A stretch of 64,000 nucleotides of DNA from positions 197,483 to 261,482 of the forward strand of contig JALONQ010000002.1 in NCBI GenBank assembly GCA_025454835.1, in the 5' to 3' direction. A model generated the notes under the pieces. The model was not told the DNA's origin, searched no databases, and saw only the letters and a program-made list of their open reading frames with translations. The stretch's first letter is position 1. Every line of letters begins with the position of its first letter. Shown here piece by piece: positions 1-64,000 of the stretch. This DNA comes from Bacteroidota bacterium (lineage in GTDB: Bacteria > Bacteroidota > Ignavibacteria > UBA10030). The position numbers and the translations under genes are program-made.

Positions 1-1
1 G

Positions 2-2593
2 AGCCCGCTCGCCGGTGAGGCCGCCTACTGGCTGGGGGAAAGCTACGTGGCGCTGGGTGAGCGCGAGACGGCCGTCAAATACTACACGCTTTCCTTCGAG
101 CACTTCCCGAACAACCCTTACAAGGACTACGCGCTCTACGCTATCGGCTGGACCCGGCAATCCGGGCGGAACTACGCCGAGGCCATGACCTCGTACCGAA
201 TGCTGATCGATTCGTTGCCTTCGAGTTCCTTGGGGTCCGCTGCGCGGATCCGGATCGCGGAGTGTCGCTTTGGTCTGGAGGATTTCTCAGGCGCGTTGGC
301 CGGATTGCTGAAGGAGCGGTCCTCGATCAGCGCGCCGCTCGAAGCTGGCCAGGCCGATTTCCTGATCGCTGAATCGCACGAGCGCCTCGGGCAGCATGCC
401 GCGGCTCTCGACGCGTATCACCGGTTCCTATCATCGCATCCCGACCATCCGCTGCACGAGGATGGGCAGTACGGCTTGGGATGGACGCTCTTCCAGGCGG
501 GGAAGTTGGATTCAGCGTCGGCGGTGTTCGGAGAGGTTGGCTTGCGTGGCGGCAAGCGCGCTGCGGCGGCAATGTACCGAAAAGGGGCTGCAGACCTGAT
601 GCGACGCGATACGACGGCGGCGATGGACGCCTACCGTCGTTGTGTTGACCTCGATGCACAGGGCGAGTTTGCCGATAACGCGCTCGTCGATCAGGCCGAT
701 CTGCTTCTGTTGAAGGGGGATGTGGGCGGCGCGAAGACGACGGCCGAGCGCGTTGTGCAGTCGTATCCCGGGTCCGACGTCAAGGCCGATGCGTTGCGGA
801 TCGTCGGCGACGCGCTGTTGCGCCAAGGAGAGCCGGTGCTCGCTCGTGAGCGCCTGCGTGAAGCCTCCGCCGTTCCCGGAGCGCGGTTCGACGTGGCCGT
901 CGGCGCGTCATTCCAGACGGCATGGGCGTCGTTCCGCGCCGGCGAGTATGAGCAAGCATCGATTGAGTTCGGGGCGTTCATCCAGAAGTACCCCGCGCAC
1001 CCGCGTTCGGCCGAAGCACGCTACTGGCAGGCCGAGGCCGAGTACCGCCGGGGATCCTTCGAGAAGGCGCTTGCTCTGTATCGCATGATCTCGGCGGAGG
1101 CCAATCATACGCGCCGCCTCGATGCCGCGTATGGCGAGGGTTGGTCGCTCTACAAGCTCGGTCGGTACCAAGAATCGGCGGCGGCCTTCGAGAGGCTCGT
1201 GCAGTTCGCCCCGCGTGGAGCCTACGCCTATGATGCCCGGCTCCGGCAGGCCGACGCGCTCTTCGCGCTCAAAGAGTACGCACGCGCCGGACAGACGTAT
1301 CGTTCAGTCCTGCGCACGTTTCCCGACAGCGCCTCGAACGACTACGCCGCCTATCAGGCCGCACAAGCCGCCTATCGGGGGAACGATCTCACCGAGGCGT
1401 ACAAGCAGTTCGCAGAGCTCGTTCGGACCATGCCGCAGTCGCCGTTGGCCGACGACGCTCAATATGCGATGGGCTGGGTGAACTTCCAGCGGAAGGAATA
1501 CACCGAAGCGATCAGAGAATTCCAGAAGGTGACCCGGAATTTTCCCACAAGTGATGCGGCTCCGAGGGCATTCTACAGTCTCGGTGACTCCTACTACAAC
1601 CTTCAACAGTACGCCGCCGCTGAAGCTTCGTATCGGGAGCTGATCAGGCGATTCCCGGACCATCGGCTTCTGGCCGACGGCATGGTTGGCCTTCAGTATG
1701 CGCTCGTCGCGCAGGGGAAGGAACAAGAGGCCTCCGCCGTCATCGACCAATTTATCCGCGACCATGAAGGCACCTCGGCGGCGATAGACCTGAGACTGAA
1801 GAAGGCAGAACTCCTCTTCGGCCAGAAGAACTTCGCGGCCGCGGCCGACGCTTATCGTTCCTATCTCACCGCTGCGCCCGACGGGCGCGACCGAGGGCAG
1901 GCCCATTACTGGCTCGGGCGCTCGTTGCTCGCCATGGGACAGGGAGCCGACGCGCTTCGATCGTTCGAGGCGGCGGCGGGATCGGAGGGCCGATTTGCGG
2001 GTCTGGCATCGATCGAAGCCATCGACCTTGCCATGGCCGCCGGGAGCAGCGCAAAGGCGCTCGAATTCATCATGCGGTCGGAGAAGCGGTTCGGTTCTGA
2101 CGCTGATGTTCTGCCAGAGGTCACCTATCGCAAAGGGCAGCTCTTCCTGAACGACGGCAACGGACCCGAAGCCCGGCGGATCTGGGGCGAAGTGATCCGA
2201 CGCTGGGAGTCGAGCCGCGCATCCGATCGGGCCCGTGTCGGTCTGGCGCGACTTTCGATCACGGCCGGGGACCTCGTGGAAGCACGCACGCTGGCACAAC
2301 GGGTGGCCACCGGTCGTACAGACGAGATTGGGGCTGAGGCGCAATTCGTCGTCGGAGAAACGTGGGCGGCCGCCGGTGATTGGAAGCAGGCCGCGACCGC
2401 CTACCTGCGCGTTCGCTACGTCTTCACGGCGTATCCCCTCTGGGTGAATCGCGCGATGCTGGAGGCAGGACGGGCGTATGAGCGCGGAGGAGACAAGGCC
2501 CGGGCCAAAGAGACCTATCGTGACCTGCTGAAGCGTCAGCCCGAAGCCTCGATACGGGCGGAAGCCGAACAACGAATCGGGGCGTTGAATTGA
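2..2593 (+). CDS. Large TPR-repeat protein, 5' end outside the window
   Basis: The reading frame is open from base 2, so the N-terminus and any signal peptide lie upstream of the window. The visible 863 residues are almost entirely degenerate tetratricopeptide-type helical pairs of about 34-38 residues, with recurring A-x-Y-W/A-x-G and F-P-x-S/H signatures as in CpoB/YbgF- and BamD-like periplasmic TPR proteins. It has no catalytic motif, so a scaffolding role in the periplasm or at the outer membrane is inferred. Its TGA stop overlaps the ATG of the next gene by one base, which indicates translational coupling with a beta-barrel protein. Genes for SPOR, ExbB, ExbD and TonB proteins follow in the same direction. 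The TPR fold is confident; the specific role is unknown. Confidence 0.85.
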   Translation, partial: SPLAGEAAYWLGESYVALGERETAVKYYTLSFEHFPNNPYKDYALYAIGWTRQSGRNYAEAMTSYRMLIDSLPSSSLGSAARIRIAECRFGLEDFSGALAGLLKERSSISAPLEAGQADFLIAESHERLGQHAAALDAYHRFLSSHPDHPLHEDGQYGLGWTLFQAGKLDSASAVFGEVGLRGGKRAAAAMYRKGAADLMRRDTTAAMDAYRRCVDLDAQGEFADNALVDQADLLLLKGDVGGAKTTAERVVQSYPGSDVKADALRIVGDALLRQGEPVLARERLREASAVPGARFDVAVGASFQTAWASFRAGEYEQASIEFGAFIQKYPAHPRSAEARYWQAEAEYRRGSFEKALALYRMISAEANHTRRLDAAYGEGWSLYKLGRYQESAAAFERLVQFAPRGAYAYDARLRQADALFALKEYARAGQTYRSVLRTFPDSASNDYAAYQAAQAAYRGNDLTEAYKQFAELVRTMPQSPLADDAQYAMGWVNFQRKEYTEAIREFQKVTRNFPTSDAAPRAFYSLGDSYYNLQQYAAAEASYRELIRRFPDHRLLADGMVGLQYALVAQGKEQEASAVIDQFIRDHEGTSAAIDLRLKKAELLFGQKNFAAAADAYRSYLTAAPDGRDRGQAHYWLGRSLLAMGQGADALRSFEAAAGSEGRFAGLASIEAIDLAMAAGSSAKALEFIMRSEKRFGSDADVLPEVTYRKGQLFLNDGNGPEARRIWGEVIRRWESSRASDRARVGLARLSITAGDLVEARTLAQRVATGRTDEIGAEAQFVVGETWAAAGDWKQAATAYLRVRYVFTAYPLWVNRAMLEAGRAYERGGDKARAKETYRDLLKRQPEASIRAEAEQRIGALN

Positions 2594-4245
2594 TGCGTCA
2601 CCTGTCGATCACGCTCGCCGTCACCGTGACGCTGGCCTCGGCGCAGGAACGCCCCACGCCCCCGGATCGTCGCGACCTGGCGCCGCCGCGAGACACCGTC
2701 GCCTCGGCGTTGCCGACCTTCGATCTTCCGGAGTTTGTCATCACGGGCCTATCCTCGATCGAGTTGCCACGGGTGGAGAAGCGGCTCGAAGAAGGTGGTC
2801 CGACGGGGAATGTGCTCGTCGCGACCGCGGCGCCAGTGCGTGACCGTACGACCGGTCTTGCTCCGGGGGCAGATCTCGGCAACCGCCCGTCCGTTGGCTT
2901 GCCGACGGGATTTGAGGGATACGTTCGCGCTGGAATGGGCTCGTATCGGATGCCGCAGGTGCTGGTGGCCGTCCGGCCTATCGTTGGGTCGCTTTCCCTC
3001 GGGGTCAGCGGTCAGTATCGTCGTTCCAGCGGCTTCGCTCCATGGACCTCGTGGTCCGAAGGGGGCGGCAAGCTGTCGGCGGCGCTTCCCGTCGACTTGG
3101 GCTCGGCCGGAGTGACGAACGCGACGCTTTCGGGAGACCTCGCCGTCGATTCGCGATCCTATCATTGGTACGGGACATCGTCACCGTGGCACCGCCGCAA
3201 GATGACGCTGGCCGATGGAGGCATTGGGGCCCGAGGCTTGCTCGGAGCATGGAACGGTTCGCTCTCGCTCCGATTCGGTTCGACGTCCTTCGCCGACACG
3301 TCCGCGTCAGTAACAGAATCGACAACCCGCGTCGACGCAGGTGTCGAGGGGACAGTGCAGGGGATCCCGCTGGCCGGGTCGATCTCGGTCCTCAGCTCGG
3401 AGCGCTCGCTCGCAGCCACTTCGCCCGCCGGCGTGGCGTCGCTCAAGGTTGAGAGTCGTTGGCAACCGATGCCGTCGGTCTGGCTGTCGGGCGGCATTGG
3501 ATTCGCGTTCCTGCAAGGAGACGGCGGTCAGCGGCGCGGAGTGCTGTTGCCGACGGTCTTGGTGCGGTTTGCAATCGACGAGCAGCATCGATTGGCAGGG
3601 GCTTTCGAGCCGCGCGTCGAAGGCATTACACTGATGTCATCCCAAGGTGGGCATCGGTTCGTGGATGCTCAGACCCCTTTGCGGCAATCGTATTGGAGCA
3701 ATGCCGGACGTTTTGGCTTGGAATCGGATTGGACGCCGGACATCCGGACGCGCGTTGAGGTGGAGGCAGGGAAGGCGAGCGATCTGGCGATGGTCGCCGA
3801 TCCCAGCGTCGACGGCGTCATGCAGTGGCTATATGGTGACGCCTCCTTTGCAGCCTTGCGGGCGGAGTGTATTGCAAAGATGCGCGGGAATGACTATTTT
3901 TCCGCAACGGTCATCTTGAGGTCCTCCCGGAACGCCGCCAGCGGGTTGCGTATCCCATACTGGCCTGGGCTTGAGGCGAGGGTCTCCTACATGGCGTTGG
4001 TGACGCCGTCGCTGACCGTTCGCAGTTCCCTACAGATCGTGCACACGAGAGAGACGCAATGGTTGGGCGCCTCCTCGGCACTTCCGGAGTACATCGTCGT
4101 CGATGTGGTCGGGTCGTACGCCGTCCTTCCCTCACTCTCGGTGTGGTCGGAGGTGACGAATCTATCGAATTCGGTCTATCAACACTGGAAGGGCATCCAA
4201 GAGCCGCCCTTCCGGTTGTCCGCCGGGATCGCCCTGGCGTGGTAA
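2593..4245 (+). CDS. Outer-membrane beta-barrel protein with TonB-box-like N-terminus
   Basis: A 550-residue protein beginning with a signal peptide (residues 1-17, ending A-S-A). The ATG at 2593 overlaps the preceding stop and is preferred over the TTG three bases upstream. Residues 47-52 read E-F-V-I-T-G, resembling a TonB box, close to the mature N-terminus. The rest consists of alternating amphipathic strands rich in G, S, R and aromatic residues and ends with a terminal Trp, as in outer-membrane barrels. I see no canonical plug domain, and the length is short for a classical TonB-dependent receptor. The downstream exbB-exbD-tonB genes make energised function plausible. The cargo is unknown; the barrel assignment is likely and the TonB link is inferred. 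Confidence 0.75.
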   Translation: MRHLSITLAVTVTLASAQERPTPPDRRDLAPPRDTVASALPTFDLPEFVITGLSSIELPRVEKRLEEGGPTGNVLVATAAPVRDRTTGLAPGADLGNRPSVGLPTGFEGYVRAGMGSYRMPQVLVAVRPIVGSLSLGVSGQYRRSSGFAPWTSWSEGGGKLSAALPVDLGSAGVTNATLSGDLAVDSRSYHWYGTSSPWHRRKMTLADGGIGARGLLGAWNGSLSLRFGSTSFADTSASVTESTTRVDAGVEGTVQGIPLAGSISVLSSERSLAATSPAGVASLKVESRWQPMPSVWLSGGIGFAFLQGDGGQRRGVLLPTVLVRFAIDEQHRLAGAFEPRVEGITLMSSQGGHRFVDAQTPLRQSYWSNAGRFGLESDWTPDIRTRVEVEAGKASDLAMVADPSVDGVMQWLYGDASFAALRAECIAKMRGNDYFSATVILRSSRNAASGLRIPYWPGLEARVSYMALVTPSLTVRSSLQIVHTRETQWLGASSALPEYIVVDVVGSYAVLPSLSVWSEVTNLSNSVYQHWKGIQEPPFRLSAGIALAW

Positions 4246-4282
4246 CGTGTGATGTTTCTCATCCAACTCAAGGAGGCTTCCC

Positions 4283-4945
4283 ATGCCTGACCTGAACCTG
4301 ATCGATGATGAACCATCGGGCGAAGAATCGTTCGCCTCTGAAGCGCCGGAGCGGCCGGCGGCAAAAGGGGGCGGCGGTGGCGGTACGCTCCGATTGGTCA
4401 TCATCCTGTCCCTCTTGGTTCTGATCATCGCCGGACTGCTGTATGTGCTCAATAGTCGCGGGATCGTCCACCTGTGGGGCAAGAAGCAACAAACGGTCGT
4501 TCAGGTACCCGACGAGCAGTATCCGCCGGACCAGTTCAACGATGAAACGTTCGCCCAGCAGCCGATGGATACGATGGCGGCCGGTGAAGCGGCCGAGGAG
4601 ATGGCGCTCCTCGAGACCACGCCCATCGAAGAAGGCGCCCCGGCAGAACCCGCTCCTGCCAGCCCAGAACCGTTGGCCGGATCGGGCGCCCTCAAGGACA
4701 TGAAGGGTGACTACACGATCCAGGTGGTGGCCTTCCGCGAGAAAGAGAAGGCGGTCGACATCCTGCAGAACCTCGAGATCGCCGGCTACCCGGCCTTCGT
4801 CGAGAAGGTGCCGATGAAGGGGGGCGATTGGTACACCGTGCGGATCGGCCGCTATCCGACCCGCGGCGATGCCAAGTTGGCCGTTGCCTCCTTCGCCGAG
4901 CAGATCCGCTCCAACTACGTGATCGACCGCGTCCGGTCGAAGTGA
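4283..4945 (+). CDS. SPOR-domain membrane protein
   Basis: A 220-residue bitopic protein. It has a short acidic cytoplasmic N-terminus, a Gly-rich stretch (residues 29-34), one transmembrane helix (about 36-56), a Pro/Ala/Glu-rich periplasmic linker, and a C-terminal SPOR domain (about 144-219) starting Y-T-I-Q-V-V-A-F and containing W-Y-T-V-R-I-G-R-Y. SPOR domains bind denuded septal peptidoglycan. An AAGGAGG Shine-Dalgarno at 4270-4276 fixes the start. The gene sits between an outer-membrane protein and exbBD-tonB, so a link between envelope energisation and the division site is possible but inferred. Domain identification is strong. Confidence 0.88.
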   Translation: MPDLNLIDDEPSGEESFASEAPERPAAKGGGGGGTLRLVIILSLLVLIIAGLLYVLNSRGIVHLWGKKQQTVVQVPDEQYPPDQFNDETFAQQPMDTMAAGEAAEEMALLETTPIEEGAPAEPAPASPEPLAGSGALKDMKGDYTIQVVAFREKEKAVDILQNLEIAGYPAFVEKVPMKGGDWYTVRIGRYPTRGDAKLAVASFAEQIRSNYVIDRVRSK

Positions 4946-4979
4946 CCGGCGGCCGGCATTCTGCTTCGATGATGGTTCC

Positions 4980-5006
4980 TGCGGTCCGGCTTCGTTCCGG
5001 ACCGCA
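4980..5006 (+). promoter_or_regulatory. Intercistronic RNA hairpin between SPOR gene and exbB
   Basis: A perfect 10-bp inverted repeat (4980-4989 with 4997-5006) encloses a 7-base loop. It lies in the 91-base gap before exbB and has no T-tract after it. An mRNA processing or stability element, or a weak attenuator lowering exbB-exbD-tonB expression, fits better than a full terminator. Confidence 0.5.
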
Positions 5007-5036
5007 AGGTAGCCATCGCCCCATTCCAGAGGACCT

Positions 5037-5675
5037 ATGAGCCTGCTTGATCTCTTCCTGCGCGGCGGCGTGGTCATGTGGCCGATCCTTCTGACCTCGG
5101 TCATCGGCGCCGTCGTGATCGTCGAACGGTGGCTCGTCCTCCGTCGCGCAAGGATCGACGCGGGGCAGTTCCTCCTGAAACTCCGCTCCGTCCTCCAGAA
5201 GGGGGACATCATGGCGGCCGTGAACTTCTGCTCCAAGACCGACGCGCCCCTCGCCAATATCCTGAAACGTGGCCTGACGATGTATCCTCATGGCCACGAA
5301 CGGGTCCGTGAGGCGATCGAGAACGCCGGCAAGGCGGAGGCGTTCAAGCTCGAGGAGCGTCTTGGCGTGCTCGCCAACGTGGCAGGGATCGCCCCGCTGC
5401 TCGGATTCCTCGGTACAGTCACCGGCATGATCGGGGCGTTTCAGATGATCCAGTCGCTCGGCGGCACAGCCTCCCCGGCGGACCTCGCCGGCGGCATCTG
5501 GGAGGCGTTGCTCACGACCGCATTTGGCCTCTTCGTCGGCATCCCGGCATACGGGTTCTACAACTACTTCGTATCGAAGGTGGGCCGATTCGTCTTCGAG
5601 ATGGAGAGCGGCTCCGAAGAATTCCTGGACCTTGTTCGGTCCGGGCAGTTGGAGCAGACGCCCGAGAAGGGTTGA
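5037..5675 (+). CDS. exbB: ExbB/TolQ/MotA-family proton channel subunit
   Basis: A 212-residue inner-membrane protein with the family's three-helix layout: TM1 near residues 12-29, a long cytoplasmic loop, TM2 (about 118-140, with L-G-F-L-G-T-V-T-G-M) and TM3 (about 156-180, with L-L-T-T-A-F-G-L-F-V-G-I-P). The conserved polar Thr residues lining the channel in TM2 and TM3 are present. With ExbD it converts proton-motive force into motion of the TonB-type coupling protein. It is followed three bases after its stop by exbD and then tonB. ExbB and TolQ cannot be told apart by eye; the TonB partner next door favours ExbB. Confidence 0.92.
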   Translation: MSLLDLFLRGGVVMWPILLTSVIGAVVIVERWLVLRRARIDAGQFLLKLRSVLQKGDIMAAVNFCSKTDAPLANILKRGLTMYPHGHERVREAIENAGKAEAFKLEERLGVLANVAGIAPLLGFLGTVTGMIGAFQMIQSLGGTASPADLAGGIWEALLTTAFGLFVGIPAYGFYNYFVSKVGRFVFEMESGSEEFLDLVRSGQLEQTPEKG

Positions 5676-5678
5676 CGT

Positions 5679-6083
5679 ATGCGGTTTCGATCCTCAAGCC
5701 CACCGCTGTTGACGGCATTCTCCTACGCGTCGCTCACGGACGTCGTCCTGCAGCTCCTCATCTTCTTTCTCCTGTCGTCGGCGTACGTCATCCAGTCCGG
5801 CGTCAAAGTGCAACTGCCGAAGTCGGAGACGGGAGAACGCGGGACGAAGGCGCAGATCGTCGTATCAGTCAACGCCGACGGCGCGTTCTTCCTGAACACG
5901 AAACCGGTCTCCCGCGATCAACTGCGCGACGGCGTGCGCTCGATGCTCGTCGAGCAGGCAGACCCGGTGGTCGTCATCCAGGCCGACAAAGCTGTCAGCC
6001 TGCAAGTGGCTGTGGAGGCCATGGACATCGTCAAATCGGCCGGCGGGTCGAAGTTCCTGATCGCCACCGAACCGGTGGAGTGA
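5679..6083 (+). CDS. exbD: ExbD/TolR-family biopolymer transport protein
   Basis: A 134-residue protein with a single N-terminal transmembrane helix. It contains the essential membrane Asp (D21 in S-L-T-D-V-V-L-Q-L-L-I-F-F), the proton-path residue of ExbD/TolR. A periplasmic domain of about 90 residues ends in the usual V-V-I-Q-A-D-K and M-D-I-V-K-S-A-G elements. The spacing to exbB is three bases and to tonB four bases, so all three are co-transcribed. It works as part of the ExbB-ExbD stator-like motor. Family assignment is firm. Confidence 0.92.
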   Translation: MRFRSSSPPLLTAFSYASLTDVVLQLLIFFLLSSAYVIQSGVKVQLPKSETGERGTKAQIVVSVNADGAFFLNTKPVSRDQLRDGVRSMLVEQADPVVVIQADKAVSLQVAVEAMDIVKSAGGSKFLIATEPVE

Positions 6084-6087
6084 ACCG

Positions 6088-6882
6088 ATGACGCCCGAGC
6101 TGCGCATCGGTTGGACGGCCTCCATCGTCTTCCACGTACTGCTCCTCCTGCTGGCGCTCCTGTACCTGCTGCCGAGCGTCACATCCCGCACGGAATTCAT
6201 CGAGCTTGAGTGGGGCAATCTGCCCGCGACGGCCTCGGTCACCCCTCCCGCGCCGCCAGCCGCGGCCCCTACGACCGTGCGAAATGCTCCGGTCGTTGCG
6301 AAGAGGCAGCCCACATCCCGTCCGGCTCAGCGCAGCGTCGCGTTGCCGGAACGTCGCCTGCCCGATCTCTCCGATGAGGCTATCGCGATTCCTCGCCGAT
6401 CGGACAAGCTGGACATGCTTGGACTTGAGACCACGCCAGACCGGTCCGATCGGACGACCTCAGACCGCCAGGATCCGGTGGGCTCGCGAGAAGTGACGAT
6501 CCCGGGGAAGGCTTCCGAACGCCCGGGCGTGTCGCCAACAGGGTCGGGTGTCGGCGAGGGCGTCACTCGGCCTGGCTCAGGAGGAGCGGGCTCGGGTGTG
6601 GGATTCGATGTTCAGTGGACCGGAGGCGGGTCCAGAAAGAAGCTGAGCGGCGACCTTCCGAAGTATCCGGAGGGGATCAATGTCGCGGCGCAGGTGCGGA
6701 TCAGAGGGTGGGTCTTGCCGAATGGATCCGTTCGCGCCGTTCAGCCCGTACAGAAGGCCAATACGGCCCTCGAAGAAGCCGCCATGAAGGAGCTGAAGCT
6801 TTGGAGGTTCGAGCCTCTGCCTTCGGCCATGCCTCAGGTGGAACAAGACTGCGTGGTCACCTTCCTGTTCCGTCTCCGCTGA
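6088..6882 (+). CDS. tonB: TonB-family energy transducer
   Basis: A 264-residue protein with an N-terminal membrane anchor (about residues 12-30), a Pro/Ala/Ser-rich and then Gly/Ser-rich periplasmic spacer (about 45-180), and a TonB C-terminal domain (about 185-264). That domain contains K-Y-P-E-G, V-R-I-R-G-W-V-L-P-N-G and A-A-M-K-E-L-K-L-W-R-F-E-P. It would couple the ExbBD motor to an outer-membrane partner, most simply the barrel encoded at 2593-4245. It is the last gene of the operon, with a stem-loop 70 bases downstream. Confidence 0.9.
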   Translation: MTPELRIGWTASIVFHVLLLLLALLYLLPSVTSRTEFIELEWGNLPATASVTPPAPPAAAPTTVRNAPVVAKRQPTSRPAQRSVALPERRLPDLSDEAIAIPRRSDKLDMLGLETTPDRSDRTTSDRQDPVGSREVTIPGKASERPGVSPTGSGVGEGVTRPGSGGAGSGVGFDVQWTGGGSRKKLSGDLPKYPEGINVAAQVRIRGWVLPNGSVRAVQPVQKANTALEEAAMKELKLWRFEPLPSAMPQVEQDCVVTFLFRLR

Positions 6883-6951
6883 TCGCCAGAACCTCCGCGG
6901 CATGCCGTCTCAAGTGCATCCGCGTTCGCTTCTTCCGGGAGGCAAACACCA

Positions 6952-6979
6952 AGGGGCTGTCTCGAAAGAGCCAGCCCCT
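6952..6979. terminator. Stem-loop between convergent tonB and 7031 gene
   Basis: An 8-bp perfect stem (6952-6959 with 6972-6979), one T/C mismatch, then a 3-bp CTC/GAG stem closed by a GAAA tetraloop. It sits between convergent transcription units. No clear T-tract is present on either side, so it may act bidirectionally but weakly. Confidence 0.55.
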
Positions 6980-7030
6980 CATGTTGTACGGGCGCTTCGT
7001 TGATCGTGCGCCGGCCTGCGACCCCGTGGA

Positions 7031-7384
7031 TCAGGGGCCAGTGCTCCCTCCGGGCGACCCATCATCCGCTCCCCGCCGCAAGTACCAGAAGTAGAACAAC
7101 AGCTCACCCAGCGTCAGCAGGACGAGCGAAGCCGTGTCGGCCGTGATCTCGCGATACAGGAAGCGCTTGGTCGGCGTGTCGGCCCAATCGTCGATCACGA
7201 GGCCGATGCCCTGCTCTGGCCAGACGAGGCGAATGACGAACGTCGCCAGCGTCCATCCGATAGCGAAGAGCAAGACCACCAGCGAAACGCCCAGCGCGAC
7301 GCCGCTGGCGCCTTCCTTGCGGCCGCGATATCCGAGGACAACGGCGAGCGCGACGTGCAGTACGAAGATTAGGAATGAGATCAT
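7031..7384 (-). CDS. Small hydrophobic membrane protein, unknown function
   Basis: A 117-residue protein with three predicted hydrophobic helices: near residues 2-18, 29-52 and 85-103. A polar loop contains V-I-D-D-W-A-D-T-P-T-K-R, and the tail is Gly/Ser-rich. The ATG at 7384 gives an immediately hydrophobic N-terminus; a GTG at 7423 would add 13 Arg-rich residues and is less convincing. It lies downstream of the polyprenyl-phosphate sugar transferase in the same direction and may be co-transcribed with it. I do not recognise a family. Confidence 0.65.
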   Translation of the reverse strand: MISFLIFVLHVALAVVLGYRGRKEGASGVALGVSLVVLLFAIGWTLATFVIRLVWPEQGIGLVIDDWADTPTKRFLYREITADTASLVLLTLGELLFYFWYLRRGADDGSPGGSTGP

Positions 7385-7427
7385 GTAGGCTCGATCAGGT
7401 GAAAGGCGGATCCTCCGCCTCACCCCC

Positions 7428-7463
7428 TTACTTTCTACTTATGACTTCCCACTTGCTACTTCC
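7428..7463. repeat. Pyrimidine-rich degenerate short tandem repeat
   Basis: Between the 7384 start and the transferase stop, units of the type A-C-T-T-(N)-C recur about five times at roughly 7-11-base spacing on the + strand. It resembles in style the heptamer array at 28769-28817 but is too degenerate to define one unit. Confidence 0.4.
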
Positions 7464-8870
7464 TCAATACGCGTCCTCACCAAAGAGGACGGCGCGGATC
7501 GTCTTCGAGATGATCTTCAGGTCGAACACGAGCGACCAGTTCTCGACGTAGTAGATATCGTATCGTGTGCGTTCATCGATGGGAGCGTTGCCGCGGAGGC
7601 CGTTCACCTGCGCCCATCCCGTCATGCCGGTGCGGACCCGATGGCGTTCGAGGTACTTCGGGATCTCGCGCCGGAATTGCTCCACGAAGTGCGGACGTTC
7701 CGGCCGCGGGCCCACGAGGCTCATGTCGCCCCGAATGACGTTGAGGAGTTGCGGCAGTTCGTCCAGGCTGAACCGACGCAGAAACTTACCGACCGGCGTT
7801 GTGCGGGGATCGTTCTTCGCAGCCCAGACCGGTCCGGTTGAACTCTCAGCATCCGTACGCATCGACCGAAACTTCATGACCTGAAAGGGCTCGCCGTCAA
7901 GCCCGATCCGTTCCTGGAAGTAGAAGACCGGACCGCGGGAGGTCAGCTTCACGAGCAAGGCGAGCAGGAGGAATACCGGGCTGATGAGGAGAAGGATCAG
8001 CACGGCAGCCACGAGGTCGAACGTGCGCTTCACGAACGCATCGAAGGGCGTCAGCGCGACGCCTTTGATGCGCAGGAAGGGCATTCCGTCGATCTCTCGC
8101 ACCCGCACGCGGCTGGTGAGCAGTTCGACGAGGTCGGGCAGCATCATGAGCTCGACATTGAGCCCGTCGCAGCTGCGGACGAGCCGGTTCACCGTGGCGT
8201 GGTCCGTCTCCCCGAACGCGAGCAGCACGAGATCGATGTGCTGGTCGGCGACAATGCGCGGCAGGTCTTCGATCGACCCAAGACGCGGAACGGCCTGATC
8301 CGCTGACGACCCCTCCGTGCTGACGGTCCCGACCACCTGATAGCCGAGTCCCGGATTGTGACGCAGTGAGGCGACCAGACGTGTGGCGATGGCGCCCGAG
8401 CCGGCCACGACGACGCGCTGGAGGTCGCGGCCCTGTCGATACCACCATTGCTCGAACCTGAGCATCGACCAGCGCCCCAGCGAGACGGTCAGGATCGACG
8501 TGAGGCCGAGAAGGGCAAAGACGATGCGCGAGTAGGAGAAGGTGCGGTAGAAGAAGGCCGCCGCCATCACGACGAGCATGCCGACAAAAACAAGCCGGAC
8601 CAGTGCGAAGAACTCGTCGGAGAAGTGGAGCGTGCGGCGCGTGGCATACATGCCTCGGCGCGAGAACAACCACAGCCAGACTGGAATGACGAAGAGCGAC
8701 CCGAAAAGGTAGGCTTCGAGCGGAGGATAGCCCTTCGTTACAGAGAAGACCGACGTGAGGGGCGAAGAGAACCGCAGCCAGTACGAGAGCAGGAAGGCTG
8801 CCTCGATCGCCAGCGCGTCAACGACCGCGGTCGCAATGGGCAGCAAGATGTCTTTGCGGCGTTTGCTCAA
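7464..8870 (-). CDS. Polyprenyl-phosphate sugar-1-phosphate transferase (WbaP/WcaJ type)
   Basis: About 468 residues. Four or five N-terminal transmembrane helices are followed by a Rossmann-like CoA-binding-3 domain ([12 protein letters not shown]) and a C-terminal bacterial sugar-transferase domain. That last domain has [27 protein letters not shown] and S-L-V-G-P-R-P motifs. The family moves a sugar-1-phosphate from a nucleotide sugar to undecaprenyl phosphate, starting exopolysaccharide or O-unit assembly. The frame runs upstream into gmhA without an ATG, so the start is uncertain. TTG at 8870, just after the gmhA stop, with GGGACC upstream, is my choice. Only start and sugar specificity are in doubt. 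Confidence 0.85.
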
Positions 8871-8913
8871 GTAAAGGTCCCGATTGGCGCGTTGGGGAGT
8901 GTGGAAGGGTGCT

Positions 8914-9519
8914 CTACCCGAACATCTCTTGTTCGACCTGCTGAAAGATGATGTGACCGATGGTGATGTGACCTTCCTGGATGCGCTGGGTATCATCCGA
9001 TGGGACCACGATCGCCAGGTCCACCAGGTCCTTTGCCGGTCCGCCGTCCTTACCCAGGAATCCGATGGTGGCCATTCCCATTTCCTTCGCCCTGCGGAAC
9101 GCCAAATTGACGCTCTCCGACCGGCCGCTCGTACTGATGCCGATGAGCACATCCCCCGGCTGTCCGAGCGCCTGCACCGAACGAGCGAACACGGCGTCGT
9201 AGCCGAGGTCGTTTGCCCCCGCCGTCAGGTTCGAGGTGTCGGTCGTCAGCGCGATGGCAGGCAGTCCCGGACGCTTGATGTTCGGGTTCAATCGGATCAC
9301 GAACTCCGTGGCCAGATGCTGGGCGTCGGCAGCGCTTCCTCCATTACCGCACAGGAGGATCTTCTTCTTGGCGGTCAGGGCCCGGATCATCAGGTCGATC
9401 GCCTTGGAGATATCCCCCGTCAACTGTTCGGCGATCCGCTGCTTGGTGGCAGCGCTTTCTCGGAGTGAATCCTTGATGAACTTCTCGCGGAAGAGGAGGG
9501 TCATGGGAAGATGGGCCAT
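8914..9519 (-). CDS. gmhA: Sedoheptulose-7-phosphate isomerase (SIS domain)
   Basis: A 201-residue single SIS-domain protein. It contains the sugar-phosphate loop C-G-N-G-G-S-A-A-D-A-Q-H, the second loop I-S-T-S-G-R-S, and C-terminal E-G-H-I-T-I-G-H-I-I, which carries the family's zinc/catalytic Glu and His residues. GmhA converts sedoheptulose 7-phosphate to D-glycero-D-manno-heptose 7-phosphate, the first step toward the ADP-heptose used in LPS core or S-layer glycans. It lies next to a membrane sugar transferase, consistent with surface-glycan synthesis. Two in-frame ATGs (9519, 9504) are possible; the first is used because a weak GGAG lies upstream. Confidence 0.9.
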   Translation of the reverse strand: MAHLPMTLLFREKFIKDSLRESAATKQRIAEQLTGDISKAIDLMIRALTAKKKILLCGNGGSAADAQHLATEFVIRLNPNIKRPGLPAIALTTDTSNLTAGANDLGYDAVFARSVQALGQPGDVLIGISTSGRSESVNLAFRRAKEMGMATIGFLGKDGGPAKDLVDLAIVVPSDDTQRIQEGHITIGHIIFQQVEQEMFG

Positions 9520-9608
9520 GTGAGATCTGGTGGGCTCCGAAGCGTATCAAAGATGTCGTGTCTGAATCCTGACCACTGCCTGCTGCCTGCAGACCCCTGC
9601 TACGGTCT

Positions 9609-10370
9609 CTACTGCTTCGCCTTCGAAACTCCGCCATGCACGGCGTCGGCAAACTCCTTCAGGATCGAGTGGTGACCCTTCTCCTCGATGATCGTGCCCG
9701 TCACGACGAACGTCGCCCCGGCCTGGACCTTGCGGTGGGCCTCCTCGGGCGTCCGAATGCCGCCCCCGACGACGATCGGGAGAGAACAATAGTGTCGTAC
9801 GGACCGGATGATCGCATCGGACACCGGATGCTCGGCGCCGCTCCCGGAATCGAAGTACAGCAGCTTCATTCCCATATACTCGGCGGCCAGCGAGTGAGCG
9901 ACGGCGATGTCGGGTTTGTTGCGCGGCAGCGGACGCGTGCCGCTCATGAACTCGGCCGACGTCGTCGATCCTCCCTCGACGATCATGTAGGCGGTCGAGA
10001 TCGGTTCCAGGGCCATGGCTTTGAGCATCGGGGCCGCGATGACATGGCTGCCGATGAGGTACTCAGGATTACGGCCGCTGACGAGCACGAGATACAGGAT
10101 CGCGTCGGCGACGGCGGAGATCTGGAACAGACTGCCGGGGAAGATGATCGTCGGGAGCGTCGTCGCGTCTTTCACGATGCGCAAGACCGCGTCAAACTGG
10201 TCCCGGACCATGAGGCTGCCGCCGACGAGAATGGCGTCGGCCCCAGCCTCGGCCGCGTTCTCGATGAGCTGCGGAAGCTGCTTCGGGTCGACCTTGTCAG
10301 GGTCGATCAGCACCAGGTAGCCGGCACCCTTGCGGGTGGCGATGTCGAGAAGTCGTTCGTAAACGGTCAT
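9609..10370 (-). CDS. PcrB/GGGPS-family prenylglyceryl-phosphate synthase
   Basis: A 253-residue TIM-barrel protein. It contains L-I-D-P-D-K near the N-terminus, G-A-D-A-I-L-V-G-G-S, F-P-G-S, the Y-L-V-L-V-S-G-R-N-P-E-Y-L-I-G segment, Y-M-I-V-E-G-G-S, and a phosphate loop V-V-G-G-G-I-R-T-P-E-E-A. These match the family that joins a polyprenyl diphosphate to sn-glycerol-1-phosphate through an ether bond, the first step of archaeal lipids, with homologues in Bacteroidetes and Firmicutes. The ATG at 10370 lies seven bases after the alaS stop, so it is coupled to alaS. The chain length of the prenyl donor cannot be read here. Confidence 0.87.
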   Translation of the reverse strand: MTVYERLLDIATRKGAGYLVLIDPDKVDPKQLPQLIENAAEAGADAILVGGSLMVRDQFDAVLRIVKDATTLPTIIFPGSLFQISAVADAILYLVLVSGRNPEYLIGSHVIAAPMLKAMALEPISTAYMIVEGGSTTSAEFMSGTRPLPRNKPDIAVAHSLAAEYMGMKLLYFDSGSGAEHPVSDAIIRSVRHYCSLPIVVGGGIRTPEEAHRKVQAGATFVVTGTIIEEKGHHSILKEFADAVHGGVSKAKQ

Positions 10371-10377
10371 GATGGTC

Positions 10378-13200
<2,823 letters not shown>

Positions 13201-13203
13201 ATG

Positions 13204-13332
13204 GTGAGGAGCAAGGAGAACGGAGCGAGGAGAGAGGTCATTGGATGCTCAGGTGGTCAGAGAAGGTTGCCGTCGAGGATCGACCGATCGTGATCCTCCA
13301 TGTCCCTATCTCCTCACTCCTCTCTCCTCCGT
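13204..13332. repeat. Purine/pyrimidine imperfect inverted repeat between alaS and clpS
   Basis: A purine-rich arm (about 13204-13238, GGAG/GAGG units) and a pyrimidine-rich arm (about 13300-13332, CTCC units) are imperfect inverted copies. Between them is an inverted repeat GAGGATC/GATCCTC (13275-13281 with 13292-13298). On the minus strand this could serve as the clpS transcript end. The low complexity resembles the other short-unit repeats in the window. Confidence 0.4.
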
Positions 13333-13620
13333 CTAGATTTCAATTTGAGTATGCAACGCGATCTCTTCGAGAACACCCGACACCTTCAGACAGTCCGGCA
13401 TCGGTCCTTCATACACCATCGCTTTGCCGGTGTGGTGCACTTCCCAGGTGAGCGCTTCGGCCTGTGGCTGACCGCATCCAGTCGCCTTCATGATCTGGGA
13501 GATGACCTCGTCGAACGTGTGGACTTCGTCGTTGAACAGGATGACGCGAGCCGGTGGTTGGACCTTCGTTTTGTCGGCAACCGCCTGCTCGGCCTGCAAT
13601 TCGGGGTGCAAGTCGCTCAT
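13333..13620 (-). CDS. clpS: ATP-dependent Clp protease adaptor ClpS
   Basis: A 95-residue protein with an acidic/Gln-rich N-terminal tail followed by the ClpS core: V-I-L-F-N-D-E-V-H-T-F-D-E-V-I, A-L-T-W-E-V-H-H-T-G-K-A, and G-V-L-E-E-I-A-L-H-T. ClpS binds N-degron proteins and delivers them to ClpA-type unfoldases. The N-D-E/D and H residues of the N-end pocket are recognisable. The frame extends upstream, but the ATG at 13620 gives a normal length. It is separated from icd by a strong hairpin and has a near-consensus -10 (TAAGTT) seven bases before the ATG, so it may have a very short leader. Confidence 0.88.
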   Translation of the reverse strand: MSDLHPELQAEQAVADKTKVQPPARVILFNDEVHTFDEVISQIMKATGCGQPQAEALTWEVHHTGKAMVYEGPMPDCLKVSGVLEEIALHTQIEI

Positions 13621-13655
13621 TTCACACAACTTACGAAAAACGGTCGCGAAATGCG

Positions 13656-13686
13656 AAGGCATCCTGCGGGTTGCACAGGATGCCTT
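13656..13686 (-). terminator. Hairpin downstream of icd
   Basis: An 11-bp perfect inverted repeat (13656-13666 with 13676-13686) with a 9-base loop lies just after the icd stop (13709). On the minus strand it is followed about 20 bases later by T5. It is a likely terminator separating icd from clpS. Confidence 0.65.
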
Positions 13687-13708
13687 GAACGCCACGATGG
13701 CGCGAAGC

Positions 13709-14956
13709 TCACATGTTGGCGATGATCGCGTCGCCAAATTCGGAGCATTTCACCTCTTTCGCCCCCTCCATCAAGCGGGCGAAGTCGTACGTGACGATCT
13801 TCTTGCCGATCGCGGTCTCCAGCCCCCTGACGATCAGGTCCGCCGCTTCCGTCCAGCCCATGTAGCGGAGCATCATCTCGCCCGACAAGATGACAGAACC
13901 AGGGTTGACCTTGTCTTGATTCGCGTATTTTGGGGCCGTTCCATGCGTGGCCTCGAACACGGCATAACCGCTCTCGTAGTTAATGTTGCCACCCGGTGCG
14001 ATGCCAATGCCCCCGACCTGGGCTGCGAGGGCGTCCGAGATATAGTCGCCGTTCAGGTTCAGCGTGGCGATCACGTCGTACTCGGCCGGCCGGGTCAGGA
14101 TCTGCTGCAGGAATGCGTCGGCGATGACGTCCTTGATGATGATCCCGTCGGGCAGCTTCACCCACGGACCGCCGTCGAGAAGCGTTCCGCCAAATTCCTT
14201 CTGGGCAAGTTCGTAGCCCCAGTCGCGAAATCCCCCCTCGGTGAACTTCATGATATTGCCCTTGTGTACGAGCGTCATCGACTTGCGCTTGTTCTGCTGC
14301 GCGTACTTGATGGCCGCCCGCACGAGGCGCGTCGTTCCTTCTTCCGAGACCGGTTTGACACCGATGCTGGCGGTCTTGGGAAAGCGGATCTTCTTGACAC
14401 CCATCTCTTCCTGAAGCCACTTCACCGCCTTCTCGGCTTCGGGCGTTCCGGCCCTCCACTCGATCCCCGCGTAGATATCCTCCGTGTTCTCCCGGAAGAT
14501 CACCATGTCGACGAGTTCTGGATGCTTGACCGGAGAGGGGACGCCGCTGAAATATCGGACGGGGCGGAGGCAGGTGTAGAGGTCGAGGAGCTGTCGAAGG
14601 GCGACGTTGATGGATCGGATTCCGCCGCCGACGGGCGTGGTCAGGGGTCCCTTGATCGCCACGACGTGCTCTTTGATCGCCTCGAGCGTGTCGTCATGCA
14701 GCCATGTGTTGGGCCCGTAGACCTCATTGGCCTTCTCGCCCGCGAATACCTCGAACCAGACGATGCTCTTCTTGCCGCCGTACGCTTTCTTGACGGCCGC
14801 GTCGAACACACGAACGGAGGCCCGCCAGATGTCCGGTCCGGTCCCATCGCCTTCGATGAACGGAATGATAGGATGATCGGGCACCTGGAGAGTGCCGTTG
14901 TGCATCGTGATCTTCTGGCCGTTGGCCGGAGTTGTGAGCTTGACGTAGGACGGCAT
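13709..14956 (-). CDS. icd: NADP-dependent isocitrate dehydrogenase
   Basis: A 415-residue enzyme close to the E. coli Icd type. It has [14 protein letters not shown] at the N-terminus, the substrate/phosphorylation loop R-S-I-N-V-A-L-R-Q, the catalytic [13 protein letters not shown] metal segment, and H-G-T-A-P-K-Y plus [10 protein letters not shown]. The adenine-phosphate determinants K-Y, V and later Y-x-x-x-R (V-T-Y-D-F-A-R-L) match NADP specificity. It oxidises isocitrate to 2-oxoglutarate in the TCA cycle, which is also the substrate of the ferredoxin oxidoreductase encoded at 53648-56548 if that enzyme is KorAB. It is transcribed alone from a promoter at 15053-15081. Confidence 0.96.
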
Positions 14957-14985
14957 GAAAGGTGCACTCCTGTGAACAGTACTGC

Positions 14986-14994
14986 TGTGGATAA
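14986..14994 (-). promoter_or_regulatory. Perfect DnaA-box 9-mer in the icd leader
   Basis: The minus strand reads TTATCCACA, the consensus DnaA box, inside the predicted untranslated leader of icd. It is a single copy. About 0.5 such matches are expected by chance in a window this size on two strands, so function is speculative. Confidence 0.25.
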
Positions 14995-15052
14995 CTCCTT
15001 GCGGGGCCGACGCGCATCAGGTGCGCAACCCTCCGCCGAACGAAAGCACAAA

Positions 15053-15081
15053 AATCTATCGAAATCCCGCTGAAAATGCAA
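15053..15081 (-). promoter_or_regulatory. icd promoter, TTG-N20-TAnnTT type
   Basis: On the minus strand TTG (15081-15079) is followed after exactly 20 bases by TAGATT (15058-15053). The predicted transcription start near 15046 gives a leader of about 90 bases before the icd ATG. Confidence 0.7.
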
Positions 15082-15099
15082 AGTTGCGCCCTGTCTTTC

Positions 15100-15128
15100 T
15101 TGCACATCCTGCGCTCATTGGATATATT
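15100..15128 (+). promoter_or_regulatory. Promoter of the TPR/BamE-like lipoprotein operon
   Basis: TTGCAC (15100-15105), a 17-base spacer and TATATT (15123-15128), that is TTG-N20-TAnnTT. It is divergent from the icd promoter about 20 bases away, in a gap of 229 bases. The start codon at 15186 lies about 50 bases beyond the expected transcription start. Confidence 0.75.
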
Positions 15129-15185
15129 ATAGTTCCTTGACGCAATCAGAACTCGGCTGAAAATCATTCAAACAGGGATCGGGAC

Positions 15186-16565
15186 ATGAAACGTAACTCA
15201 ATTGTCATCCTGACGCTGGTCCTGCTGAGCTCGCTGGCCTTCCAGGGGTTCCAGTGCGGCTCGCCGGAATTCACCGGCGCAAAGGTCTACATCAATCAGA
15301 AGAACTACAAAGAGGCGATGCGCCTCCTGGAGATCGAAACGCAGAAGAATCCGGCGAACGAAGAGGCATGGTTCATCCTCGGCCAGCTCCGAGCAGAGTC
15401 GGGCGACTACGTGGGCATGAACGTCGCTTTCAACGAGGCGTTGAAGCTCGGACCGAAGCACGAGCGCGAAGTGAAGGCCCTTCGCTATAACAAGTGGGCG
15501 GCCCACGTCAACCCGGGCATCGTCGCCCTCCAGCGAGCTTCGTCCGATTCGATGCAATTCTACGATACGGCCATCGATGAGTTCACCAAGTCGATCCAGG
15601 CATGGCCCGACACGATGCTGACGCACCGGTTCCTTGGCTATGCTTATCAAGGGAAGGGCGACACCGAGCTCGCGCTCCAAGCGTTCGGGTCTGCATGGAA
15701 GAGGGGGAAGGATACCGAGTCGCGCAAGCAATCCGGGCGCATCTACCTGCAACGGGGAAAGAGCTTGAAGGACCAGTTCCAAACGGAGAACGTCGACAAG
15801 CTCCGGGCGGTGGAGAACCTGAACAAGGTGACGAAAGGGGCCCTCAAGTCCGATGTCATGAACATGCTTGGAGCCCCCGACAACGTGAAGCGGACGCGCA
15901 ACAGCCGCAAAGAAGAATGGACGTACACGCGGTACGCGAACCTCGTCGTTTTCATCGACGGCGAGCGTGTGGCGTCGAAGGAACAACGGGTCCCATACAA
16001 CCCGAACATCGACTCGACCAAATACGTTGGAGCCCAGGCTGAGTTCGCCACGGCAGTTGGCATGTTCGAAGAGGTGAAGTCGGTCGACCCGCGCGACAAC
16101 GCCAACCTCAACCTCCTCCTCCAGGCCTATGTCGAGGCCGACAAGATCCGCGAGGCGATCGCTGGATTCCGACAGGCCGTGGAGAACGAACCGGCCAACA
16201 AGCTGAACCATTTCATCCTCGGCGTTCTCCATCGTACCGTCTCCGACTATCCTGCGGCGATCGGCGAATTCGACGCCGCCCTGAAGATCGACCAGAACTA
16301 CACCGACGCGCTGTTCGAGCTCGGGGCGACGTACTACAACTGGGGCGTCGACATGATCCGCGAAGCTCAGGAGAAGGGGTCCGAGTCGGACGCCTACAAG
16401 GAGAAGTTCCAGGCGGCTCTGCCCAGTCTCGAGAGGGTCGCAGAAACGAAGAAGGACGATGCGACGGTCTGGGAGACTCTCGGAACGATCTATGCCCGCC
16501 TCGGCCAGTCGGACAAGGCCATGAAGGCGCTCGATAACGCCGACAAGATCCGGAAAGGCAACTGA
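15186..16565 (+). CDS. TPR lipoprotein-like protein with embedded BamE-like domain
   Basis: A 459-residue exported protein. The signal peptide ends in G-F-Q-C (Cys24), suggesting a lipoprotein with an unusual Gln before the Cys. TPR units cover about residues 28-170 and 285-455. Between them, about 208-262, is a segment like BamE/SmpA: K-S-D-V-M-N-M-L-G-A-P-D, then W-T-Y-x-R-Y and V-V-F-I-D-G-E-R-V. BamE belongs to the beta-barrel assembly machine. An envelope-assembly role is therefore possible but inferred. A DUF3467 gene follows three bases after the stop. Confidence 0.8.
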   Translation: MKRNSIVILTLVLLSSLAFQGFQCGSPEFTGAKVYINQKNYKEAMRLLEIETQKNPANEEAWFILGQLRAESGDYVGMNVAFNEALKLGPKHEREVKALRYNKWAAHVNPGIVALQRASSDSMQFYDTAIDEFTKSIQAWPDTMLTHRFLGYAYQGKGDTELALQAFGSAWKRGKDTESRKQSGRIYLQRGKSLKDQFQTENVDKLRAVENLNKVTKGALKSDVMNMLGAPDNVKRTRNSRKEEWTYTRYANLVVFIDGERVASKEQRVPYNPNIDSTKYVGAQAEFATAVGMFEEVKSVDPRDNANLNLLLQAYVEADKIREAIAGFRQAVENEPANKLNHFILGVLHRTVSDYPAAIGEFDAALKIDQNYTDALFELGATYYNWGVDMIREAQEKGSESDAYKEKFQAALPSLERVAETKKDDATVWETLGTIYARLGQSDKAMKALDNADKIRKGN

Positions 16566-16568
16566 CTC

Positions 16569-16892
16569 ATGGCGGACCAGCCGCAGCAACCCCAGCAGAT
16601 CAACATCGAACTGGGGGAAAAGGAAGCGGAAGGGATCTACTCGAACTTGGCGATCATCACGCACTCGCCGGCGGAATTTGTCATTGACTTCACGCGCGTT
16701 TTGCCGGGCGTACCCAAAGCGAGGGTGCACGCGCGTATCGTCATGACTCCCCAACACGCCCGCATGTTCCTCGGCGCGTTGCAGGATAACATCCAGAAGT
16801 ACGAGGCCAAGTTCGGCGAGATCAAGATCGCCGGAGAACTCGGCGAGCATCATTCGTCGTTCCCCGCGCCGAAAGAGCCGCGGTTCCACTGA
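16569..16892 (+). CDS. DUF3467 family protein
   Basis: A 107-residue protein matching the DUF3467 pattern: a Gln/Pro-rich start, then I-Y-S-N-L-A-I-I-T-H-S-P-A-E-F-V-I-D-F, R-V-L-P-G-V, A-R-V-H-A-R-I-V-M-T-P-Q-H-A, and L-x-x-N-I-x-x-Y-E-x-x-F-G at the C-terminus. The fold is small alpha/beta with no signal peptide; the function is unknown. It is tightly coupled to the preceding lipoprotein gene and followed by a strong terminator hairpin, so the two form a bicistron. Confidence 0.88.
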   Translation: MADQPQQPQQINIELGEKEAEGIYSNLAIITHSPAEFVIDFTRVLPGVPKARVHARIVMTPQHARMFLGALQDNIQKYEAKFGEIKIAGELGEHHSSFPAPKEPRFH

Positions 16893-16902
16893 TCCGTCAC
16901 GC

Positions 16903-16924
16903 AACGGCGCCTTCGGGCGCCGTT
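16903..16924 (+). terminator. Terminator hairpin after the DUF3467 gene
   Basis: A perfect 9-bp stem (16903-16911 with 16916-16924) closed by a TTCG tetraloop, followed by CGTGTCTTG. The stem is very stable; the T-tract is poor. Confidence 0.7.
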
Positions 16925-17051
16925 CGTGTCTTGCAGGACCCTCCCGGCGCCCGGTTACAGGCCGGTAGACTGTGTTCCCGCTCACGCACCTTCAGGCTCC
17001 TGATCGGTATCTAGGTTGTATCACCTTCTTCTCAACTTTCGTGAGGGCATG

Positions 17052-19163
17052 ATGCCAACAACCCCTGCACCGCGGAAGAGGATCGCCGCGTTCATTCCGC
17101 TCATCGCGGCTCTTCTCGCGCTCCAGTGCATCGAGGCTCCCTTGGAGCCGATCGCTCCGACCTGGGAGACACAGATCAGTATTCCGTTGGCCGACATCAA
17201 ACCAACGCTCGGCGAAGCGTTGAGCGATGCCCCCAACGTCCAGACAGACGCGAGCGGAGGCTACACGTTCGAGGACACCCAAGGCGGCCAGCCGGTGCAC
17301 CTTGTTGCGCTCGACGTCGATGCTCAGCCGGCGGCAGAGCAAGTGTCGGTCGGACGCATCGAGATCAGCGGCTTCCCGTCACAATCGGCGGAAGTGAAGG
17401 CCACGTCCCTCAATCTTGCGGAAGGCAACTGGCCGGCTCCGCCGTTACCGCCGTTCCCGGGTGCCTCCACGACGCTTCCTTCGTTGTCTTTGGGAGACAC
17501 GTCGTTCTTTGCCTATGCGGTGATCGACACGGGATCCCTCACGATGTCCATCACCAACACGTTGCCGATGTCGGTCACTTTCGCGAACGACATTGTCCTC
17601 AAGAACAACGTTCCCGGGATCGACACGAATGATGTCGCGAACTTTCCCTTTGGCACGCTTGCCTCGGGGCAATCGAAGTCGATCTCCGCGCCGCTGAACG
17701 GAAAGGTCGTCTGGGGGCTTCAACGGCTGGCACCCGTCGGCGTGACGATCGCAGGAAGGGCGGGACCGTTCACGATCACCAGCACCTCGGGCCTTCAATT
17801 CGGCTTCAGTTCCACGAATCTGCGCGTTGAAAGCGCGCGTGCCCTCGTCCCGCCGCAACAGGTCGTGGCGATCAATGACACCGTCATCGTTATCGATGAT
17901 ACGGTCTCCGTGAGGGATGCGCGCTTCAAGCAGGGGTCGTTCAAGACCCGGATCGTCAACAATCTCGACCTACAGGTGGGCGTGCGGCTTCAGATCGACA
18001 ACTTTCAGGGTGTCTCTTCAATGCAGCCGTTGAGCATCCTCCGAACGATCTATCCGAAGAGCGTGTTTGACACGACATTCAACCTGCCGGATCTCCGTCT
18101 GAGCAATCCGACTCCTGACACGATGGGGACCCGGGTGAAATTCAGCGTTGGCATCGAGACAATCACGTCGGCGGCCCAGAAGGCCACGATCGCCTCGAGT
18201 GATTTCGTCCGCGCCGAATTCAACCCAGAAAGCAAGTTCGTCCTAGAGAGCATCGAGGGCCGGATCAAGCCGACGACCTTCGCATTCAACTCCGGAGCGA
18301 GCGGCGTCAACATCGGCGAGGCGGCCGAGAAATTCTCGGGCCAGTTCACGTTCGATTCGGTCCGGATCAACATTGGACTCGGCATGACCGGCGGCTACAA
18401 GGTGCGCTACAGTTTGCGTCTTGAGGCTCGCAACCGGAAGTACAACAAGCAGGCGAGTATCGTTCTGCCGCCCCCGGTCGGGATGGCCGATACGATCTTC
18501 GTCCCCTCGCCGGGAGCGTTGGTGACCATTCCTCTCGGCGACCCGGCCACGCTGAACGGATTTCTGTCGAACTTCTTCCCGAACTTTCCGGACACGTTCA
18601 TCGTCCGTGGAACGGTGACCGTGAACCCCGATTTCGCCCTCGCCACCATCGCCGACACGGCCAAGCTCTACCAGGCGGTGCATGTCCAGTTCCCGCTGCG
18701 GCTGGCGCTGGCGGGCGGCAAGATCGAGGACAAGATCGGGCTCGGCGAGGAGGCGAACTTCCCGACCGAGTTCGCGCAAGATATCAAGCAGGCTTCGCTG
18801 CGGTTCAGCGTCGGCAATCGCATACCGGCACAACTGGGCTTCCAGCTGCGCCTGTTCCGACGGCTGACGCCGACCTCGCCGGTCGATACGGTCTTGATGA
18901 TCCCGACCGACGGTCTGGTGCGGTCGATCGCGGCCGCGACGGTCGACGCTTCGGGAAATGCGACCGGTGAGACGCCGTCGCACTTCGACATCAGCCTGAC
19001 GACGGCGCAAGTGCAGCAGTTCAATCAGGCCGACAGCATGCTGTTCCGATTCTTCCTCCAGACCTCGGGCTCGGGAACGCAGGTCGTGCGGTTCCGCACC
19101 TCAGACTACGTGAGGGTCCGGCTGTCGGGCGACATGACCTACATCGTGAACCGTCAGAACTGA
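17052..19163 (+). CDS. Large beta-rich lipoprotein-like protein, unknown function
   Basis: About 703 residues. The N-terminal basic stretch P-R-K-R is followed by a hydrophobic core and L-A-L-Q-C, a lipobox-like end with Gln before Cys. The mature part is Thr/Ser/Asn-rich with repeated beta-strand patterns and few charged clusters, like surface or periplasmic beta-sandwich proteins. No enzyme motif is seen. GAGGG at 17043-17047 favours the second of two adjacent ATGs (17052). The next gene, 12 bases later, encodes an outer-membrane barrel, so the pair probably works together at the outer membrane. The family is not recognised. Confidence 0.7.
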   Translation: MPTTPAPRKRIAAFIPLIAALLALQCIEAPLEPIAPTWETQISIPLADIKPTLGEALSDAPNVQTDASGGYTFEDTQGGQPVHLVALDVDAQPAAEQVSVGRIEISGFPSQSAEVKATSLNLAEGNWPAPPLPPFPGASTTLPSLSLGDTSFFAYAVIDTGSLTMSITNTLPMSVTFANDIVLKNNVPGIDTNDVANFPFGTLASGQSKSISAPLNGKVVWGLQRLAPVGVTIAGRAGPFTITSTSGLQFGFSSTNLRVESARALVPPQQVVAINDTVIVIDDTVSVRDARFKQGSFKTRIVNNLDLQVGVRLQIDNFQGVSSMQPLSILRTIYPKSVFDTTFNLPDLRLSNPTPDTMGTRVKFSVGIETITSAAQKATIASSDFVRAEFNPESKFVLESIEGRIKPTTFAFNSGASGVNIGEAAEKFSGQFTFDSVRINIGLGMTGGYKVRYSLRLEARNRKYNKQASIVLPPPVGMADTIFVPSPGALVTIPLGDPATLNGFLSNFFPNFPDTFIVRGTVTVNPDFALATIADTAKLYQAVHVQFPLRLALAGGKIEDKIGLGEEANFPTEFAQDIKQASLRFSVGNRIPAQLGFQLRLFRRLTPTSPVDTVLMIPTDGLVRSIAAATVDASGNATGETPSHFDISLTTAQVQQFNQADSMLFRFFLQTSGSGTQVVRFRTSDYVRVRLSGDMTYIVNRQN

Positions 19164-19175
19164 CCGGAGACTGCC

Positions 19176-20609
19176 ATGAACGCCATGACCATCGTGACGA
19201 CGATACGGCGCTCCGGACTCCGGGGTGCCATCCTGTTGAGCCTCATCCCGCTCGCCGCGGGCGTCGCCCAGACGGGCGACCGCACGAACGTGCGCGGCGT
19301 CGGCATGGGTCGTACCGTGAACGCCGCCGCCCGCGGCGTTGACGCGCTCGGCACCAATCCATCGCTTCTTGCGCTTCCCGACAACCGGTTCATCGAGATC
19401 GGACTCCCGACAGTGGGTTTCCACGTGTTGTCGCAGTTCATCTCGTACGACGTCTACAACAAGTACTTCACGGGCGTCGACGTCAACGGCGAGCGGGTCG
19501 CCAAGGTCTTGACGAACCAGGATAAGACCGACCTGCTGAACCTGTTGCCCGACGAAGGCGAGACCCGCGGCAACTTCGAGGTGCGTTCATTGGCGATCAG
19601 CTTCCACCACCATGTGATCGGAGGCCTGGGCTTCAGCATCACTGACCACGTGGGGATGAAGAACAACATCGACAAGGATTTCTTCCGGCTGCCCTTTGAG
19701 GGGATGCCCACGGGCTCACGCTACGACCTGTCCGATACGCGGCAGGAGGGGTGGTGGTGGCGGGAATACGCTTTCTCGTACGGACGCGAAGTGCCGGCCT
19801 TCATACCGCTCACGAAGCGCGTCTTCGTCGGCGCCGGATTCAAGCTCGTCCGCGGCTACGGCGTGTTCGAGACCGTGAACTACCGCGGCATCGTTACGAA
19901 TCCGCTCGTCGATCAGAACCAGACCAACTTCGAAGCACTCTCGGAATTCCTCATCCGAAGATCGGGCATCCAGGAATTCGCGTCTGACAGCGCGGAGTTT
20001 GAGGGACCTTTCCCCGATCCGGCGGGCAAGGGGACCGGATTCGACATCGGTCTGACAGCCGAACTGAACCATGGCATTCGCGTCTCAGCAGCCGTCGTGA
20101 ACATCGGTTCGATCGCGTGGGACAAGAACCTTGTCGAAACGGTGGGTGCGGGAAGCATCGAGATCTCGAACCCGCTCACCGCGGCGGGAAACGATTCGCT
20201 GCTGATCGCCTTGCGCGGCAGGAACCGCCCGGGCTCCGCCTTCTCAACTCCGCTGCCGACGCAGCTTCGCGTCGGGGCGACGATGCGGTCGGACGAGGTG
20301 CCGTTCTTGAAATGGCTCCCGGGCCGTCTGGCCCTGGCCATCGACTACACGCAGGGTTTCAACGAGTCGCTCGGGAATTCCACGCAGCCCCGGTTCTCGC
20401 TCGGAACGGAGTATCGCCTCATCCCGCTCATTCCGCTTCGCACCGGTATCGCCTGGGGCGGCGGCGATTCGTTCCGGTGGGCGGCGGGCTTCGGTCTGGA
20501 CCTGTATTTCCTGAGCCTCGACCTGGCCACGGAGAACATCGGCGTCCTGACCTCGCTCGACAACTTCAGCATGCTCCAGTTCTCGGCGGGATTGAAGATC
20601 AAGATCTAG
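19176..20609 (+). CDS. Outer-membrane barrel protein, PorV/FadL-like
   Basis: A 477-residue protein with a signal peptide (A-A-G-V-A-Q), then R-G-V-G-M-G-R-T-V-N-A-A-A-R-G-V-D-A-L-G-T-N-P-S. This G-x-G-x-A....N-P-S/A entry is typical of PorV/PorQ/FadL-like barrels. The rest is alternating beta strands, and the last strand ends F-S-A-G-L-K-I-K-I. It is co-transcribed with the large lipoprotein before it and followed by a hairpin at 20646-20689. Possible roles are assembly or anchoring of the lipoprotein, or hydrophobic transport. The barrel call is good; the function is open. Confidence 0.78.
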   Translation: MNAMTIVTTIRRSGLRGAILLSLIPLAAGVAQTGDRTNVRGVGMGRTVNAAARGVDALGTNPSLLALPDNRFIEIGLPTVGFHVLSQFISYDVYNKYFTGVDVNGERVAKVLTNQDKTDLLNLLPDEGETRGNFEVRSLAISFHHHVIGGLGFSITDHVGMKNNIDKDFFRLPFEGMPTGSRYDLSDTRQEGWWWREYAFSYGREVPAFIPLTKRVFVGAGFKLVRGYGVFETVNYRGIVTNPLVDQNQTNFEALSEFLIRRSGIQEFASDSAEFEGPFPDPAGKGTGFDIGLTAELNHGIRVSAAVVNIGSIAWDKNLVETVGAGSIEISNPLTAAGNDSLLIALRGRNRPGSAFSTPLPTQLRVGATMRSDEVPFLKWLPGRLALAIDYTQGFNESLGNSTQPRFSLGTEYRLIPLIPLRTGIAWGGGDSFRWAAGFGLDLYFLSLDLATENIGVLTSLDNFSMLQFSAGLKIKI

Positions 20610-20645
20610 CGCGTCACAACGCGAAGCGGCAAGCGCCAAACGTCA

Positions 20646-20689
20646 AACCGCCAAGTGTCCCGGGTCGTTCGCTCGGGCGCTTGGCGGTT
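20646..20689. terminator. Terminator hairpin between convergent barrel gene and rpoN
   Basis: AACCGCCAAG (20646-20655) pairs perfectly with CTTGGCGGTT (20680-20689), with an inner CCCG/CGGG pairing. The + strand continues CTGCTTTC. It probably terminates the upstream unit. Confidence 0.65.
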
Positions 20690-20708
20690 CTGCTTTCATG
20701 AGAAGATG

Positions 20709-20780
20709 AGCCACAAAGGACACATAGAGCACAAAGGGACATGAGTACACATCTCCGTGCTCTTTGTGATCTCTGTGGCT
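20709..20780. repeat. Dispersed repeat in inverted orientation
   Basis: Two 28-base arms (20709-20736 and 20753-20780) are inverted copies with about 22 of 28 matches. Consensus unit: AGCCACRRAG-N2-CACARAGAGCAC. A third copy is at 46402-46424. It would fold into a long imperfect hairpin in RNA. Confidence 0.7.
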
Positions 20781-20802
20781 GCATCAACGTTCGGCGTGTC
20801 GC

Positions 20803-22239
20803 TTAGATCTTCACGCGCAGGCGCGCGATGGGAATGCCGAGGGCTTCGCGATACTTGGCGACGGTCCGGCGGGCGATGTGGATCCCTTCTCCGTTGAGCA
20901 CCTTCCCGATGGCGTCGTCGTTGAGGGGGTTCTTGGGGTCCTCGGCTTCGATCAGGTCACGGATACGCTGTTTGACGGTCGAGTTCGAGACGTCTTCGCC
21001 CGATTCCGACGTGAGGCCCGACGTGAAGAAATGCCGCAGTTGGAACACGCCCCACTCGGTCTGCACATATTTGCTGTTGACGACGCGGCTGATCGTTGAG
21101 ATGTCGACGCCCACCACCTCGGCCACATCCTTGTAGATCATCGGCTTCAACACCTCGCCGTTCTCGAACCATTGCCGTTGCCGTTCGACGATCGCCCGCA
21201 TGACGCGCAGAAGCGTCTCCCGTCGCTGATGGATCGAAGCGATGAACCACTTGGCCGCCTCGAACTTCTTCCTGACAAAGTCCTTCGCATCCTGCGCCAC
21301 CTTCTTGCCTTTGGGCGCGATGAGCTGCTTGTACGCGTTATTGATCCGGAGCGGAGGGATATTTCGGTCGTTCAGGAGGATGAGGAAATCCCCCTGGTCC
21401 TTGGTCACGATGAAGTCGGGCGTGACGTAGTTCTCCTGAGCGCTGAACTCACCCTCGCCCGGCTTCGGGTTGAGGTGCTGGATGAGCTCGATCGCCTTCT
21501 TCATGGTCTCCGAAGAGACATGGAGATGTTTCAGAAGGATGTCATACCGCTTCTGGCGGAAGTCTTCGAAGTGCTGCGTGACGATCTTCAAGGCCAGCTC
21601 GCGCAGAGCGGCGGGGAAATGGCCCGTTCGAAGCTGCGCCGCGAGGCACTCCGGCAGGGTGCGCGACCCGACGCCCGGCGGCTCGAGACCTTGGATCAGA
21701 TGAAGGACATGTTCGGCCCTTTGAAGGGTCAGCGAAAGATCGAAGGTCAGGTTCAGGTCCTGTACGATGAGTTCCAGCTCGCGCCGAAGGTAACCGTCTT
21801 CGTCGACGTTCCCCAGGATCTCTTCGGCGATCATCTCGTCGTCGTGGTCGATGTCGAGCATGTGGAACTGCGTCATCAGACGCTCGGTCAGCGGGACGGT
21901 CGCCGGAAGCGGAGCTTCGTATTCCTCTTCATCATTGCGGGGCTGTGACTCGGGGCTCTTGTAGCCGGCGTTGTCGTCGTGCATGTAGTCGTCGAGCGTA
22001 TACCGATCGTCGTCGCGCTCGTCGCGTTCTCCTTCGATCTGGTCCGACGATGCTTCCGGGGCCTCCTGGTCCTGCGCCAGCTCCATCTCGTCGCCCAGCT
22101 CCAGCATGGGGTTCTGCTCGAGCTCCAACTTAACGCGTTGTTCAAGCGACAATGTCGGTAGTTGCAGCAGCTTCAGGTACTGGACCTGCTGCGGCGTGAG
22201 TTTCAGGCCGAGTCTGAGTTGTTGTTGGAGCGACAGCAT
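20803..22239 (-). CDS. rpoN: RNA polymerase sigma-54 factor
   Basis: A 478-residue protein with all RpoN regions: a Gln/Leu-rich activator-binding N-terminus (L-Q-Q-Q-L-R-L-G-L-K-L-T-P-Q-Q-V-Q), an acidic linker, core-binding and DNA-binding domains, a helix-turn-helix (D-I-S-T-I-S-R-V-V-N-S-K-Y), and the RpoN box A-R-R-T-V-A-K-Y-R-E near the C-terminus. It directs polymerase to -24/-12 promoters that need enhancer-binding ATPases. The start is three bases downstream of the DUF3109 stop, so the two are co-transcribed from the promoter at 22823-22851. Confidence 0.97.
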   Translation of the reverse strand: MLSLQQQLRLGLKLTPQQVQYLKLLQLPTLSLEQRVKLELEQNPMLELGDEMELAQDQEAPEASSDQIEGERDERDDDRYTLDDYMHDDNAGYKSPESQPRNDEEEYEAPLPATVPLTERLMTQFHMLDIDHDDEMIAEEILGNVDEDGYLRRELELIVQDLNLTFDLSLTLQRAEHVLHLIQGLEPPGVGSRTLPECLAAQLRTGHFPAALRELALKIVTQHFEDFRQKRYDILLKHLHVSSETMKKAIELIQHLNPKPGEGEFSAQENYVTPDFIVTKDQGDFLILLNDRNIPPLRINNAYKQLIAPKGKKVAQDAKDFVRKKFEAAKWFIASIHQRRETLLRVMRAIVERQRQWFENGEVLKPMIYKDVAEVVGVDISTISRVVNSKYVQTEWGVFQLRHFFTSGLTSESGEDVSNSTVKQRIRDLIEAEDPKNPLNDDAIGKVLNGEGIHIARRTVAKYREALGIPIARLRVKI

Positions 22240-22242
22240 CGT

Positions 22243-22818
22243 TCAGATCCGTTTCAGTCCTTCGGCGGCGGCATTCCGTGCAGAGGCGGTCCATTGGGTA
22301 CCGTAGACGCGTTCGAGCGCCTCGCTGAGGAAATCCGCCATCTGTATCCCTTCACGCTCTCCCCGGTCTCGAGCCGGGCGGCAGATCGGTGACTCTTCAT
22401 AGCGTACGCGCTCCGGTGACCCCTGGTCGATGCGGATGGGGTAGAGGTGGCACGACACCGGTTTGCGCCAGCCGAAGCGTCCCTGATGATACAAGCGTTC
22501 GATCGAGCACACGGCGATCCCGGCATCGTCCACCACAAAGACGCAGGCCGCGCCATCCACACAGATCGTCGTCCGGTCTCCTGCGGGTCCCTCCAACGGT
22601 CCTTGTGCCTCGAGGATCTCCAAGTGACGCGGCGAAAGCAGGGGGCGAACGACCCTTGCGGCCTCGTGCATGATCGCCACTTCGTCCTCACGGATCGGGG
22701 CCCCGCGCCCTCCCGGGATCGTACAGCATGCCCCGCGACAGGCGGGGAGGTCGCACGCGAACGAGGTGCTCAAGACCCTCGTGTCGAGCGAAACGTCTCC
22801 GAATTCCTTGTACGCCAT
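22243..22818 (-). CDS. DUF3109 (YkgJ-like cysteine-cluster) protein
   Basis: A 191-residue cytoplasmic protein with the DUF3109 signature: F-A-C-D-L-P-A-C-R-G-A-C-C, G-G-R-G-A-P-I, C-V-D-G-A-A-C-V-F, A-V-C-S-I-E and R-K-P-V-S-C-H-L-Y-P-I-R-I. The conserved Cys and His residues suggest metal or Fe-S binding; the molecular role is unknown. The start at 22818 matches the family's usual N-terminus; the frame extends upstream but without family similarity. The promoter's -10 ends only four bases before this ATG, so the mRNA may be leaderless. rpoN follows directly. Confidence 0.87.
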   Translation of the reverse strand: MAYKEFGDVSLDTRVLSTSFACDLPACRGACCTIPGGRGAPIREDEVAIMHEAARVVRPLLSPRHLEILEAQGPLEGPAGDRTTICVDGAACVFVVDDAGIAVCSIERLYHQGRFGWRKPVSCHLYPIRIDQGSPERVRYEESPICRPARDRGEREGIQMADFLSEALERVYGTQWTASARNAAAEGLKRI

Positions 22819-22822
22819 GACA

Positions 22823-22851
22823 AAAGTATAGGCAAAAACGCCCTCAAACAA
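22823..22851 (-). promoter_or_regulatory. Promoter of DUF3109-rpoN, TTG-N20-TAnnTT type
   Basis: The minus strand has TTG (22851-22849), 20 bases, then TACTTT (22828-22823); TACTTTTG also matches the Bacteroidetes -7 element TAnnTTTG. An overlapping TATACT (22830-22825) would place the transcription start exactly on the A of the ATG. Confidence 0.65.
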
Positions 22852-23025
22852 AAGGCGTGCCAGAACATCAGAACACAAACTTGGATTGATGAAGCCTTCG
22901 ATCCGTTTCATCTGCCGAGCATCCTCCAGGAGTTGACGTCCGAACCTGGTCAAACACTCTTCAGGCCTCCGGAGGATCGATGTCGATCCGACCTCAAGAA
23001 CCCAGGATCCGCTCCGCGAACCGGT

Positions 23026-24117
23026 TCATATTCGTACGAACCATTTTCCTGGCAGCTGTCGCACCAAGCCCTTGAACTCGAGCCCGAGCAGAGCCACGAG
23101 GGCATCGGCCGGGCCGAGCGATGATCGTTCTGCCAGTTCGTCGATGTGGACCGGATCTGAAGTGACATGGTCGAAGATCATCCGCTCGGTGGGTGCCAGT
23201 TCCGGGATCAGGCACGGTTGTATCGGCAGATCTCCCTTCGGAGCCATTCGCAACTCCGCGAGCACATCATCGAAGCACGCCACCAGTTTGGCCCGGCCGT
23301 CCCGGATCAGCGCATGGGTGCCGGCGCTTCGCTCCGCGTGGATCGACCCGGGTACGGCGAACACCTCCCGGCCTTGGTCGAGCGCTGACGCCGCCGTGAT
23401 CATCGCGCCGCCATCCAGAGCCGATTCGATGACGAGCGTGCCGAGCGTCATGCCGCTGACGATCCGGTTCCTCCGCGGAAAATTCGTCGCGTCGGGCTTG
23501 GTGCCGAATGGGAACTCTGTTACTACGGCGCCGCGGGTGGAGATCTCACGCATCAGCCGTGCGTTCTCGGACGGATACGGAACATCCAGCCCCGACCCGA
23601 GTACTGCGATCGTTCGTCCTCCTGCCTCGAGCGACGCACGGTGAGCAACGGTGTCGATGCCACGCGCCAAGCCGCTCACGACGGCGACCGAACTCCCTAC
23701 GGCCAGGCGTGCCATCTCTTCGGCGACCCGCTGTCCGTACGGACTCGGGGACCTCGTCCCCACGATCGCGAGGCTGATGCGGTCCTCTTCCGCGACATGC
23801 CCCGTCATGAACAGCAGGACCGGCGGGTCATAGATCGATCGAAGCGCCTCGGGATATCGCGGGTCGTTGAACGGTATGATCAGCGAACCCGTCCGTGCAG
23901 CCCTTCGGATCTGATCGTCGGCGAAGTCTCCCGCCGCGCGGGCGATGTGCAAGGCCGTCGTGCGGTCGATGCCGCGCACGCGGATGAGTGCGCGCGGCGA
24001 TGCCGAAAGCACAGAAGAAGGATCGTGGAAGTGTTCGAGAAGCGCGCGGATCCGGACCGGACCCAGGCGCGGGATCGAGACCAGTGTCAGAAGGTCCCGT
24101 ACGTCGTACGGTTCCAT
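23026..24117 (-). CDS. dprA: DNA-processing protein DprA
   Basis: A 363-residue protein. An N-terminal SAM/HhH-like region (P-R-L-G-P-V-R-I-R-A-L-L) precedes the Rossmann DprA/Smf core: A-I-V-G-T-R-S-P-S-P-Y-G, V-V-S-G-L-A-R-G-I-D-T-V-A-H, G-S-G-L-D-V-P-Y-P, N-F-P-R-R-N-R-I-V-S-G and V-P-G-S. A winged-helix-like C-terminus follows (about residues 295-363). DprA loads RecA onto incoming single-stranded DNA in natural transformation. It lies downstream of the glmM-like gene in the same direction. Identification is firm. Confidence 0.95.
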   Translation of the reverse strand: MEPYDVRDLLTLVSIPRLGPVRIRALLEHFHDPSSVLSASPRALIRVRGIDRTTALHIARAAGDFADDQIRRAARTGSLIIPFNDPRYPEALRSIYDPPVLLFMTGHVAEEDRISLAIVGTRSPSPYGQRVAEEMARLAVGSSVAVVSGLARGIDTVAHRASLEAGGRTIAVLGSGLDVPYPSENARLMREISTRGAVVTEFPFGTKPDATNFPRRNRIVSGMTLGTLVIESALDGGAMITAASALDQGREVFAVPGSIHAERSAGTHALIRDGRAKLVACFDDVLAELRMAPKGDLPIQPCLIPELAPTERMIFDHVTSDPVHIDELAERSSLGPADALVALLGLEFKGLVRQLPGKWFVRI

Positions 24118-24169
24118 GACATCCCCCTCAGGATGTGGAGCGGCAATGAACCTTGACGCGGGCCGCGAC

Positions 24170-25528
24170 TTATCGGCCTGCGATCCGCTGCGTGAAGCGG
24201 GTGACGAGTGCGTCGGCGCTGGAGCGGTCGGGCGCCTCAGCGATGATGCGAATGATGGGTTCCGTGTTCGAAAGCCGCAGGTGGACCCAGGCGTCTGGGA
24301 AGTCGATCTTCAGTCCGTCGTCGGTGTTGACGCGTCCCGCTGATCCGACTTCCTCGGCGATCTCGGCCAGCCGTGCTCGCGCGTCGAGGCTTCCCACCTC
24401 GACCTTTCCCTTCGTGATCGTATACTGCGGCAACGATGCCCGCCAGCTCGACGTCGGCCCTGCATGTTCCGCCAGCGCCTGGAGGACCATACCGACCCCG
24501 ACGAGCGCGTCGCGCCCTGCATGGACCGTGGGATAGATGACGCCGCCGCTTCCTTCGCCGCCGATGACCGCACCGAGATCGACCATCCGTTGGGCCACAT
24601 TGATCTCACCGACCGGCGTTCGAACGCAGGAGGCGCCGTATCGTTTCGCGACGTCCTCCACGGCGCGGGTCGTCGACAGGTTGACCACCACCGTATGTCC
24701 AGACCTGCCCCAATCCTGTTCTCGACGAAGCACGAGGTCAACGGCGGTCGTGACGGTGTACTCTTCGCCGATCGGTTCGCCCCGCTCGTCAATGACGACG
24801 AGCCGGTCGGAATCCGGATCGATCGCGAGGCCCACGTCGGCCTTCTCAGCCTTCACGCGCTGCGCCAAGTCGCCCAGATTCTCCGGGATCGGTTCGGGCG
24901 TGTGGGCGAAGACGCCGCTGACGTCACAATAGAGCTCGACCACCTCGCAGCCGAGTTGGCGAAGCAACTCAGGGGCCACGGTGCCGCCCGAGGCGTTCAC
25001 GCAGTCGACAACGACCTTGAGTCGCCGCTTCCGGATAAGTTCGGGCCGAAGGATCGGCATGCGAAGCACGGCGTCCATGTGCGCCTCGCGCAGGTCCTGC
25101 CGGTCGGATCGCTTCCCGACGCGGTCCCACGGACGGTATTCGAACCCGCCGCGATCGGCGATCGCCCAGAAGGCCTTGTTCTCGTCCAAATTCAGGAAGA
25201 GGCCGGTGCAGGCAAAGAATTTCAGCCCGTTCCAGACCATCGGGTTGTGACTTGCGGTCACCGAGATGCCGCCGGCCAGTCCGAGGCGTTCCACGGCCAG
25301 CGCGACCGTGGGCGTAGGGACGATCCCGAGGTCAATGACATCGGAACCCATTTGACGAAGAGCACCTGCGACCAGATCGACGATCGGAGGACCGCTGATG
25401 CGTCCGTCACGCCCAACGGCGATCGGGCCTCGTTTGCAGTACTCGGAAAACGCCGCCGCGTATTTCGTGATGACCTCAGGGGTTAGGGTCGAGCCGACCA
25501 CCCCTCGGATCCCTGAGATACTGACCAT
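24170..25528 (-). CDS. glmM: Phosphoglucosamine mutase/phosphohexomutase
   Basis: A 452-residue alpha-D-phosphohexomutase. It has I-S-G-I-R-G-V-V-G near the N-terminus, catalytic phosphoserine in T-A-S-H-N-P, metal loop D-P-D-S-D-R, sugar-binding G-E-G-S-G-G-V, and the phosphate-binding R-L-S-N-T-E-P-I-I-R-I. These proteins interconvert hexose 1- and 6-phosphates; GlmM makes glucosamine-1-phosphate for UDP-GlcNAc. The alternative GlmU-like enzyme at 34167 would use that product, which supports GlmM, but phosphomannomutase activity cannot be excluded. The ATG at 25528 is preferred over a TTG at 25537. Confidence 0.85.
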   Translation of the reverse strand: MVSISGIRGVVGSTLTPEVITKYAAAFSEYCKRGPIAVGRDGRISGPPIVDLVAGALRQMGSDVIDLGIVPTPTVALAVERLGLAGGISVTASHNPMVWNGLKFFACTGLFLNLDENKAFWAIADRGGFEYRPWDRVGKRSDRQDLREAHMDAVLRMPILRPELIRKRRLKVVVDCVNASGGTVAPELLRQLGCEVVELYCDVSGVFAHTPEPIPENLGDLAQRVKAEKADVGLAIDPDSDRLVVIDERGEPIGEEYTVTTAVDLVLRREQDWGRSGHTVVVNLSTTRAVEDVAKRYGASCVRTPVGEINVAQRMVDLGAVIGGEGSGGVIYPTVHAGRDALVGVGMVLQALAEHAGPTSSWRASLPQYTITKGKVEVGSLDARARLAEIAEEVGSAGRVNTDDGLKIDFPDAWVHLRLSNTEPIIRIIAEAPDRSSADALVTRFTQRIAGR

Positions 25529-25561
25529 GAGCGACAAAGAGAACCTCGCAAAAAGTGCGGC

Positions 25562-25590
25562 AATATAGGCACGATGGCCGGGAGAATCAA
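25562..25590 (-). promoter_or_regulatory. glmM promoter, TTG-N20-TAnnTT type
   Basis: Minus-strand TTG (25590-25588), exactly 20 bases, TATATT (25567-25562). The transcription start is expected near 25555, giving a leader of about 27 bases to the ATG at 25528. It is divergent from the AMMECR1 promoter. Confidence 0.75.
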
Positions 25591-25605
25591 CCCTGACCCC
25601 CTTCC

Positions 25606-25634
25606 TTGAATGTCACAGCGCACCTCGGTACCTT
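25606..25634 (+). promoter_or_regulatory. AMMECR1 operon promoter, predicted leaderless start
   Basis: TTG (25606-25608), 20 bases, TACCTT (25629-25634). The ATG at 25641 begins seven bases after the hexamer end, exactly where +1 is expected, and no Shine-Dalgarno is present. Confidence 0.7.
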
Positions 25635-25640
25635 GGTACC

Positions 25641-26213
25641 ATGAACGGCGTCAAGCTGACCTCCGATGAGAAGCGGACGCTGGTCCTGTTGGCACGTGCG
25701 ACCATCGCACAGTGGGCCGGACTCCCAGCATCCATGCCGGCGACGAGCGGCCGGTTGCTCACCGAGAAACGCGGCGTCTTCGTCACTCTTCGTATCCATG
25801 GCGACCTCCGCGGTTGTATCGGATACATCCAACCCTTCGAGACGGTCGCCGATGCCGTGCGCGAGCTCGCCGTCAAATCGGCGAGTGAAGATCCCCGTTT
25901 TGATCCGCTGACCCCAGAAGAGGTTGGGCAGCTCTCGATCGAGATCTCCGTCCTCACGCCCCTTGAGCCGATCGGCGGTCCTTCCGAAGTGGCCGTTGGC
26001 CAACATGGGCTCGTCGTCGATGCAGGCTGGCGGCGGGGACTCCTCTTGCCGGAGGTGGCGATCGAGGAAGGGTGGGATGCAGAGCAATTCCTGTCCGGCA
26101 CGTGTCGAAAGGCAGGTCTTGGCCGCGACGCTTGGCGCAGACCTGGGCTCAAGCTCTATCGTTTCGAGACCGAGCACTTCTCCGAAGAGACTGAGCGCGT
26201 GGGTCAGCCATGA
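25641..26213 (+). CDS. amrA: AMMECR1-domain protein (AmmeMemoRadiSam system protein A)
   Basis: A 190-residue AMMECR1-family protein. It has G-V-F-V-T-L-R-I-H-G-D-L-R-G-C-I-G-Y, A-V-R-E-L-A-V-K-S-A-S-E-D-P-R-F, L-S-I-E-I-S-V-L-T-P-L-E-P and G-L-L-L-P-E-V-A, including the invariant R-G-C-I-G loop with a candidate catalytic Cys. The family is found from archaea to humans and is usually encoded with MEMO-like and radical-SAM partners; its biochemical role is not established. The stop overlaps the next ATG by four bases, coupling it to the MEMO gene. Confidence 0.93.
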   Translation: MNGVKLTSDEKRTLVLLARATIAQWAGLPASMPATSGRLLTEKRGVFVTLRIHGDLRGCIGYIQPFETVADAVRELAVKSASEDPRFDPLTPEEVGQLSIEISVLTPLEPIGGPSEVAVGQHGLVVDAGWRRGLLLPEVAIEEGWDAEQFLSGTCRKAGLGRDAWRRPGLKLYRFETEHFSEETERVGQP

Positions 26214-27052
26214 CGACGATGACGCGGCTCGTCCGGCCGCCGGCCGTGGCAGGGATGTTCTATTCCGGAACGGCCCGAACGTTGCGCCGGGACATCGAGG
26301 CGTTGGTCGACGAGGCCGTGTCTGAATTGCCGTCTGTGTCCGGCCGCATGATCGGGGCCATCGTGCCTCACGCGGGCTATCAGTATTCCGGTCGCACAGC
26401 TGCTTCGGTCTATGCGCTCCTCGGCAAGGCCGACGTCGAGACGGCCGTCTTCGTCGGACCGAGTCATCGCGAAGCGTTCCACGGATCAGCAGTGTTCCCT
26501 GGGACAGCGTTTGCCACGCCGCTCGGTGAAGTTGCGATCGACGTACCGTTGGCCACTGCGCTGGCCGCCGCCGGAGGGTCGGTCGCATCGTCCGCGGCAG
26601 GCCATCGACTGGAACATGCGATCGAGGTCCAGGTCCCCTTCCTCCAGGTCCTGTGTCCGCAGGCGAAGATGGTGGCCGTGACGATGGGCGACCAGGGGTC
26701 CCGGTCGTGCGGCGACCTGGCGAAAGCGCTGGCGTCGGTCCTCAAGAACCGATCCGCCGTTGTGATCGCTTCCTCCGATCTTTCGCACTATCATCCTTAC
26801 GCAGAGGCGGTCCTTTTAGACCGGGTTGTGGCAGGTCATGTCCGCTCGTTTCAATCCAAACGCCTGCAGGAGGATCTCCAGCATGACCGTGTGGAGGCCT
26901 GTGGCGGCGGTCCGATGGTGGCGGTGATGACGGCGGCACAGTCCCTGGGTGCGACGACAGCCACAGTCCTTCATGCGTGTAATTCAGGCGACGTCACGGG
27001 TGACCATTTGGGCGTCGTCGGCTATCTCTCCGCGGTCTTCACCACTTCGTGA
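26210..27052 (+). CDS. amrB: MEMO1-family protein (AmmeMemoRadiSam system protein B)
   Basis: A 280-residue MEMO protein. It contains R-P-P-A-V-A-G-M-F-Y, V-P-H-A-G-Y-Q-Y-S-G, F-V-G-P-S-H, H-R-L-E-H-A-I-E-V-Q-V-P-F-L-Q, S-S-D-L-S-H-Y, A-C-G-G-G-P and C-N-S-G-D. The His, Asp and Cys residues match the metal site of the LigB-like dioxygenase fold and human MEMO1. The function in bacteria is unresolved. The ATGA overlap with amrA and a 3-base gap to the DUF2520 gene show one operon. The third classical partner, a radical-SAM protein, is not present in this window. Confidence 0.93.
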   Translation: MTTMTRLVRPPAVAGMFYSGTARTLRRDIEALVDEAVSELPSVSGRMIGAIVPHAGYQYSGRTAASVYALLGKADVETAVFVGPSHREAFHGSAVFPGTAFATPLGEVAIDVPLATALAAAGGSVASSAAGHRLEHAIEVQVPFLQVLCPQAKMVAVTMGDQGSRSCGDLAKALASVLKNRSAVVIASSDLSHYHPYAEAVLLDRVVAGHVRSFQSKRLQEDLQHDRVEACGGGPMVAVMTAAQSLGATTATVLHACNSGDVTGDHLGVVGYLSAVFTTS

Positions 27053-27055
27053 ACT

Positions 27056-27883
27056 ATGCGATCATCTCAACGCACGATCGCGCTGATCGGCGCGGGTCCG
27101 GTCGGCACGTCGCTGGCGATCCACGCCCAGCGCCTTGGACGACGGGTCGTTGCCGTCGTCGCTCGGCATGGCCGCACCAGCCAGCGCTTGGCGCGCCGTG
27201 TCAAATGTCGTTCCTACGGCACGTCCGTGTCGATCATCCCTTCGGATGTCGATCTTGTGGTCATCGCGGTGCCCGACGGCGAGATCGCCCGCGTCGCCGC
27301 CTCACTCGCTTCGACGGTCTCATGGAGGCGACGGACCGCATTCGTACATTGTTCGGGCGCCGTGACGAGTGACGCGCTTGCACCGTTGCGTGCGAGGGGA
27401 CACCGCGTCGCCTCTCTCCATCCCATCCAGACATTTCCCCGCGCGGCGCTGCGATTCGCGGATGCGACGCTTCTTCAGAATATTGCGTGGGGTGTCGAAG
27501 CCGCCACCGGACAGCGCACCTGGGCGGAGCGTCTCGTGCGCGAGTGGAAGGGAAGGCCCGTTCGGGTTCCGAAAGAGGCGAAAATTACGTACCATCTTGC
27601 TTGCACGTTCGCCGCCAACTATCCGGTCGTGTTGTGGCAGTTGACGGCCGAGCTCGGCCGCGCGGCGCGTATACCCGGGGGACTTGGACCGTTCATACCG
27701 CTGATCTTGGAGAGCCTCAGCTATGCGTACGAACTCGGCCCGAAGCGGGCGCTCACAGGACCGGCCGCACGCGGCGAATCTTCGGTGCTACGAAAGCACC
27801 GTGAAGCACTTCGCCGGCTAAGCCCAACCTGGGTACCGTTGTTCAACGCTCTGGTTCACCAAGCCCGTCGTCGTTCTCGCTGA
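27056..27883 (+). CDS. Rossmann-fold/DUF2520 oxidoreductase-like protein
   Basis: A 275-residue protein. The N-terminal NAD(P)-binding fold has I-G-A-G-P-V-G-T-S-L and D-L-V-V-I-A-V-P-D-G-E-I, with H-C-S-G-A-V-T-S-D-A-L and S-L-H-P-I-Q-T-F. The C-terminal DUF2520 helical domain is about residues 150-270. It resembles prephenate- or pyrroline-5-carboxylate-reductase-like dehydrogenases, but the substrate is unknown. It lies three bases after the MEMO gene and 20 before an enoyl-CoA hydratase gene. The Arg-rich C-terminus is unusual but probably not functional. Confidence 0.85.
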   Translation: MRSSQRTIALIGAGPVGTSLAIHAQRLGRRVVAVVARHGRTSQRLARRVKCRSYGTSVSIIPSDVDLVVIAVPDGEIARVAASLASTVSWRRRTAFVHCSGAVTSDALAPLRARGHRVASLHPIQTFPRAALRFADATLLQNIAWGVEAATGQRTWAERLVREWKGRPVRVPKEAKITYHLACTFAANYPVVLWQLTAELGRAARIPGGLGPFIPLILESLSYAYELGPKRALTGPAARGESSVLRKHREALRRLSPTWVPLFNALVHQARRRSR

Positions 27884-27902
27884 TCACCCCCGAGGCACTC
27901 GC

Positions 27903-28685
27903 ATGGCCTACCAAACGCTGCTCGTCGACGTCGCCGAACGGATCTGCACGGTCACGATCAACCGACCCGACAAGCTGAACGCCCTCAACGCGCTTGCCAA
28001 GTCGGAGTTGCGGGCCCTTTTTGATTCGCTCACGATGGATCCCGGGGTTGACGTCGTGATCATCACTGGAGTCGGCGAAAAAGCGTTCGTCGCGGGTACG
28101 GATGTCGGCGAACTCTCGGCCCTCAACGCCACGTCCGGCCGTCCGTTCGCGGCCGCCGGCCAGTCGGTCTTTTCGATGATCGAAGGACTCGGCAAGCCCG
28201 TCATAGCGGCCGTCAACGGGTATGCGCTGGGCGGAGGTTGTGAGCTGGCCCTGGCGTGCCACATCCGGATCGCCTCTGAGAATGCAAGGTTCGGCCAGCC
28301 CGAGGTGAACCTCGGCGTCATCCCCGGATACGGCGGCACACAGCGTTTGCCTCGGCTGGTGGGTGAAGGCCGCGCGATGGAGATGATCCTTTCGGGCGAC
28401 CCGATCGATGCACACGAAGCCTTTCGCATCGGTCTCGTGAACAAGGTCGTTTCCCAAACGGAGTTGCTCGCGACGTGTCGCGCCCTTGCCGCGAAGATCG
28501 CCTCAAAGGGCCAGTCGGCCGTGCGTCTGGCGATCCAAGCCGTGCATGCGTCGTGGGAGATGCATCTCGACGAAGGACTCGAAATGGAGGCTGGCTTGTT
28601 CGGCACCGCCTGCGGAACGGATGATTTTCGCGAAGGGGTCCAAGCCTTTCTCGAAAAGCGCAAGCCGAATTTCACCGGACAGTAG
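27903..28685 (+). CDS. Enoyl-CoA hydratase (crotonase family)
   Basis: A 260-residue crotonase-fold enzyme. It has N-R-P-D-K-L-N-A-L-N at the start, the oxyanion-hole segments (K-A-F-V-A-G-T-D and Y-A-L-G-G-G-C-E-L-A), and both catalytic glutamates in G-G-G-C-E and, 20 residues later, F-G-Q-P-E, as in mitochondrial enoyl-CoA hydratase. It would hydrate 2-enoyl-CoA in fatty-acid beta-oxidation or crotonyl-CoA in a butyrate-type pathway. It ends the amrA-amrB-DUF2520 operon, a context that does not explain its substrate. Confidence 0.92.
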   Translation: MAYQTLLVDVAERICTVTINRPDKLNALNALAKSELRALFDSLTMDPGVDVVIITGVGEKAFVAGTDVGELSALNATSGRPFAAAGQSVFSMIEGLGKPVIAAVNGYALGGGCELALACHIRIASENARFGQPEVNLGVIPGYGGTQRLPRLVGEGRAMEMILSGDPIDAHEAFRIGLVNKVVSQTELLATCRALAAKIASKGQSAVRLAIQAVHASWEMHLDEGLEMEAGLFGTACGTDDFREGVQAFLEKRKPNFTGQ

Positions 28686-28768
28686 GGATGATGATCGTCT
28701 ATCGTCGAGTGTCGGTCGATTGACGATCGTCGCGTGAGGGCATTACACGCCGACCACTGGCTTCACCC

Positions 28769-28817
28769 ATTCTCTATTCTCTATTCTCTATTCTCTATTC
28801 TCCATTCCCCATTCACT
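28769..28817. repeat. Heptamer tandem repeat upstream of glyS
   Basis: Seven consecutive 7-base units: four perfect ATTCTCT copies (28769-28796), then ATTCTCC, ATTCCCC and ATTCACT. The array ends 22 bases before the glyS ATG and could vary in copy number by slippage. Confidence 0.9.
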
Positions 28818-28839
28818 CGCCCAATACTTCTTCTGATCT

Positions 28840-30321
28840 ATGCCTTCCCCCAAGCCTTCCGATAGCGCCAAGGTCATGGAAAAGATCGTATCGCTGGCCA
28901 AGCGTCGCGGCTTTGTGTTCCAATCCAGCGAGATCTACGGCGGCTTGAACGGCTGCTGGGACTACGGCCCGCTGGGCGTGGAGATGCTCAACAACGTCAA
29001 GATGGCGTGGTGGCGCAATATGACCTACCGCGACAACGTTGAAGGGATCGATGCGTCGATCCTGATGCACCCGCGCGTGTGGGAGGCATCGGGACACGTC
29101 GAGAATTTCACCGACCCGATGGTCGATTGCCGGCAGTGCAAAGCCCGTTACCGGACGGACGTGCTCGTCGACGAGCTGTCGATCAAGAAGAAGAAGGAAG
29201 TGCTGAGAGAGATCGAACCCGGCACGTATGAAGGCCAGCAACCGGACCCGAAGATCGAGACGGCGTTCGGGGCGTTTGTGAGCACCGAGCCGGGACTCGC
29301 CCGCGTCATCGCGGCGCTGAGCTGTCCGGCGTGCGGCAACAAGGGGACCTTCACCGAGGCCCGCAAGTTCAACCTGATGTTCAAGACGTTCGTCGGTCCG
29401 GTCGAGGATGCCTCCGCCGTCGTCTTCCTTCGTCCGGAGACCGCGCAGGGCATCTTCGTCAATTTCCTGAACGTCCAGAGCGCATCGCGACAGAAGCTGC
29501 CGTTCGGCATCGCGCAGATCGGCAAGGCCTTTCGGAACGAGATCAACACGAAGAATTTCCTGTTCCGCACGCGCGAGTTCGAGCAGATGGAGATGCAGTT
29601 CTTCGTCAAGCCCGGTACGGACGACGAATGGTTCGAGTACTGGCGGTCCGAGCGGCTGAAGTGGTTCCACGACCACGGCATGCGGCCGGAGAAGCTGCGC
29701 TGGCATCAGCATCCGCCCGATAAGCTGGCGCACTACGCGAAAGACGCCTACGACGTCGAGTACGAGTTCCCGTTCGGGTGGGGAGAGGTGGAGGGAGTGC
29801 ACAACCGGACGGACTACGATCTCGGCCGGCATGAACAGTTCTCTGGCAAGAGCATGAAGTACTTCGACGAGGAGACGAAGGAGCGATTCACGCCGTACGT
29901 GATCGAAACCTCGATCGGCGCCAGCCGTTCGTTCATGGCGTTTCTCGTCGATGCTTACCACGAAGAGGAGGCGCCAACCGCCGAGGGTGGCGCGGAGGTG
30001 CGCACCGTCTTGCGCCTCCATCCGAAGCTCGCCCCGATAAAAGCGGCCGTTTTTCCGCTGGTCAATCGGGACGGCATGCCCGATCTCGCGCGCAAGATCG
30101 AGGCCGATCTCCGTTCGAGCTTCCGGGTGTTCTACGACGACAGCGGCGCGGTCGGCCGTCGATACCGGAGGCAGGACGAGGTGGGAACGCCGTTCTGCAT
30201 CACCGTCGATTCGCAGACGCTCCAGGACCAGACGGTGACTGTTCGCCAGCGCGACTCGATGGCGCAAGAGCGGATCCCCTCCGACCGGGTAAAGGATCAT
30301 TTGCTCCGTGCCTTGGCGTAG
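28840..30321 (+). CDS. glyS: Glycyl-tRNA synthetase, single-chain dimeric type
   Basis: A 493-residue class II synthetase of the alpha2 type found in archaea, eukaryotes and some bacteria, not the split GlyQ/GlyS form. It has G-F-V-F-Q-S-S-E-I-Y-G-G, the D-Y-G-P-L-G signature, R-P-E-T-A-Q-G-I-F-V-N-F motif 2, F-R-N-E-I, F-E-Q-M-E-M-Q-F-F, I-E-T-S-I-G motif 3 region, and an anticodon-binding C-terminus. Two Cys pairs (C-R-Q-C and C-P-A-C) may bind zinc. No clear Shine-Dalgarno is visible before the ATG, which follows the heptamer repeat. Confidence 0.95.
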   Translation: MPSPKPSDSAKVMEKIVSLAKRRGFVFQSSEIYGGLNGCWDYGPLGVEMLNNVKMAWWRNMTYRDNVEGIDASILMHPRVWEASGHVENFTDPMVDCRQCKARYRTDVLVDELSIKKKKEVLREIEPGTYEGQQPDPKIETAFGAFVSTEPGLARVIAALSCPACGNKGTFTEARKFNLMFKTFVGPVEDASAVVFLRPETAQGIFVNFLNVQSASRQKLPFGIAQIGKAFRNEINTKNFLFRTREFEQMEMQFFVKPGTDDEWFEYWRSERLKWFHDHGMRPEKLRWHQHPPDKLAHYAKDAYDVEYEFPFGWGEVEGVHNRTDYDLGRHEQFSGKSMKYFDEETKERFTPYVIETSIGASRSFMAFLVDAYHEEEAPTAEGGAEVRTVLRLHPKLAPIKAAVFPLVNRDGMPDLARKIEADLRSSFRVFYDDSGAVGRRYRRQDEVGTPFCITVDSQTLQDQTVTVRQRDSMAQERIPSDRVKDHLLRALA

Positions 30322-30331
30322 GGAGAGACGC

Positions 30332-31498
30332 ATGCTTCGGCGGAGACGGGCGTGTGTGCTTCTGCTGATCATCGGCCTCGCGGCGAGCCCCGTCACGGCG
30401 CAGTGGCCGCAGGATGCCGACCTCGATCGGCGAATCCAGCGGAGCGTCAACCTCATCTACGATCTGAAATTCGAAGAGGCCGAACTCGAACTGGCCGAGG
30501 TCGTGCGACAGCGTCCGGACCATCCCGCGGGTCACTTCTTCGTGGCCATGGTCCAGTGGTGGCGCATCCTCAGCAATTTTTCCTCCACGAGCCAGGATGA
30601 GAAGTTCTACGACCTGCTCGACCGTGTGATCGAGATCTGCGACCGGCGTCTGGCGAAGGACGACAAGGATGTCACGGCGCTCTTCTTCAAAGGGGGAGCC
30701 GTCGGGTTTCGCGGGCGATTGCGGGCCAACCGGGGCAAGTGGGTTGGCGCGGCGAACGACGGTGTTGTTGCCCTGCCGCTCGTACGCAAAGCGTATGCAC
30801 TCGACCCCAAGAACGCCGACGTTCTGCTAGGGATCGGCATCTATCACTACTACGCTGAGGTCATCCCCGACCGGTATCCGATCGTCAAGCCGCTGATGGT
30901 GTTCTTTCCGAGTGGAGACCGGGCGTTGGGGCTCAAGCAGCTCGAAGAAGCGTCGCAACGGGCTGTCTATGCTCGGACGGAAGCGAAGTACTTTCTCATG
31001 CAGAACATGTATATGTTCGAGAAGGATTTCGGCAGGGCCCTGACGCTGGCGCAGGAACTCCACGAGGAGTATCCGAAAAACCCGCTGTTCCATCGGTACC
31101 TCGGGCGATGCTACGTTGCCAACGGACGGTTGGCGGCCGCGAACGAGATCTTCGCGGAGGTCGATCGTCGATATGTGACCGGCCAGCGGGGCTACGATGC
31201 TTACGACGGACGCGAAGCCGCGTACTATCTCGGAAGGCGTGATTTCATCGCCGGAAGCTACGACACGGCCCTGAAACACTTCTACCGGTGCGACGAGATG
31301 TCGCGAACGCTCGACCGGGAAGGGCCTTCGGGATTCATGGTCATGGCGAACCTGCAGATCGGAATGATCTATGATCTCCAAGGAAAGAGGACCTATGCCA
31401 CGAGGCAGTATCAGAAGGTGCTCGGCATGAAGGACTACGAAGGCGCGCACTCGTCGGTCCGGAACTATCTGAAGAAGCCATACGGCACACCTCCCTGA
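30332..31498 (+). CDS. Exported TPR-repeat protein
   Basis: A 388-residue protein. It has an Arg-rich signal-peptide start (M-L-R-R-R-R-A-C-V), a hydrophobic core, cleavage near V-T-A-Q, then a helical TPR array. The conserved segments G-I-Y-H-Y-Y-A-E-V-I-P and F-F-P-S-G-D-R-A-L-G-L-K-Q-L look characteristic of one uncharacterised TPR family. The ATG at 30332 has GGGAGAG upstream and lies 11 bases after glyS. No catalytic residues are recognised; a periplasmic scaffold is inferred. Confidence 0.8.
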   Translation: MLRRRRACVLLLIIGLAASPVTAQWPQDADLDRRIQRSVNLIYDLKFEEAELELAEVVRQRPDHPAGHFFVAMVQWWRILSNFSSTSQDEKFYDLLDRVIEICDRRLAKDDKDVTALFFKGGAVGFRGRLRANRGKWVGAANDGVVALPLVRKAYALDPKNADVLLGIGIYHYYAEVIPDRYPIVKPLMVFFPSGDRALGLKQLEEASQRAVYARTEAKYFLMQNMYMFEKDFGRALTLAQELHEEYPKNPLFHRYLGRCYVANGRLAAANEIFAEVDRRYVTGQRGYDAYDGREAAYYLGRRDFIAGSYDTALKHFYRCDEMSRTLDREGPSGFMVMANLQIGMIYDLQGKRTYATRQYQKVLGMKDYEGAHSSVRNYLKKPYGTPP

Positions 31499-31519
31499 AC
31501 CCCATCCCCCTGTGACCCG

Positions 31520-32278
31520 ATGACGAACGCCATCCTTATCGCCCTGCTCCTTGGCCTCACGGCCGCTGCCGCGCAGGTCCTCGGCGGCTATCTGCTCGTC
31601 GCCCGCGGTACGTGGCCGCGACGGGCGCAGCTGATGATGCTCGCGCTCGGCGCCGGGTTCATCCTCGGCCTCGTGTTTTTGAAGGTCCTTCCGGAGAGCT
31701 GGAAGATCATTGGCGCGCAAGCGTCATTCGCGATGCTCGCCGGTTTCGGTACGCTCCATTTCTTTGAGCACGCCGTGGTTGGACACCTGCATTTCGGCGA
31801 AGAGACGCACAAGGAGGCGATGGCGACGCGCATGGCCGGGCTTTCGGCGTTCAGCGGGTTGTTCATCCACGCGTTCTTCGACGGGCTCTCGATCTCCGTC
31901 AGCGTTCAGTACGACGTCTTCCTCGGTCTCCTGGTCTTCTTTGCCGTGCTGCTGCATAAGTTTCCCGAGGGGCTCACGATCGGGTCGATCATGCTCTCAG
32001 CTGGCTTCTCGAAGCGGGCGGTGTTGCAGGCGTCCATCGGGCTGGGTGTGGCGACCGTGCTCGGCGCGGCGGCGCTCGTGGTCCTTCCCACGATCGACTC
32101 GATCTGGGTCGCTCGTATCTTGGCCTTCTCCGCCGGTACGATCCTCTACGTCGGGGCGACGGACCTGATCCCCGAGTTGAATTCCTGCGAAGAACGCGTC
32201 CCGCCCCTGATGGTCTTCGTGGGGATCGCTCTCTTCTTTTTGAGCGAGCATCTGTTGGCCGAACTGATCGGTCACTGA
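31520..32278 (+). CDS. ZIP-family metal transporter
   Basis: A 252-residue inner-membrane protein with about eight transmembrane helices. The ZIP signature residues are present: H-A-F-F-D-G-L-S-I in TM4 and H-K-F-P-E-G-L-T-I-G in TM5, whose His, Asp and Glu form the metal site. A His-rich cytoplasmic loop (E-H-A-V-V-G-H-L-H-F-G-E-E-T-H) lies before TM4. It would import or equilibrate zinc, iron or another divalent metal. It is last in the glyS-TPR-ZIP unit. Confidence 0.9.
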   Translation: MTNAILIALLLGLTAAAAQVLGGYLLVARGTWPRRAQLMMLALGAGFILGLVFLKVLPESWKIIGAQASFAMLAGFGTLHFFEHAVVGHLHFGEETHKEAMATRMAGLSAFSGLFIHAFFDGLSISVSVQYDVFLGLLVFFAVLLHKFPEGLTIGSIMLSAGFSKRAVLQASIGLGVATVLGAAALVVLPTIDSIWVARILAFSAGTILYVGATDLIPELNSCEERVPPLMVFVGIALFFLSEHLLAELIGH

Positions 32279-32321
32279 AGCACGCCACCCGCTTCTGCGT
32301 TTCACCGACACTGTCCGATCT

Positions 32322-32790
32322 TCAGAACGGCACGAGCAAGCTCGCCGCCGTGAGGAAGAATGGTCCTCGCACGGCCCATTGGTAGGTGCCGACAGGGATG
32401 TGGTCGATCCAGCGTCGTGCGATCCATGCGCCCACGGACATCGCCGCGCCGACGACAATGCCCAGCCACAACGTCTGCATGGAGAGTGCCTCCAATCGGT
32501 CGTATGCCACGATCTTGACGCGGCGTGGACAACCATTGCCGCTGCCGCTTCAGACGCGATATACGAGGCCGCTGGCAGGCCTTGCGCAAAGAAGATGGCG
32601 GCCGAGAGTGGGCCGGAGAAGCCGAACATGCCCGAGAGGAAGGCCGAGGCGCCGCGGTGCTCATGGGGCCAACGGTGTGGACAAGGACCGGCAGGACGAG
32701 AAGCGATCCGCCGAAACCGGCGATGCTCGACAGCGTCGATGCGAGGATGCCGATGCCGATCAGCGGAAGAGAGGCCGCGAGGTCCTTCAG
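32322..32790 (-). pseudogene. Decayed TauE/SafE (DUF81) exporter gene
   Basis: The 528-base gap between the ZIP and porQ genes holds remnants of one TauE/SafE-type permease on the minus strand in three successive frames. These are L-I-G-I-G-I-L-A-S-T-L-S-S-I-A-G-F-G-G (32763-32707), then F-L-S-G-M-F-G-F-S-G-P-L-S-A-A-I (about 32640-32590) with Y-I-A-S-E-A-A-A-A-M, then I-V-V-G-A-A-M-S-V-G-A-W-I (32470-32430) to the stop at 32322. Restoring one C near 32660 and one near 32520 joins the frames. No ATG/GTG/TTG is available for the first frame, and the joined product (about 157 residues) lacks roughly 90 internal residues of the family. It is therefore truncated internally, frameshifted and without a start. 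Confidence 0.75.
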
Positions 32791-32806
32791 GCGGACCGTC
32801 TGCCGG

Positions 32807-33751
32807 CTACGGTTGAGAGGGGAGACGCAGGGCTACGGAGATCCGATGGAGGCCGCCGATGCTTCCGTATGAATTGAAGGCGTAGTCGACGAGGTAGCCA
32901 GCCACGGTTACGCCGAACCCGCCCGAGAATCCCGCCAGTCCAGCGGAGGAACCAAGGCGCAGCTCTTTGCGGAGCTGATTGTTGTATCCGAGCCGCAAGC
33001 GTAGGGAGGGAGAAAGCTCGAACTCCGCTCCCGCGGAGAACCTTTGGAAGCGCTCGCCGATCGACTCGGCGTCCTCTTGCAGGCGGTGGAGATTCAAGTT
33101 CAGGAAGACCGGCAGGTGCTCCGGCCGCTTGGAAACACCGACACGCACGTCCAGCGGAAGGTCCTCGCGCACGCCGTTGAACGTCGAGAGCTGCGCACCG
33201 GCATGCAAGATCGAGGCCCCAATGGCCAGGCGTTCTTCCGGTATGCGATAGAGCACGCCCGCGTCGACCGCCACGCCCGTCGATCGGTAGTCGGCAATAG
33301 AGGCGTGGATAAAGGTCAGGGCGCCCCCGACGGAGAGGTTCGGCGCGACCTCATGTGCGAGTCCTGCGGAGAGGGCGAGGTCGACCGCGGAGAAGGTGCC
33401 CGATGTGTTGAGCAGAGCGTCCGTGCGATCGAAAGAGCCGTAGTGATAGAACTGGGCCCCGATCGCCACCGGGCCGATTCCGTCCCACTCTGTCGCGAAG
33501 GCGATCGAACCGGCACTGATGTCGAGCAGATGGTCGAGGTAGCCGATCGAAACTTGGCGAGACGAGACCGTCGCGAGCCCGGCCGGGTTCACGAAGAGCA
33601 GGTTCGGGTCGTCCTGCATGGCAAGGAACGCGCCGCCAAGGGCGGCCGTCCGAGCCGGGATGTCATGGCGAAGGAACTGGTACGTACTCTGGGACAATGC
33701 CGGAGCATCGATCCAAAGCATCGTCCACAAGGCGAGGATAAGGGCACGCAT
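32807..33751 (-). CDS. porQ: PorQ-like type IX secretion outer-membrane protein
   Basis: A 314-residue protein. The signal peptide ends A-L-S-Q, followed by Y-Q-F-L-R-H-D-I-P-A-R-T-A-A-L-G-G-A-F, N-L-L-F-V-N-P-A-G-L, a barrel with F-Y-H-Y-G-S-F-D-R-T-D, G-T-F-S-A-V-D-L-A-L, I-A-D-Y-R-S-T-G-V-A-V-D-A-G-V-L-Y and L-P-L-D-V-R-V-G-V-S-K-R. This order matches PorQ, which acts with PorU/PorV/PorZ at the type IX secretion outer-membrane complex. The start at 33751 lies exactly at the predicted +1 of the promoter, so the mRNA may be leaderless. No other secretion genes are nearby. Confidence 0.83.
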   Translation of the reverse strand: MRALILALWTMLWIDAPALSQSTYQFLRHDIPARTAALGGAFLAMQDDPNLLFVNPAGLATVSSRQVSIGYLDHLLDISAGSIAFATEWDGIGPVAIGAQFYHYGSFDRTDALLNTSGTFSAVDLALSAGLAHEVAPNLSVGGALTFIHASIADYRSTGVAVDAGVLYRIPEERLAIGASILHAGAQLSTFNGVREDLPLDVRVGVSKRPEHLPVFLNLNLHRLQEDAESIGERFQRFSAGAEFELSPSLRLRLGYNNQLRKELRLGSSAGLAGFSGGFGVTVAGYLVDYAFNSYGSIGGLHRISVALRLPSQP

Positions 33752-33757
33752 GGGCCC

Positions 33758-33786
33758 AATGTAGCGATGAATGGGGGGAGATTCAA
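33758..33786 (-). promoter_or_regulatory. porQ promoter, predicted leaderless start
   Basis: Minus-strand TTG (33786-33784), exactly 20 bases, TACATT (33763-33758), six bases (GGGCCC), then the ATG. Transcription would start on the A of the start codon. Confidence 0.7.
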
Positions 33787-33791
33787 CGCCG

Positions 33792-33820
33792 TTGCATTTT
33801 TGGGGCGTTCTGTGTACCTT
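33792..33820 (+). promoter_or_regulatory. rpmE promoter, TTG-N20-TAnnTT type
   Basis: TTGCAT (33792-33797) and TACCTT (33815-33820), spacer 17 between hexamers. The rpmE ATG at 33848 has AGGAG at about 33831-33835. It is back to back with the porQ promoter, whose -35 is six bases away. Confidence 0.7.
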
Positions 33821-33847
33821 ATTGAACTTTAGGAGCATGCTCGAATC

Positions 33848-34084
33848 ATGAAGAACAGTATTCATCCGACCTACAAGAAATCCCTCGTCACGTGCGTCTG
33901 CGGCGCGACTTTCGAATCGCGCTCGACGATGGGCAATATCCATGTGGAGATCTGCTCCGCTTGCCATCCTTTCTACACGGGCAAGCAGAAGCTCGTCGAC
34001 TCAGCCGGCCGCGTCGAGCGGTTCAAGCGCAAGTATGCCGGCAAGGCGCAGGTGACCGCTGCCGAGCCCACGCCTCAAGCCTGA
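33848..34084 (+). CDS. rpmE: Ribosomal protein L31, zinc-binding type
   Basis: A 78-residue L31 with K-N-S-I-H-P-T-Y, a Cys pair C-V-C-G, and [13 protein letters not shown], that is four Cys (the C+ zinc form). It has a short Ala/Pro-rich C-terminal extension. It is a late-assembling 50S protein in the central protuberance region. It is monocistronic, with its own promoter and a strong terminator at 34108-34143. Identification is certain by length and motif. Confidence 0.96.
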
Positions 34085-34107
34085 CGTCCTCCAACGTCCT
34101 TCCTCAT

Positions 34108-34143
34108 AGCGGGATCCCGTTCGTCCGGGATTCCGCTATTTTT
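34108..34143 (+). terminator. Rho-independent terminator after rpmE
   Basis: A 12-bp stem (34108-34119 with 34126-34137, one G-T pair) with a TTCGTC loop, followed by ATTTTTG. It is a classical intrinsic terminator. Confidence 0.9.
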
Positions 34144-34166
34144 GTATATATTGCCTCATTGTTCCG

Positions 34167-35450
34167 ATGCCCGCCCGACCTGAGCATATCTGCCTCTTTG
34201 AGGACCAGGGAGTGTCCCGGTTCTCTCCGCTCGTCTACTTCCGTCCCGTCTACAATCTCCGGTGCGGCATTGCCTCCCTGAAAGAGAAGGTGCTCGCCCG
34301 GTTTCCACGGGCAAAGGTCACCCTTCAGTGCCGCGGATTCATCGCCGGCTACATGCGTCATCGGAATCCCGGCGTGCTGGTCAACGAGATCACAAGCGGC
34401 CGATGCCTGTTCATCAATGGAAGGGTTGTAGCCGACGATCGGCTTCCTCGGCAGTTGGATGGGCGCTCGGGACGTGATGTCGTCTACGTCAGCGGAGAGA
34501 CAGTGGTCGGAGCCTGGCTCAGCGGCCCCCACCTGAGGCGCATCGCGCGTGTCCTCGACCGGTGCCTGACGCCAGATGACTTTTCGGGACTCCCCCGCGA
34601 GGAAGTGGACGTGCGGATGGTGGACTACCTTTGGGATATCATCAACGTGAACGGAGATGAGATCGGCGCCGATTTCCGTTGGTGGAACAAAGGACGTCGA
34701 TCTCCGGTCTCTCCGGCCTCGTTGAAGCGTCGTGGCGTTCATGTGCTTGGCGCGTCGGACATCTTCATTGAGGCGGGCACAACCGTCAAGCCGGGAACGG
34801 TGCTGGACGCCGAGGAGGGGCCGATCTACCTCGGACGGGATGTGCGGGTCTTCCCGCAGGCGACGATCATGGGCCCGGTCTCGGTCGGTGACCGATCGTG
34901 GATCAAGGTGAACGCCCAGATCTACCCCAAGACCACCATCGGCCCTGTCTGCAAGGTCGGGGGAGAGGTGGAATCGTCGATCATCCACGGCTACGCGAAC
35001 AAGCAACACCATGGATACATCGGCCACTCGTACATCGGGGCCTGGGCGAACCTGGGCGCCGGAACGACGAACAGCGACCTCAAGAGCAACTACGGGCTGG
35101 TGCGTGTGACGACGCAGGACGGACCTATCGAAACGGGTTGCCAGTTCGTCGGCCTCATGCTCGGCGACCACTCGAAGACGGCGATCAATTCGATGTTCAA
35201 CACCGGCACGATCGTCGGCGTCTGCTCAAACATCTTCGGGTTCGGCTTCCCGCCGAAGTATGTCCCGTCGTTCTCGTGGGGGGCCGCGGGTGAGACCCTC
35301 ACCACATTCGGCATCGACCGGGCGATCGAGACGGCGCAACGCGTCATGGCCCGCCGGTCGATCACGTTGCTCGACGTGGAAGACCGGCTCTTCCATACCA
35401 TTTTCGACGTGACGGCCGACGAACGCCGGCAGCGCGGCTTGCCACAGTGA
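34167..35450 (+). CDS. Bacteroidetes/Chlorobi-type GlmU-like sugar-nucleotide enzyme
   Basis: A 427-residue protein. An N-terminal half degenerate for nucleotidyltransferase (F-x-P-L-V-Y-F-R-P-V-Y-N-L-R-C-G-I) is followed by a left-handed beta-helix acyltransferase half (G-P-I-Y-L-G-R-D-V, I-M-G-P-V-S-V-G-D, S-Y-I-G-A-W-A-N-L-G-A-G-T-T-N-S-D-L-K). This matches the alternative GlmU family of Bacteroidetes/Chlorobi, expected to acetylate glucosamine-1-phosphate and form UDP-GlcNAc. That assignment is family knowledge, not tested here. A weak -10 (TATATT, 34147-34152) directly follows the rpmE terminator. The leader would be about 8 bases, with no Shine-Dalgarno. Confidence 0.85.
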   Translation: MPARPEHICLFEDQGVSRFSPLVYFRPVYNLRCGIASLKEKVLARFPRAKVTLQCRGFIAGYMRHRNPGVLVNEITSGRCLFINGRVVADDRLPRQLDGRSGRDVVYVSGETVVGAWLSGPHLRRIARVLDRCLTPDDFSGLPREEVDVRMVDYLWDIINVNGDEIGADFRWWNKGRRSPVSPASLKRRGVHVLGASDIFIEAGTTVKPGTVLDAEEGPIYLGRDVRVFPQATIMGPVSVGDRSWIKVNAQIYPKTTIGPVCKVGGEVESSIIHGYANKQHHGYIGHSYIGAWANLGAGTTNSDLKSNYGLVRVTTQDGPIETGCQFVGLMLGDHSKTAINSMFNTGTIVGVCSNIFGFGFPPKYVPSFSWGAAGETLTTFGIDRAIETAQRVMARRSITLLDVEDRLFHTIFDVTADERRQRGLPQ

Positions 35451-35517
35451 GCATGACCATGTCCAGACCCGATCACCGATGCCGCTGTTGTGATCGTGGC
35501 GGTCTCAACCGATCACT

Positions 35518-36897
35518 ATGACCTCGAACGAACCGACACTGGCCGCTGATGAACGAGGGTCGCTCTACGGCGGCCCGCGCGGCATTGCCGTCAAGATCCT
35601 CAACCGCATCGGCCGCTCCGACGCGTATCTCGACCGGTTGCTGGACCACGAGCTGCGCTCCGACGACCTCAACGAGCTCGACAAAGGACTGATGAACGAG
35701 ATCGTCACGGGCGTAACGCGGTGGCAGATGAAGCTCGACTGGGTCCTGACCGGATTCTTCCACGGCAACTTCACGAAGGCCGAGACCAACATCCGCAACG
35801 CCTTGCGGGTGGCGCTCTATCAGATCCTCTTCCTCGATCGCGTGCCGCATTCAGCCGCCGTCAACGAGGCCGTGGAGTTCATGAAGCGCATCCGTGGACA
35901 GAAAGCGGCCGACCTCGTCAATGCCGTTCTGAGGAATATCATCCGCAACCTCGAGAACATCCGTTACCCCGACCCCAAGGAGGACCGGATCCGGCATCTC
36001 TCCGTCGTCGAATCGCACCCGTACTGGATGACCCGGCGATGGGTCGATCGTTTCGGCTATGACGAAGCCCGGCGTCTCATGGCGGCCAACAATCGCATTC
36101 CTGAGCTGTCCCTCCGCGTCAACCGGCTGAAGACGGATATCAAGGCGTTCCATCAGCTCCTCGTGCAGCACAATGTCGCTTTCTCCGTCTCCAGGTATCT
36201 TGAGTGCTTCATCCGTGTGGCGCACATGTCCAACATCGGCGGCTCGGATATGTTCCGGCAGGGCTACATCTCGGTACAGGACGAAAGCGCTGGCCTGGCG
36301 GTGCGTCTGCTCGACCCCAAGCCGGGAGACCGGGTCATCGACCTGTGCGCGGCCCCTGGCGGAAAGACGGTCTTCATGGCCGAGCTCATGAACAACACGG
36401 GCGAGATCGTCGCCGTTGACCGGTATGAGACGCGGCTCAATCTCGTCAAGACGGCGGCGCAACGCACGGGCGTATCGATCGTTCAGCTGCTGGCCGGAGA
36501 CGCCTCGGAGATCGATCTGCCTCCGGGCGACCGCGTCCTCGTTGACGCTCCGTGTTCCGGGCTCGGTGTGCTGGCGAAGAAACCCGATGCCAAATGGCAC
36601 CGGGAGATCGAGGATATCGAGCGGCTTGGCGCCGCGCAGAAGGCGATCCTCGCCAACGCGTCGCGGCTCGTGAAGCCCGGAGGCGTGCTCGTCTACAGCA
36701 CCTGCACGATCGAGCCCGAAGAGAATCGGACGGTGATCGACGCCTTTCTGAAGGACCATCCAGCCTTCACGCTGGAAACCGCCTCGGCCTTTGTCCCCGC
36801 CGAGCTCGTGTCTTCGTCGGGGTCGATCGAGACCTTCACCCATCTGCACGGCATGGATGGCGCCTTCGCCGCACGTTTGCGGCGTTCAGCGTCCTGA
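35518..36897 (+). CDS. rsmB: 16S rRNA m5C methyltransferase RsmB-like
   Basis: A 459-residue protein with an N-terminal NusB-like RNA-binding domain (about 20-150; A-V-K-I-L-N-R-I, L-D-K-G-L-M-N-E-I-V-T-G-V, V-P-H-S-A-A-V-N-E-A-V). The SAM methyltransferase of the NOL1/NOP2/Sun family follows, with D-L-C-A-A-P-G-G-K-T, D-A-P-C-S-G-L-G-V and S-T-C-T-I-E-P-E-E-N. Both catalytic Cys residues are present (P-C and T-C motifs). The NusB fusion points to RsmB (C967 of 16S rRNA). Confidence 0.93.
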   Translation: MTSNEPTLAADERGSLYGGPRGIAVKILNRIGRSDAYLDRLLDHELRSDDLNELDKGLMNEIVTGVTRWQMKLDWVLTGFFHGNFTKAETNIRNALRVALYQILFLDRVPHSAAVNEAVEFMKRIRGQKAADLVNAVLRNIIRNLENIRYPDPKEDRIRHLSVVESHPYWMTRRWVDRFGYDEARRLMAANNRIPELSLRVNRLKTDIKAFHQLLVQHNVAFSVSRYLECFIRVAHMSNIGGSDMFRQGYISVQDESAGLAVRLLDPKPGDRVIDLCAAPGGKTVFMAELMNNTGEIVAVDRYETRLNLVKTAAQRTGVSIVQLLAGDASEIDLPPGDRVLVDAPCSGLGVLAKKPDAKWHREIEDIERLGAAQKAILANASRLVKPGGVLVYSTCTIEPEENRTVIDAFLKDHPAFTLETASAFVPAELVSSSGSIETFTHLHGMDGAFAARLRRSAS

Positions 36898-36936
36898 CCG
36901 GACCATCTCATCACGACTGCGAACTGGAGACCCGTC

Positions 36937-37956
36937 ATGCGACCGTTCCGCGTCCTCACTGCGCTGATCGCTTTCTCCTTCGGAATGTGCCTGGTGCTGC
37001 TGCGACCCGTCGGTCAGGGTCCGCTGGTCTCGACCTTTTCGATCGTGGCCGTCGACCTCGAGAATGGCGATGTCGGCGTTGCGGTGCAATCGAAGTTTCC
37101 GAACGTCCGTCCGGTCGTTCCCTGGGCTAAGGCCGGCGTGGGGGCGGTCGCGACGCAATCGTTCGCGAACACCTCGTTCGGACCGCGCGGTCTGTCGCTG
37201 ATGGAGAACGGCGCCACGGCCGAAGAAGCGATGCGCATTCTCGTCGCGACGGATAGCGCCCGGCAGAGCCGACAGGTCGGCATCATCGACCGGTTTGGGA
37301 ATGCCGCCAGCTGGACGGGACTGGAGTGCTTCGATTGGGCTGGCGGAGTGACGGGGAAGACGTGGGGCAAGCCCGGCGAGATCGTCGTCGGCAAGGGCTT
37401 TGCCGCGCAAGGGAACATCCTCGTCGGCAAGCCGACGGTCGAGGCGATGGCCAGGACGTTCGAGGGCACCAAAGGCTCGCTGTCGGACCGGCTGGTGGCC
37501 GCGCTGGTCGCCGGGGGCAAGGCTGGAGGCGATCGTCGCGGTGAGCAGTCGGCGGCGCTGCTGGTGAAGCGGGCCGGCGGATCGTACGACGGCTCTACCG
37601 ATGACTACATCGACATCTCGATCTACGATCATCCAACGCCGCTGAAGGAACTGGAAAGACTCTACGCGCTCCACCAGCTGTTCTTCTTCCGTTCTGACGA
37701 GAAGAACCTTCTGGTCGTCGACAACACGATCTGCCGCGAGTTGCAGGCGATCCTCAGCGATACGCAATACAAAGGCCACCAGTTCTACGCCGGTCCGGTG
37801 AACGGCGTGTTCGATGCCGCCACGCTCAAGTCACTCAACGACTTCATGGGCTGGGAGAACTACGACGTGCGGATGCGTACCGACAACCGGATCGACCGCC
37901 AAGTGCTGGAGGATATCCGCGCCAACTATCGGATCTGGAAGCAAACAAGACCGTAG
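36937..37956 (+). CDS. Secreted DUF1028 protein with peptidoglycan-binding-like C-terminus
   Basis: A 339-residue exported protein (hydrophobic N-terminus to about residue 27). The DUF1028 domain covers about 32-245: T-F-S-I-V-A-V-D, V-G-V-A-V-Q-S-K-F-P-N-V-R, V-P-W-A-K-A-G-V-G-A-V-A-T-Q-S, Q-G-N-I-L-V-G, G-G-D-R-R-G-E-Q-S-A-A-L-L. This family is thought to be Ntn-hydrolase-like. The C-terminal ~90 residues resemble a putative peptidoglycan-binding domain found fused to DUF1028 (G-P-V-N-G-V-F-D...T-L-K-S-L-N-D-F). The substrate is unknown. GGAG at about 36926 supports the start. Confidence 0.87.
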   Translation: MRPFRVLTALIAFSFGMCLVLLRPVGQGPLVSTFSIVAVDLENGDVGVAVQSKFPNVRPVVPWAKAGVGAVATQSFANTSFGPRGLSLMENGATAEEAMRILVATDSARQSRQVGIIDRFGNAASWTGLECFDWAGGVTGKTWGKPGEIVVGKGFAAQGNILVGKPTVEAMARTFEGTKGSLSDRLVAALVAGGKAGGDRRGEQSAALLVKRAGGSYDGSTDDYIDISIYDHPTPLKELERLYALHQLFFFRSDEKNLLVVDNTICRELQAILSDTQYKGHQFYAGPVNGVFDAATLKSLNDFMGWENYDVRMRTDNRIDRQVLEDIRANYRIWKQTRP

Positions 37957-37984
37957 AAGTCACATCTCGAACCGCGCGCGCCTG

Positions 37985-38014
37985 CCACGTTCGCAGATCA
38001 GACGCTGAACGTGG
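37985..38014. terminator. Inverted repeat after the DUF1028 gene
   Basis: CCACGTTC (37985-37992) pairs with GAACGTGG (38007-38014); a second pairing CCTGCC/GGCAGG (37981-37986 with 38021-38026) is possible. There is no T-tract, so it may be a processing or weak termination site. Confidence 0.4.
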
Positions 38015-38132
38015 TCTGCAGGCAGGGGCAGCGTTTGCGGCGGTCGCTGCGCGCATCAGTTCTGCTCGTATCGTATGAATTCCTGACGTTGTGCCACGAC
38101 GCTTCACCAATTCGTTCTCAACAGGAAATCCC

Positions 38133-39347
38133 ATGACCCCGAACGCATTGTTGGCCGAAGAACTGCGCCGCATGGAGGCGTCGCAGACCTACAAATACGA
38201 AACGCCGCTGCGTTCCCCCCAGGGCGGACGCGTCAACGTCGGAGGCAAGGAGGTGGTGATGCTCGCCTCGAACAACTATCTCGGTATGTCCAATCATCCC
38301 GCGATCCGGGCGGCGGCGATCGACGGTATCAAACGATTCGGTTACGGCGTCGCGTCGGCCCGCTTCCTCTGCGGCACGCAGACGATCCACCAACAGCTGG
38401 AGAAGAAGCTCTCCTCGTTCGTGGGTGCGGAGGATACGATCCTGTTCTCGTCGTCGTTCGCGGCCAACGTGGGGTTCTTCTCGGCGATCACGAACGAGAA
38501 GATGGGCCGCGAGACCTACAAGGACGTTATCTACAGCGATCGGTTGAACCATGCGAGTATCATCGACGGCCAGCGTCTGTCGCGGGCCGAGGTGACGGAC
38601 AAGAAGATCTACGAGCACAACGACGTCGCCCACCTGGAACGACAGCTCGAAGAAGACAAGGGCAAGGACTATCGTGTTCGGATGATCGCGACCGACGGCG
38701 TGTTCAGCATGGAAGGGGATATGGCGCCACTGCCGCAGCTTGTCGAGCTGGCGGGGAAGCACAAGGCCATGCTCTTTGTCGACGACTGTCACGGCGTCGG
38801 GGTCATGGGAAAGACCGGCCGCGGCACGGCGGAGCACTTCGGCCTCGTCGGCCAGGTGGACGTGACCATCGGAACGCTCGGCAAGGCTATCGGCGGGTCG
38901 GCCGGCGGGTTCATCAGCGGCACGAAGGAAATGGTCTCGTACCTTCGGCAGAAGGCCCGTACATACGTCTTCTCCAATTCCCTCCCGCCATCGATCGTCA
39001 TGGCTTCGATCGCGGCGCTCGACCTCCTGAAGAAGGACCGGTCGATCGTCCGGCGACTGCATCAGAACACGGCCACCTTCCGCCGTGAGATCCAGGCGCT
39101 GGGATTTCGCATTATCGAGGGGATCCATCCCGTCGTTCCGGTCATGCTGGGCGAGGCCGATGTGGCCCAGAAGATGAGCGCGGAGTTGCTCAAGGCCGGC
39201 GTGTACATCAAGGGACTGTGGTTCCCGGTCGTACCGCACGGTCATGCGCGCTTGCGGGCTCAGATCTCGGCGGCGCATTCGTCCTCAGACCTCGACCGTG
39301 CGCTGTCGGCGTTCGAGAAGGTGGGAAAGAAGCTCGGCGTCATCTGA
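38133..39347 (+). CDS. kbl: PLP-dependent alpha-oxoamine synthase (Kbl-like)
   Basis: A 404-residue fold-type I PLP enzyme. It has A-S-N-N-Y-L-G-M, G-V-A-S-A-R-F-L-C-G-T-Q, D-D-C-H-G-V-G-V-M-G-K-T-G-R-G, and the PLP lysine in I-G-T-L-G-K-A-I-G-G-S-A-G-G. These fit 2-amino-3-ketobutyrate CoA ligase (glycine C-acetyltransferase). Related 8-amino-7-oxononanoate synthase (BioF) or serine palmitoyltransferase are alternatives not excluded by eye. The ATG at 38133 with AGGAAA upstream is used; an upstream in-frame ATG lacks family similarity. Confidence 0.87.
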   Translation: MTPNALLAEELRRMEASQTYKYETPLRSPQGGRVNVGGKEVVMLASNNYLGMSNHPAIRAAAIDGIKRFGYGVASARFLCGTQTIHQQLEKKLSSFVGAEDTILFSSSFAANVGFFSAITNEKMGRETYKDVIYSDRLNHASIIDGQRLSRAEVTDKKIYEHNDVAHLERQLEEDKGKDYRVRMIATDGVFSMEGDMAPLPQLVELAGKHKAMLFVDDCHGVGVMGKTGRGTAEHFGLVGQVDVTIGTLGKAIGGSAGGFISGTKEMVSYLRQKARTYVFSNSLPPSIVMASIAALDLLKKDRSIVRRLHQNTATFRREIQALGFRIIEGIHPVVPVMLGEADVAQKMSAELLKAGVYIKGLWFPVVPHGHARLRAQISAAHSSSDLDRALSAFEKVGKKLGVI

Positions 39348-39356
39348 GCATCCGCC

Positions 39357-40490
39357 ATGGCCTCATCCCGCCTGACCTTCCTTGACCTGCTGAGGGGCGG
39401 CGCCGCCCTCGTGATGATCGAGGTTCATGTGGTGAACGCGTTCCTCGTTACGTCGACGCGTGACGCTTGGTGGTTCCCGGCCCTCAACTACGTCAACGGG
39501 CTTGTGGCGCCGTCGTTTCTCTTTGCGGCGGGGTTTGCCTTCGCGCTGACCTCAGCCCGTGCGCTCGAATCGGGCGATGCCGGCCGGTGGGGACGGGTTC
39601 GAAAGAACCTGAGGCGCATCGGACTGGTGCTGGCGGGCGGCTACTTGCTGCACCTGCCCGGGTACGGCTGGTCGAAGTTCGCCGCGATCTCCGACGTTGC
39701 CTGGCTGCGGTTCCTGCAGGCGGACATCCTCCATACGATCGCCGTCGGATTGCTCCTCCTGCTCGTAGTTCGGGAGTTCCTCGGCGGCGTGAGGGGACTG
39801 GTGCGCAGCGCTTGGTTCCTGGGGCTGGGCGCCGTGGTCGTCGCGCCGTGGACGTGGCTGTGGGACGCGCAGGCGGCCCTTCCGGCACCGATCGCGGCGT
39901 ACGTGAACGGAACGCCGTACTCGCAATTCCCCCTTTTCCCGTGGCTGGCGTTCCTGATGGCGGGCGCGCTCACTGCCGCATCGTATCCCAAAGGGGGAGA
40001 GGGGCCGTCCGTTCGTGTTTGGATCACGCGCGTCGGGTGGTTGGGAGCCGCAATGGCCATCGGCGCGGGATTCATCCGCTGGACGGAGCTTTCGATTGCC
40101 CTGCCCGACGTGCACGTTCGGGCGAATCCGTGGTTCGTGTTCGAGCGGCTGGGCGTGATCCTGGCCCTCGTCTCCGCGGCTGGTAGCTGGTCGCAGCGCC
40201 ATCCGCACCCGCCGTTCGTGTTCCGCGACGTCAGCCGGGAATCGCTGCAGGTCTACGTGTTTCACTTGATGGTCATCTATGGTGATTGGATCGACGGGTC
40301 GAGCTTTGCATTCCACTACAAGCACCGGTTCGAGTGGCCGTTCGTCCTCGTGCTGACCTTATTGCTCATGGCGGCGATGGTCGGGACCGCATGGGGATGG
40401 CAGGCCTGGAAACGCCGATCGCCGTCGACCGCGCGCGCGGGGTTCTTCGTGGCCGTTACGATCGGCGCTGTGATCTTCTTCCTTCGATGA
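39357..40490 (+). CDS. Acyltransferase-like membrane protein (HGSNAT/DUF1624 type)
   Basis: A 377-residue polytopic protein with about ten transmembrane helices. The N-terminal F-L-D-L-L-R-G-G-A-A-L-V-M-I-E-V-H-V-V-N motif, with Asp-Arg and His-Asn, is typical of heparan-alpha-glucosaminide N-acetyltransferase/DUF1624 proteins. L-Q-A-D-I-L-H-T-I-A-V and L-Q-V-Y-V-F-H-L provide further membrane His residues. Such proteins may transfer acyl groups to sugars across the inner membrane. The substrate is unknown. It starts ten bases after the kbl stop and is followed four bases later by rmuC. Confidence 0.8.
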   Translation: MASSRLTFLDLLRGGAALVMIEVHVVNAFLVTSTRDAWWFPALNYVNGLVAPSFLFAAGFAFALTSARALESGDAGRWGRVRKNLRRIGLVLAGGYLLHLPGYGWSKFAAISDVAWLRFLQADILHTIAVGLLLLLVVREFLGGVRGLVRSAWFLGLGAVVVAPWTWLWDAQAALPAPIAAYVNGTPYSQFPLFPWLAFLMAGALTAASYPKGGEGPSVRVWITRVGWLGAAMAIGAGFIRWTELSIALPDVHVRANPWFVFERLGVILALVSAAGSWSQRHPHPPFVFRDVSRESLQVYVFHLMVIYGDWIDGSSFAFHYKHRFEWPFVLVLTLLLMAAMVGTAWGWQAWKRRSPSTARAGFFVAVTIGAVIFFLR

Positions 40491-40494
40491 ACAC

Positions 40495-41658
40495 ATGACA
40501 CCTTTTGAGATCCTCCTTCTGGCGGCTGTCGGACTGCTGGCAGTGACGGTCGCGGTTCTCTGGCGCCATCGCGGAGCAGCCCCTGGCGCTGTGCCAGAGA
40601 CCGCGCTGCTCGTCCAACAGCAGATCGACGCATTACGATCGGAGGTGCAGCAGAGCCTTCGGGGTACCGCCGACACCGTGAACCAGACCCTGCGTGCAAC
40701 GCATGAATCGATGCAGCAGACGCTGCGCCTGACGACCGATCAGGTTGGTCAGCAGCTTTCGTCGGTCACCACCCATCTGCAGGGCGTCACGTCGCAGATG
40801 CAATCGAATACGGGCCAGGTTGGAAGCCGGCTCGACAATGCGGCGAAGGTCATCCAGGACGTTCAGCGACAGCTGGGTGACCTGGGGAGGGCCACGCAGG
40901 ACATCAAGGAACTGGGCCAAAGCGTTTCAAAGCTCGAAGAATTGTTGAAGGCGCCAAAACTGCGGGGCGGATTGGGCGAGTTGCTGCTGGAGGATTTGTT
41001 GCGTCAAGTCCTGCCGGTGAACGCGTTCAAAACGCAGTACAAGTTTCGGAACGGCGAGAAGGTCGACGCGATCATCCAGACGTCAGGCGGCATGGTGCCG
41101 GTCGACTCGAAGTTCCCGTTGGAGAATTTCCGGAAGATGTCGATGGCGACGTCGGATCAGGAGCGCACGACGGCGACCAGGCTGTTCCGCACCGACGTCA
41201 AGAAGCACATCGACGACATCGCCAAGAAGTACATCGTCCCGGACGAGGGCACCTTCGATTTCGCGCTGATGTACATTCCCGCGGAGAATATCTACTACGA
41301 GACGATCATCAAGGACGAGAAGTTTGAAGGGGAGGACGGGATCTACGGATACGCGATGAGCCGTCACGTGGTGCCGGTGTCGCCCAATTCCTTCTATGCC
41401 CACCTGCGGGTCATCGCGCTTGGCTTCCGGGGACTTCAGGTCGAAGCGAGTGCCCAGGAGATCATCGCGAGCCTCAAGCGGTTGGACGGAGAACTGAAGA
41501 AGTTCCGCGATGCCTTCGACACGCTCGGCACGCACCTCACCAATGCCAAGAATTCCTACGACAAGTCCGAGCGTCAGCTGGGTGTCTTCTCTGACAAGCT
41601 CGACGGGGTGCAGCTGTTGCAGGAAGGCGGGACGAAGGACCTTCCCCCGTCGGCCTAG
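40495..41658 (+). CDS. rmuC: DNA recombination protein RmuC homologue
   Basis: A 387-residue protein with an N-terminal membrane anchor (about 4-23), a long Gln-rich coiled coil (about 35-145), and the RmuC nuclease-like domain (about 150-345): G-E-L-L-L-E-D-L-L-R, D-A-I-I-Q-T, P-V-D-S-K-F-P-L-E-N-F, F-D-F-A-L-M-Y-I-P-A-E and V-P-V-S-P-N-S-F-Y. RmuC is linked to limiting inversions and rearrangements at short inverted repeats. Identification is firm. Confidence 0.93.
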   Translation: MTPFEILLLAAVGLLAVTVAVLWRHRGAAPGAVPETALLVQQQIDALRSEVQQSLRGTADTVNQTLRATHESMQQTLRLTTDQVGQQLSSVTTHLQGVTSQMQSNTGQVGSRLDNAAKVIQDVQRQLGDLGRATQDIKELGQSVSKLEELLKAPKLRGGLGELLLEDLLRQVLPVNAFKTQYKFRNGEKVDAIIQTSGGMVPVDSKFPLENFRKMSMATSDQERTTATRLFRTDVKKHIDDIAKKYIVPDEGTFDFALMYIPAENIYYETIIKDEKFEGEDGIYGYAMSRHVVPVSPNSFYAHLRVIALGFRGLQVEASAQEIIASLKRLDGELKKFRDAFDTLGTHLTNAKNSYDKSERQLGVFSDKLDGVQLLQEGGTKDLPPSA

Positions 41659-41744
41659 GCACCGATTTGTTGATTTTTGAGGCCGCTTTGCCGATATTGA
41701 CCCGACTTTTTTCATCCCATCGAATCCCACATCTAGGAGGTCGC

Positions 41745-42527
41745 ATGTCCGATAGCACCGCAACGCCCGCCACTGGCATGGAGTGGAAGTGGGTTCTTGC
41801 CGGCGTCTTCGCCGGTCTCATCATCGTCGGGGCATCCTACTATATCGTGGCCCCCGTCTTCCACAGCCCTGCGGTCCAGATCCTGGTAATGATGGTGGGG
41901 TTCTCGATCACGGGCGTCATCGTGGGTTACTTTTCGCCTGGCGTGACGATCCGTGAATCCGGCATCGCCGGGGCGATCGTCATGCTGCTCGTTATGGTTC
42001 TCATGGCGCTCGCAGGAGATCCCGAGAACATGGTGGCGGACAAGTTCATCGACTTCCTTCTCTTGCTGCTTGGCATCGGCTTTTCGGTGACGGGGGCTTG
42101 GGCCGGCGAGAAGCTGCAGGGCGGCGAAGCTCCCGCGACGGAGGAAGAGAAAGCCGAGGACGTCATTCACTGGAAGTGGGTGCTGACCGGAGTGGTGGTT
42201 GGCTTCGCCCTGAGTGCGCTGTTCGTCTTTCTGACCTTCCCGATCCACAAGAGCATGATCGTCACGCTCGTGGCGTTCCTGCTTTCGTTCACCATCGCCG
42301 GCTTCATCGTCGGGTACAAGTCGCCCGGCGTGACCCTCAAAGAACCTGCCATCGCTGGCATCTTCACGGTCATCGTCGATTGGGTATTCCTCGAATTCGC
42401 CATCAGTCTGAGCATAGCGGCCGAAGACCTGATCTCCGGTCTCGCACTCGGTTTCCTCTTTTCGTTGCTTGGTGCCTGGCTCGGCGAGAAGTACCAAGTG
42501 AGCCGCCAGACGGGGGCGACAGAATAG
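41745..42527 (+). CDS. Membrane protein made of two tandem copies of one unit
   Basis: A 260-residue protein. AGGAGG at 41735-41740 sets the ATG at 41745. Residues about 13-95 and 137-220 are copies of one another: M-E-W-K-W-V-L-A-G-V versus I-H-W-K-W-V-L-T-G-V, then I-T-G-V-I-V-G-Y-F-S-P-G-V-T-I-R-E versus I-A-G-F-I-V-G-Y-K-S-P-G-V-T-L-K-E. Each unit has three helices and is followed by another helix ending G-A-W-x-G-E-K. The acidic linker E-E-E-K-A-E-D separates them. The family is not recognised. The two-fold repeat suggests a channel or transporter-like pseudosymmetry, but no function can be assigned. Confidence 0.85.
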   Translation: MSDSTATPATGMEWKWVLAGVFAGLIIVGASYYIVAPVFHSPAVQILVMMVGFSITGVIVGYFSPGVTIRESGIAGAIVMLLVMVLMALAGDPENMVADKFIDFLLLLLGIGFSVTGAWAGEKLQGGEAPATEEEKAEDVIHWKWVLTGVVVGFALSALFVFLTFPIHKSMIVTLVAFLLSFTIAGFIVGYKSPGVTLKEPAIAGIFTVIVDWVFLEFAISLSIAAEDLISGLALGFLFSLLGAWLGEKYQVSRQTGATE

Positions 42528-42548
42528 TCCCAGATCCATTCTCGTTGA

Positions 42549-42590
42549 GCGGGCCCCTTCGGAACACACGAGGGGGCCCGCGTCGTTTCT
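42549..42590 (+). terminator. Terminator hairpin before pfkA
   Basis: A 9-bp perfect stem (42549-42557 with 42573-42581), 15-base loop, followed by GTCGTTTCTT. Confidence 0.75.
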
Positions 42591-42617
42591 TCCCTGTCAG
42601 CGCCGGTCGCAAGAGCT

Positions 42618-42646
42618 TTGATTGCCCTGACAATCCTTCGTATCTT
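42618..42646 (+). promoter_or_regulatory. pfkA promoter, TTG-N20-TAnnTT type
   Basis: TTG (42618-42620) and TATCTT (42641-42646) are spaced by exactly 20 bases; T precedes TTG and TC follows, close to the Bacteroidetes TTTG/TAnnTTTG pair. It follows a terminator and precedes the pfkA ATG by about 48 bases. Confidence 0.7.
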
Positions 42647-42693
42647 TCAGTCTTACGGTGTATCCTGTTGATCACTAGAGAGAAGTCTGACCC

Positions 42694-43791
42694 ATGACTA
42701 AAATGAAACTGCGGCGTGTGGGCATCTTGACGGGCGGCGGCGATTGCCCCGGGCTCAACGCTGTTATCCGCGGCATCGCGAAGCCGGCGATGCAGTACTT
42801 CGGGGCGACGGTCGTCGGTATCGAGGACGGTTTTGAGGGATTCGTCGAAGGCCGCGCGCGCGAACTGAGCCCCCGGGACCTGAGCGGTATCGTGAATCTC
42901 GGCGGCACCATCCTCGGCACTTCCAACAAAGGAAATCCGTTTCAGTTTCCCGTTGAGACCCCGTCGGGGATCGAGGTGTACGACTACTCGGAGCATGCCA
43001 TACGCAACTACAAGGACTGGCAGCTCGATGCCTTGTTCGCCATCGGCGGCGACGGGACGATGCACATCGTCGACAAGTTCACGGAGTTGGGCTTGAACAT
43101 GGTGGGCGTGCCGAAGACGATCGACAACGATCTCTCGGCTACCGACGTGACGTTCGGGTTCGATTCCGCCGTGAGCGTGGCCACTGAGGCCATCGACCGG
43201 CTCCATACGACGGCGTCCGCTCACCACCGCGTGATGGTCCTCGAGGTCATGGGCCGCTACGCGGGATGGATCGCCCTCCACGCCGGTCTGGCAGGAGGCG
43301 CGGACGTCATCCTCATCCCGGAGATCCCTTTCCAGTGGAGCAAAGTGTATGAGCACGTTTTAAAACGCGGAAAGCGTGGCAGCCGGTTCTCCATTATCGC
43401 CGTGGCCGAAGGAGCCAAACCGTCCGAAGGAGACATCGTCGTCAAAGAAACGGATAAGAAGCGGACGGACCCGATCCGGCTCGGAGGCATCGGCGAGTAC
43501 GTCGGCAAGATGATCCAGGACAACACGGGATTGGAGACGCGCGTGGCCGTCCTTGGACACGTCCAGCGCGGAGGCAGTCCGACACCGCACGATCGCGTGC
43601 TCGCGACGCGGTTCGGTTCGATGGCGCTGCAGATCGCTACGGAAGGGCGCTTCGGCCATATGGTCAGCCTTCGCGGCGACGAAGTGACCGCCGTGCCGGT
43701 CAAAGAGGCCATCCTCAAGCTCCGAACCGTCCCGATCGATTCGCAACTCATCGTGGCGGCGCGCTCCGTCGGAACGTCGTTCGGCGACTGA
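42694..43791 (+). CDS. pfkA: 6-phosphofructokinase
   Basis: A 365-residue PfkA-family enzyme. It has G-I-L-T-G-G-G-D-C-P-G-L-N-A, the phosphoryl-donor loop A-I-G-G-D-G-T (about 117-122), the catalytic P-K-T-I-D-N-D (about 139-145), M-G-R-Y-A-G-W-I-A and R-V-A-V-L-G-H-V-Q-R-G-G-S-P-T. Gly after G-G-D matches ATP use, while Lys in P-K-T-I-D-N-D is the residue of PPi-type and group III enzymes. ATP dependence is therefore likely but not certain. It starts an operon with the quinone oxidoreductase, aat and purC. Confidence 0.93.
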   Translation: MTKMKLRRVGILTGGGDCPGLNAVIRGIAKPAMQYFGATVVGIEDGFEGFVEGRARELSPRDLSGIVNLGGTILGTSNKGNPFQFPVETPSGIEVYDYSEHAIRNYKDWQLDALFAIGGDGTMHIVDKFTELGLNMVGVPKTIDNDLSATDVTFGFDSAVSVATEAIDRLHTTASAHHRVMVLEVMGRYAGWIALHAGLAGGADVILIPEIPFQWSKVYEHVLKRGKRGSRFSIIAVAEGAKPSEGDIVVKETDKKRTDPIRLGGIGEYVGKMIQDNTGLETRVAVLGHVQRGGSPTPHDRVLATRFGSMALQIATEGRFGHMVSLRGDEVTAVPVKEAILKLRTVPIDSQLIVAARSVGTSFGD

Positions 43792-43793
43792 CC

Positions 43794-44825
43794 ATGCGGG
43801 CGGCCGTCATCACGCGGTTCGGTCCGCCCGAAGTCCTGCAGTTCCGCGACCTGCCGTCACCGTCCCTGATGCCGGGGGGCGTCCGGGTGCGGGTGCACGC
43901 GATCGGCCTCAATTTTGCCGACGTCATGGCCCGTCTCGGGGTGTACCCGAGCATCCCCAAGCCGCCGTTCGTTCCGGGGATCGAGTTCACCGGAGAGGTC
44001 GTCGAGATCGCCCCGGGCGTTCGGTCCGTGCGTCGCGGTGACCGTGTGATGGGATTCTCCAGGCAGGGAGCCTATGCCGAGGAGGTGTGCGTCCCCGCCG
44101 GTTTTGTCCGTCGAGTGCCCGACGGGATGAGCGATCACGAGGCGGCTGCCTTCACCGTCACCTACCTGAGCGCGTACCACGGTCTCCGCACGCTGGCCCG
44201 GGTGGCACGGGGGGAGACGGTGGTGGTGCATGCTGCAGCCGGAGGTGTTGGAACGGCGGCTCTCCAGTTGTTGAAGCACTGGGGCGCCCGCTCGATCGCG
44301 ACGGCGTCGACGGAGGAAAAACTGGCCGTCGCGCGTGCGCACGGAGCCGATGAAACGCTGCTTGCCGGGAACGGTCGCATCGAGCGCCGACTACGGGAGT
44401 TGACGGGGGGCCGGGGGGTGGACGTCGTCCTCGATTCGGTCGGGGGCTCGCTCTATCGCGATTCCTGGAGATCGCTCGCGACGATGGGCCGTTACGTTCT
44501 GTTCGGATTCGCCTCGGTGACGGGACGTCGCCGGCTGGGTCGGTGGAAGCTGCTCAAAGAGATCCTCGCCACGCCCCTCGTCTTTCCGCCGACCCTCCCT
44601 TCGCGCAATATCTCGCTGATGGGTTTCAACTTGTATTTCCTGGCCGAGCGTTCGGAGTATCTGCAATCGGCGGCCGCCGAACTGCTGAAGCTGTGGAAAA
44701 AGGGTGCGATCAAGCCGTTCATCGGACGCGTCGTTCCATTCGACGAGCTTGTCGACGCCCATGCCTGGATGCAGAGTCGCAAGAGCACCGGCAAGGTTGT
44801 CATCGATCTCACCGCGAGTTGTTGA
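43794..44825 (+). CDS. Zinc-independent quinone oxidoreductase-like MDR protein
   Basis: A 343-residue medium-chain dehydrogenase/reductase. It has N-F-A-D-V-M-A-R-L-G-V-Y near the N-terminus, P-G-I-E-F-T-G-E-V, G-D-R-V-M-G-F, nucleotide-binding A-A-A-G-G-V-G-T-A-A-L-Q-L, and G-G-R-G-V-D-V-V-L-D-S-V-G-G. The catalytic zinc ligands of alcohol dehydrogenases are absent, as in NADPH quinone reductases and VAT-1-like proteins. The substrate is unknown. It starts two bases after pfkA and ends next to the aat start. Confidence 0.9.
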   Translation: MRAAVITRFGPPEVLQFRDLPSPSLMPGGVRVRVHAIGLNFADVMARLGVYPSIPKPPFVPGIEFTGEVVEIAPGVRSVRRGDRVMGFSRQGAYAEEVCVPAGFVRRVPDGMSDHEAAAFTVTYLSAYHGLRTLARVARGETVVVHAAAGGVGTAALQLLKHWGARSIATASTEEKLAVARAHGADETLLAGNGRIERRLRELTGGRGVDVVLDSVGGSLYRDSWRSLATMGRYVLFGFASVTGRRRLGRWKLLKEILATPLVFPPTLPSRNISLMGFNLYFLAERSEYLQSAAAELLKLWKKGAIKPFIGRVVPFDELVDAHAWMQSRKSTGKVVIDLTASC

Positions 44826-44826
44826 G

Positions 44827-45426
44827 GTGGCCGGGGGTTCGACGTCCTCCGCGCTCGACCCGCGCATGGTCGAGCAGGCGTATCGGATCGGCGCCTTTCC
44901 GATGGCAGACCCGCTCACCGGTGAGATCGCCTGGTATGCGCCCGATCCCAGGGCGATCCTTCCGCTCGACGGATTCTGCGTTCCCAGGTCGCTTCGGTCG
45001 CTCGTTCGTCGGCGGGTGTATGAAGTGAGGTGGAATACCGCGTTCGGAGACGTCATCCGCAGTTGCGCCGAGCGGACGGAGACGTGGATCTCTCCGGAGA
45101 TCATCGAAGCCTATGAAGCGCTCCATCGAGCCGGCAAGGCCCACAGCGTCGAAGCGTGGAAGGATGATCGGCTCGCCGGAGGGCTCTACGGCGTCTCACT
45201 GGGAGGCGCCTTCTTCGGCGAATCGATGTTCAGCCAGCAACGCGACGCATCGACCGTCGCACTGTCGGCCCTCGTGCGTCGGATGCAGGAACGAGGAGCT
45301 CGCCTGCTCGACATTCAATTTGTGACCCCGCACCTGCGGCGATTCGGCGCCGTCGAGATCCCGCGAGCGGCGTATCTGCGCCGACTGCGGACCGCATTGG
45401 CGATTGACGCGGTGCTCCTTCCCTGA
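44827..45426 (+). CDS. aat: Leucyl/phenylalanyl-tRNA-protein transferase
   Basis: About 199 residues. It has A-Y-R-I-G-A-F-P-M-A-D, W-Y-A-P-D-P-R-A-I-L-P-L, F-G-D-V-I-R-S-C-A, T-W-I-S-P-E-I-I-E-A-Y, H-S-V-E-A-W and G-G-L-Y-G-V-S-L-G-G-A-F-F-G-E-S-M-F-S. It appends Leu or Phe to proteins with N-terminal Lys or Arg, creating N-degrons that ClpS (13333-13620) recognises. The best start is GTG at 44827, one base after the previous stop; ATG 44866 would cut into the conserved start. Confidence 0.92.
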   Translation: MAGGSTSSALDPRMVEQAYRIGAFPMADPLTGEIAWYAPDPRAILPLDGFCVPRSLRSLVRRRVYEVRWNTAFGDVIRSCAERTETWISPEIIEAYEALHRAGKAHSVEAWKDDRLAGGLYGVSLGGAFFGESMFSQQRDASTVALSALVRRMQERGARLLDIQFVTPHLRRFGAVEIPRAAYLRRLRTALAIDAVLLP

Positions 45427-45444
45427 ACGATCGGATCGAAGACC

Positions 45445-46356
45445 ATGTCGACGGCCCACTACATCCCCGTCATCACCACGACGGCATTCTCCGGCGTGAC
45501 CTACCTCCAAAGCGGGAAGGTCCGTGACATCTACGAGGTCGACGGCAAGCTGCTCATCGTCGCCACCGATCGGTTGTCGGCCTATGACGTGATCATGAAC
45601 GAAGGAATCCCCTTCAAAGGAAAGGTGCTGACGCTCATCTCAGAGCACTGGTTCGGCAGGATGGCCGATCTCGTCCCGAATCACTTGATCTCGACGATCG
45701 TCTACGACTTTCCTCCCGCGTGCAAGCCGCACTGGTCTGCGCTCGAGGACCGCACCATGCTCGTCCGGAAGGCCACGCCGTTCCCGATCGAATGTGTGGT
45801 CCGCGGCTACCTGTCGGGGTCGGGTTGGCAAGAGTACCAGGCTTCCGGGTCGGTCTGCGGTGTGAAGCTGCCGCAAGGGCTGGTGGAATCCGACCGATTG
45901 CCCGAGCCCATCTTCACGCCGGCGACGAAGGAACTGCAGGGTCGGCACGACGAGAACATCTCCTTCGACCGGGTCGTGGAACTGATCGGCTCGGAACATG
46001 CGGAGCAGCTCAGGTCCCTGACGATCGCCGTGTATCGAAGGGCCGCCCAGGAGGCGGAGACGAAGGGTATCATCATCGCCGACACGAAGATGGAATTCGG
46101 TCTGGACGAGCGTGGTCAGATCATTCTGATCGACGAACTCCTGACGCCCGATTCGTCCCGGTTCTGGCCGATGGACTCCTATGCTCCGGGTCGGGGGCAG
46201 AACAGTTTCGACAAGCAGTTCGTCCGCGATTATCTGAACTCCATCAATTTCAACCGCCAGCCGCCGCCGCCAAAGCTGCCGGATGACGTGATCTTCAAGA
46301 CCTCCGCGCTGTATGTCGAGGCGCTGAAACGCCTGACGGGCCGGACATTGCCATGA
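45445..46356 (+). CDS. purC: Phosphoribosylaminoimidazole-succinocarboxamide synthase
   Basis: A 303-residue SAICAR synthetase of the longer (about 300-residue) class. It has G-K-V-R-D-I-Y-E-V, A-T-D-R-L-S-A-Y-D-V-I, V-R-G-Y-L-S-G-S-G-W, G-R-H-D-E-N-I-S-F, I-I-A-D-T-K-M-E-F-G and I-D-E-L-L-T-P-D-S-S-R-F-W. It joins aspartate to CAIR in purine synthesis using ATP. It is last in the pfkA-qor-aat-purC run, with a repeat element downstream. Confidence 0.96.
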   Translation: MSTAHYIPVITTTAFSGVTYLQSGKVRDIYEVDGKLLIVATDRLSAYDVIMNEGIPFKGKVLTLISEHWFGRMADLVPNHLISTIVYDFPPACKPHWSALEDRTMLVRKATPFPIECVVRGYLSGSGWQEYQASGSVCGVKLPQGLVESDRLPEPIFTPATKELQGRHDENISFDRVVELIGSEHAEQLRSLTIAVYRRAAQEAETKGIIIADTKMEFGLDERGQIILIDELLTPDSSRFWPMDSYAPGRGQNSFDKQFVRDYLNSINFNRQPPPPKLPDDVIFKTSALYVEALKRLTGRTLP

Positions 46357-46401
46357 GCGGGAACGGTCGAGTGGCGAAGTATCGTTATGGGTGTGCGTCG
46401 T

Positions 46402-46424
46402 GTGCTCTCTGTGTCCCTCGTGGC
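46402..46424. repeat. Third copy of the dispersed repeat
   Basis: Read on the minus strand, this 23-base stretch matches the GCCACRRRGGACACARAGAGCAC unit that forms the arms at 20709-20780. It lies in the 118-base gap between purC and mrp. Confidence 0.6.
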
Positions 46425-46474
46425 AAAGCTGCGCGAATTGACCTCATTGTTCCATACGTGATCAGGATCTCCCC

Positions 46475-47572
46475 ATGCTTTCGTTGAATGAACAGAACAT
46501 CCTTCAGTCGCTCCGCGCCGTCCGTGATCCGGACCTCCATCGCGACATCGTGACCCTCGGGTTCGTGAAGAACCTCACCATCAGCGACGGCGACGTTGCC
46601 TTCGACCTCGTCCTCACGACCCCGTCATGCCCCGTGCGCGACCAGTTCGTGATCGATTGCGAGAAAGCCATCAGAACGAGCATCGACGGAGTGCGCAAGG
46701 TCGACGTGCGGCTCTCGTCGAGCGTGACGACGCACACGCACGCTCAGAAGGAATCGGTCCTTCCGGGGGTGAAGAATACGATCGCCGTCGCCAGCGGCAA
46801 AGGGGGCGTCGGCAAATCGACGGTGGCCGTCAACCTGGCGGTCTCTCTGGCCATGGACGGGGCGAAGGTCGGACTCGTCGACGCGGATATCTACGGCCCG
46901 TCGATCCCGACGATGTTCGGCATCAATGAACGCCCAAGAGTGTCGCAGAACAAGCTGTATCCGCTCGAGAAGTACGGTGTCAAAGTGATGTCGATCGGAT
47001 TCCTCGTCGACCCGATGCAGGCGGTGATCTGGCGAGGACCGATGGCCAGTGGCGCCGTCAAGCAGTTCATGGGGGACGTCGAGTGGGGTGAGCTCGACTA
47101 TCTCATCTTTGACCTGCCGCCAGGCACAGGGGACATTCAGTTGACGATCGTTCAAACGATCCCGCTCACCGGAGCCGTCATCGTCACGACGCCGCAAGAT
47201 GTGGCGCTCGCCGATGCTCGCAAGGGGCTTGTGATGTTCAACAAGGTGAACGTGCCGGTCCTTGGGATCGTCGAGAACATGTCGCATTTCATCTGCTCGC
47301 ACTGTGGCCAGCGGGAAGACATCTTCGACAGCGGCGGCGGCAAGCGGACGGCCACCGAGCTGCATGTGCCGTTCCTCGGAGAGATCCCGATCGACACCAA
47401 GATACGCGTGGGGGGCGATTCCGGCCATCCGGTCGTGCACGGCGAACCTACGTCGCCTCGCTCGGAGATCATCCGCAACATCGCCCGGCAGCTGGCAGCG
47501 CAGGTGAGCATTCGCAACGTTGACGGCATTCAGGCGCCGAAGTTGGAGATCCTGTTGGGTCCGCGGAATTAG
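46475..47572 (+). CDS. mrp: Mrp/ApbC-type Fe-S cluster carrier ATPase
   Basis: A 365-residue protein. An N-terminal MIP18/DUF59 domain (about 5-85; V-R-D-P-D-L-H-R-D-I-V-T-L-G-F-V and T-T-P-S-C-P) is fused to a ParA-like P-loop ATPase with S-G-K-G-G-V-G-K-S-T, D-A-D-I-Y-G-P-S-I-P, F-D-L-P-P-G-T-G-D and the cluster-binding C-S-H-C motif. It carries or inserts Fe-S clusters. An Nfu-type scaffold gene follows 126 bases later, so the two likely work in the same pathway. Confidence 0.95.
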   Translation: MLSLNEQNILQSLRAVRDPDLHRDIVTLGFVKNLTISDGDVAFDLVLTTPSCPVRDQFVIDCEKAIRTSIDGVRKVDVRLSSSVTTHTHAQKESVLPGVKNTIAVASGKGGVGKSTVAVNLAVSLAMDGAKVGLVDADIYGPSIPTMFGINERPRVSQNKLYPLEKYGVKVMSIGFLVDPMQAVIWRGPMASGAVKQFMGDVEWGELDYLIFDLPPGTGDIQLTIVQTIPLTGAVIVTTPQDVALADARKGLVMFNKVNVPVLGIVENMSHFICSHCGQREDIFDSGGGKRTATELHVPFLGEIPIDTKIRVGGDSGHPVVHGEPTSPRSEIIRNIARQLAAQVSIRNVDGIQAPKLEILLGPRN

Positions 47573-47626
47573 GAGTGCGAGGAGGAGCGCCGCGGATCAC
47601 GAACATGAACCGACAAGTTCGCCAAG

Positions 47627-47665
47627 CCTGCCTGCCGATCCATAGCACGCAACGAGGCAGGCAGG
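47627..47665. repeat. Perfect inverted repeat between mrp and nfu
   Basis: CCTGCCTGCC (47627-47636) and GGCAGGCAGG (47656-47665) form a 10-bp stem with a 19-base loop in the 126-base gap. Arms are flanked by GCCAAG direct copies (47621-47626, 47669-47674). The role is unknown. Confidence 0.55.
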
Positions 47666-47698
47666 GACGCCAAGACAGCTGACAATACTGATCCTAAG

Positions 47699-47935
47699 AT
47701 GTCCTTTCCTTCCACGACAGATATTGAACGCACGCTCGACCGGATCCGACCGTTCCTCCAATTGGACGGCGGGAACGTGGAGCTCGTCCGCTTGACAGAG
47801 AACGGTATCCTGGAGGTGCGTCTGACGGGCTCGTGCATCGATTGTCCGATGTCGCGCATGACGCTTCGCGCCGGCATCGAACGGGCCGTGTTGCTTGAGC
47901 ATCAGGAGATCCGGCGGATCGAACAGGTGCGATAG
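47699..47935 (+). CDS. NifU C-terminal domain (Nfu-type) Fe-S scaffold
   Basis: A 78-residue stand-alone NifU-like domain. It has I-E-R-T-L-D-R-I-R-P-F-L-Q-L-D-G-G-N-V-E-L, V-R-L-T-G-S-C, and the cluster-binding C-I-D-C-P-M-S in place of the common C-x-x-C-P. It binds a transient Fe-S cluster for delivery to apo-proteins, consistent with the upstream mrp gene. A strong hairpin follows at 47962. Confidence 0.92.
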   Translation: MSFPSTTDIERTLDRIRPFLQLDGGNVELVRLTENGILEVRLTGSCIDCPMSRMTLRAGIERAVLLEHQEIRRIEQVR

Positions 47936-47961
47936 GGGGCGGGAGGGTGTCTGTAGACGAG

Positions 47962-47988
47962 AAGGCCGGGGCGATCGCTCCGGCCTTT
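47962..47988. terminator. Bidirectional terminator between nfu and ftsE
   Basis: A strong stem (AAGGCCGG 47962-47969 with CCGGCCTT 47980-47987, plus inner GCG/CGC pairs) lies between convergent nfu and ftsE. It ends in TTT on the + strand and gives TT on the other. Confidence 0.75.
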
Positions 47989-48011
47989 ATGCGTTCCGTG
48001 TGAGATGTCGA

Positions 48012-48689
48012 TCAGCGCTTCTTCGGCGCCCGCATGTCCACCTCCTGCAATCGTCCATCCTTCAACTGCACCACGCGGGCCGGATATTTCTTGACGAGAT
48101 CGTAGTTGTGCGTTGCCATGAGAACCGCCGTGCCGCGCATGTTGATCTTCGTCATCAGCTCCATGATCTCTGCCGATGATGCCGGGTCGAGATTGCCGGT
48201 CGGCTCATCGGCGATCAAAATGGCCGGTTCGTTGACCAAGGCGCGAGCGATGACGACGCGCTGTTGCTCGCCTCCGGAAAGCTCCTGCGGCATCTGGTTC
48301 CGCTTGTGGCTCAACCCCACTTCGGCCAGCACGTGCAGGACCTTCTTCTTGAGGTCGCCTCTTCGGGCGTTCGTGACGTGAAGCGCGAACGCGACGTTGT
48401 CATACACCGAACGGTCGTCCAGCAACTTGAAGTCCTGGAAGACCACGCCGATCCGGCGACGGAGAAACGGGATCTCCTTCGGCGCGATGTTCGAGCTGTC
48501 GTACCCGGCCACCCGAACCCGACCCGCCTCGGGGATCAGGTCATAATAGAGCAGACGCATCAGCGAACTCTTACCGGCTCCTGTCTGGCCGACCAGATAG
48601 ACGAATTCCCCCCGTTTCATGCTGAAACTGAGGTTCGTCAGGACCTGCTGTCCGTCGAAGGAAACAGTCACCCCGTCGAGTTCGATCAT
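48012..48689 (-). CDS. ftsE: FtsE-like ABC transporter ATPase
   Basis: A 225-residue ABC ATPase. It has Walker [11 protein letters not shown]-loop V-F-Q-D-F-K-L-L, signature L-S-G-G-E-Q-Q-R, Walker B I-L-I-A-D-E-P and D-loop G-N-L-D, with H-loop T-H-N. F-Q-D-F-K-L-L and T-H-N-Y-D-L-V are typical of FtsE, the partner of FtsX that activates septal peptidoglycan hydrolases. ftsX is not adjacent; instead the gene overlaps pdxA by four bases. LolD-like function is a less likely alternative. Confidence 0.85.
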
Positions 48690-49684
48690 GCGTTGGCTCC
48701 GCTACGGGCTTTGTTCATCGCTACCGCCAGTCGGATGGCCTCGATCGTGCTCGACGGATCGGCGGTCCCTTTGCCCGCGATGTCGTACGCGGTCCCGTGG
48801 TCGGGGGAGGTGCGGATGATCGGGAGGCCGGCGGAGACATTCACAGCCGAGCCGAACGACATGAGCTTCAGTGGAATGAGCCCCTGGTCGTGGTACATCG
48901 CCAGAACGGCGTCGTACGACGTGTGCCGTTTCTTGCCGAAGAACGCGTCTGCGGGGAAGGGCCCATCGGCGATGATCCCGGCGGCACGGACCACCTCGAG
49001 AGCAGGGAGAATGATCTCAACTTCTTCGCGGCCAATATGGCCGTTCTCGCCGGCGTGCGGGTTCAATCCGAGGACGGCGATCTTGGGGCGCGGGATACCA
49101 AAATCGCGCATCAAGGCGCCATGCAGAAGCTGGAGCTTCTCTATGACTTTCTCGGCCGTCACTTGGCGTGGAACCGCTGCGATCGGCGTGTGAACAGTCA
49201 CGAGCCCAACGCGCAGTGCGCGCGAGACGAGCATCATGATCACTTTCTGTGATCGGCTGAAGAGTGTCACCATCTCCGTCTGACCGGGAAAATCGTAGCC
49301 GGCCATGTGAAGGGCCTCCTTGGAGGCCGGTGCCGTGACCATGGCGTCGACCTTGCCTGAAAGACAGAGTTCCACCGCGCGCTCGATCGCAAGTCCGGCG
49401 TTCTTCCCCGAGGCCTTTGTCGGGGCCCCGTAGGTCACGTCGGCCGCGATGCCATCGCCAATGTCCATGACACCCAACGCACTGCCGCCCGGTGCCGACG
49501 CCGACCGCTTCTCCAGGGTCAGCCTTCTGCGGATCAGCGGAGCGGCATGTCTGAACACGGCAAGCGGACCGATGAGGATCGGTTGGCAGAGTCGGCGGAT
49601 CGCAGGGTCTGAGGCGGCGCGGAGAGCAACCTCGGGACCGATGCCGTTGAAGTCTCCGACGGTCACGGCGATGGTTGGCTTCAC
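48686..49684 (-). CDS. pdxA: 4-hydroxythreonine-4-phosphate dehydrogenase
   Basis: A 332-residue PdxA. It has V-T-V-G-D-F-N-G-I-G-P-E, T-A-P-A-S-K-E-A, G-L-N-P-H-A-G-E-N-G-H-I-G, M-Y-H-D-Q-G-L-I-P-L-K and R-T-S-P-D-H-G-T-A-Y-D-I-A-G. The three metal-binding His (V-T-V-H-T-P, N-P-H-A-G, Y-H-D-Q) are intact. The usual G-H-T-E substrate motif reads G-Q-T-E. It oxidises 4-phosphohydroxy-threonine in vitamin B6 synthesis. It overlaps the genes on both sides by four bases, so translation is coupled. Confidence 0.92.
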   Translation of the reverse strand: MKPTIAVTVGDFNGIGPEVALRAASDPAIRRLCQPILIGPLAVFRHAAPLIRRRLTLEKRSASAPGGSALGVMDIGDGIAADVTYGAPTKASGKNAGLAIERAVELCLSGKVDAMVTAPASKEALHMAGYDFPGQTEMVTLFSRSQKVIMMLVSRALRVGLVTVHTPIAAVPRQVTAEKVIEKLQLLHGALMRDFGIPRPKIAVLGLNPHAGENGHIGREEVEIILPALEVVRAAGIIADGPFPADAFFGKKRHTSYDAVLAMYHDQGLIPLKLMSFGSAVNVSAGLPIIRTSPDHGTAYDIAGKGTADPSSTIEAIRLAVAMNKARSGANA

Positions 49685-51048
49685 AGATCCTCCGTCTGGG
49701 TCAGCGTGTACTCCCCCGTTCGCGACGGGTCCGTGAAAATGAAGCGTTTCTTCTGTTGTTCGTAGATCCAGATCTCGCGCGGACCTGTGTTCGGCCTGAA
49801 GATGCGCTGGCTCGACGTTGGTGTGCCGAAGAGAATCAGGATGCGTCCACGGTCGGTCTTGTAGCCGTCCGAGCTGCCGCGCGTGGAGAACCGCCGAATG
49901 GATTCGTCTACGCGACGATAATACTCTTCCTGGACAGGGTTGTATGCCGTCGTCGTGTCGGGATCGCGCAGGCGCCAGAACTCGTCGAACCGGTCCCTGC
50001 CGGCGTCGGCAAAGAACCCGACCATGTCGTCGACCTCTTCGGGATCGGCGATATGTCGAAGAGCGTCGACGGCAAGGTTGAAGTCGGCGAGCGAACGCGG
50101 CAGGGTGGGCCAGATCACGGAGAATCGGTAGGTCTGGCGGACGCGCTCGGATCCCGTCGACAGGTCCACGTCAACGGTGTAGAGCCCTTGCCCCAGCTGT
50201 TCGAGCGGGAGCGCGAGGAAGGCCGAGGTCCATGATTCGATCGCGGTGCTGTCGAAGCGATACCGTACGGGCGCTCCTTCTTCCAGCGTTATGATCGTCC
50301 GGCGAAGGACGATCGTATCGCGGGCACGCAGGTCGACCTTGCGGCCGTCGGAGCCTGCGTCGGAGCTGGTGATCCTCCACTCTGCGCTGATCGGCCCGTT
50401 CGTCGGCGTTCGCACGTGTGCGATCATGCCACCGCGCGAACCGAAGATGGCAGCGCCGCCTCGATTGAATGGAATGAATCCGTTGCCGTCTGCCGACGGA
50501 TAACCGAGCAGCCCCTTGGGAAGGGCGGTGAGTCCGCTGCCGGAAGGGATCTCAAGAGTTCGCCGGCGCTCCAGGAAGCGTCGTTCGGAATCGAAGGCCT
50601 TCAACTCGAACACGATCGTGTAGGTACCCGGCGGCACCGTGAATCGCACGGTCTGCTCAACGTCGGGGAGCGTCTCTCGCGGTCCTGGTTGTCGTTCGCG
50701 CTCCATGCGGATGGTGCGGACCTCGCGGTTGGTCTGCGTTCCGTTCTTGCTGGCCAATTCGACGAGCAATTCTCCTTGGGCGGCTGACCCGCCTTCCGCA
50801 GTCCGGAGGAACACGAAGAAGGCGGCTGGAATACGATAGTGAATGTCGACGACGAAGCTGTCAGCCGCCGCGTTCGGAAGGACGACCGCGTCATAGAATA
50901 CTGGAACGTCGGAGCCTGTCGACATCTCGGGCCGCTCCGTCCGTTGCGCCATCAGGCCGAAAGGCGAAAGGAGGAAGAGGCCGACCGCCACGAAGAACGG
51001 CCGGCGGACGTCAAAATAATTCACGCGGGTTGAGGTCATCGCTTGCAT
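49681..51048 (-). CDS. GWxTD-domain exported protein
   Basis: A 455-residue protein with an N-terminal hydrophobic export signal (to about residue 35, L-M-A-Q), two beta-sandwich-like regions, and a C-terminal GWxTD domain (about 320-445). That domain has F-N-L-A-V-D-A-L-R-H-I-A, R-D-R-F-D-E-F-W-R-x-R-D-P, Y-Y-R-R-V-D-E-S-I-R-R-F and the hallmark reading G-Y-K-T-D-R-G-R-I-L-I-L-F-G-T-P, so Tyr replaces Trp. GWxTD proteins occur in Bacteroidetes and Acidobacteria with unknown function. It lies between pepA and pdxA in a tight operon. Confidence 0.85.
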   Translation of the reverse strand: MQAMTSTRVNYFDVRRPFFVAVGLFLLSPFGLMAQRTERPEMSTGSDVPVFYDAVVLPNAAADSFVVDIHYRIPAAFFVFLRTAEGGSAAQGELLVELASKNGTQTNREVRTIRMERERQPGPRETLPDVEQTVRFTVPPGTYTIVFELKAFDSERRFLERRRTLEIPSGSGLTALPKGLLGYPSADGNGFIPFNRGGAAIFGSRGGMIAHVRTPTNGPISAEWRITSSDAGSDGRKVDLRARDTIVLRRTIITLEEGAPVRYRFDSTAIESWTSAFLALPLEQLGQGLYTVDVDLSTGSERVRQTYRFSVIWPTLPRSLADFNLAVDALRHIADPEEVDDMVGFFADAGRDRFDEFWRLRDPDTTTAYNPVQEEYYRRVDESIRRFSTRGSSDGYKTDRGRILILFGTPTSSQRIFRPNTGPREIWIYEQQKKRFIFTDPSRTGEYTLTQTEDL

Positions 51049-51091
51049 GGTGCTCTGCCAATCTCGCCAATGATGCGGTGAAGTGCCAGCG

Positions 51092-52576
51092 CTAGCGCCA
51101 TCGTCGAAGGAACTCGGTCAGCAACCGCACGCCCACGCCAGAACCGCCGCGGGTGGTGTAGTCGCTGTTCTCTTCTTGGATGGCGGTGCCGGCGATGTCC
51201 AGGTGGACCCACCGGTAGTTGCCGATGTGTTTCTTGAGGAACCAACCCGCCGTGATCGCGCCTGCCCATCGGCCCCCGACGTTCTTGACGTCGGCGACGT
51301 CACTCTTGATCAAGCGCTCATATTCATCGAAGAGCGGCAGTTCCCAGACGCGTTCGTAGGTCGTTTCCCCGGCTGTCTGTAAACGCCGCATGAGCTCCGG
51401 GTCGTTCCCCATCATGCCGGTCACAACATGTCCGAGGGCCACGACCACGGCACCTGTCAGCGTGGCCAGGTCGATAACGGCCGCCGGCTTGTAGCGCTCG
51501 GCATAGGCCAACGCATCGGCCAGGATGAGCCGGCCTTCCGCGTCCGTATTGTCCACCTCGGAGGTCTTGCCGTTGAGATGGCGGATGATGTCTCCCGGAC
51601 GTTGTGCCGAACTGCCCGGCATGTTCTCGACTGCTGGGACGAGTCCGACCAGCCGCACCGGCAGACGAAGCCGCGCGACCGTTTCGAATGTGCCGATGAC
51701 AGCTGCGGCACCCGACATATCCATCTTCATCTCCGCCATGCCGGCGGAAGGCTTGATGGAAATGCCGCCAGTGTCGAAGGTCACGCCTTTGCCGACCAGG
51801 ACGACGGGACGCTTCGTCGTCGGTCCGTACTCCATGATAATGAACCTCGGTTCGCGATCGCTCCCCCGATTGACGGCCAGAACGCCTCCCATGCCCAGCT
51901 CGCTTAATTCCGCTTCGCCGAGGATCCGCACGTCGAAACCACTGCGTCGGCCGGCTTCGAGCGCCGCTTGCGCGAGCGACTCGGGGTAGACCTCGTTGCC
52001 CGGGGCGTTCGCCAGATCACGTGCCAGGATCGTTCCGGCGACGATAGCCTCGGCGCGCCTCAAGGCCCGCAGAGCGGGGGCGCGGAGCGCCGATGAGGCC
52101 GAAACCAGGAAGATCTCTTCCAGGGGCATTCCGTCGTCATCGGGCTTCTTGTACTTGTCGAATCGATACAGACCGAGATGCGCACCCTCGGCGAATGCCA
52201 CCACGGCATCCTCGGCGGACCCCCGTAGCGCCGGGAGCACGAATCCGGCCGTTGACGCTTTGCGGCGGCGGGCTTCCTTCGCGGCGATTGCCGCGGCTCG
52301 GCGGTAACGCTCGAGCGAGACCTTGGCGTACGGGCCGAGCCCGACGAGGAGCAGACGAGGGCACCCGGCCGCCCCCGTGTGGAGGATGGCCGTTTCGCCG
52401 GCTTTGCCGGCGAAGTCGCCAGTTACCATCAGCGAACGAAGGCCCGATCGGCCGATCGACCGAGCGGCGTTCATCTCCTTCGAAAATCGCGACCGATCCG
52501 AGTGAATGAAGTGCACGAGCACGTCGGTTCGTGGCGCGCGTGGAAGGGCGACGCGGAATGTGGTCTTGAGAGCCAT
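51092..52576 (-). CDS. pepA: Leucyl aminopeptidase (M17 family)
   Basis: A 494-residue M17 metallopeptidase. It has G-K-G-V-T-F-D-T-G-G-I-S-I-K-P, M-K-M-D-M-S-G-A-A-A, the signature N-T-D-A-E-G-R-L, and H-L-D-I-A-G-T-A near the C-terminus. All metal-binding Lys/Asp/Glu residues and the catalytic Arg are recognisable. It removes N-terminal residues from peptides in the cytoplasm; some homologues also bind DNA. It begins three bases after the nrnA stop. Confidence 0.95.
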   Translation of the reverse strand: MALKTTFRVALPRAPRTDVLVHFIHSDRSRFSKEMNAARSIGRSGLRSLMVTGDFAGKAGETAILHTGAAGCPRLLLVGLGPYAKVSLERYRRAAAIAAKEARRRKASTAGFVLPALRGSAEDAVVAFAEGAHLGLYRFDKYKKPDDDGMPLEEIFLVSASSALRAPALRALRRAEAIVAGTILARDLANAPGNEVYPESLAQAALEAGRRSGFDVRILGEAELSELGMGGVLAVNRGSDREPRFIIMEYGPTTKRPVVLVGKGVTFDTGGISIKPSAGMAEMKMDMSGAAAVIGTFETVARLRLPVRLVGLVPAVENMPGSSAQRPGDIIRHLNGKTSEVDNTDAEGRLILADALAYAERYKPAAVIDLATLTGAVVVALGHVVTGMMGNDPELMRRLQTAGETTYERVWELPLFDEYERLIKSDVADVKNVGGRWAGAITAGWFLKKHIGNYRWVHLDIAGTAIQEENSDYTTRGGSGVGVRLLTEFLRRWR

Positions 52577-52579
52577 GGG

Positions 52580-53578
52580 TCACGTGAGAAGGTGAAGCGC
52601 CCGGGCGATGACGTCCTGGCGCAAGGTGTCAAGGTCCATGCGGCGAACGCGGGCTCCAGCGGCATTCTGATGCCCGTTGCCCCCGAATGCCTGCGCAAGT
52701 CGGTTGACAGCGACAGAGCCCCGCGAACGGAAATTGACCTTGATGCAATCGTCGAGCTCAGTGAACATCAAACCGATCTGCACGCCGCCGATCGTCAGCG
52801 TCATCGGGACGAAGGCGTCGGTGTCGATCTCGGACGTCCCCGTCCGTCGGAACATGTCGCGGGTGACGACGAACAGGCACACGCGTCCCGCATGGGCCAG
52901 CTGCAATCCGGCCAGCACCTCGCCAAGCAATTGCAGCCGGTTGGCCGGACCTTCTTCGAAGACATGCTGATACGTGCTCACGGGGTCGGCCCCCATGTCG
53001 ATCAGCCTCGCGACGATCCTGTGCAGTTCGGCGTCGGTCTTCGGAAAGCGAAAGGAGCCGGTGTCGGTCATGACGGCCGTGTAGAGCGCATTCGCTCCGT
53101 TTGCCGACAAGGGCAGACGGCCGGCTTCGTCGAGCAGTCTGAACACGATCTCACCGGTCGACGAGGCGTCAGTATCGACGATCGTGAGCGAAGCGAAGGT
53201 CCCCGGGTCGGGGTGATGATCGATGATGACCTTGTCTGCTCCGCTTGAGGTGACCACGGCTTCCATCCGACCAAGCCGGCTGAGCTGGTTCGCGTCGAGG
53301 ACGACGATCAGGCGGGCACTGGCGATCAGGCCGTCGTGATGTTCTGGCGCATATTGCTCCAGCGCCTGGCCGACAGGATCGAGGAAGCGATACGGACCCG
53401 GCACGGCGTCGTGGTTGACGACCCGCACGGAGGCCCCCTGAGCGCGGAGGACCTCGGCGAGGGCTAGCTCACTGCCCAATCCGTCGCCGTCGGGGTTGAT
53501 GTGCGTCGTCAGCACCACAGAACCGGGAGCGGACAAGAGCTCACGAAAGCGGATATGGTCGGAGGAGGTCGGGGGCAT
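52580..53578 (-). CDS. nrnA: DHH/DHHA1 phosphoesterase (NrnA-like)
   Basis: A 332-residue DHH-family protein. It has T-H-I-N-P-D-G-D-G-L-G-S, V-V-L-D-A-N, the D-H-H-P-D signature, D-T-G-S-F-R-F and the C-terminal DHHA1 G-G-N-G-H-Q-N-A-A-G. NrnA degrades oligoribonucleotides and dephosphorylates pAp; some relatives hydrolyse cyclic dinucleotides. The ATG at 53578 is chosen because an upstream frame would run through the kor terminator hairpin. A palindrome GTTCA-ATTC-TGAAC abuts the start. It is the first gene of the nrnA-pepA-GWxTD-pdxA-ftsE operon. Confidence 0.9.
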   Translation of the reverse strand: MPPTSSDHIRFRELLSAPGSVVLTTHINPDGDGLGSELALAEVLRAQGASVRVVNHDAVPGPYRFLDPVGQALEQYAPEHHDGLIASARLIVVLDANQLSRLGRMEAVVTSSGADKVIIDHHPDPGTFASLTIVDTDASSTGEIVFRLLDEAGRLPLSANGANALYTAVMTDTGSFRFPKTDAELHRIVARLIDMGADPVSTYQHVFEEGPANRLQLLGEVLAGLQLAHAGRVCLFVVTRDMFRRTGTSEIDTDAFVPMTLTIGGVQIGLMFTELDDCIKVNFRSRGSVAVNRLAQAFGGNGHQNAAGARVRRMDLDTLRQDVIARALHLLT

Positions 53579-53592
53579 GTTCAATTCTGAAC
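53579..53592. promoter_or_regulatory. Palindrome abutting the nrnA start codon
   Basis: A 5-bp-arm palindrome GTTCA-N4-TGAAC lies immediately before the ATG of nrnA and next to the kor terminator. It could be an operator or part of the translation start region; no promoter elements of the window's usual type are visible. Confidence 0.3.
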
Positions 53593-53594
53593 GA

Positions 53595-53629
53595 AAAAGG
53601 TGTGACCCCCACCGGAGGCCACACCTTTT
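53595..53629 (-). terminator. Intrinsic terminator of korAB
   Basis: AAAAGGTGTG (53595-53604) pairs with CACACCTTTT (53620-53629), enclosing further CC/GG pairing. On the minus strand the stem is followed by TTTC, giving a T-rich end; the design is also usable in reverse. Confidence 0.85.
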
Positions 53630-53647
53630 CACGCGTGGGTGGTACGC

Positions 53648-54700
53648 TCAGCTGATGACCCAGGTGTCGCCGGAGTTCAGGAGCTTGTCCATATCCCCTT
53701 CGCCCCGCTTCGCCCTGGCGTGCTCGATCTGGGCCGTCATGAGGTCTTCGTATGTGGGACGCTCGACGGACAGGAAAATGCCCACCGGACGGGGAAGGCT
53801 GGCCTTATACGTCATGTCGGCGAGGATGAACGAGAGGGTCGTGTCGCGCTCGTTATGGACCAATAGGTCGTTGACGGAATGCTGGCCGTCCTTCAGCGAG
53901 ACGACCGTTGGCGTGAAGCCGTCGAGTTTGATCCCCCTGTCCTTCTCCTTGCCGAACACGAGCGGCTTGCCGTGCTCGATGAGCACGAGGCTGTCATCCT
54001 TCGTGTCCTTCTCGGTGAACTGGAAGAAGGCGCCGTCATTGAAGACGTTGCAGTTCTGATAGAGTTCGACGAAAGAGGTCCCCTTGTGCTCGGCGGCGCG
54101 TTTCAGGACCATCTGCATATGCTTCGGGTCGCGGTCGAGCGTGCGGGCGACGAACGTCGCGCTGGCGCCGAGGGCGAGCGCGGCTGGATTGAACGGATAA
54201 TCGAGCGACCCTTGAGGCGTCGACTTCGTCACCTTGCCCTGCTCGGAGGTCGGCGAGTACTGTCCCTTGGTTAGACCGTAGATCTGATTGTTGAACAAAA
54301 GGACCTTGACGTCGATGTTCCGGCGCAGCAGGTGGATGAAGTGATTGCCGCCGATCGACATGCCGTCGCCGTCCCCCGTGACGACCCAGACGGAAAGGTC
54401 CGGCCGGGCAACCTTCAGCCCCGAAGCGATCGCCGTGGCGCGCCCGTGGATGCCGTGGAAACCATAGGTCTCCATGTAGTAGGGGAAACGGCTCGAACAG
54501 CCGATGCCAGAGACGAAGACCGTCTTGTGGCGAGGGATGCCCAGTTCGGGCATCACCCGTTGGGTCTGGGCGAGGATGGAGTAGTCGCCGCAACCCGGGC
54601 ACCACCTGACGTCCTGGTCGCTCGAAAAATCCTTTGAAGAGTACTTGGGCATCTCGAAAGATGCCGCCGTGGTCAGGATCTCATTGACGCGCGTCGACAT
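53648..54700 (-). CDS. korB: 2-oxoacid:ferredoxin oxidoreductase, beta subunit
   Basis: A 350-residue thiamine-diphosphate subunit. It has R-W-C-P-G-C-G-D-Y, G-I-G-C-S-S-R, H-G-R-A-T-A-I-A-S-G-L-K, the TPP/Mg motif G-D-G-D-G-M-S-I-G-G-N-H, and N-N-Q-I-Y-G-L-T-K-G-Q-Y-S-P-T-S. With the alpha/gamma-fused partner upstream it couples oxidative decarboxylation of a 2-oxoacid to ferredoxin. 2-oxoglutarate is favoured, since icd is in the window, but pyruvate or indolepyruvate cannot be excluded. It starts four bases after korA ends. Confidence 0.92.
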   Translation of the reverse strand: MSTRVNEILTTAASFEMPKYSSKDFSSDQDVRWCPGCGDYSILAQTQRVMPELGIPRHKTVFVSGIGCSSRFPYYMETYGFHGIHGRATAIASGLKVARPDLSVWVVTGDGDGMSIGGNHFIHLLRRNIDVKVLLFNNQIYGLTKGQYSPTSEQGKVTKSTPQGSLDYPFNPAALALGASATFVARTLDRDPKHMQMVLKRAAEHKGTSFVELYQNCNVFNDGAFFQFTEKDTKDDSLVLIEHGKPLVFGKEKDRGIKLDGFTPTVVSLKDGQHSVNDLLVHNERDTTLSFILADMTYKASLPRPVGIFLSVERPTYEDLMTAQIEHARAKRGEGDMDKLLNSGDTWVIS

Positions 54701-54703
54701 GGA

Positions 54704-56548
54704 TCACTTTCCCCCTTTCAACAGTTCTTCGATTTTCGCTTCGATCTCCACCGACCGGAAGGGGAGTCCCTGGATCTTGTCGAGGCCGACGGCGGGAACG
54801 AGATACTTCGAGCGCAGAATCTTCAGGAGTTGGCCCAAATTCAGCTCGGGCACCAGGATGTGCTTGAAGCTTTTGAACACGGTTTCGACATTCTTCGGCA
54901 TCGGATTCAGGTGCTTGAGGTGCATCTGAGACACCTTGAGGCCGCGCGATTGCACCTTCGTCACGGCCGACTTGATGGCGCCGTACGTGCCGCCCCAGCC
55001 GACCACGAGCAGGTCGCCGCTCGCTGCGCCTTCGACCACGGCGTCCGGTATATCATGCGCGATGCGTTCGATCTTCTCGTCCCGCAGTCTCACCATGAAT
55101 TCGTGGTTCTTGGGGTCGTAGCTGATGTTGCCCGTCAGATGTGCCTTCTCGAGGCCGCCGATGCGGTGCTCCAAGCCAGGTGTGCCGGGGATCGCCCACG
55201 GCCGCGAGAGCGTCTTCTCATCCCGAAGATACGGGAGAAAGCCCTCCTTCTCGGTGCGAAACGGAACGCCTATGTCGGGCAAGGCGCTCATCGACGGAAT
55301 GAGCCACGGCTCAGATCCGTTGGCCAGGTAGCCGTCGGTCAGCAGAATCACGGGGGTCATGTATTTCAGCGCGATGCGCGAAGCCTCGACTGCGGCATAG
55401 AAGCAGTCGCCGGGCGTCGCCGCAGCGACCACCGGGATCGGCGCCTCGCCGTTGCGGCCATAGACAGCCTGGAGCAGATCGGCCTGTTCGGTCTTCGTCG
55501 GAAGGCCGGTACTCGGCCCGCCGCGCTGAACGTTCACGATCACGACCGGCAACTCGACCATCACAGCAAGTCCCATCGCTTCCGACTTGAGGGCCACGCC
55601 CGGGCCGGAAGTTGTCGTCGTGGCAAGAGCGCCGCCGAACGCCGCCCCGATCGCGGAGGTGATGCCCGCGATCTCGTCCTCGGCCTGGAACGTCTTCACG
55701 CCGAAGCTCTTGTAGATCGACAGTTCGTGCAGGATATCGCTGGCCGGTGTGATCGGGTAGGTGCCGAGAAAGAGCTCCAGCTTGGCCTTCTTGGCGGCCG
55801 CCATGAGGCCCCATGCGGTCGCCTGGTTTCCGGTGATGTTTCGGTACTTGCCCGGCGTCAGCTTGGCGGGGCCGACCTCGTATCGGACCTTGAAGATCTC
55901 GGTCGTCTCGCCGTAGTTCCATCCGGCTTTGAGGACGCGCGTATTCGCTTCCTTGATATCCGGTTTGTTCTTGAATTTCTCGTAGATCCAATCGACCGTC
56001 GGCTCGATGGGACGGTTATACATCCAGAACATCATTCCGAGCGCGAAGAAATTCTTCGAACGGTCGACGAGCTTGCTCGACAAGTTGAGATCCTGCAAGG
56101 CGAGCGACGTCAGTTTTGTGATGTCGACCTCGTAGAGCCGGTACTTGTCGAGAGAACCGTCCCGCAGCGGGCTCTGCGCATACCCGGCGAGTTTCAGGTT
56201 CTTGTCGCTGAAGCCGTCGGTATTGACAATGATGGCGCCGCCGTCGATCAGCGTGTTAAGGTTGACCTTGAGAGCCGCAGCATTCATCGCCACAAGCACG
56301 TCGCACTGATCTCCCGGAGTGTGGATCTCGGTGCTTCCGAAGTGGATCTGAAAGCCCGAAACCCCGAACAGGGTGCCTTGCGGCGCCCGGATCTCGGCCG
56401 GATAGTCGGGGAAGGTGCTCAGGTCGTTGCCGAGCAAGGCCGTGGTATTCGTGAATTGCGTTCCGGTCAGTTGCATCCCGTCGCCGGAATCGCCGGCGAA
56501 TCGGATCGTGACCTCCTCGAGGCTCTGCGTCTGCTTGGTAGATGACAT
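54704..56548 (-). CDS. korA: 2-oxoacid:ferredoxin oxidoreductase, fused gamma-alpha subunit
   Basis: A 614-residue subunit. An N-terminal gamma-type domain (about 10-190; [20 protein letters not shown]) is fused to the alpha pyrimidine-binding domain (about 205-450; [41 protein letters not shown]). The C-terminal domain ([10 protein letters not shown]) is last. The fusion is common in bacterial KorA. It is transcribed from the promoter at 56718-56746 with a leader of about 165 bases. Confidence 0.92.
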
Positions 56549-56717
56549 GGACGACGGTTCCTGTGCGGGACGCGACCAAACCCTCCCCGGGCGGCGCAAG
56601 GGCCGACCGTCGTGGGACGAAGGCTCGGCGGGTGGTCGGGGGGAGGAGCGGCCGAAATCCGTGGATCGTTGGCGCCTGCCTTCAAGACCTTGGTGGCGCC
56701 ACACGTGAATGTCGAGA

Positions 56718-56746
56718 AATCTACCCAGAAAGTGCCGGAAAGGCAA
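56718..56746 (-). promoter_or_regulatory. korAB promoter, TTG-N20-TAnnTT type
   Basis: Minus-strand TTG (56746-56744), exactly 20 bases, TAGATT (56723-56718). It lies in the 295-base gap between rplI and korA. The predicted leader is long, and I see no riboswitch-like structure in it apart from a GTGGCGCCAC palindrome at 56693-56702. Confidence 0.7.
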
Positions 56747-56843
56747 GGCAATGAGCGTTTCCTTACCATTCCTCCCCGGCAAGAAACGCGAACGGGCCAT
56801 GAGATCGCTCCCATGACCCGTCACGTGAACCGGCGTGATGCCG

Positions 56844-57287
56844 CTATTCGCGCACGATCCAGACCTTGATCTTGCCGACCACACCAGCCGAAAGCTTGAC
56901 CGGCACATCGTAGATGCCGAGGCTCTTGATGGTGTCTTCGAGCTCGATCTGGCGCTTGTCGAGCGTGATGCCCTTCTCCACGAGCGCGTCGGCGATCATC
57001 TGTGAGGTGACCGAGCCGAAGAGCTTCTCGTCCTCGCCGACCTTCACGCTGAGCGTCACGGAGGTCTTCTCCAACTGGGCCGCGAGGTGCTCGGCCGACT
57101 GGCGCTCCTTCTCCAGTTTCCGCCCCGCCTGCTTCTGCTCCTGTTCCAGCACCTTCAAGGCGCCGGGGGTCGCTTCGTAGGCGATGTTGCGGGGTATGAG
57201 GTAGTTGCGGGCGAAACCATCCTTGACGTCCTTGACGTCGCCGGTCTTGCCCAGCTGCTCGTAGTCCTGCCGCAGAATGACTTTCAT
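56844..57287 (-). CDS. rplI: Ribosomal protein L9
   Basis: A 147-residue L9: [32 protein letters not shown] at the N-terminal 23S rRNA-binding domain, a long central helix, and a C-terminal domain ending K-I-K-V-W-I-V. The ATG at 57287 has GGAGA upstream; the longer frame overlapping rpsR has no family similarity. It is the last gene of the rpsF-rpsR-rplI group. Confidence 0.97.
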
Positions 57288-57298
57288 GGGTGGTCTCC

Positions 57299-57589
57299 TC
57301 AGCTCACGGCGTCTGCGACGAACGGCAGCAGGGCCAAATGGCGAGCCCGCTTGATGGCCACTGTCAGCTGTCGCTGGTGCTTGGCGCATGTCCCGGTGAT
57401 GCGACGCGGGATGATGCGGCCCTGTTCGGACACCGTGCGCGACAGTCGCTTCTCGTTCTTGTAGTCAATGGAGATCTCTTTGGCGTCGCAGAACCGGCAC
57501 GTGCGTTTCTTGCGCTGTTGTTGGTTGCGTCCACGGCCCCGGCCGCGCCGGGGTCCGGAATCGGAGTTGCGTCGAAGTGGTGGTCTCAT
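57299..57589 (-). CDS. rpsR: Ribosomal protein S18
   Basis: A 96-residue S18 with an Arg/Gly-rich N-terminal extension, then [35 protein letters not shown] and [12 protein letters not shown]. The Cys residues (C-x-x-C and C-x-x-H) suggest the zinc-ribbon form. It pairs with S6 in the 30S platform, and its gene follows rpsF as usual. Confidence 0.97.
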
Positions 57590-57623
57590 GGTCGTTGCCT
57601 CGTTTCAGTCGTCTCGTGGGTGG

Positions 57624-58004
57624 TCAGGCGGCCGGAGCCGGTTCAGGAACCGCAGCTTGGGCAGCCGCGTCGGCGGTGGCCTTCTGGGCGCGGGCCTTCA
57701 GAGCATGCTTGTCGAGCCGGATCGTGAGATACCGGAGAATATTCTCGTCAAGTTGGTAATGCCGCTCAAGCTTCGCGACAAGGTCCGACGGACCCGTGAA
57801 CTCAGCGATCACGTAGAACCCGTTGTTCTTTTTCCGGATCGGATACGTGAAGCGCTTGCGTCCCCATTTATTGATGTCGAGGACCGAACCTCCGTGCTTG
57901 GCGATGGATTCTTTGACCTTCTCGATCACCGCATCGATCTGCGGGTCGTCAAGGCCGGCGTTAACAATGAACGCCGTTTCGTAGATAGCCGGGGACTGCG
58001 CCAT
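57624..58004 (-). CDS. rpsF: Ribosomal protein S6
   Basis: A 126-residue S6: Y-E-T-A-F-I-V-N-A-G-L-D, K-H-G-G-S-V-L-D-I-N-K-W-G-R-K-R-F-T-Y-P-I-R-K-K-N-N-G-F-Y and D-E-N-I-L-R-Y-L-T, with an Ala/Pro-rich tail. ATG 58004 is the family start; an upstream in-frame ATG (58034) adds 10 unrelated residues. The leader has a small hairpin CCGTTC/GAACGG (58039-58061). Confidence 0.97.
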   Translation of the reverse strand: MAQSPAIYETAFIVNAGLDDPQIDAVIEKVKESIAKHGGSVLDINKWGRKRFTYPIRKKNNGFYVIAEFTGPSDLVAKLERHYQLDENILRYLTIRLDKHALKARAQKATADAAAQAAVPEPAPAA

Positions 58005-58114
58005 GGCAGTGCTTTCCCTTTGGTCGTGGAACATGGCCCCGTTCCTGATGTCTCTGAACGGAGCAGGGTTAAGGGTTGTCGACGATCGTTGCCCCCGTCG
58101 CCGTGGGGTTGAAT

Positions 58115-58717
58115 CTACACCTCAGGTGTTGCTTCCATCCCCGGCAGGGGACGGTTGAACTCGTTCATCGCGGCGTTCCATCCGGAACGCATCACCGTTC
58201 TCACGGCGTCCGCCGCCCGGCCTACCATCTGCCGGACCGCGTCCACTTCGTCGCGCGCGAATCGCTCGAGCACGTAGTCGGCCATCCGGTCCTTATCGTC
58301 CGGCATGTGCGAGGAACCGATGCCGCACCGCAACCGGGGGACCTCGAGCGTCCCAAACTCCTCAAGAACGGAGGCCATGCCGTTGTGGCCACCGTCACTC
58401 CCTTGTAACCGAAGGCGCAGCATCCCAAGCGGGATCTGAAAATCGTCGAAGATCACCAACGATGCGGCCGGAGTCACGCCGGCAGCGGCAGCGGCGTCTG
58501 CAACCGCCAGACCGCTGCGATTCATGTACGTGGTCGGCTCGATCAGCAGGGCATCCGTCCCCTCCAGATTGAAGCGAGCTTCCTGCCATGGACCCTGACC
58601 GGGGCGGAATCGAACGCCTGCACGGCGCGCCAATTCCTCGACCACCAAGAACCCGATGTTGTGCCGCGTCCTCTCGTAGGCCGCACCGGGATTCCCCAAG
58701 CCGGCGACGAGCAGCAT
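58115..58717 (-). CDS. pth: Peptidyl-tRNA hydrolase
   Basis: A 200-residue Pth. It has G-L-G-N-P-G near the N-terminus, catalytic His in [15 protein letters not shown], the catalytic Asp region F-D-D-F and G-S-D-G-G-H-N-G. It releases peptides from prematurely dropped peptidyl-tRNA. It lies between rplY and rpsF, the rplY-pth adjacency being common in bacteria. Confidence 0.95.
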
Positions 58718-58735
58718 GGCTGCGGCTCCGTTCGG

Positions 58736-59410
58736 TTACTTCTTTTCCTTCTCTGCCGGCTTGTCGGCGCCTTCTTCTTCAGGCTTCTTGCCCTTGGCGA
58801 TCACCTCAGGTTCGGCCGGCGCGGCAACGGCTTCAGTCGTCGCGACTTCCGGAGCCTTCTCGACGGTCGGCGGGATGACCGCGACCACCGTCGAGCGGGT
58901 GTCCTCGAGGATCTTCACATTCGGGATCGTAAGCTCCCCGACGTGGATCGACTTGTTGATGCCCAGATTCGCCACGTCGATGCTGACCGACTCGGGAATG
59001 AACTTCGGCAGGCAGGACACCTTGATGCGGTGAAGAATGTGCTGGAGGATGCCGCCTTCCTTCACGCCCGACGGCACGCCGCCCGTCAGAACGACGGGCA
59101 TCATGATCTCGACCTCTTCGTTCTCGTTGAGGCCCAGCAGGTCGAAGTGCACCGGCCGGTCTGTCACGGGGTCGAAGTCGATCGCCTTGAGGATGCAGGA
59201 TCGCGAGGTCCCGTCGTCGAGCTTCAGGTTCACGATATGCGTTGCGGCCGTTGCATAGAGCGGACGCAAGGCCAGTTCCGGGATGGCGACGGCGATATTG
59301 GGTAGGCCATGGCCATAATAGATGCCCGGGACAACGCCCCGAGCACGCATGGCGTTGCCGCCTTTGCCCGTCTGCTTGCGGATCTCGGCGGTAATGGTCA
59401 ATTCAGACAT
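58736..59410 (-). CDS. rplY: Ribosomal protein L25/CTC family
   Basis: A 224-residue CTC-type L25. It has an N-terminal 5S rRNA-binding L25 domain (R-A-R-G-V-V-P-G-I-Y-Y-G-H, about 1-90), a C-terminal TL5 beta domain (V-P-V-V-L-T-G-type segment, G-V-K-E-G-G-I-L-Q-H), and an Ala/Pro/Glu/Lys-rich tail (about 185-224) ending in K-E-K-K. It binds 5S rRNA in the 50S subunit. It lies 21 bases downstream of prs and shares the tRNA-Gln transcription unit. Confidence 0.94.
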   Translation of the reverse strand: MSELTITAEIRKQTGKGGNAMRARGVVPGIYYGHGLPNIAVAIPELALRPLYATAATHIVNLKLDDGTSRSCILKAIDFDPVTDRPVHFDLLGLNENEEVEIMMPVVLTGGVPSGVKEGGILQHILHRIKVSCLPKFIPESVSIDVANLGINKSIHVGELTIPNVKILEDTRSTVVAVIPPTVEKAPEVATTEAVAAPAEPEVIAKGKKPEEEGADKPAEKEKK

Positions 59411-59431
59411 CGGTGCTTCTCCTCGATTGTA

Positions 59432-60394
59432 TCAAACTTTGTCTTTGTCGATGTCGAACAGCGAGCTGATCGACTTGTTCTGATGCGTGCGAAGGATCGC
59501 TTCCGCGAACAAGCGCGAGATCGAGCGCACCTGGATCTTCGGCGCCGGTTCCCGAAGCGGCAGCGTATCGGTGACGATGACCGACGTAACATCCGAACCG
59601 TTGATGCGCTCGTACGCTTTGCCCGACAGAATCGGATGCGTGGCCGCACCATAGACGTGGAGCGCTCCCGCTGCCTTCAGTGCTCCGACGGCGTTGACGA
59701 ACGTCCCGGCGGTGTCGATCAGGTCGTCGACGATCAGGATGTTCTTTCCCTCCGCCGACCCGATGATGTTCATCACTTCCGCCACGTTCGCCTTCGGCCG
59801 GCGCTTGTCGATGAGAATCAGCTCTGCATCGAGTCGCCTGGCATAGGAACGGGCCATCTTGATGCCGCCGACGTCCGGAGAACAGACCGCAAGGTCCGGT
59901 ACCTGCATCTTCCGAAAGTATTCGACAAGCACCGCCGATGAGTAGAGGTGGTCGAGCGGGATGTCGAAGAACCCTTGGATCTGCGCGGCATGCAGGTCCA
60001 TCGTGATCACTCGGTCGGCGCCGGCCTCGGTGATGAGGTTGGCGACGAGTTTCGCCGTGACCGACACACGCGGTTGATCCTTGCGATCCTGCCTCGCGTA
60101 ACCAAAATACGGAATGACGGCGGTGACCCTGGTGGCCGACGCGCGCTTCGCCGCGTCGATCATCATGAGCAACTCCATCAGATTCTCCGCCGGCGGCTGT
60201 GTCGACTGTACGATGAAGACGTCCGCCCCCCGGATGTTCTCCGCGAACTTGACCCAGAGCTCTCCGTCGCTGAAGTTCTGGATCTCGGTGTGTCCGAGGG
60301 AGACGCCGGCGGCCTGGCAGATCTCATCTGCCAAGGGCCGATTGGATCGTCCGGAGAAGATCTTCAAGGTGCTGGCCATCGTGTCACTGATCAT
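59432..60394 (-). CDS. prs: Ribose-phosphate pyrophosphokinase
   Basis: A 320-residue PRPP synthetase. It has K-I-F-S-G-R-S-N-R-P-L-A, F-S-D-G-E-L-W-V, P-Y-F-G-Y-A-R-Q-D-R-K, D-L-H-A-A-Q-I-Q-G-F-F, and the PRPP loop I-V-D-D-L-I-D-T-A-G-T. It makes PRPP from ribose-5-phosphate and ATP for nucleotides, His and Trp. ATG 60394 and 60379 are both possible. The gene is downstream of tRNA-Gln in the same direction. Confidence 0.96.
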   Translation of the reverse strand: MISDTMASTLKIFSGRSNRPLADEICQAAGVSLGHTEIQNFSDGELWVKFAENIRGADVFIVQSTQPPAENLMELLMMIDAAKRASATRVTAVIPYFGYARQDRKDQPRVSVTAKLVANLITEAGADRVITMDLHAAQIQGFFDIPLDHLYSSAVLVEYFRKMQVPDLAVCSPDVGGIKMARSYARRLDAELILIDKRRPKANVAEVMNIIGSAEGKNILIVDDLIDTAGTFVNAVGALKAAGALHVYGAATHPILSGKAYERINGSDVTSVIVTDTLPLREPAPKIQVRSISRLFAEAILRTHQNKSISSLFDIDKDKV

Positions 60395-60538
60395 TGACCG
60401 TGCGCTGCCTCGATGCTGGTGACCGCTTCTCCACGAACACCACGCCGCTCTTCATGGGGGCCGCGAACCTCAGCGAGACAGCGCCAACGGCCTCGCTCTC
60501 GCTTCTGGATTCCGCCTCACATCTCATCAACCCCGATG

Positions 60539-60610
60539 CTGGGGCGGGAGGATTCGAACCTCCGCATGGCGGCTCCAAAGGCCGCTGCCTTACCGCTTGG
60601 CGACGCCCCA
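60539..60610 (-). tRNA. tRNA-Gln (anticodon UUG)
   Basis: A 72-base cloverleaf: acceptor TGGGGCG/CGCCCCA, D-arm G-C-C-A-A-G-C-G-G-T-A-A-G-G-C, anticodon loop C-T-T-T-G-G-A (UUG), T-arm GGTTCGAATCC. The T-first acceptor is typical of bacterial tRNA-Gln. CCA is not encoded. It lies between its promoter (-10 at 60756-60761) and prs. Confidence 0.95.
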
Positions 60611-60679
60611 ATGAACCTCTGCTCGCCGCATCCTTGCTTCGGAACTTTGATCGAGAAGCGGGATTCCTGTGAGGCGGAA

Positions 60680-60704
60680 CCTTACCGCTTGGCGACGCCC
60701 CAAT
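60680..60704 (-). other. 25-base copy of the tRNA-Gln 5' end
   Basis: An exact 25-base duplicate of 60588-60612 (tRNA-Gln acceptor 5' strand plus D-arm and two flanking bases) lies 67 bases upstream in the same transcript. The rest does not form a tRNA: no T-arm and no matching 3' acceptor. It looks like a truncated tRNA gene or recombination scar. Confidence 0.85.
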
Positions 60705-60755
60705 ACGCTACGCCACCATCTACGTGGTTCTGTTGGCCACCGAGGGGCCCCTAGA

Positions 60756-60761
60756 ATTATA
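60756..60761 (-). promoter_or_regulatory. Probable tRNA-Gln/prs promoter -10
   Basis: Minus-strand TATAAT at 60761-60756, with a weak TTCTGG 17 bases upstream, precedes the tRNA region. A GC palindrome AGGGGCCCCT (60744-60753) follows at the expected transcription start, possibly a stringent-control-like discriminator. The 412-base stretch 60395-60806 otherwise holds only the tRNA and its 5' copy. Confidence 0.5.
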
Positions 60762-60806
60762 TGATACCGAATCTTGGCCCAGAAATCAACGAGAATCCTG
60801 GCCTCG

Positions 60807-63419
60807 TCAGTAAACCTTCGGCGGCAACCCCAGCAGCATGGCGTTTATGAGGAATCGCGAGGGACCAAGCCAGAACATACGGAACGTGGCCGACTCGGCG
60901 AACAGATAGACCTTGCCCCGTCCGACGCCAAATTCCTGAATATACGGGCTGGAAGCCACGTCCCGCGCCCGATTCGATGATGAGTAGCCGCTGACGGCCG
61001 TGGTGTCGGGCGAGAACTGTGCTGCCACATGTCCCGCATCCACCGCCCTGAACGGAGCGCCGTTCCCTTTGAGAACGAAGACCTCACCTGGGAGCCCGAA
61101 TCCCAGATGATGTGTGGTGTCGACCAGGACTCGATAGATCGCGCCTGGGATCCGTTCGAGTCGGTCCTGCTCTTCTTTCTCGAAGCGCGTCATCGTGCGA
61201 CGTTCCTCGCGCTGTCGCTTCTCGCGTTCCTTGGTCTCAGCGCTCTTTTCGTCGTCCTTCACGTCACGGAGCAACTCGGCGCCCGTCAGGCCCGCAGCTT
61301 TCCGCGTCAGCGCCCTTGCTCCATCTTCGAGGGCGATCAACACGCCACCAGACGCGACCCACGCTCGAAGTGCCGCTGACTTGGTCGAGTCGAGGAAGGA
61401 ATTCCAGCCTCCGTCCGGCAGGAGCATGACATCATACTTTGTCAGCGATGCCCGACCGAGGTCCTCGGCTCGCAGCATGGTGAACGGAACGCCAAGCTCA
61501 CGCTCCAGGAGGAACCACAGTTCGCCGACGTCGCTTGAACTCGTCGGTTCATCTGTCAGCAACGCGATCGATGGAGCCCGGAGCGGGACAACCCTGTCCG
61601 ACCCGAGAGCGATCCCCTTCTCCGACAGTCCAGTGCTCGTGGCGTATGCCGTGATGCCGGCTCGTTCCACCAGCCCCGCGAGCTCGCGATGCAGCTCGGG
61701 ACGTTGCGGTGACGCGAAGACCACCGCCGTACCGGCGGCGAACCGACGACCGTTGATCGTGAACGACCGCGTGGCACTGTGGACGGCGATGTCTTTCCGC
61801 AACAAGGACCAGACCACCGACGCGGCGTTATGTGCCTCCCAAGGGATGAGATAGGCGACGGCGGCCGGTCCGCCGACGATCGAGCCACGAACCGTATCGT
61901 CTCGCGTCCACCGCTGTGCGGACGAAGGAAGCGCCGCATCCGACTCGTAGGCCGGCAGACCGTAGGCGATGGGCAGTGACCAAGCCGAGAGATCGTAGAA
62001 GAACGTGTCACGGACTGCGGTCTTGGACTCGAGGAGAGCGGTGGCCAGCCGCCGATGCGGTTGCTGGAGCGAGATCGCCAGCGTTCCCGCGCCGAACACC
62101 GTTCGTTCGTTCCGCGCCGCATAGTACGGGCGCGCGCTGATCGCCGTGGCCGACGTGAGTCTGTGGACTTCGATGCCGTTGGACGACAGGACGCGCGCGA
62201 GCCGCTGTCCCAGGGCCGGGTCACGATCCGTCCGGATCAAGACCGTGCGCGGGGCGTCGTTCGATTCGATCGACGAGCGCCAGAATGCTGCGAAATCGCG
62301 GAGGCGCTCCTGTCGCCGTCGCACGGTGGTCTCGATGGTCGTGAGCGACGTCACGAAGTGATTGCGTATGCGTTCGAGCAATGTCAGCATTGTTCCGTCG
62401 GGTCGTCGGATCGCCAGGCCGGCTCGTCCGCCGCCTGCCTGTTCGAACGTCATGCCGATCGCCCCGTTGAAGGTGGGCCAGGAGTCTCCGTAGCCCGGGT
62501 AGAACATGTCGAAGTTCTCGGCGACGTAGTACGCTGCGCCGACCCCGTCAAGGGCAGCAGCATTGGCGGCTCCGTAGATCTGTCCCCACGCCGCGACCTC
62601 CGGCGGGAGCGCTTGATGGAACGGCGGTGCGGCCGGAAAGAAGAAGTAGGTACTGAACGGGCCCATCTCGTGAAGGTCCACGTGCGTGTGCGGCATCCAC
62701 TGACGATAGAACTCGATGCGCGCCCGCGATTCTGCTTGCGTGTGCCAGGCCCAGTCGCGGTTGAGGTCGAAGAAGTAGTGATTCGTCCGGCCGCCCGGCC
62801 AGGGCTCTGCGTGCTCGGCGGCGTCCCAGGCATGGCTCGGAGGGTCCGTGGCCGTGCGGCGATACCAATCAACGTACCGTGCTCGGCCGTCCGGGTTGAG
62901 GACGGGGTCGACGATGACGACGGCGTCACGCAGGATGGAGCTCGTTCGTTCATCGGTCCCTGCCGCGAGTTGCCACGCCAGTGCCAGCGCCGCTTCGGGC
63001 GAGGAGGATTCGTTGCCATGGACGCCCGCAGAGACCCACGCGATCGCCGGCAGCGATTCGGCGAGTTTGGTCGCTTCCGAGGCTGAGAGCGTGCGGGGAT
63101 CGGTCAGGCGGAGGTTCGCCGCCCGCACCTCGTTGAGCCGTGCATGTCGTTCCGGCGTCGTGATGACCATGGCCCGCAACGCACGCCCTTCCACGGAAGA
63201 GCCATATGCGACGACGCGCACCCGGCTCGAGGCCGCGGCCAACCCGTCGATCACCCGATCGACGGAGCGAGCATCGGAAAACGCCTTACCCGGGGGATGC
63301 CCGAGAAGTGACTCGAGCGATGGTACGGCCGCATCCACCGAACCGATGGGCAACCAGGTCTGTGCCTCCAACGAGGTCGATGCGACAAGGAAGGCAAGAG
63401 CGAACAAGTTCAAACGCAT
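60807..63419 (-). CDS. Exported M14-family metallopeptidase
   Basis: An 870-residue protein with a signal peptide (S-L-E-A-Q). The zinc carboxypeptidase domain covers about 30-400: zinc ligands in G-V-H-G-N-E (H-x-x-E) and, downstream, M-P-H-T-H-V-D-L-H-E-M-G, with the catalytic Glu candidate in M-T-F-E-Q-A-G-G. A long C-terminal part follows, with a class I glutamine-amidotransferase-like fold (D-V-M-L-L-P-D-G-G-W) and a charged helix (about 735-765). It is probably a periplasmic or secreted peptidase. The ATG at 63419 precedes the signal peptide; the frame extends upstream without similarity. A palindromic operator-like site overlaps its presumed promoter. Confidence 0.87.
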   Translation of the reverse strand: MRLNLFALAFLVASTSLEAQTWLPIGSVDAAVPSLESLLGHPPGKAFSDARSVDRVIDGLAAASSRVRVVAYGSSVEGRALRAMVITTPERHARLNEVRAANLRLTDPRTLSASEATKLAESLPAIAWVSAGVHGNESSSPEAALALAWQLAAGTDERTSSILRDAVVIVDPVLNPDGRARYVDWYRRTATDPPSHAWDAAEHAEPWPGGRTNHYFFDLNRDWAWHTQAESRARIEFYRQWMPHTHVDLHEMGPFSTYFFFPAAPPFHQALPPEVAAWGQIYGAANAAALDGVGAAYYVAENFDMFYPGYGDSWPTFNGAIGMTFEQAGGGRAGLAIRRPDGTMLTLLERIRNHFVTSLTTIETTVRRRQERLRDFAAFWRSSIESNDAPRTVLIRTDRDPALGQRLARVLSSNGIEVHRLTSATAISARPYYAARNERTVFGAGTLAISLQQPHRRLATALLESKTAVRDTFFYDLSAWSLPIAYGLPAYESDAALPSSAQRWTRDDTVRGSIVGGPAAVAYLIPWEAHNAASVVWSLLRKDIAVHSATRSFTINGRRFAAGTAVVFASPQRPELHRELAGLVERAGITAYATSTGLSEKGIALGSDRVVPLRAPSIALLTDEPTSSSDVGELWFLLERELGVPFTMLRAEDLGRASLTKYDVMLLPDGGWNSFLDSTKSAALRAWVASGGVLIALEDGARALTRKAAGLTGAELLRDVKDDEKSAETKEREKRQREERRTMTRFEKEEQDRLERIPGAIYRVLVDTTHHLGFGLPGEVFVLKGNGAPFRAVDAGHVAAQFSPDTTAVSGYSSSNRARDVASSPYIQEFGVGRGKVYLFAESATFRMFWLGPSRFLINAMLLGLPPKVY

Positions 63420-63464
63420 GGTGGTCCGATCTGAAACGGAGCAGGTTTGGACAGGGAATGGGGA

Positions 63465-63493
63465 GGAATGTACGTTGAATTCGAACACATTCC
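63465..63493. promoter_or_regulatory. Operator-like inverted repeat upstream of the M14 gene
   Basis: GGAATGT (63465-63471) and ACATTCC (63487-63493) flank a TTGAATTCGAA core (63475-63485). The minus-strand TACATT inside the right arm is a good -10 with a one-mismatch -35 (GTG) at the usual 20-base spacing, so a bound repressor would block the promoter. Confidence 0.4.
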
Positions 63494-63510
63494 ACTTCCC
63501 CCGTGATTGT

Positions 63511-63539
63511 TTGATTTTTCGGCGTTCCATGCGTACGTT
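63511..63539 (+). promoter_or_regulatory. bioY promoter, TTG-N20-TAnnTT type
   Basis: TTG (63511-63513), exactly 20 bases, TACGTT (63534-63539). The bioY ATG at 63566 follows after about 20 bases of leader containing GGAGAG at 63553-63558. No BirA- or BioR-like palindrome is visible. Confidence 0.7.
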
Positions 63540-63565
63540 GCACACCACACTCGGAGAGCGTTGGC

Positions 63566-64000
63566 ATGTCACTTCCACTGTCGTTGTCCGTTCGTCGATC
63601 CGCCACTCAAGGCTCCGTGACCACGCAGACCGCGTGGGTCGTCGGCATGGCCGTCCTCACCGCCATCGGCGCCCAGATCGAGATCCCTCATCAGCCTGTT
63701 CCGTTCACGCTCCAGACGCTCTTCGTCCTGCTGGCCGGCGGCCTCCTCGGCCCGCGAAACGGATTCCTCAGCATGTCGGCCTACCTGCTGGCCGGACTCG
63801 CCGGTCTTCCCGTCTTTTCGCAGTTCGGCTTCGGCCTCGTGAAGATCCTCGGTCCAACCGGCGGATATCTGCTCGCATTCCCCGTCGCGGCCTTTGTGGT
63901 CGGCACACTGACGGCACGGCGCACGGAGATCTGGTGGACGGCGGTATCGCTCTTCGCCGGCCTGCTGATCATCTTCACGCTCGGAACGGCACATCTCGGC
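63566..64000 (+). CDS. bioY: Biotin transporter BioY, 3' end outside the window
   Basis: The frame from ATG 63566 is open to the window end (145 codons). It shows BioY features: hydrophobic helices, V-P-F-T-L-Q-T-L-F-V-L-L-A-G-G-L-L-G-P-R, M-S-A-Y-L-L-A-G-L-A-G-L-P-V-F, and G-P-T-G-G-Y-L-L-A-F-P. BioY is the biotin-binding S component of ECF-type transporters; about 50 C-terminal residues are missing. Identification is firm despite truncation. Confidence 0.93.
   Translation, partial: MSLPLSLSVRRSATQGSVTTQTAWVVGMAVLTAIGAQIEIPHQPVPFTLQTLFVLLAGGLLGPRNGFLSMSAYLLAGLAGLPVFSQFGFGLVKILGPTGGYLLAFPVAAFVVGTLTARRTEIWWTAVSLFAGLLIIFTLGTAHLG

Follow-up and report, generated by a model that had tools for sequence, protein, structure and literature searches.

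The 64,000-nucleotide stretch of Bacteroidota DNA analysed here (the window) opens with six genes for a TPR protein, an outer-membrane barrel, a SPOR protein and an ExbB-ExbD-TonB motor. Do these genes encode a dedicated envelope machine, or a small nutrient receptor that carries its own motor? The window covers C33:197483-261482 of a genome of 47 contigs and 3.2 Mb, with completeness rated at 100%. The six genes follow one another on the plus strand, and the last ends at position 6882:

2..2593, plus strand: 3' part of the gene for a periplasmic TPR protein (Pfam TPR_6, E 7.6e-65; full product 1031 aa)
2593..4245, plus strand: plug-less receptor-type barrel, 550 aa (AlphaFold model; BtuB is the top structural match)
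2725..2748, plus strand: TonB-box-like motif LPEFVITG, barrel residues 45-52 (conservation rank 1 of 542 windows in 60 barrels)
4283..4945, plus strand: SPOR protein, 220 aa, bitopic in the inner membrane (Pfam SPOR, E 1e-13; hydropathy)
5037..5675, plus strand: ExbB/TolQ-type motor subunit, 212 aa (PF01618 MotA_ExbB, E 1.8e-32)
5679..6083, plus strand: ExbD/TolR-type motor subunit, 134 aa (PF02472, E 3.4e-26; intramembrane Asp in SLTDVVLQLLIFFLL)
6088..6882, plus strand: TonB, 264 aa (PF03544 TonB_C, E 6.6e-6; helix with SIVFH, proline-rich linker, TonB C-terminal domain)

The first-pass annotation had described six adjacent same-strand genes, including one for a SPOR protein and a complete ExbB-ExbD-TonB motor, and all were recovered, with Pfam support for every assignment except the barrel. 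Its statement that most of the genes overlap or lie a few bases apart holds for part of the run: the barrel ATG (2593) is one base inside the TPR stop codon, and 3 and 4 bases separate ExbB from ExbD and ExbD from TonB, but the gaps between barrel and SPOR and between SPOR and ExbB measure 37 and 91 bases. The TPR protein is as huge as had been claimed, but only the 3' part of its gene lies inside the window; the complete frame (L005:981-4076, corresponding to C33:196980-200075) starts 503 bases upstream. Since the gene upstream of the operon reads as a DEAD-box helicase and the gene downstream is convergent, the six genes form a discrete run. A polyprenyl glycosylphosphotransferase-like gene (7464-9152, minus strand) is convergent with the operon and adjoins a SIS-domain sugar isomerase-like gene (8914-9519). 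Promoter and terminator scans at the operon yielded nothing useful.

The barrel gave no Pfam match above the cut-off, and we turned to structure prediction. An AlphaFold model built with 36 homologues consists of a disordered segment (residues 1-104) and a confident barrel (residues 108-550, pLDDT mostly >90). The closest solved structures are TonB-dependent transporters, with BtuB first (Foldseek E 1.7e-17, TM 0.64; VIA Z 22.2, 409 residues aligned, rmsd 3.5). The model contains the receptor-type beta-barrel of these transporters and lacks their plug domain, and searches of two homologue sets (n=25 and n=21) returned no plug-domain match. A plug has a length of ~120-150 residues. The distance from the TonB-box-like motif to the first strand is 60-80 residues in 60 of 60 barrels, too little room for a plug. 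Thus, the plug-less appearance noted in the first pass is confirmed at the level of the predicted structure, together with the box-strand spacing and the searches of homologues.

These results bear directly on the reading of the operon as a small receptor for nutrient uptake that brings its own TonB motor, to which the TPR and SPOR proteins would be accessory. A receptor-type barrel encoded with a complete ExbB-ExbD-TonB set fits this reading, and the single-ExbD TonB1 system of Riemerella, a possible orthologue, can power iron receptors of E. coli; in Riemerella itself the system appears to be unneeded for iron uptake (PMC4446302). However, no homologue checked has a plug, the barrel gene is single-copy and near-universal (see below), and the flanking genes read are housekeeping genes, with no uptake genes among them. 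An ordinary small receptor was set aside on the absence of the plug domain in homologues, and we consider the nutrient-receptor reading quite unlikely. Ordinary nutrient uptake is also less likely than an exporter or assembly device, which is considered below.

Within the disordered tail, LPEFVITG is the best conserved of 542 eight-residue windows across 60 barrels. Note that one of the two patterns in a profile built from a closer set of barrels is the box itself; conservation was therefore measured on this separate set, picked by whole-barrel similarity and not by the motif. An initial profile scan with 25 diverse barrels had found no stretch conserved enough, and the closer set succeeded. 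In the 60 barrels, tail residues 40-63 carry 1.89 bits, compared to 0.55 bits for the remaining tail. Outside the class the box varies (e.g. EVEIRG, EIEVVRPYKP), yet it remains among the top windows, and receptors of the same genome bear similar boxes (e.g. AEEVVVTA, MEEVIVRS). As a conserved strand-forming motif in a disordered tail, with a tonB gene nearby, LPEFVITG is best read as a predicted TonB box to which TonB may bind. The TonB-box-like segment that had been pointed out near the barrel N-terminus is thus conserved above chance, in a cluster that recurs in distant families.

The TPR protein has an N-terminal hydrophobic signal peptide and no lipobox cysteine. Its TPR region scores 301 bits against TIGR02795 (cut-off 90.1), a score arising from the repeated TPRs, and 135.6 bits against the CpoB model, where 383 are needed. 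The PorW/SprE and PorE models match the region weakly, with 81.1 and 22 bits. Such matches, and the fact that the operon and type IX secretion are both systems of Bacteroidota, would be in line with a helper role in type IX secretion or gliding, in which the TPR protein is related to PorW/SprE. However, the scores are far under the curated cut-offs of 250 and 600, generic TPR similarity suffices to explain them, and the cluster contains no type IX genes. We regard this reading as very unlikely.

The SPOR protein contains a hydrophobic segment (residues ~29-64) and a SPOR domain (residues 142-210), and thus resembles septal SPOR proteins, in which the domain is likewise carried by a membrane-anchored protein. 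No match was obtained when the PDB was searched with its sequence. The target of SPOR domains is septal peptidoglycan from which the stem peptides have been removed. In other lineages, 8 of 10 operon SPOR proteins carry an amino-terminal DNA-binding domain of HU type (PF00216, PF18174 and PF18175; SPOR genes L171, L172, L174, L177, L183, L187, L129 and L101), 6 of them above the curated cut-off; the HU part is absent from the protein of this genome. The domain composition suggests that the HU-SPOR proteins of relatives may join nucleoid, inner membrane and septal wall.

Among the motor subunits, ExbB scores below the cut-off with both TIGR models (tolQ 110 bits, cut-off 221; exbB 63 bits), as does ExbD with tolR (57 bits, cut-off 127). 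The transmembrane helix of TonB has the SxxxH form (SIVFH), and the protein weakly matches structures of the E. coli TonB C-terminal domain. Judged by SIVFH and by the intramembrane Asp of ExbD, the motor residues look intact. Throughout the phylum, the ExbBs of the cluster group in a single clade, separate from the two other ExbBs of this genome (support 0.83, few outgroups). Two further ExbB-ExbD-ExbD clusters are encoded in the genome (L006:8102-10581 and L007:8724-10550), one of them with TonB; the one on C10 adjoins genes resembling type IX secretion components and perhaps serves that system.

To determine whether the genes co-occur in relatives, as the first-pass annotation had proposed to check, we searched the class with the single barrel sequence as query and obtained matches in 83 of 197 genomes. 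At 41 class-level barrel loci, the same-strand partners were TPR in 38, TonB in 37, SPOR in 31 and ExbB plus ExbD in 23. The full six-gene order is present at 16 of these loci, and TPR-barrel-SPOR-TonB without ExbBD at 11. In several operons lacking ExbB and ExbD, TonB lies directly behind SPOR (L063-L067, L103-L107, L118); in such operons the motor must come from elsewhere. We then read 20 further loci; 5 belong to the same class, and the others are distributed over about a dozen additional families of the phylum. Seven are complete, 6 are short of only a detectable TonB, 17 contain SPOR, and the order is mostly the same; picked by us from the stronger matches, these loci are not a random sample in their proportions. 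The six-gene order thus recurs within the class and in distant families, and the barrel is not scattered apart from its partners, the outcome that would have spoken against a joint system.

A mixed barrel profile matched 278 of 395 genomes of the phylum at E <= 1e-20, nearly always with one copy each. Outside one family, f33 (~86 genomes, counted from search listings), it matched 277 of ~309 genomes. By comparison, this genome encodes 22 receptor barrels, against the near-universal single copy of the plug-less one. The linkage loosens in some lineages, where the motor genes are missing from the locus or TPR and barrel are no longer linked. At the thresholds applied, both TolB and barrel are missing from approximately 32 genomes spread over further families (among them f28, f46, f50 and f16), including G197, G201, G205 and G209 of f28 and the families f46 and f50; these bacteria either can do without the function or perform it by other means. 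Mere divergence was considered as the cause of the missing barrels and dismissed, given that the mixed profile still misses f28, f46 and f50, whose TPR scores are weak or absent. The absence in G470 is accounted for by a contig end.

We next analyzed Tol-Pal, whose TolB and Pal had been reported missing from the cluster. Their absence extends to the whole genome: the TolB amino domain (PF04052, TolB_N) was not found, and a Chlorobium-type TolB profile had no match at E 1e-30. The only two OmpA-like domains of the genome belong to one CARDB-like frame of 1553 aa, and we conclude that the genome has no Pal. This large frame (L038:283-3222) contains repeated CARDB-like stretches in addition to the OmpA-like domains. 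For the same reason a Pal or PorE encoded elsewhere in the genome was dismissed, and no PorE-like OmpA lipoprotein was seen in it.

Over the same 395 genomes, the TolB profile gave strong, full-length matches (E < 1e-179) in 81, all of them in f33; the next matches are partial propellers at 2e-38 or weaker. Of the loci read in five f33 genomes, one is truncated by a contig end and four contain TolQ, TolR, TolA, TolB, Pal and CpoB in this order; in one of these four an additional gene separates TolA from TolB. Conversely, the barrel profile in 32 f33 genomes met mostly the C-terminal part of larger ordinary receptors (best E 2.9e-16), and the TPR protein of the operon was absent from 9 of 9 f33 genomes tested. 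We take f33 to be Chlorobiaceae, as Chlorobi are known to possess Tol-Pal (PMC7391070). According to a 2025 study, tol-pal loci are not identifiable in Bacteroidetes, and further outer-membrane-stabilising systems are expected still to be revealed (PMC12204202). Mutual exclusion of Tol-Pal and the plug-less-barrel system within the phylum is suggestive and not statistical proof, because one family against the rest is a single evolutionary contrast.

The main rival to a Tol-Pal-like role is a TonB-powered exporter or assembly device, in which the open barrel and its TPR partner would move or insert a polymer, lipid or protein outward. It ranks first among the rivals because export machineries, too, can consist of an open barrel and a TPR partner. 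Known exporters, for exopolysaccharide secretion and lipoprotein export, combine a TPR scaffold with a barrel. Here the open barrel lacks a gating plug, and the TPR protein matches TPR_Slam weakly (31.3 bits, cut-off 35.2). Moreover, the receptor-type protein Oar is reported to be needed for protease secretion in Myxococcus (PMC6434023). However, the loci examined share no recurrent synthase, transferase or substrate gene, conservation is highest in the periplasmic box, and export leaves the SPOR/HU partner and the complementarity with Tol-Pal unexplained. We therefore hold an exporter to be unlikely, though deserving of attention.

A dedicated machine is strongly favoured over a small nutrient receptor, as the barrel is not scattered and has no plug, and the flanking genes read are housekeeping genes. 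This choice, which the first pass had left between two readings, is tempered by the lineages in which motor, TPR or barrel genes lie apart. A system that is single-copy, TonB-linked and housekeeping-like, has a plug-less outer-membrane partner, a CpoB-like TPR protein and a septal-wall-binding partner, and occurs in genomes without Tol-Pal is most simply read as its functional counterpart. Specifically, the operon may encode a Ton-type motor machine that links the outer membrane mechanically to the inner membrane and to septal peptidoglycan, and that replaces Tol-Pal in most Bacteroidota, a proposal to which we give an even chance. ExbB-ExbD would energise TonB, driven by the proton-motive force, and the TonB C-terminal domain would bind the LPEFVITG box in the flexible barrel tail. 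As the barrel has no plug, the pull would not open a transporter but would be exerted on the barrel itself, as a handle on the outer membrane. The complex would be placed at denuded septal glycan by the SPOR protein, which in many relatives has a cytoplasmic HU domain too, and the TPR superhelix may connect the barrel with peptidoglycan or with enzymes acting on it, in the manner of CpoB in Tol-Pal. As a result, the outer membrane would be pulled inward and anchored at the constriction. Coupling at the division site is supported indirectly, by the SPOR protein, the HU-SPOR fusions of relatives and the mutual exclusion with Tol-Pal.

The proposed machine shares with Tol-Pal (TolQ-TolR-TolA-TolB-Pal-CpoB) a proton motor of 5:2 type, a force transducer, a periplasmic TPR protein, a predicted link to septal peptidoglycan and a housekeeping-like distribution, complementary in the phylum. 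In contrast to Tol-Pal, the operon has neither TolB nor Pal, its transducer ends in a TonB-type C-terminus, its partner at the outer membrane is a barrel whose tail bears a TonB-box-like motif, and its predicted septal link is SPOR instead of the OmpA-like domain of Pal. Thus, it is no member of Tol-Pal; that it nonetheless works like Tol-Pal is a view we find evenly balanced. With TonB-dependent transporters such as BtuB it shares the barrel fold, the TonB-box-like segment and the ExbBD-TonB motor, but its barrel is plug-less and a single-copy core gene, with TPR and SPOR partners and no uptake neighbours found. In the gliding of Myxococcus, a TolQR-type motor acts together with TPR proteins and proteins of the outer membrane. 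The protein families of this Agl-Glt machinery (PMC3169522) are different from those of the operon; the GltC model gives 49 of 450 bits, and there is no sign of motility genes. In Anabaena, a TonB-like protein is known to have a role at septa (PMC8262864). A published competing candidate, PorE, is proposed as an outer-membrane tether that couples the outer membrane to peptidoglycan in the same phylum (PMC12204202), and it counts against our reading. PorE differs from the operon in being one lipoprotein with TPR, propeller and OmpA-like domains, the last of which are confined to the 1553-aa frame in this genome.

The system looks undescribed: in the open-licence literature, with subscription journals and preprints mostly outside this scope, we found no description of the operon, of plug-less TonB-box barrels, or of SPOR with ExbD/TonB in Bacteroidetes. 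It could represent a third class of Ton/Tol-type system, distinct from transporters and from Tol-Pal alike, in which TonB pulls a plug-less barrel that serves solely as a handle on the outer membrane, an HU-SPOR protein positions the machine and links nucleoid, septal wall and outer membrane, and the outer membrane is constricted, a possibility to which we lend somewhat less than even credence. Bacteroidota are a major phylum of gut, soil and water, and how they hold and constrict the outer membrane without Tol-Pal was treated as open in 2025 (PMC12204202). The operon is a specific candidate that is nearly universal and whose motif can be tested. If the reading is correct, a plug-less barrel can serve a Ton motor as a mechanical anchor, which would widen the accepted role of TonB, and the operon would be what Bacteroidota may use instead of Tol-Pal to hold their two membranes together during division.
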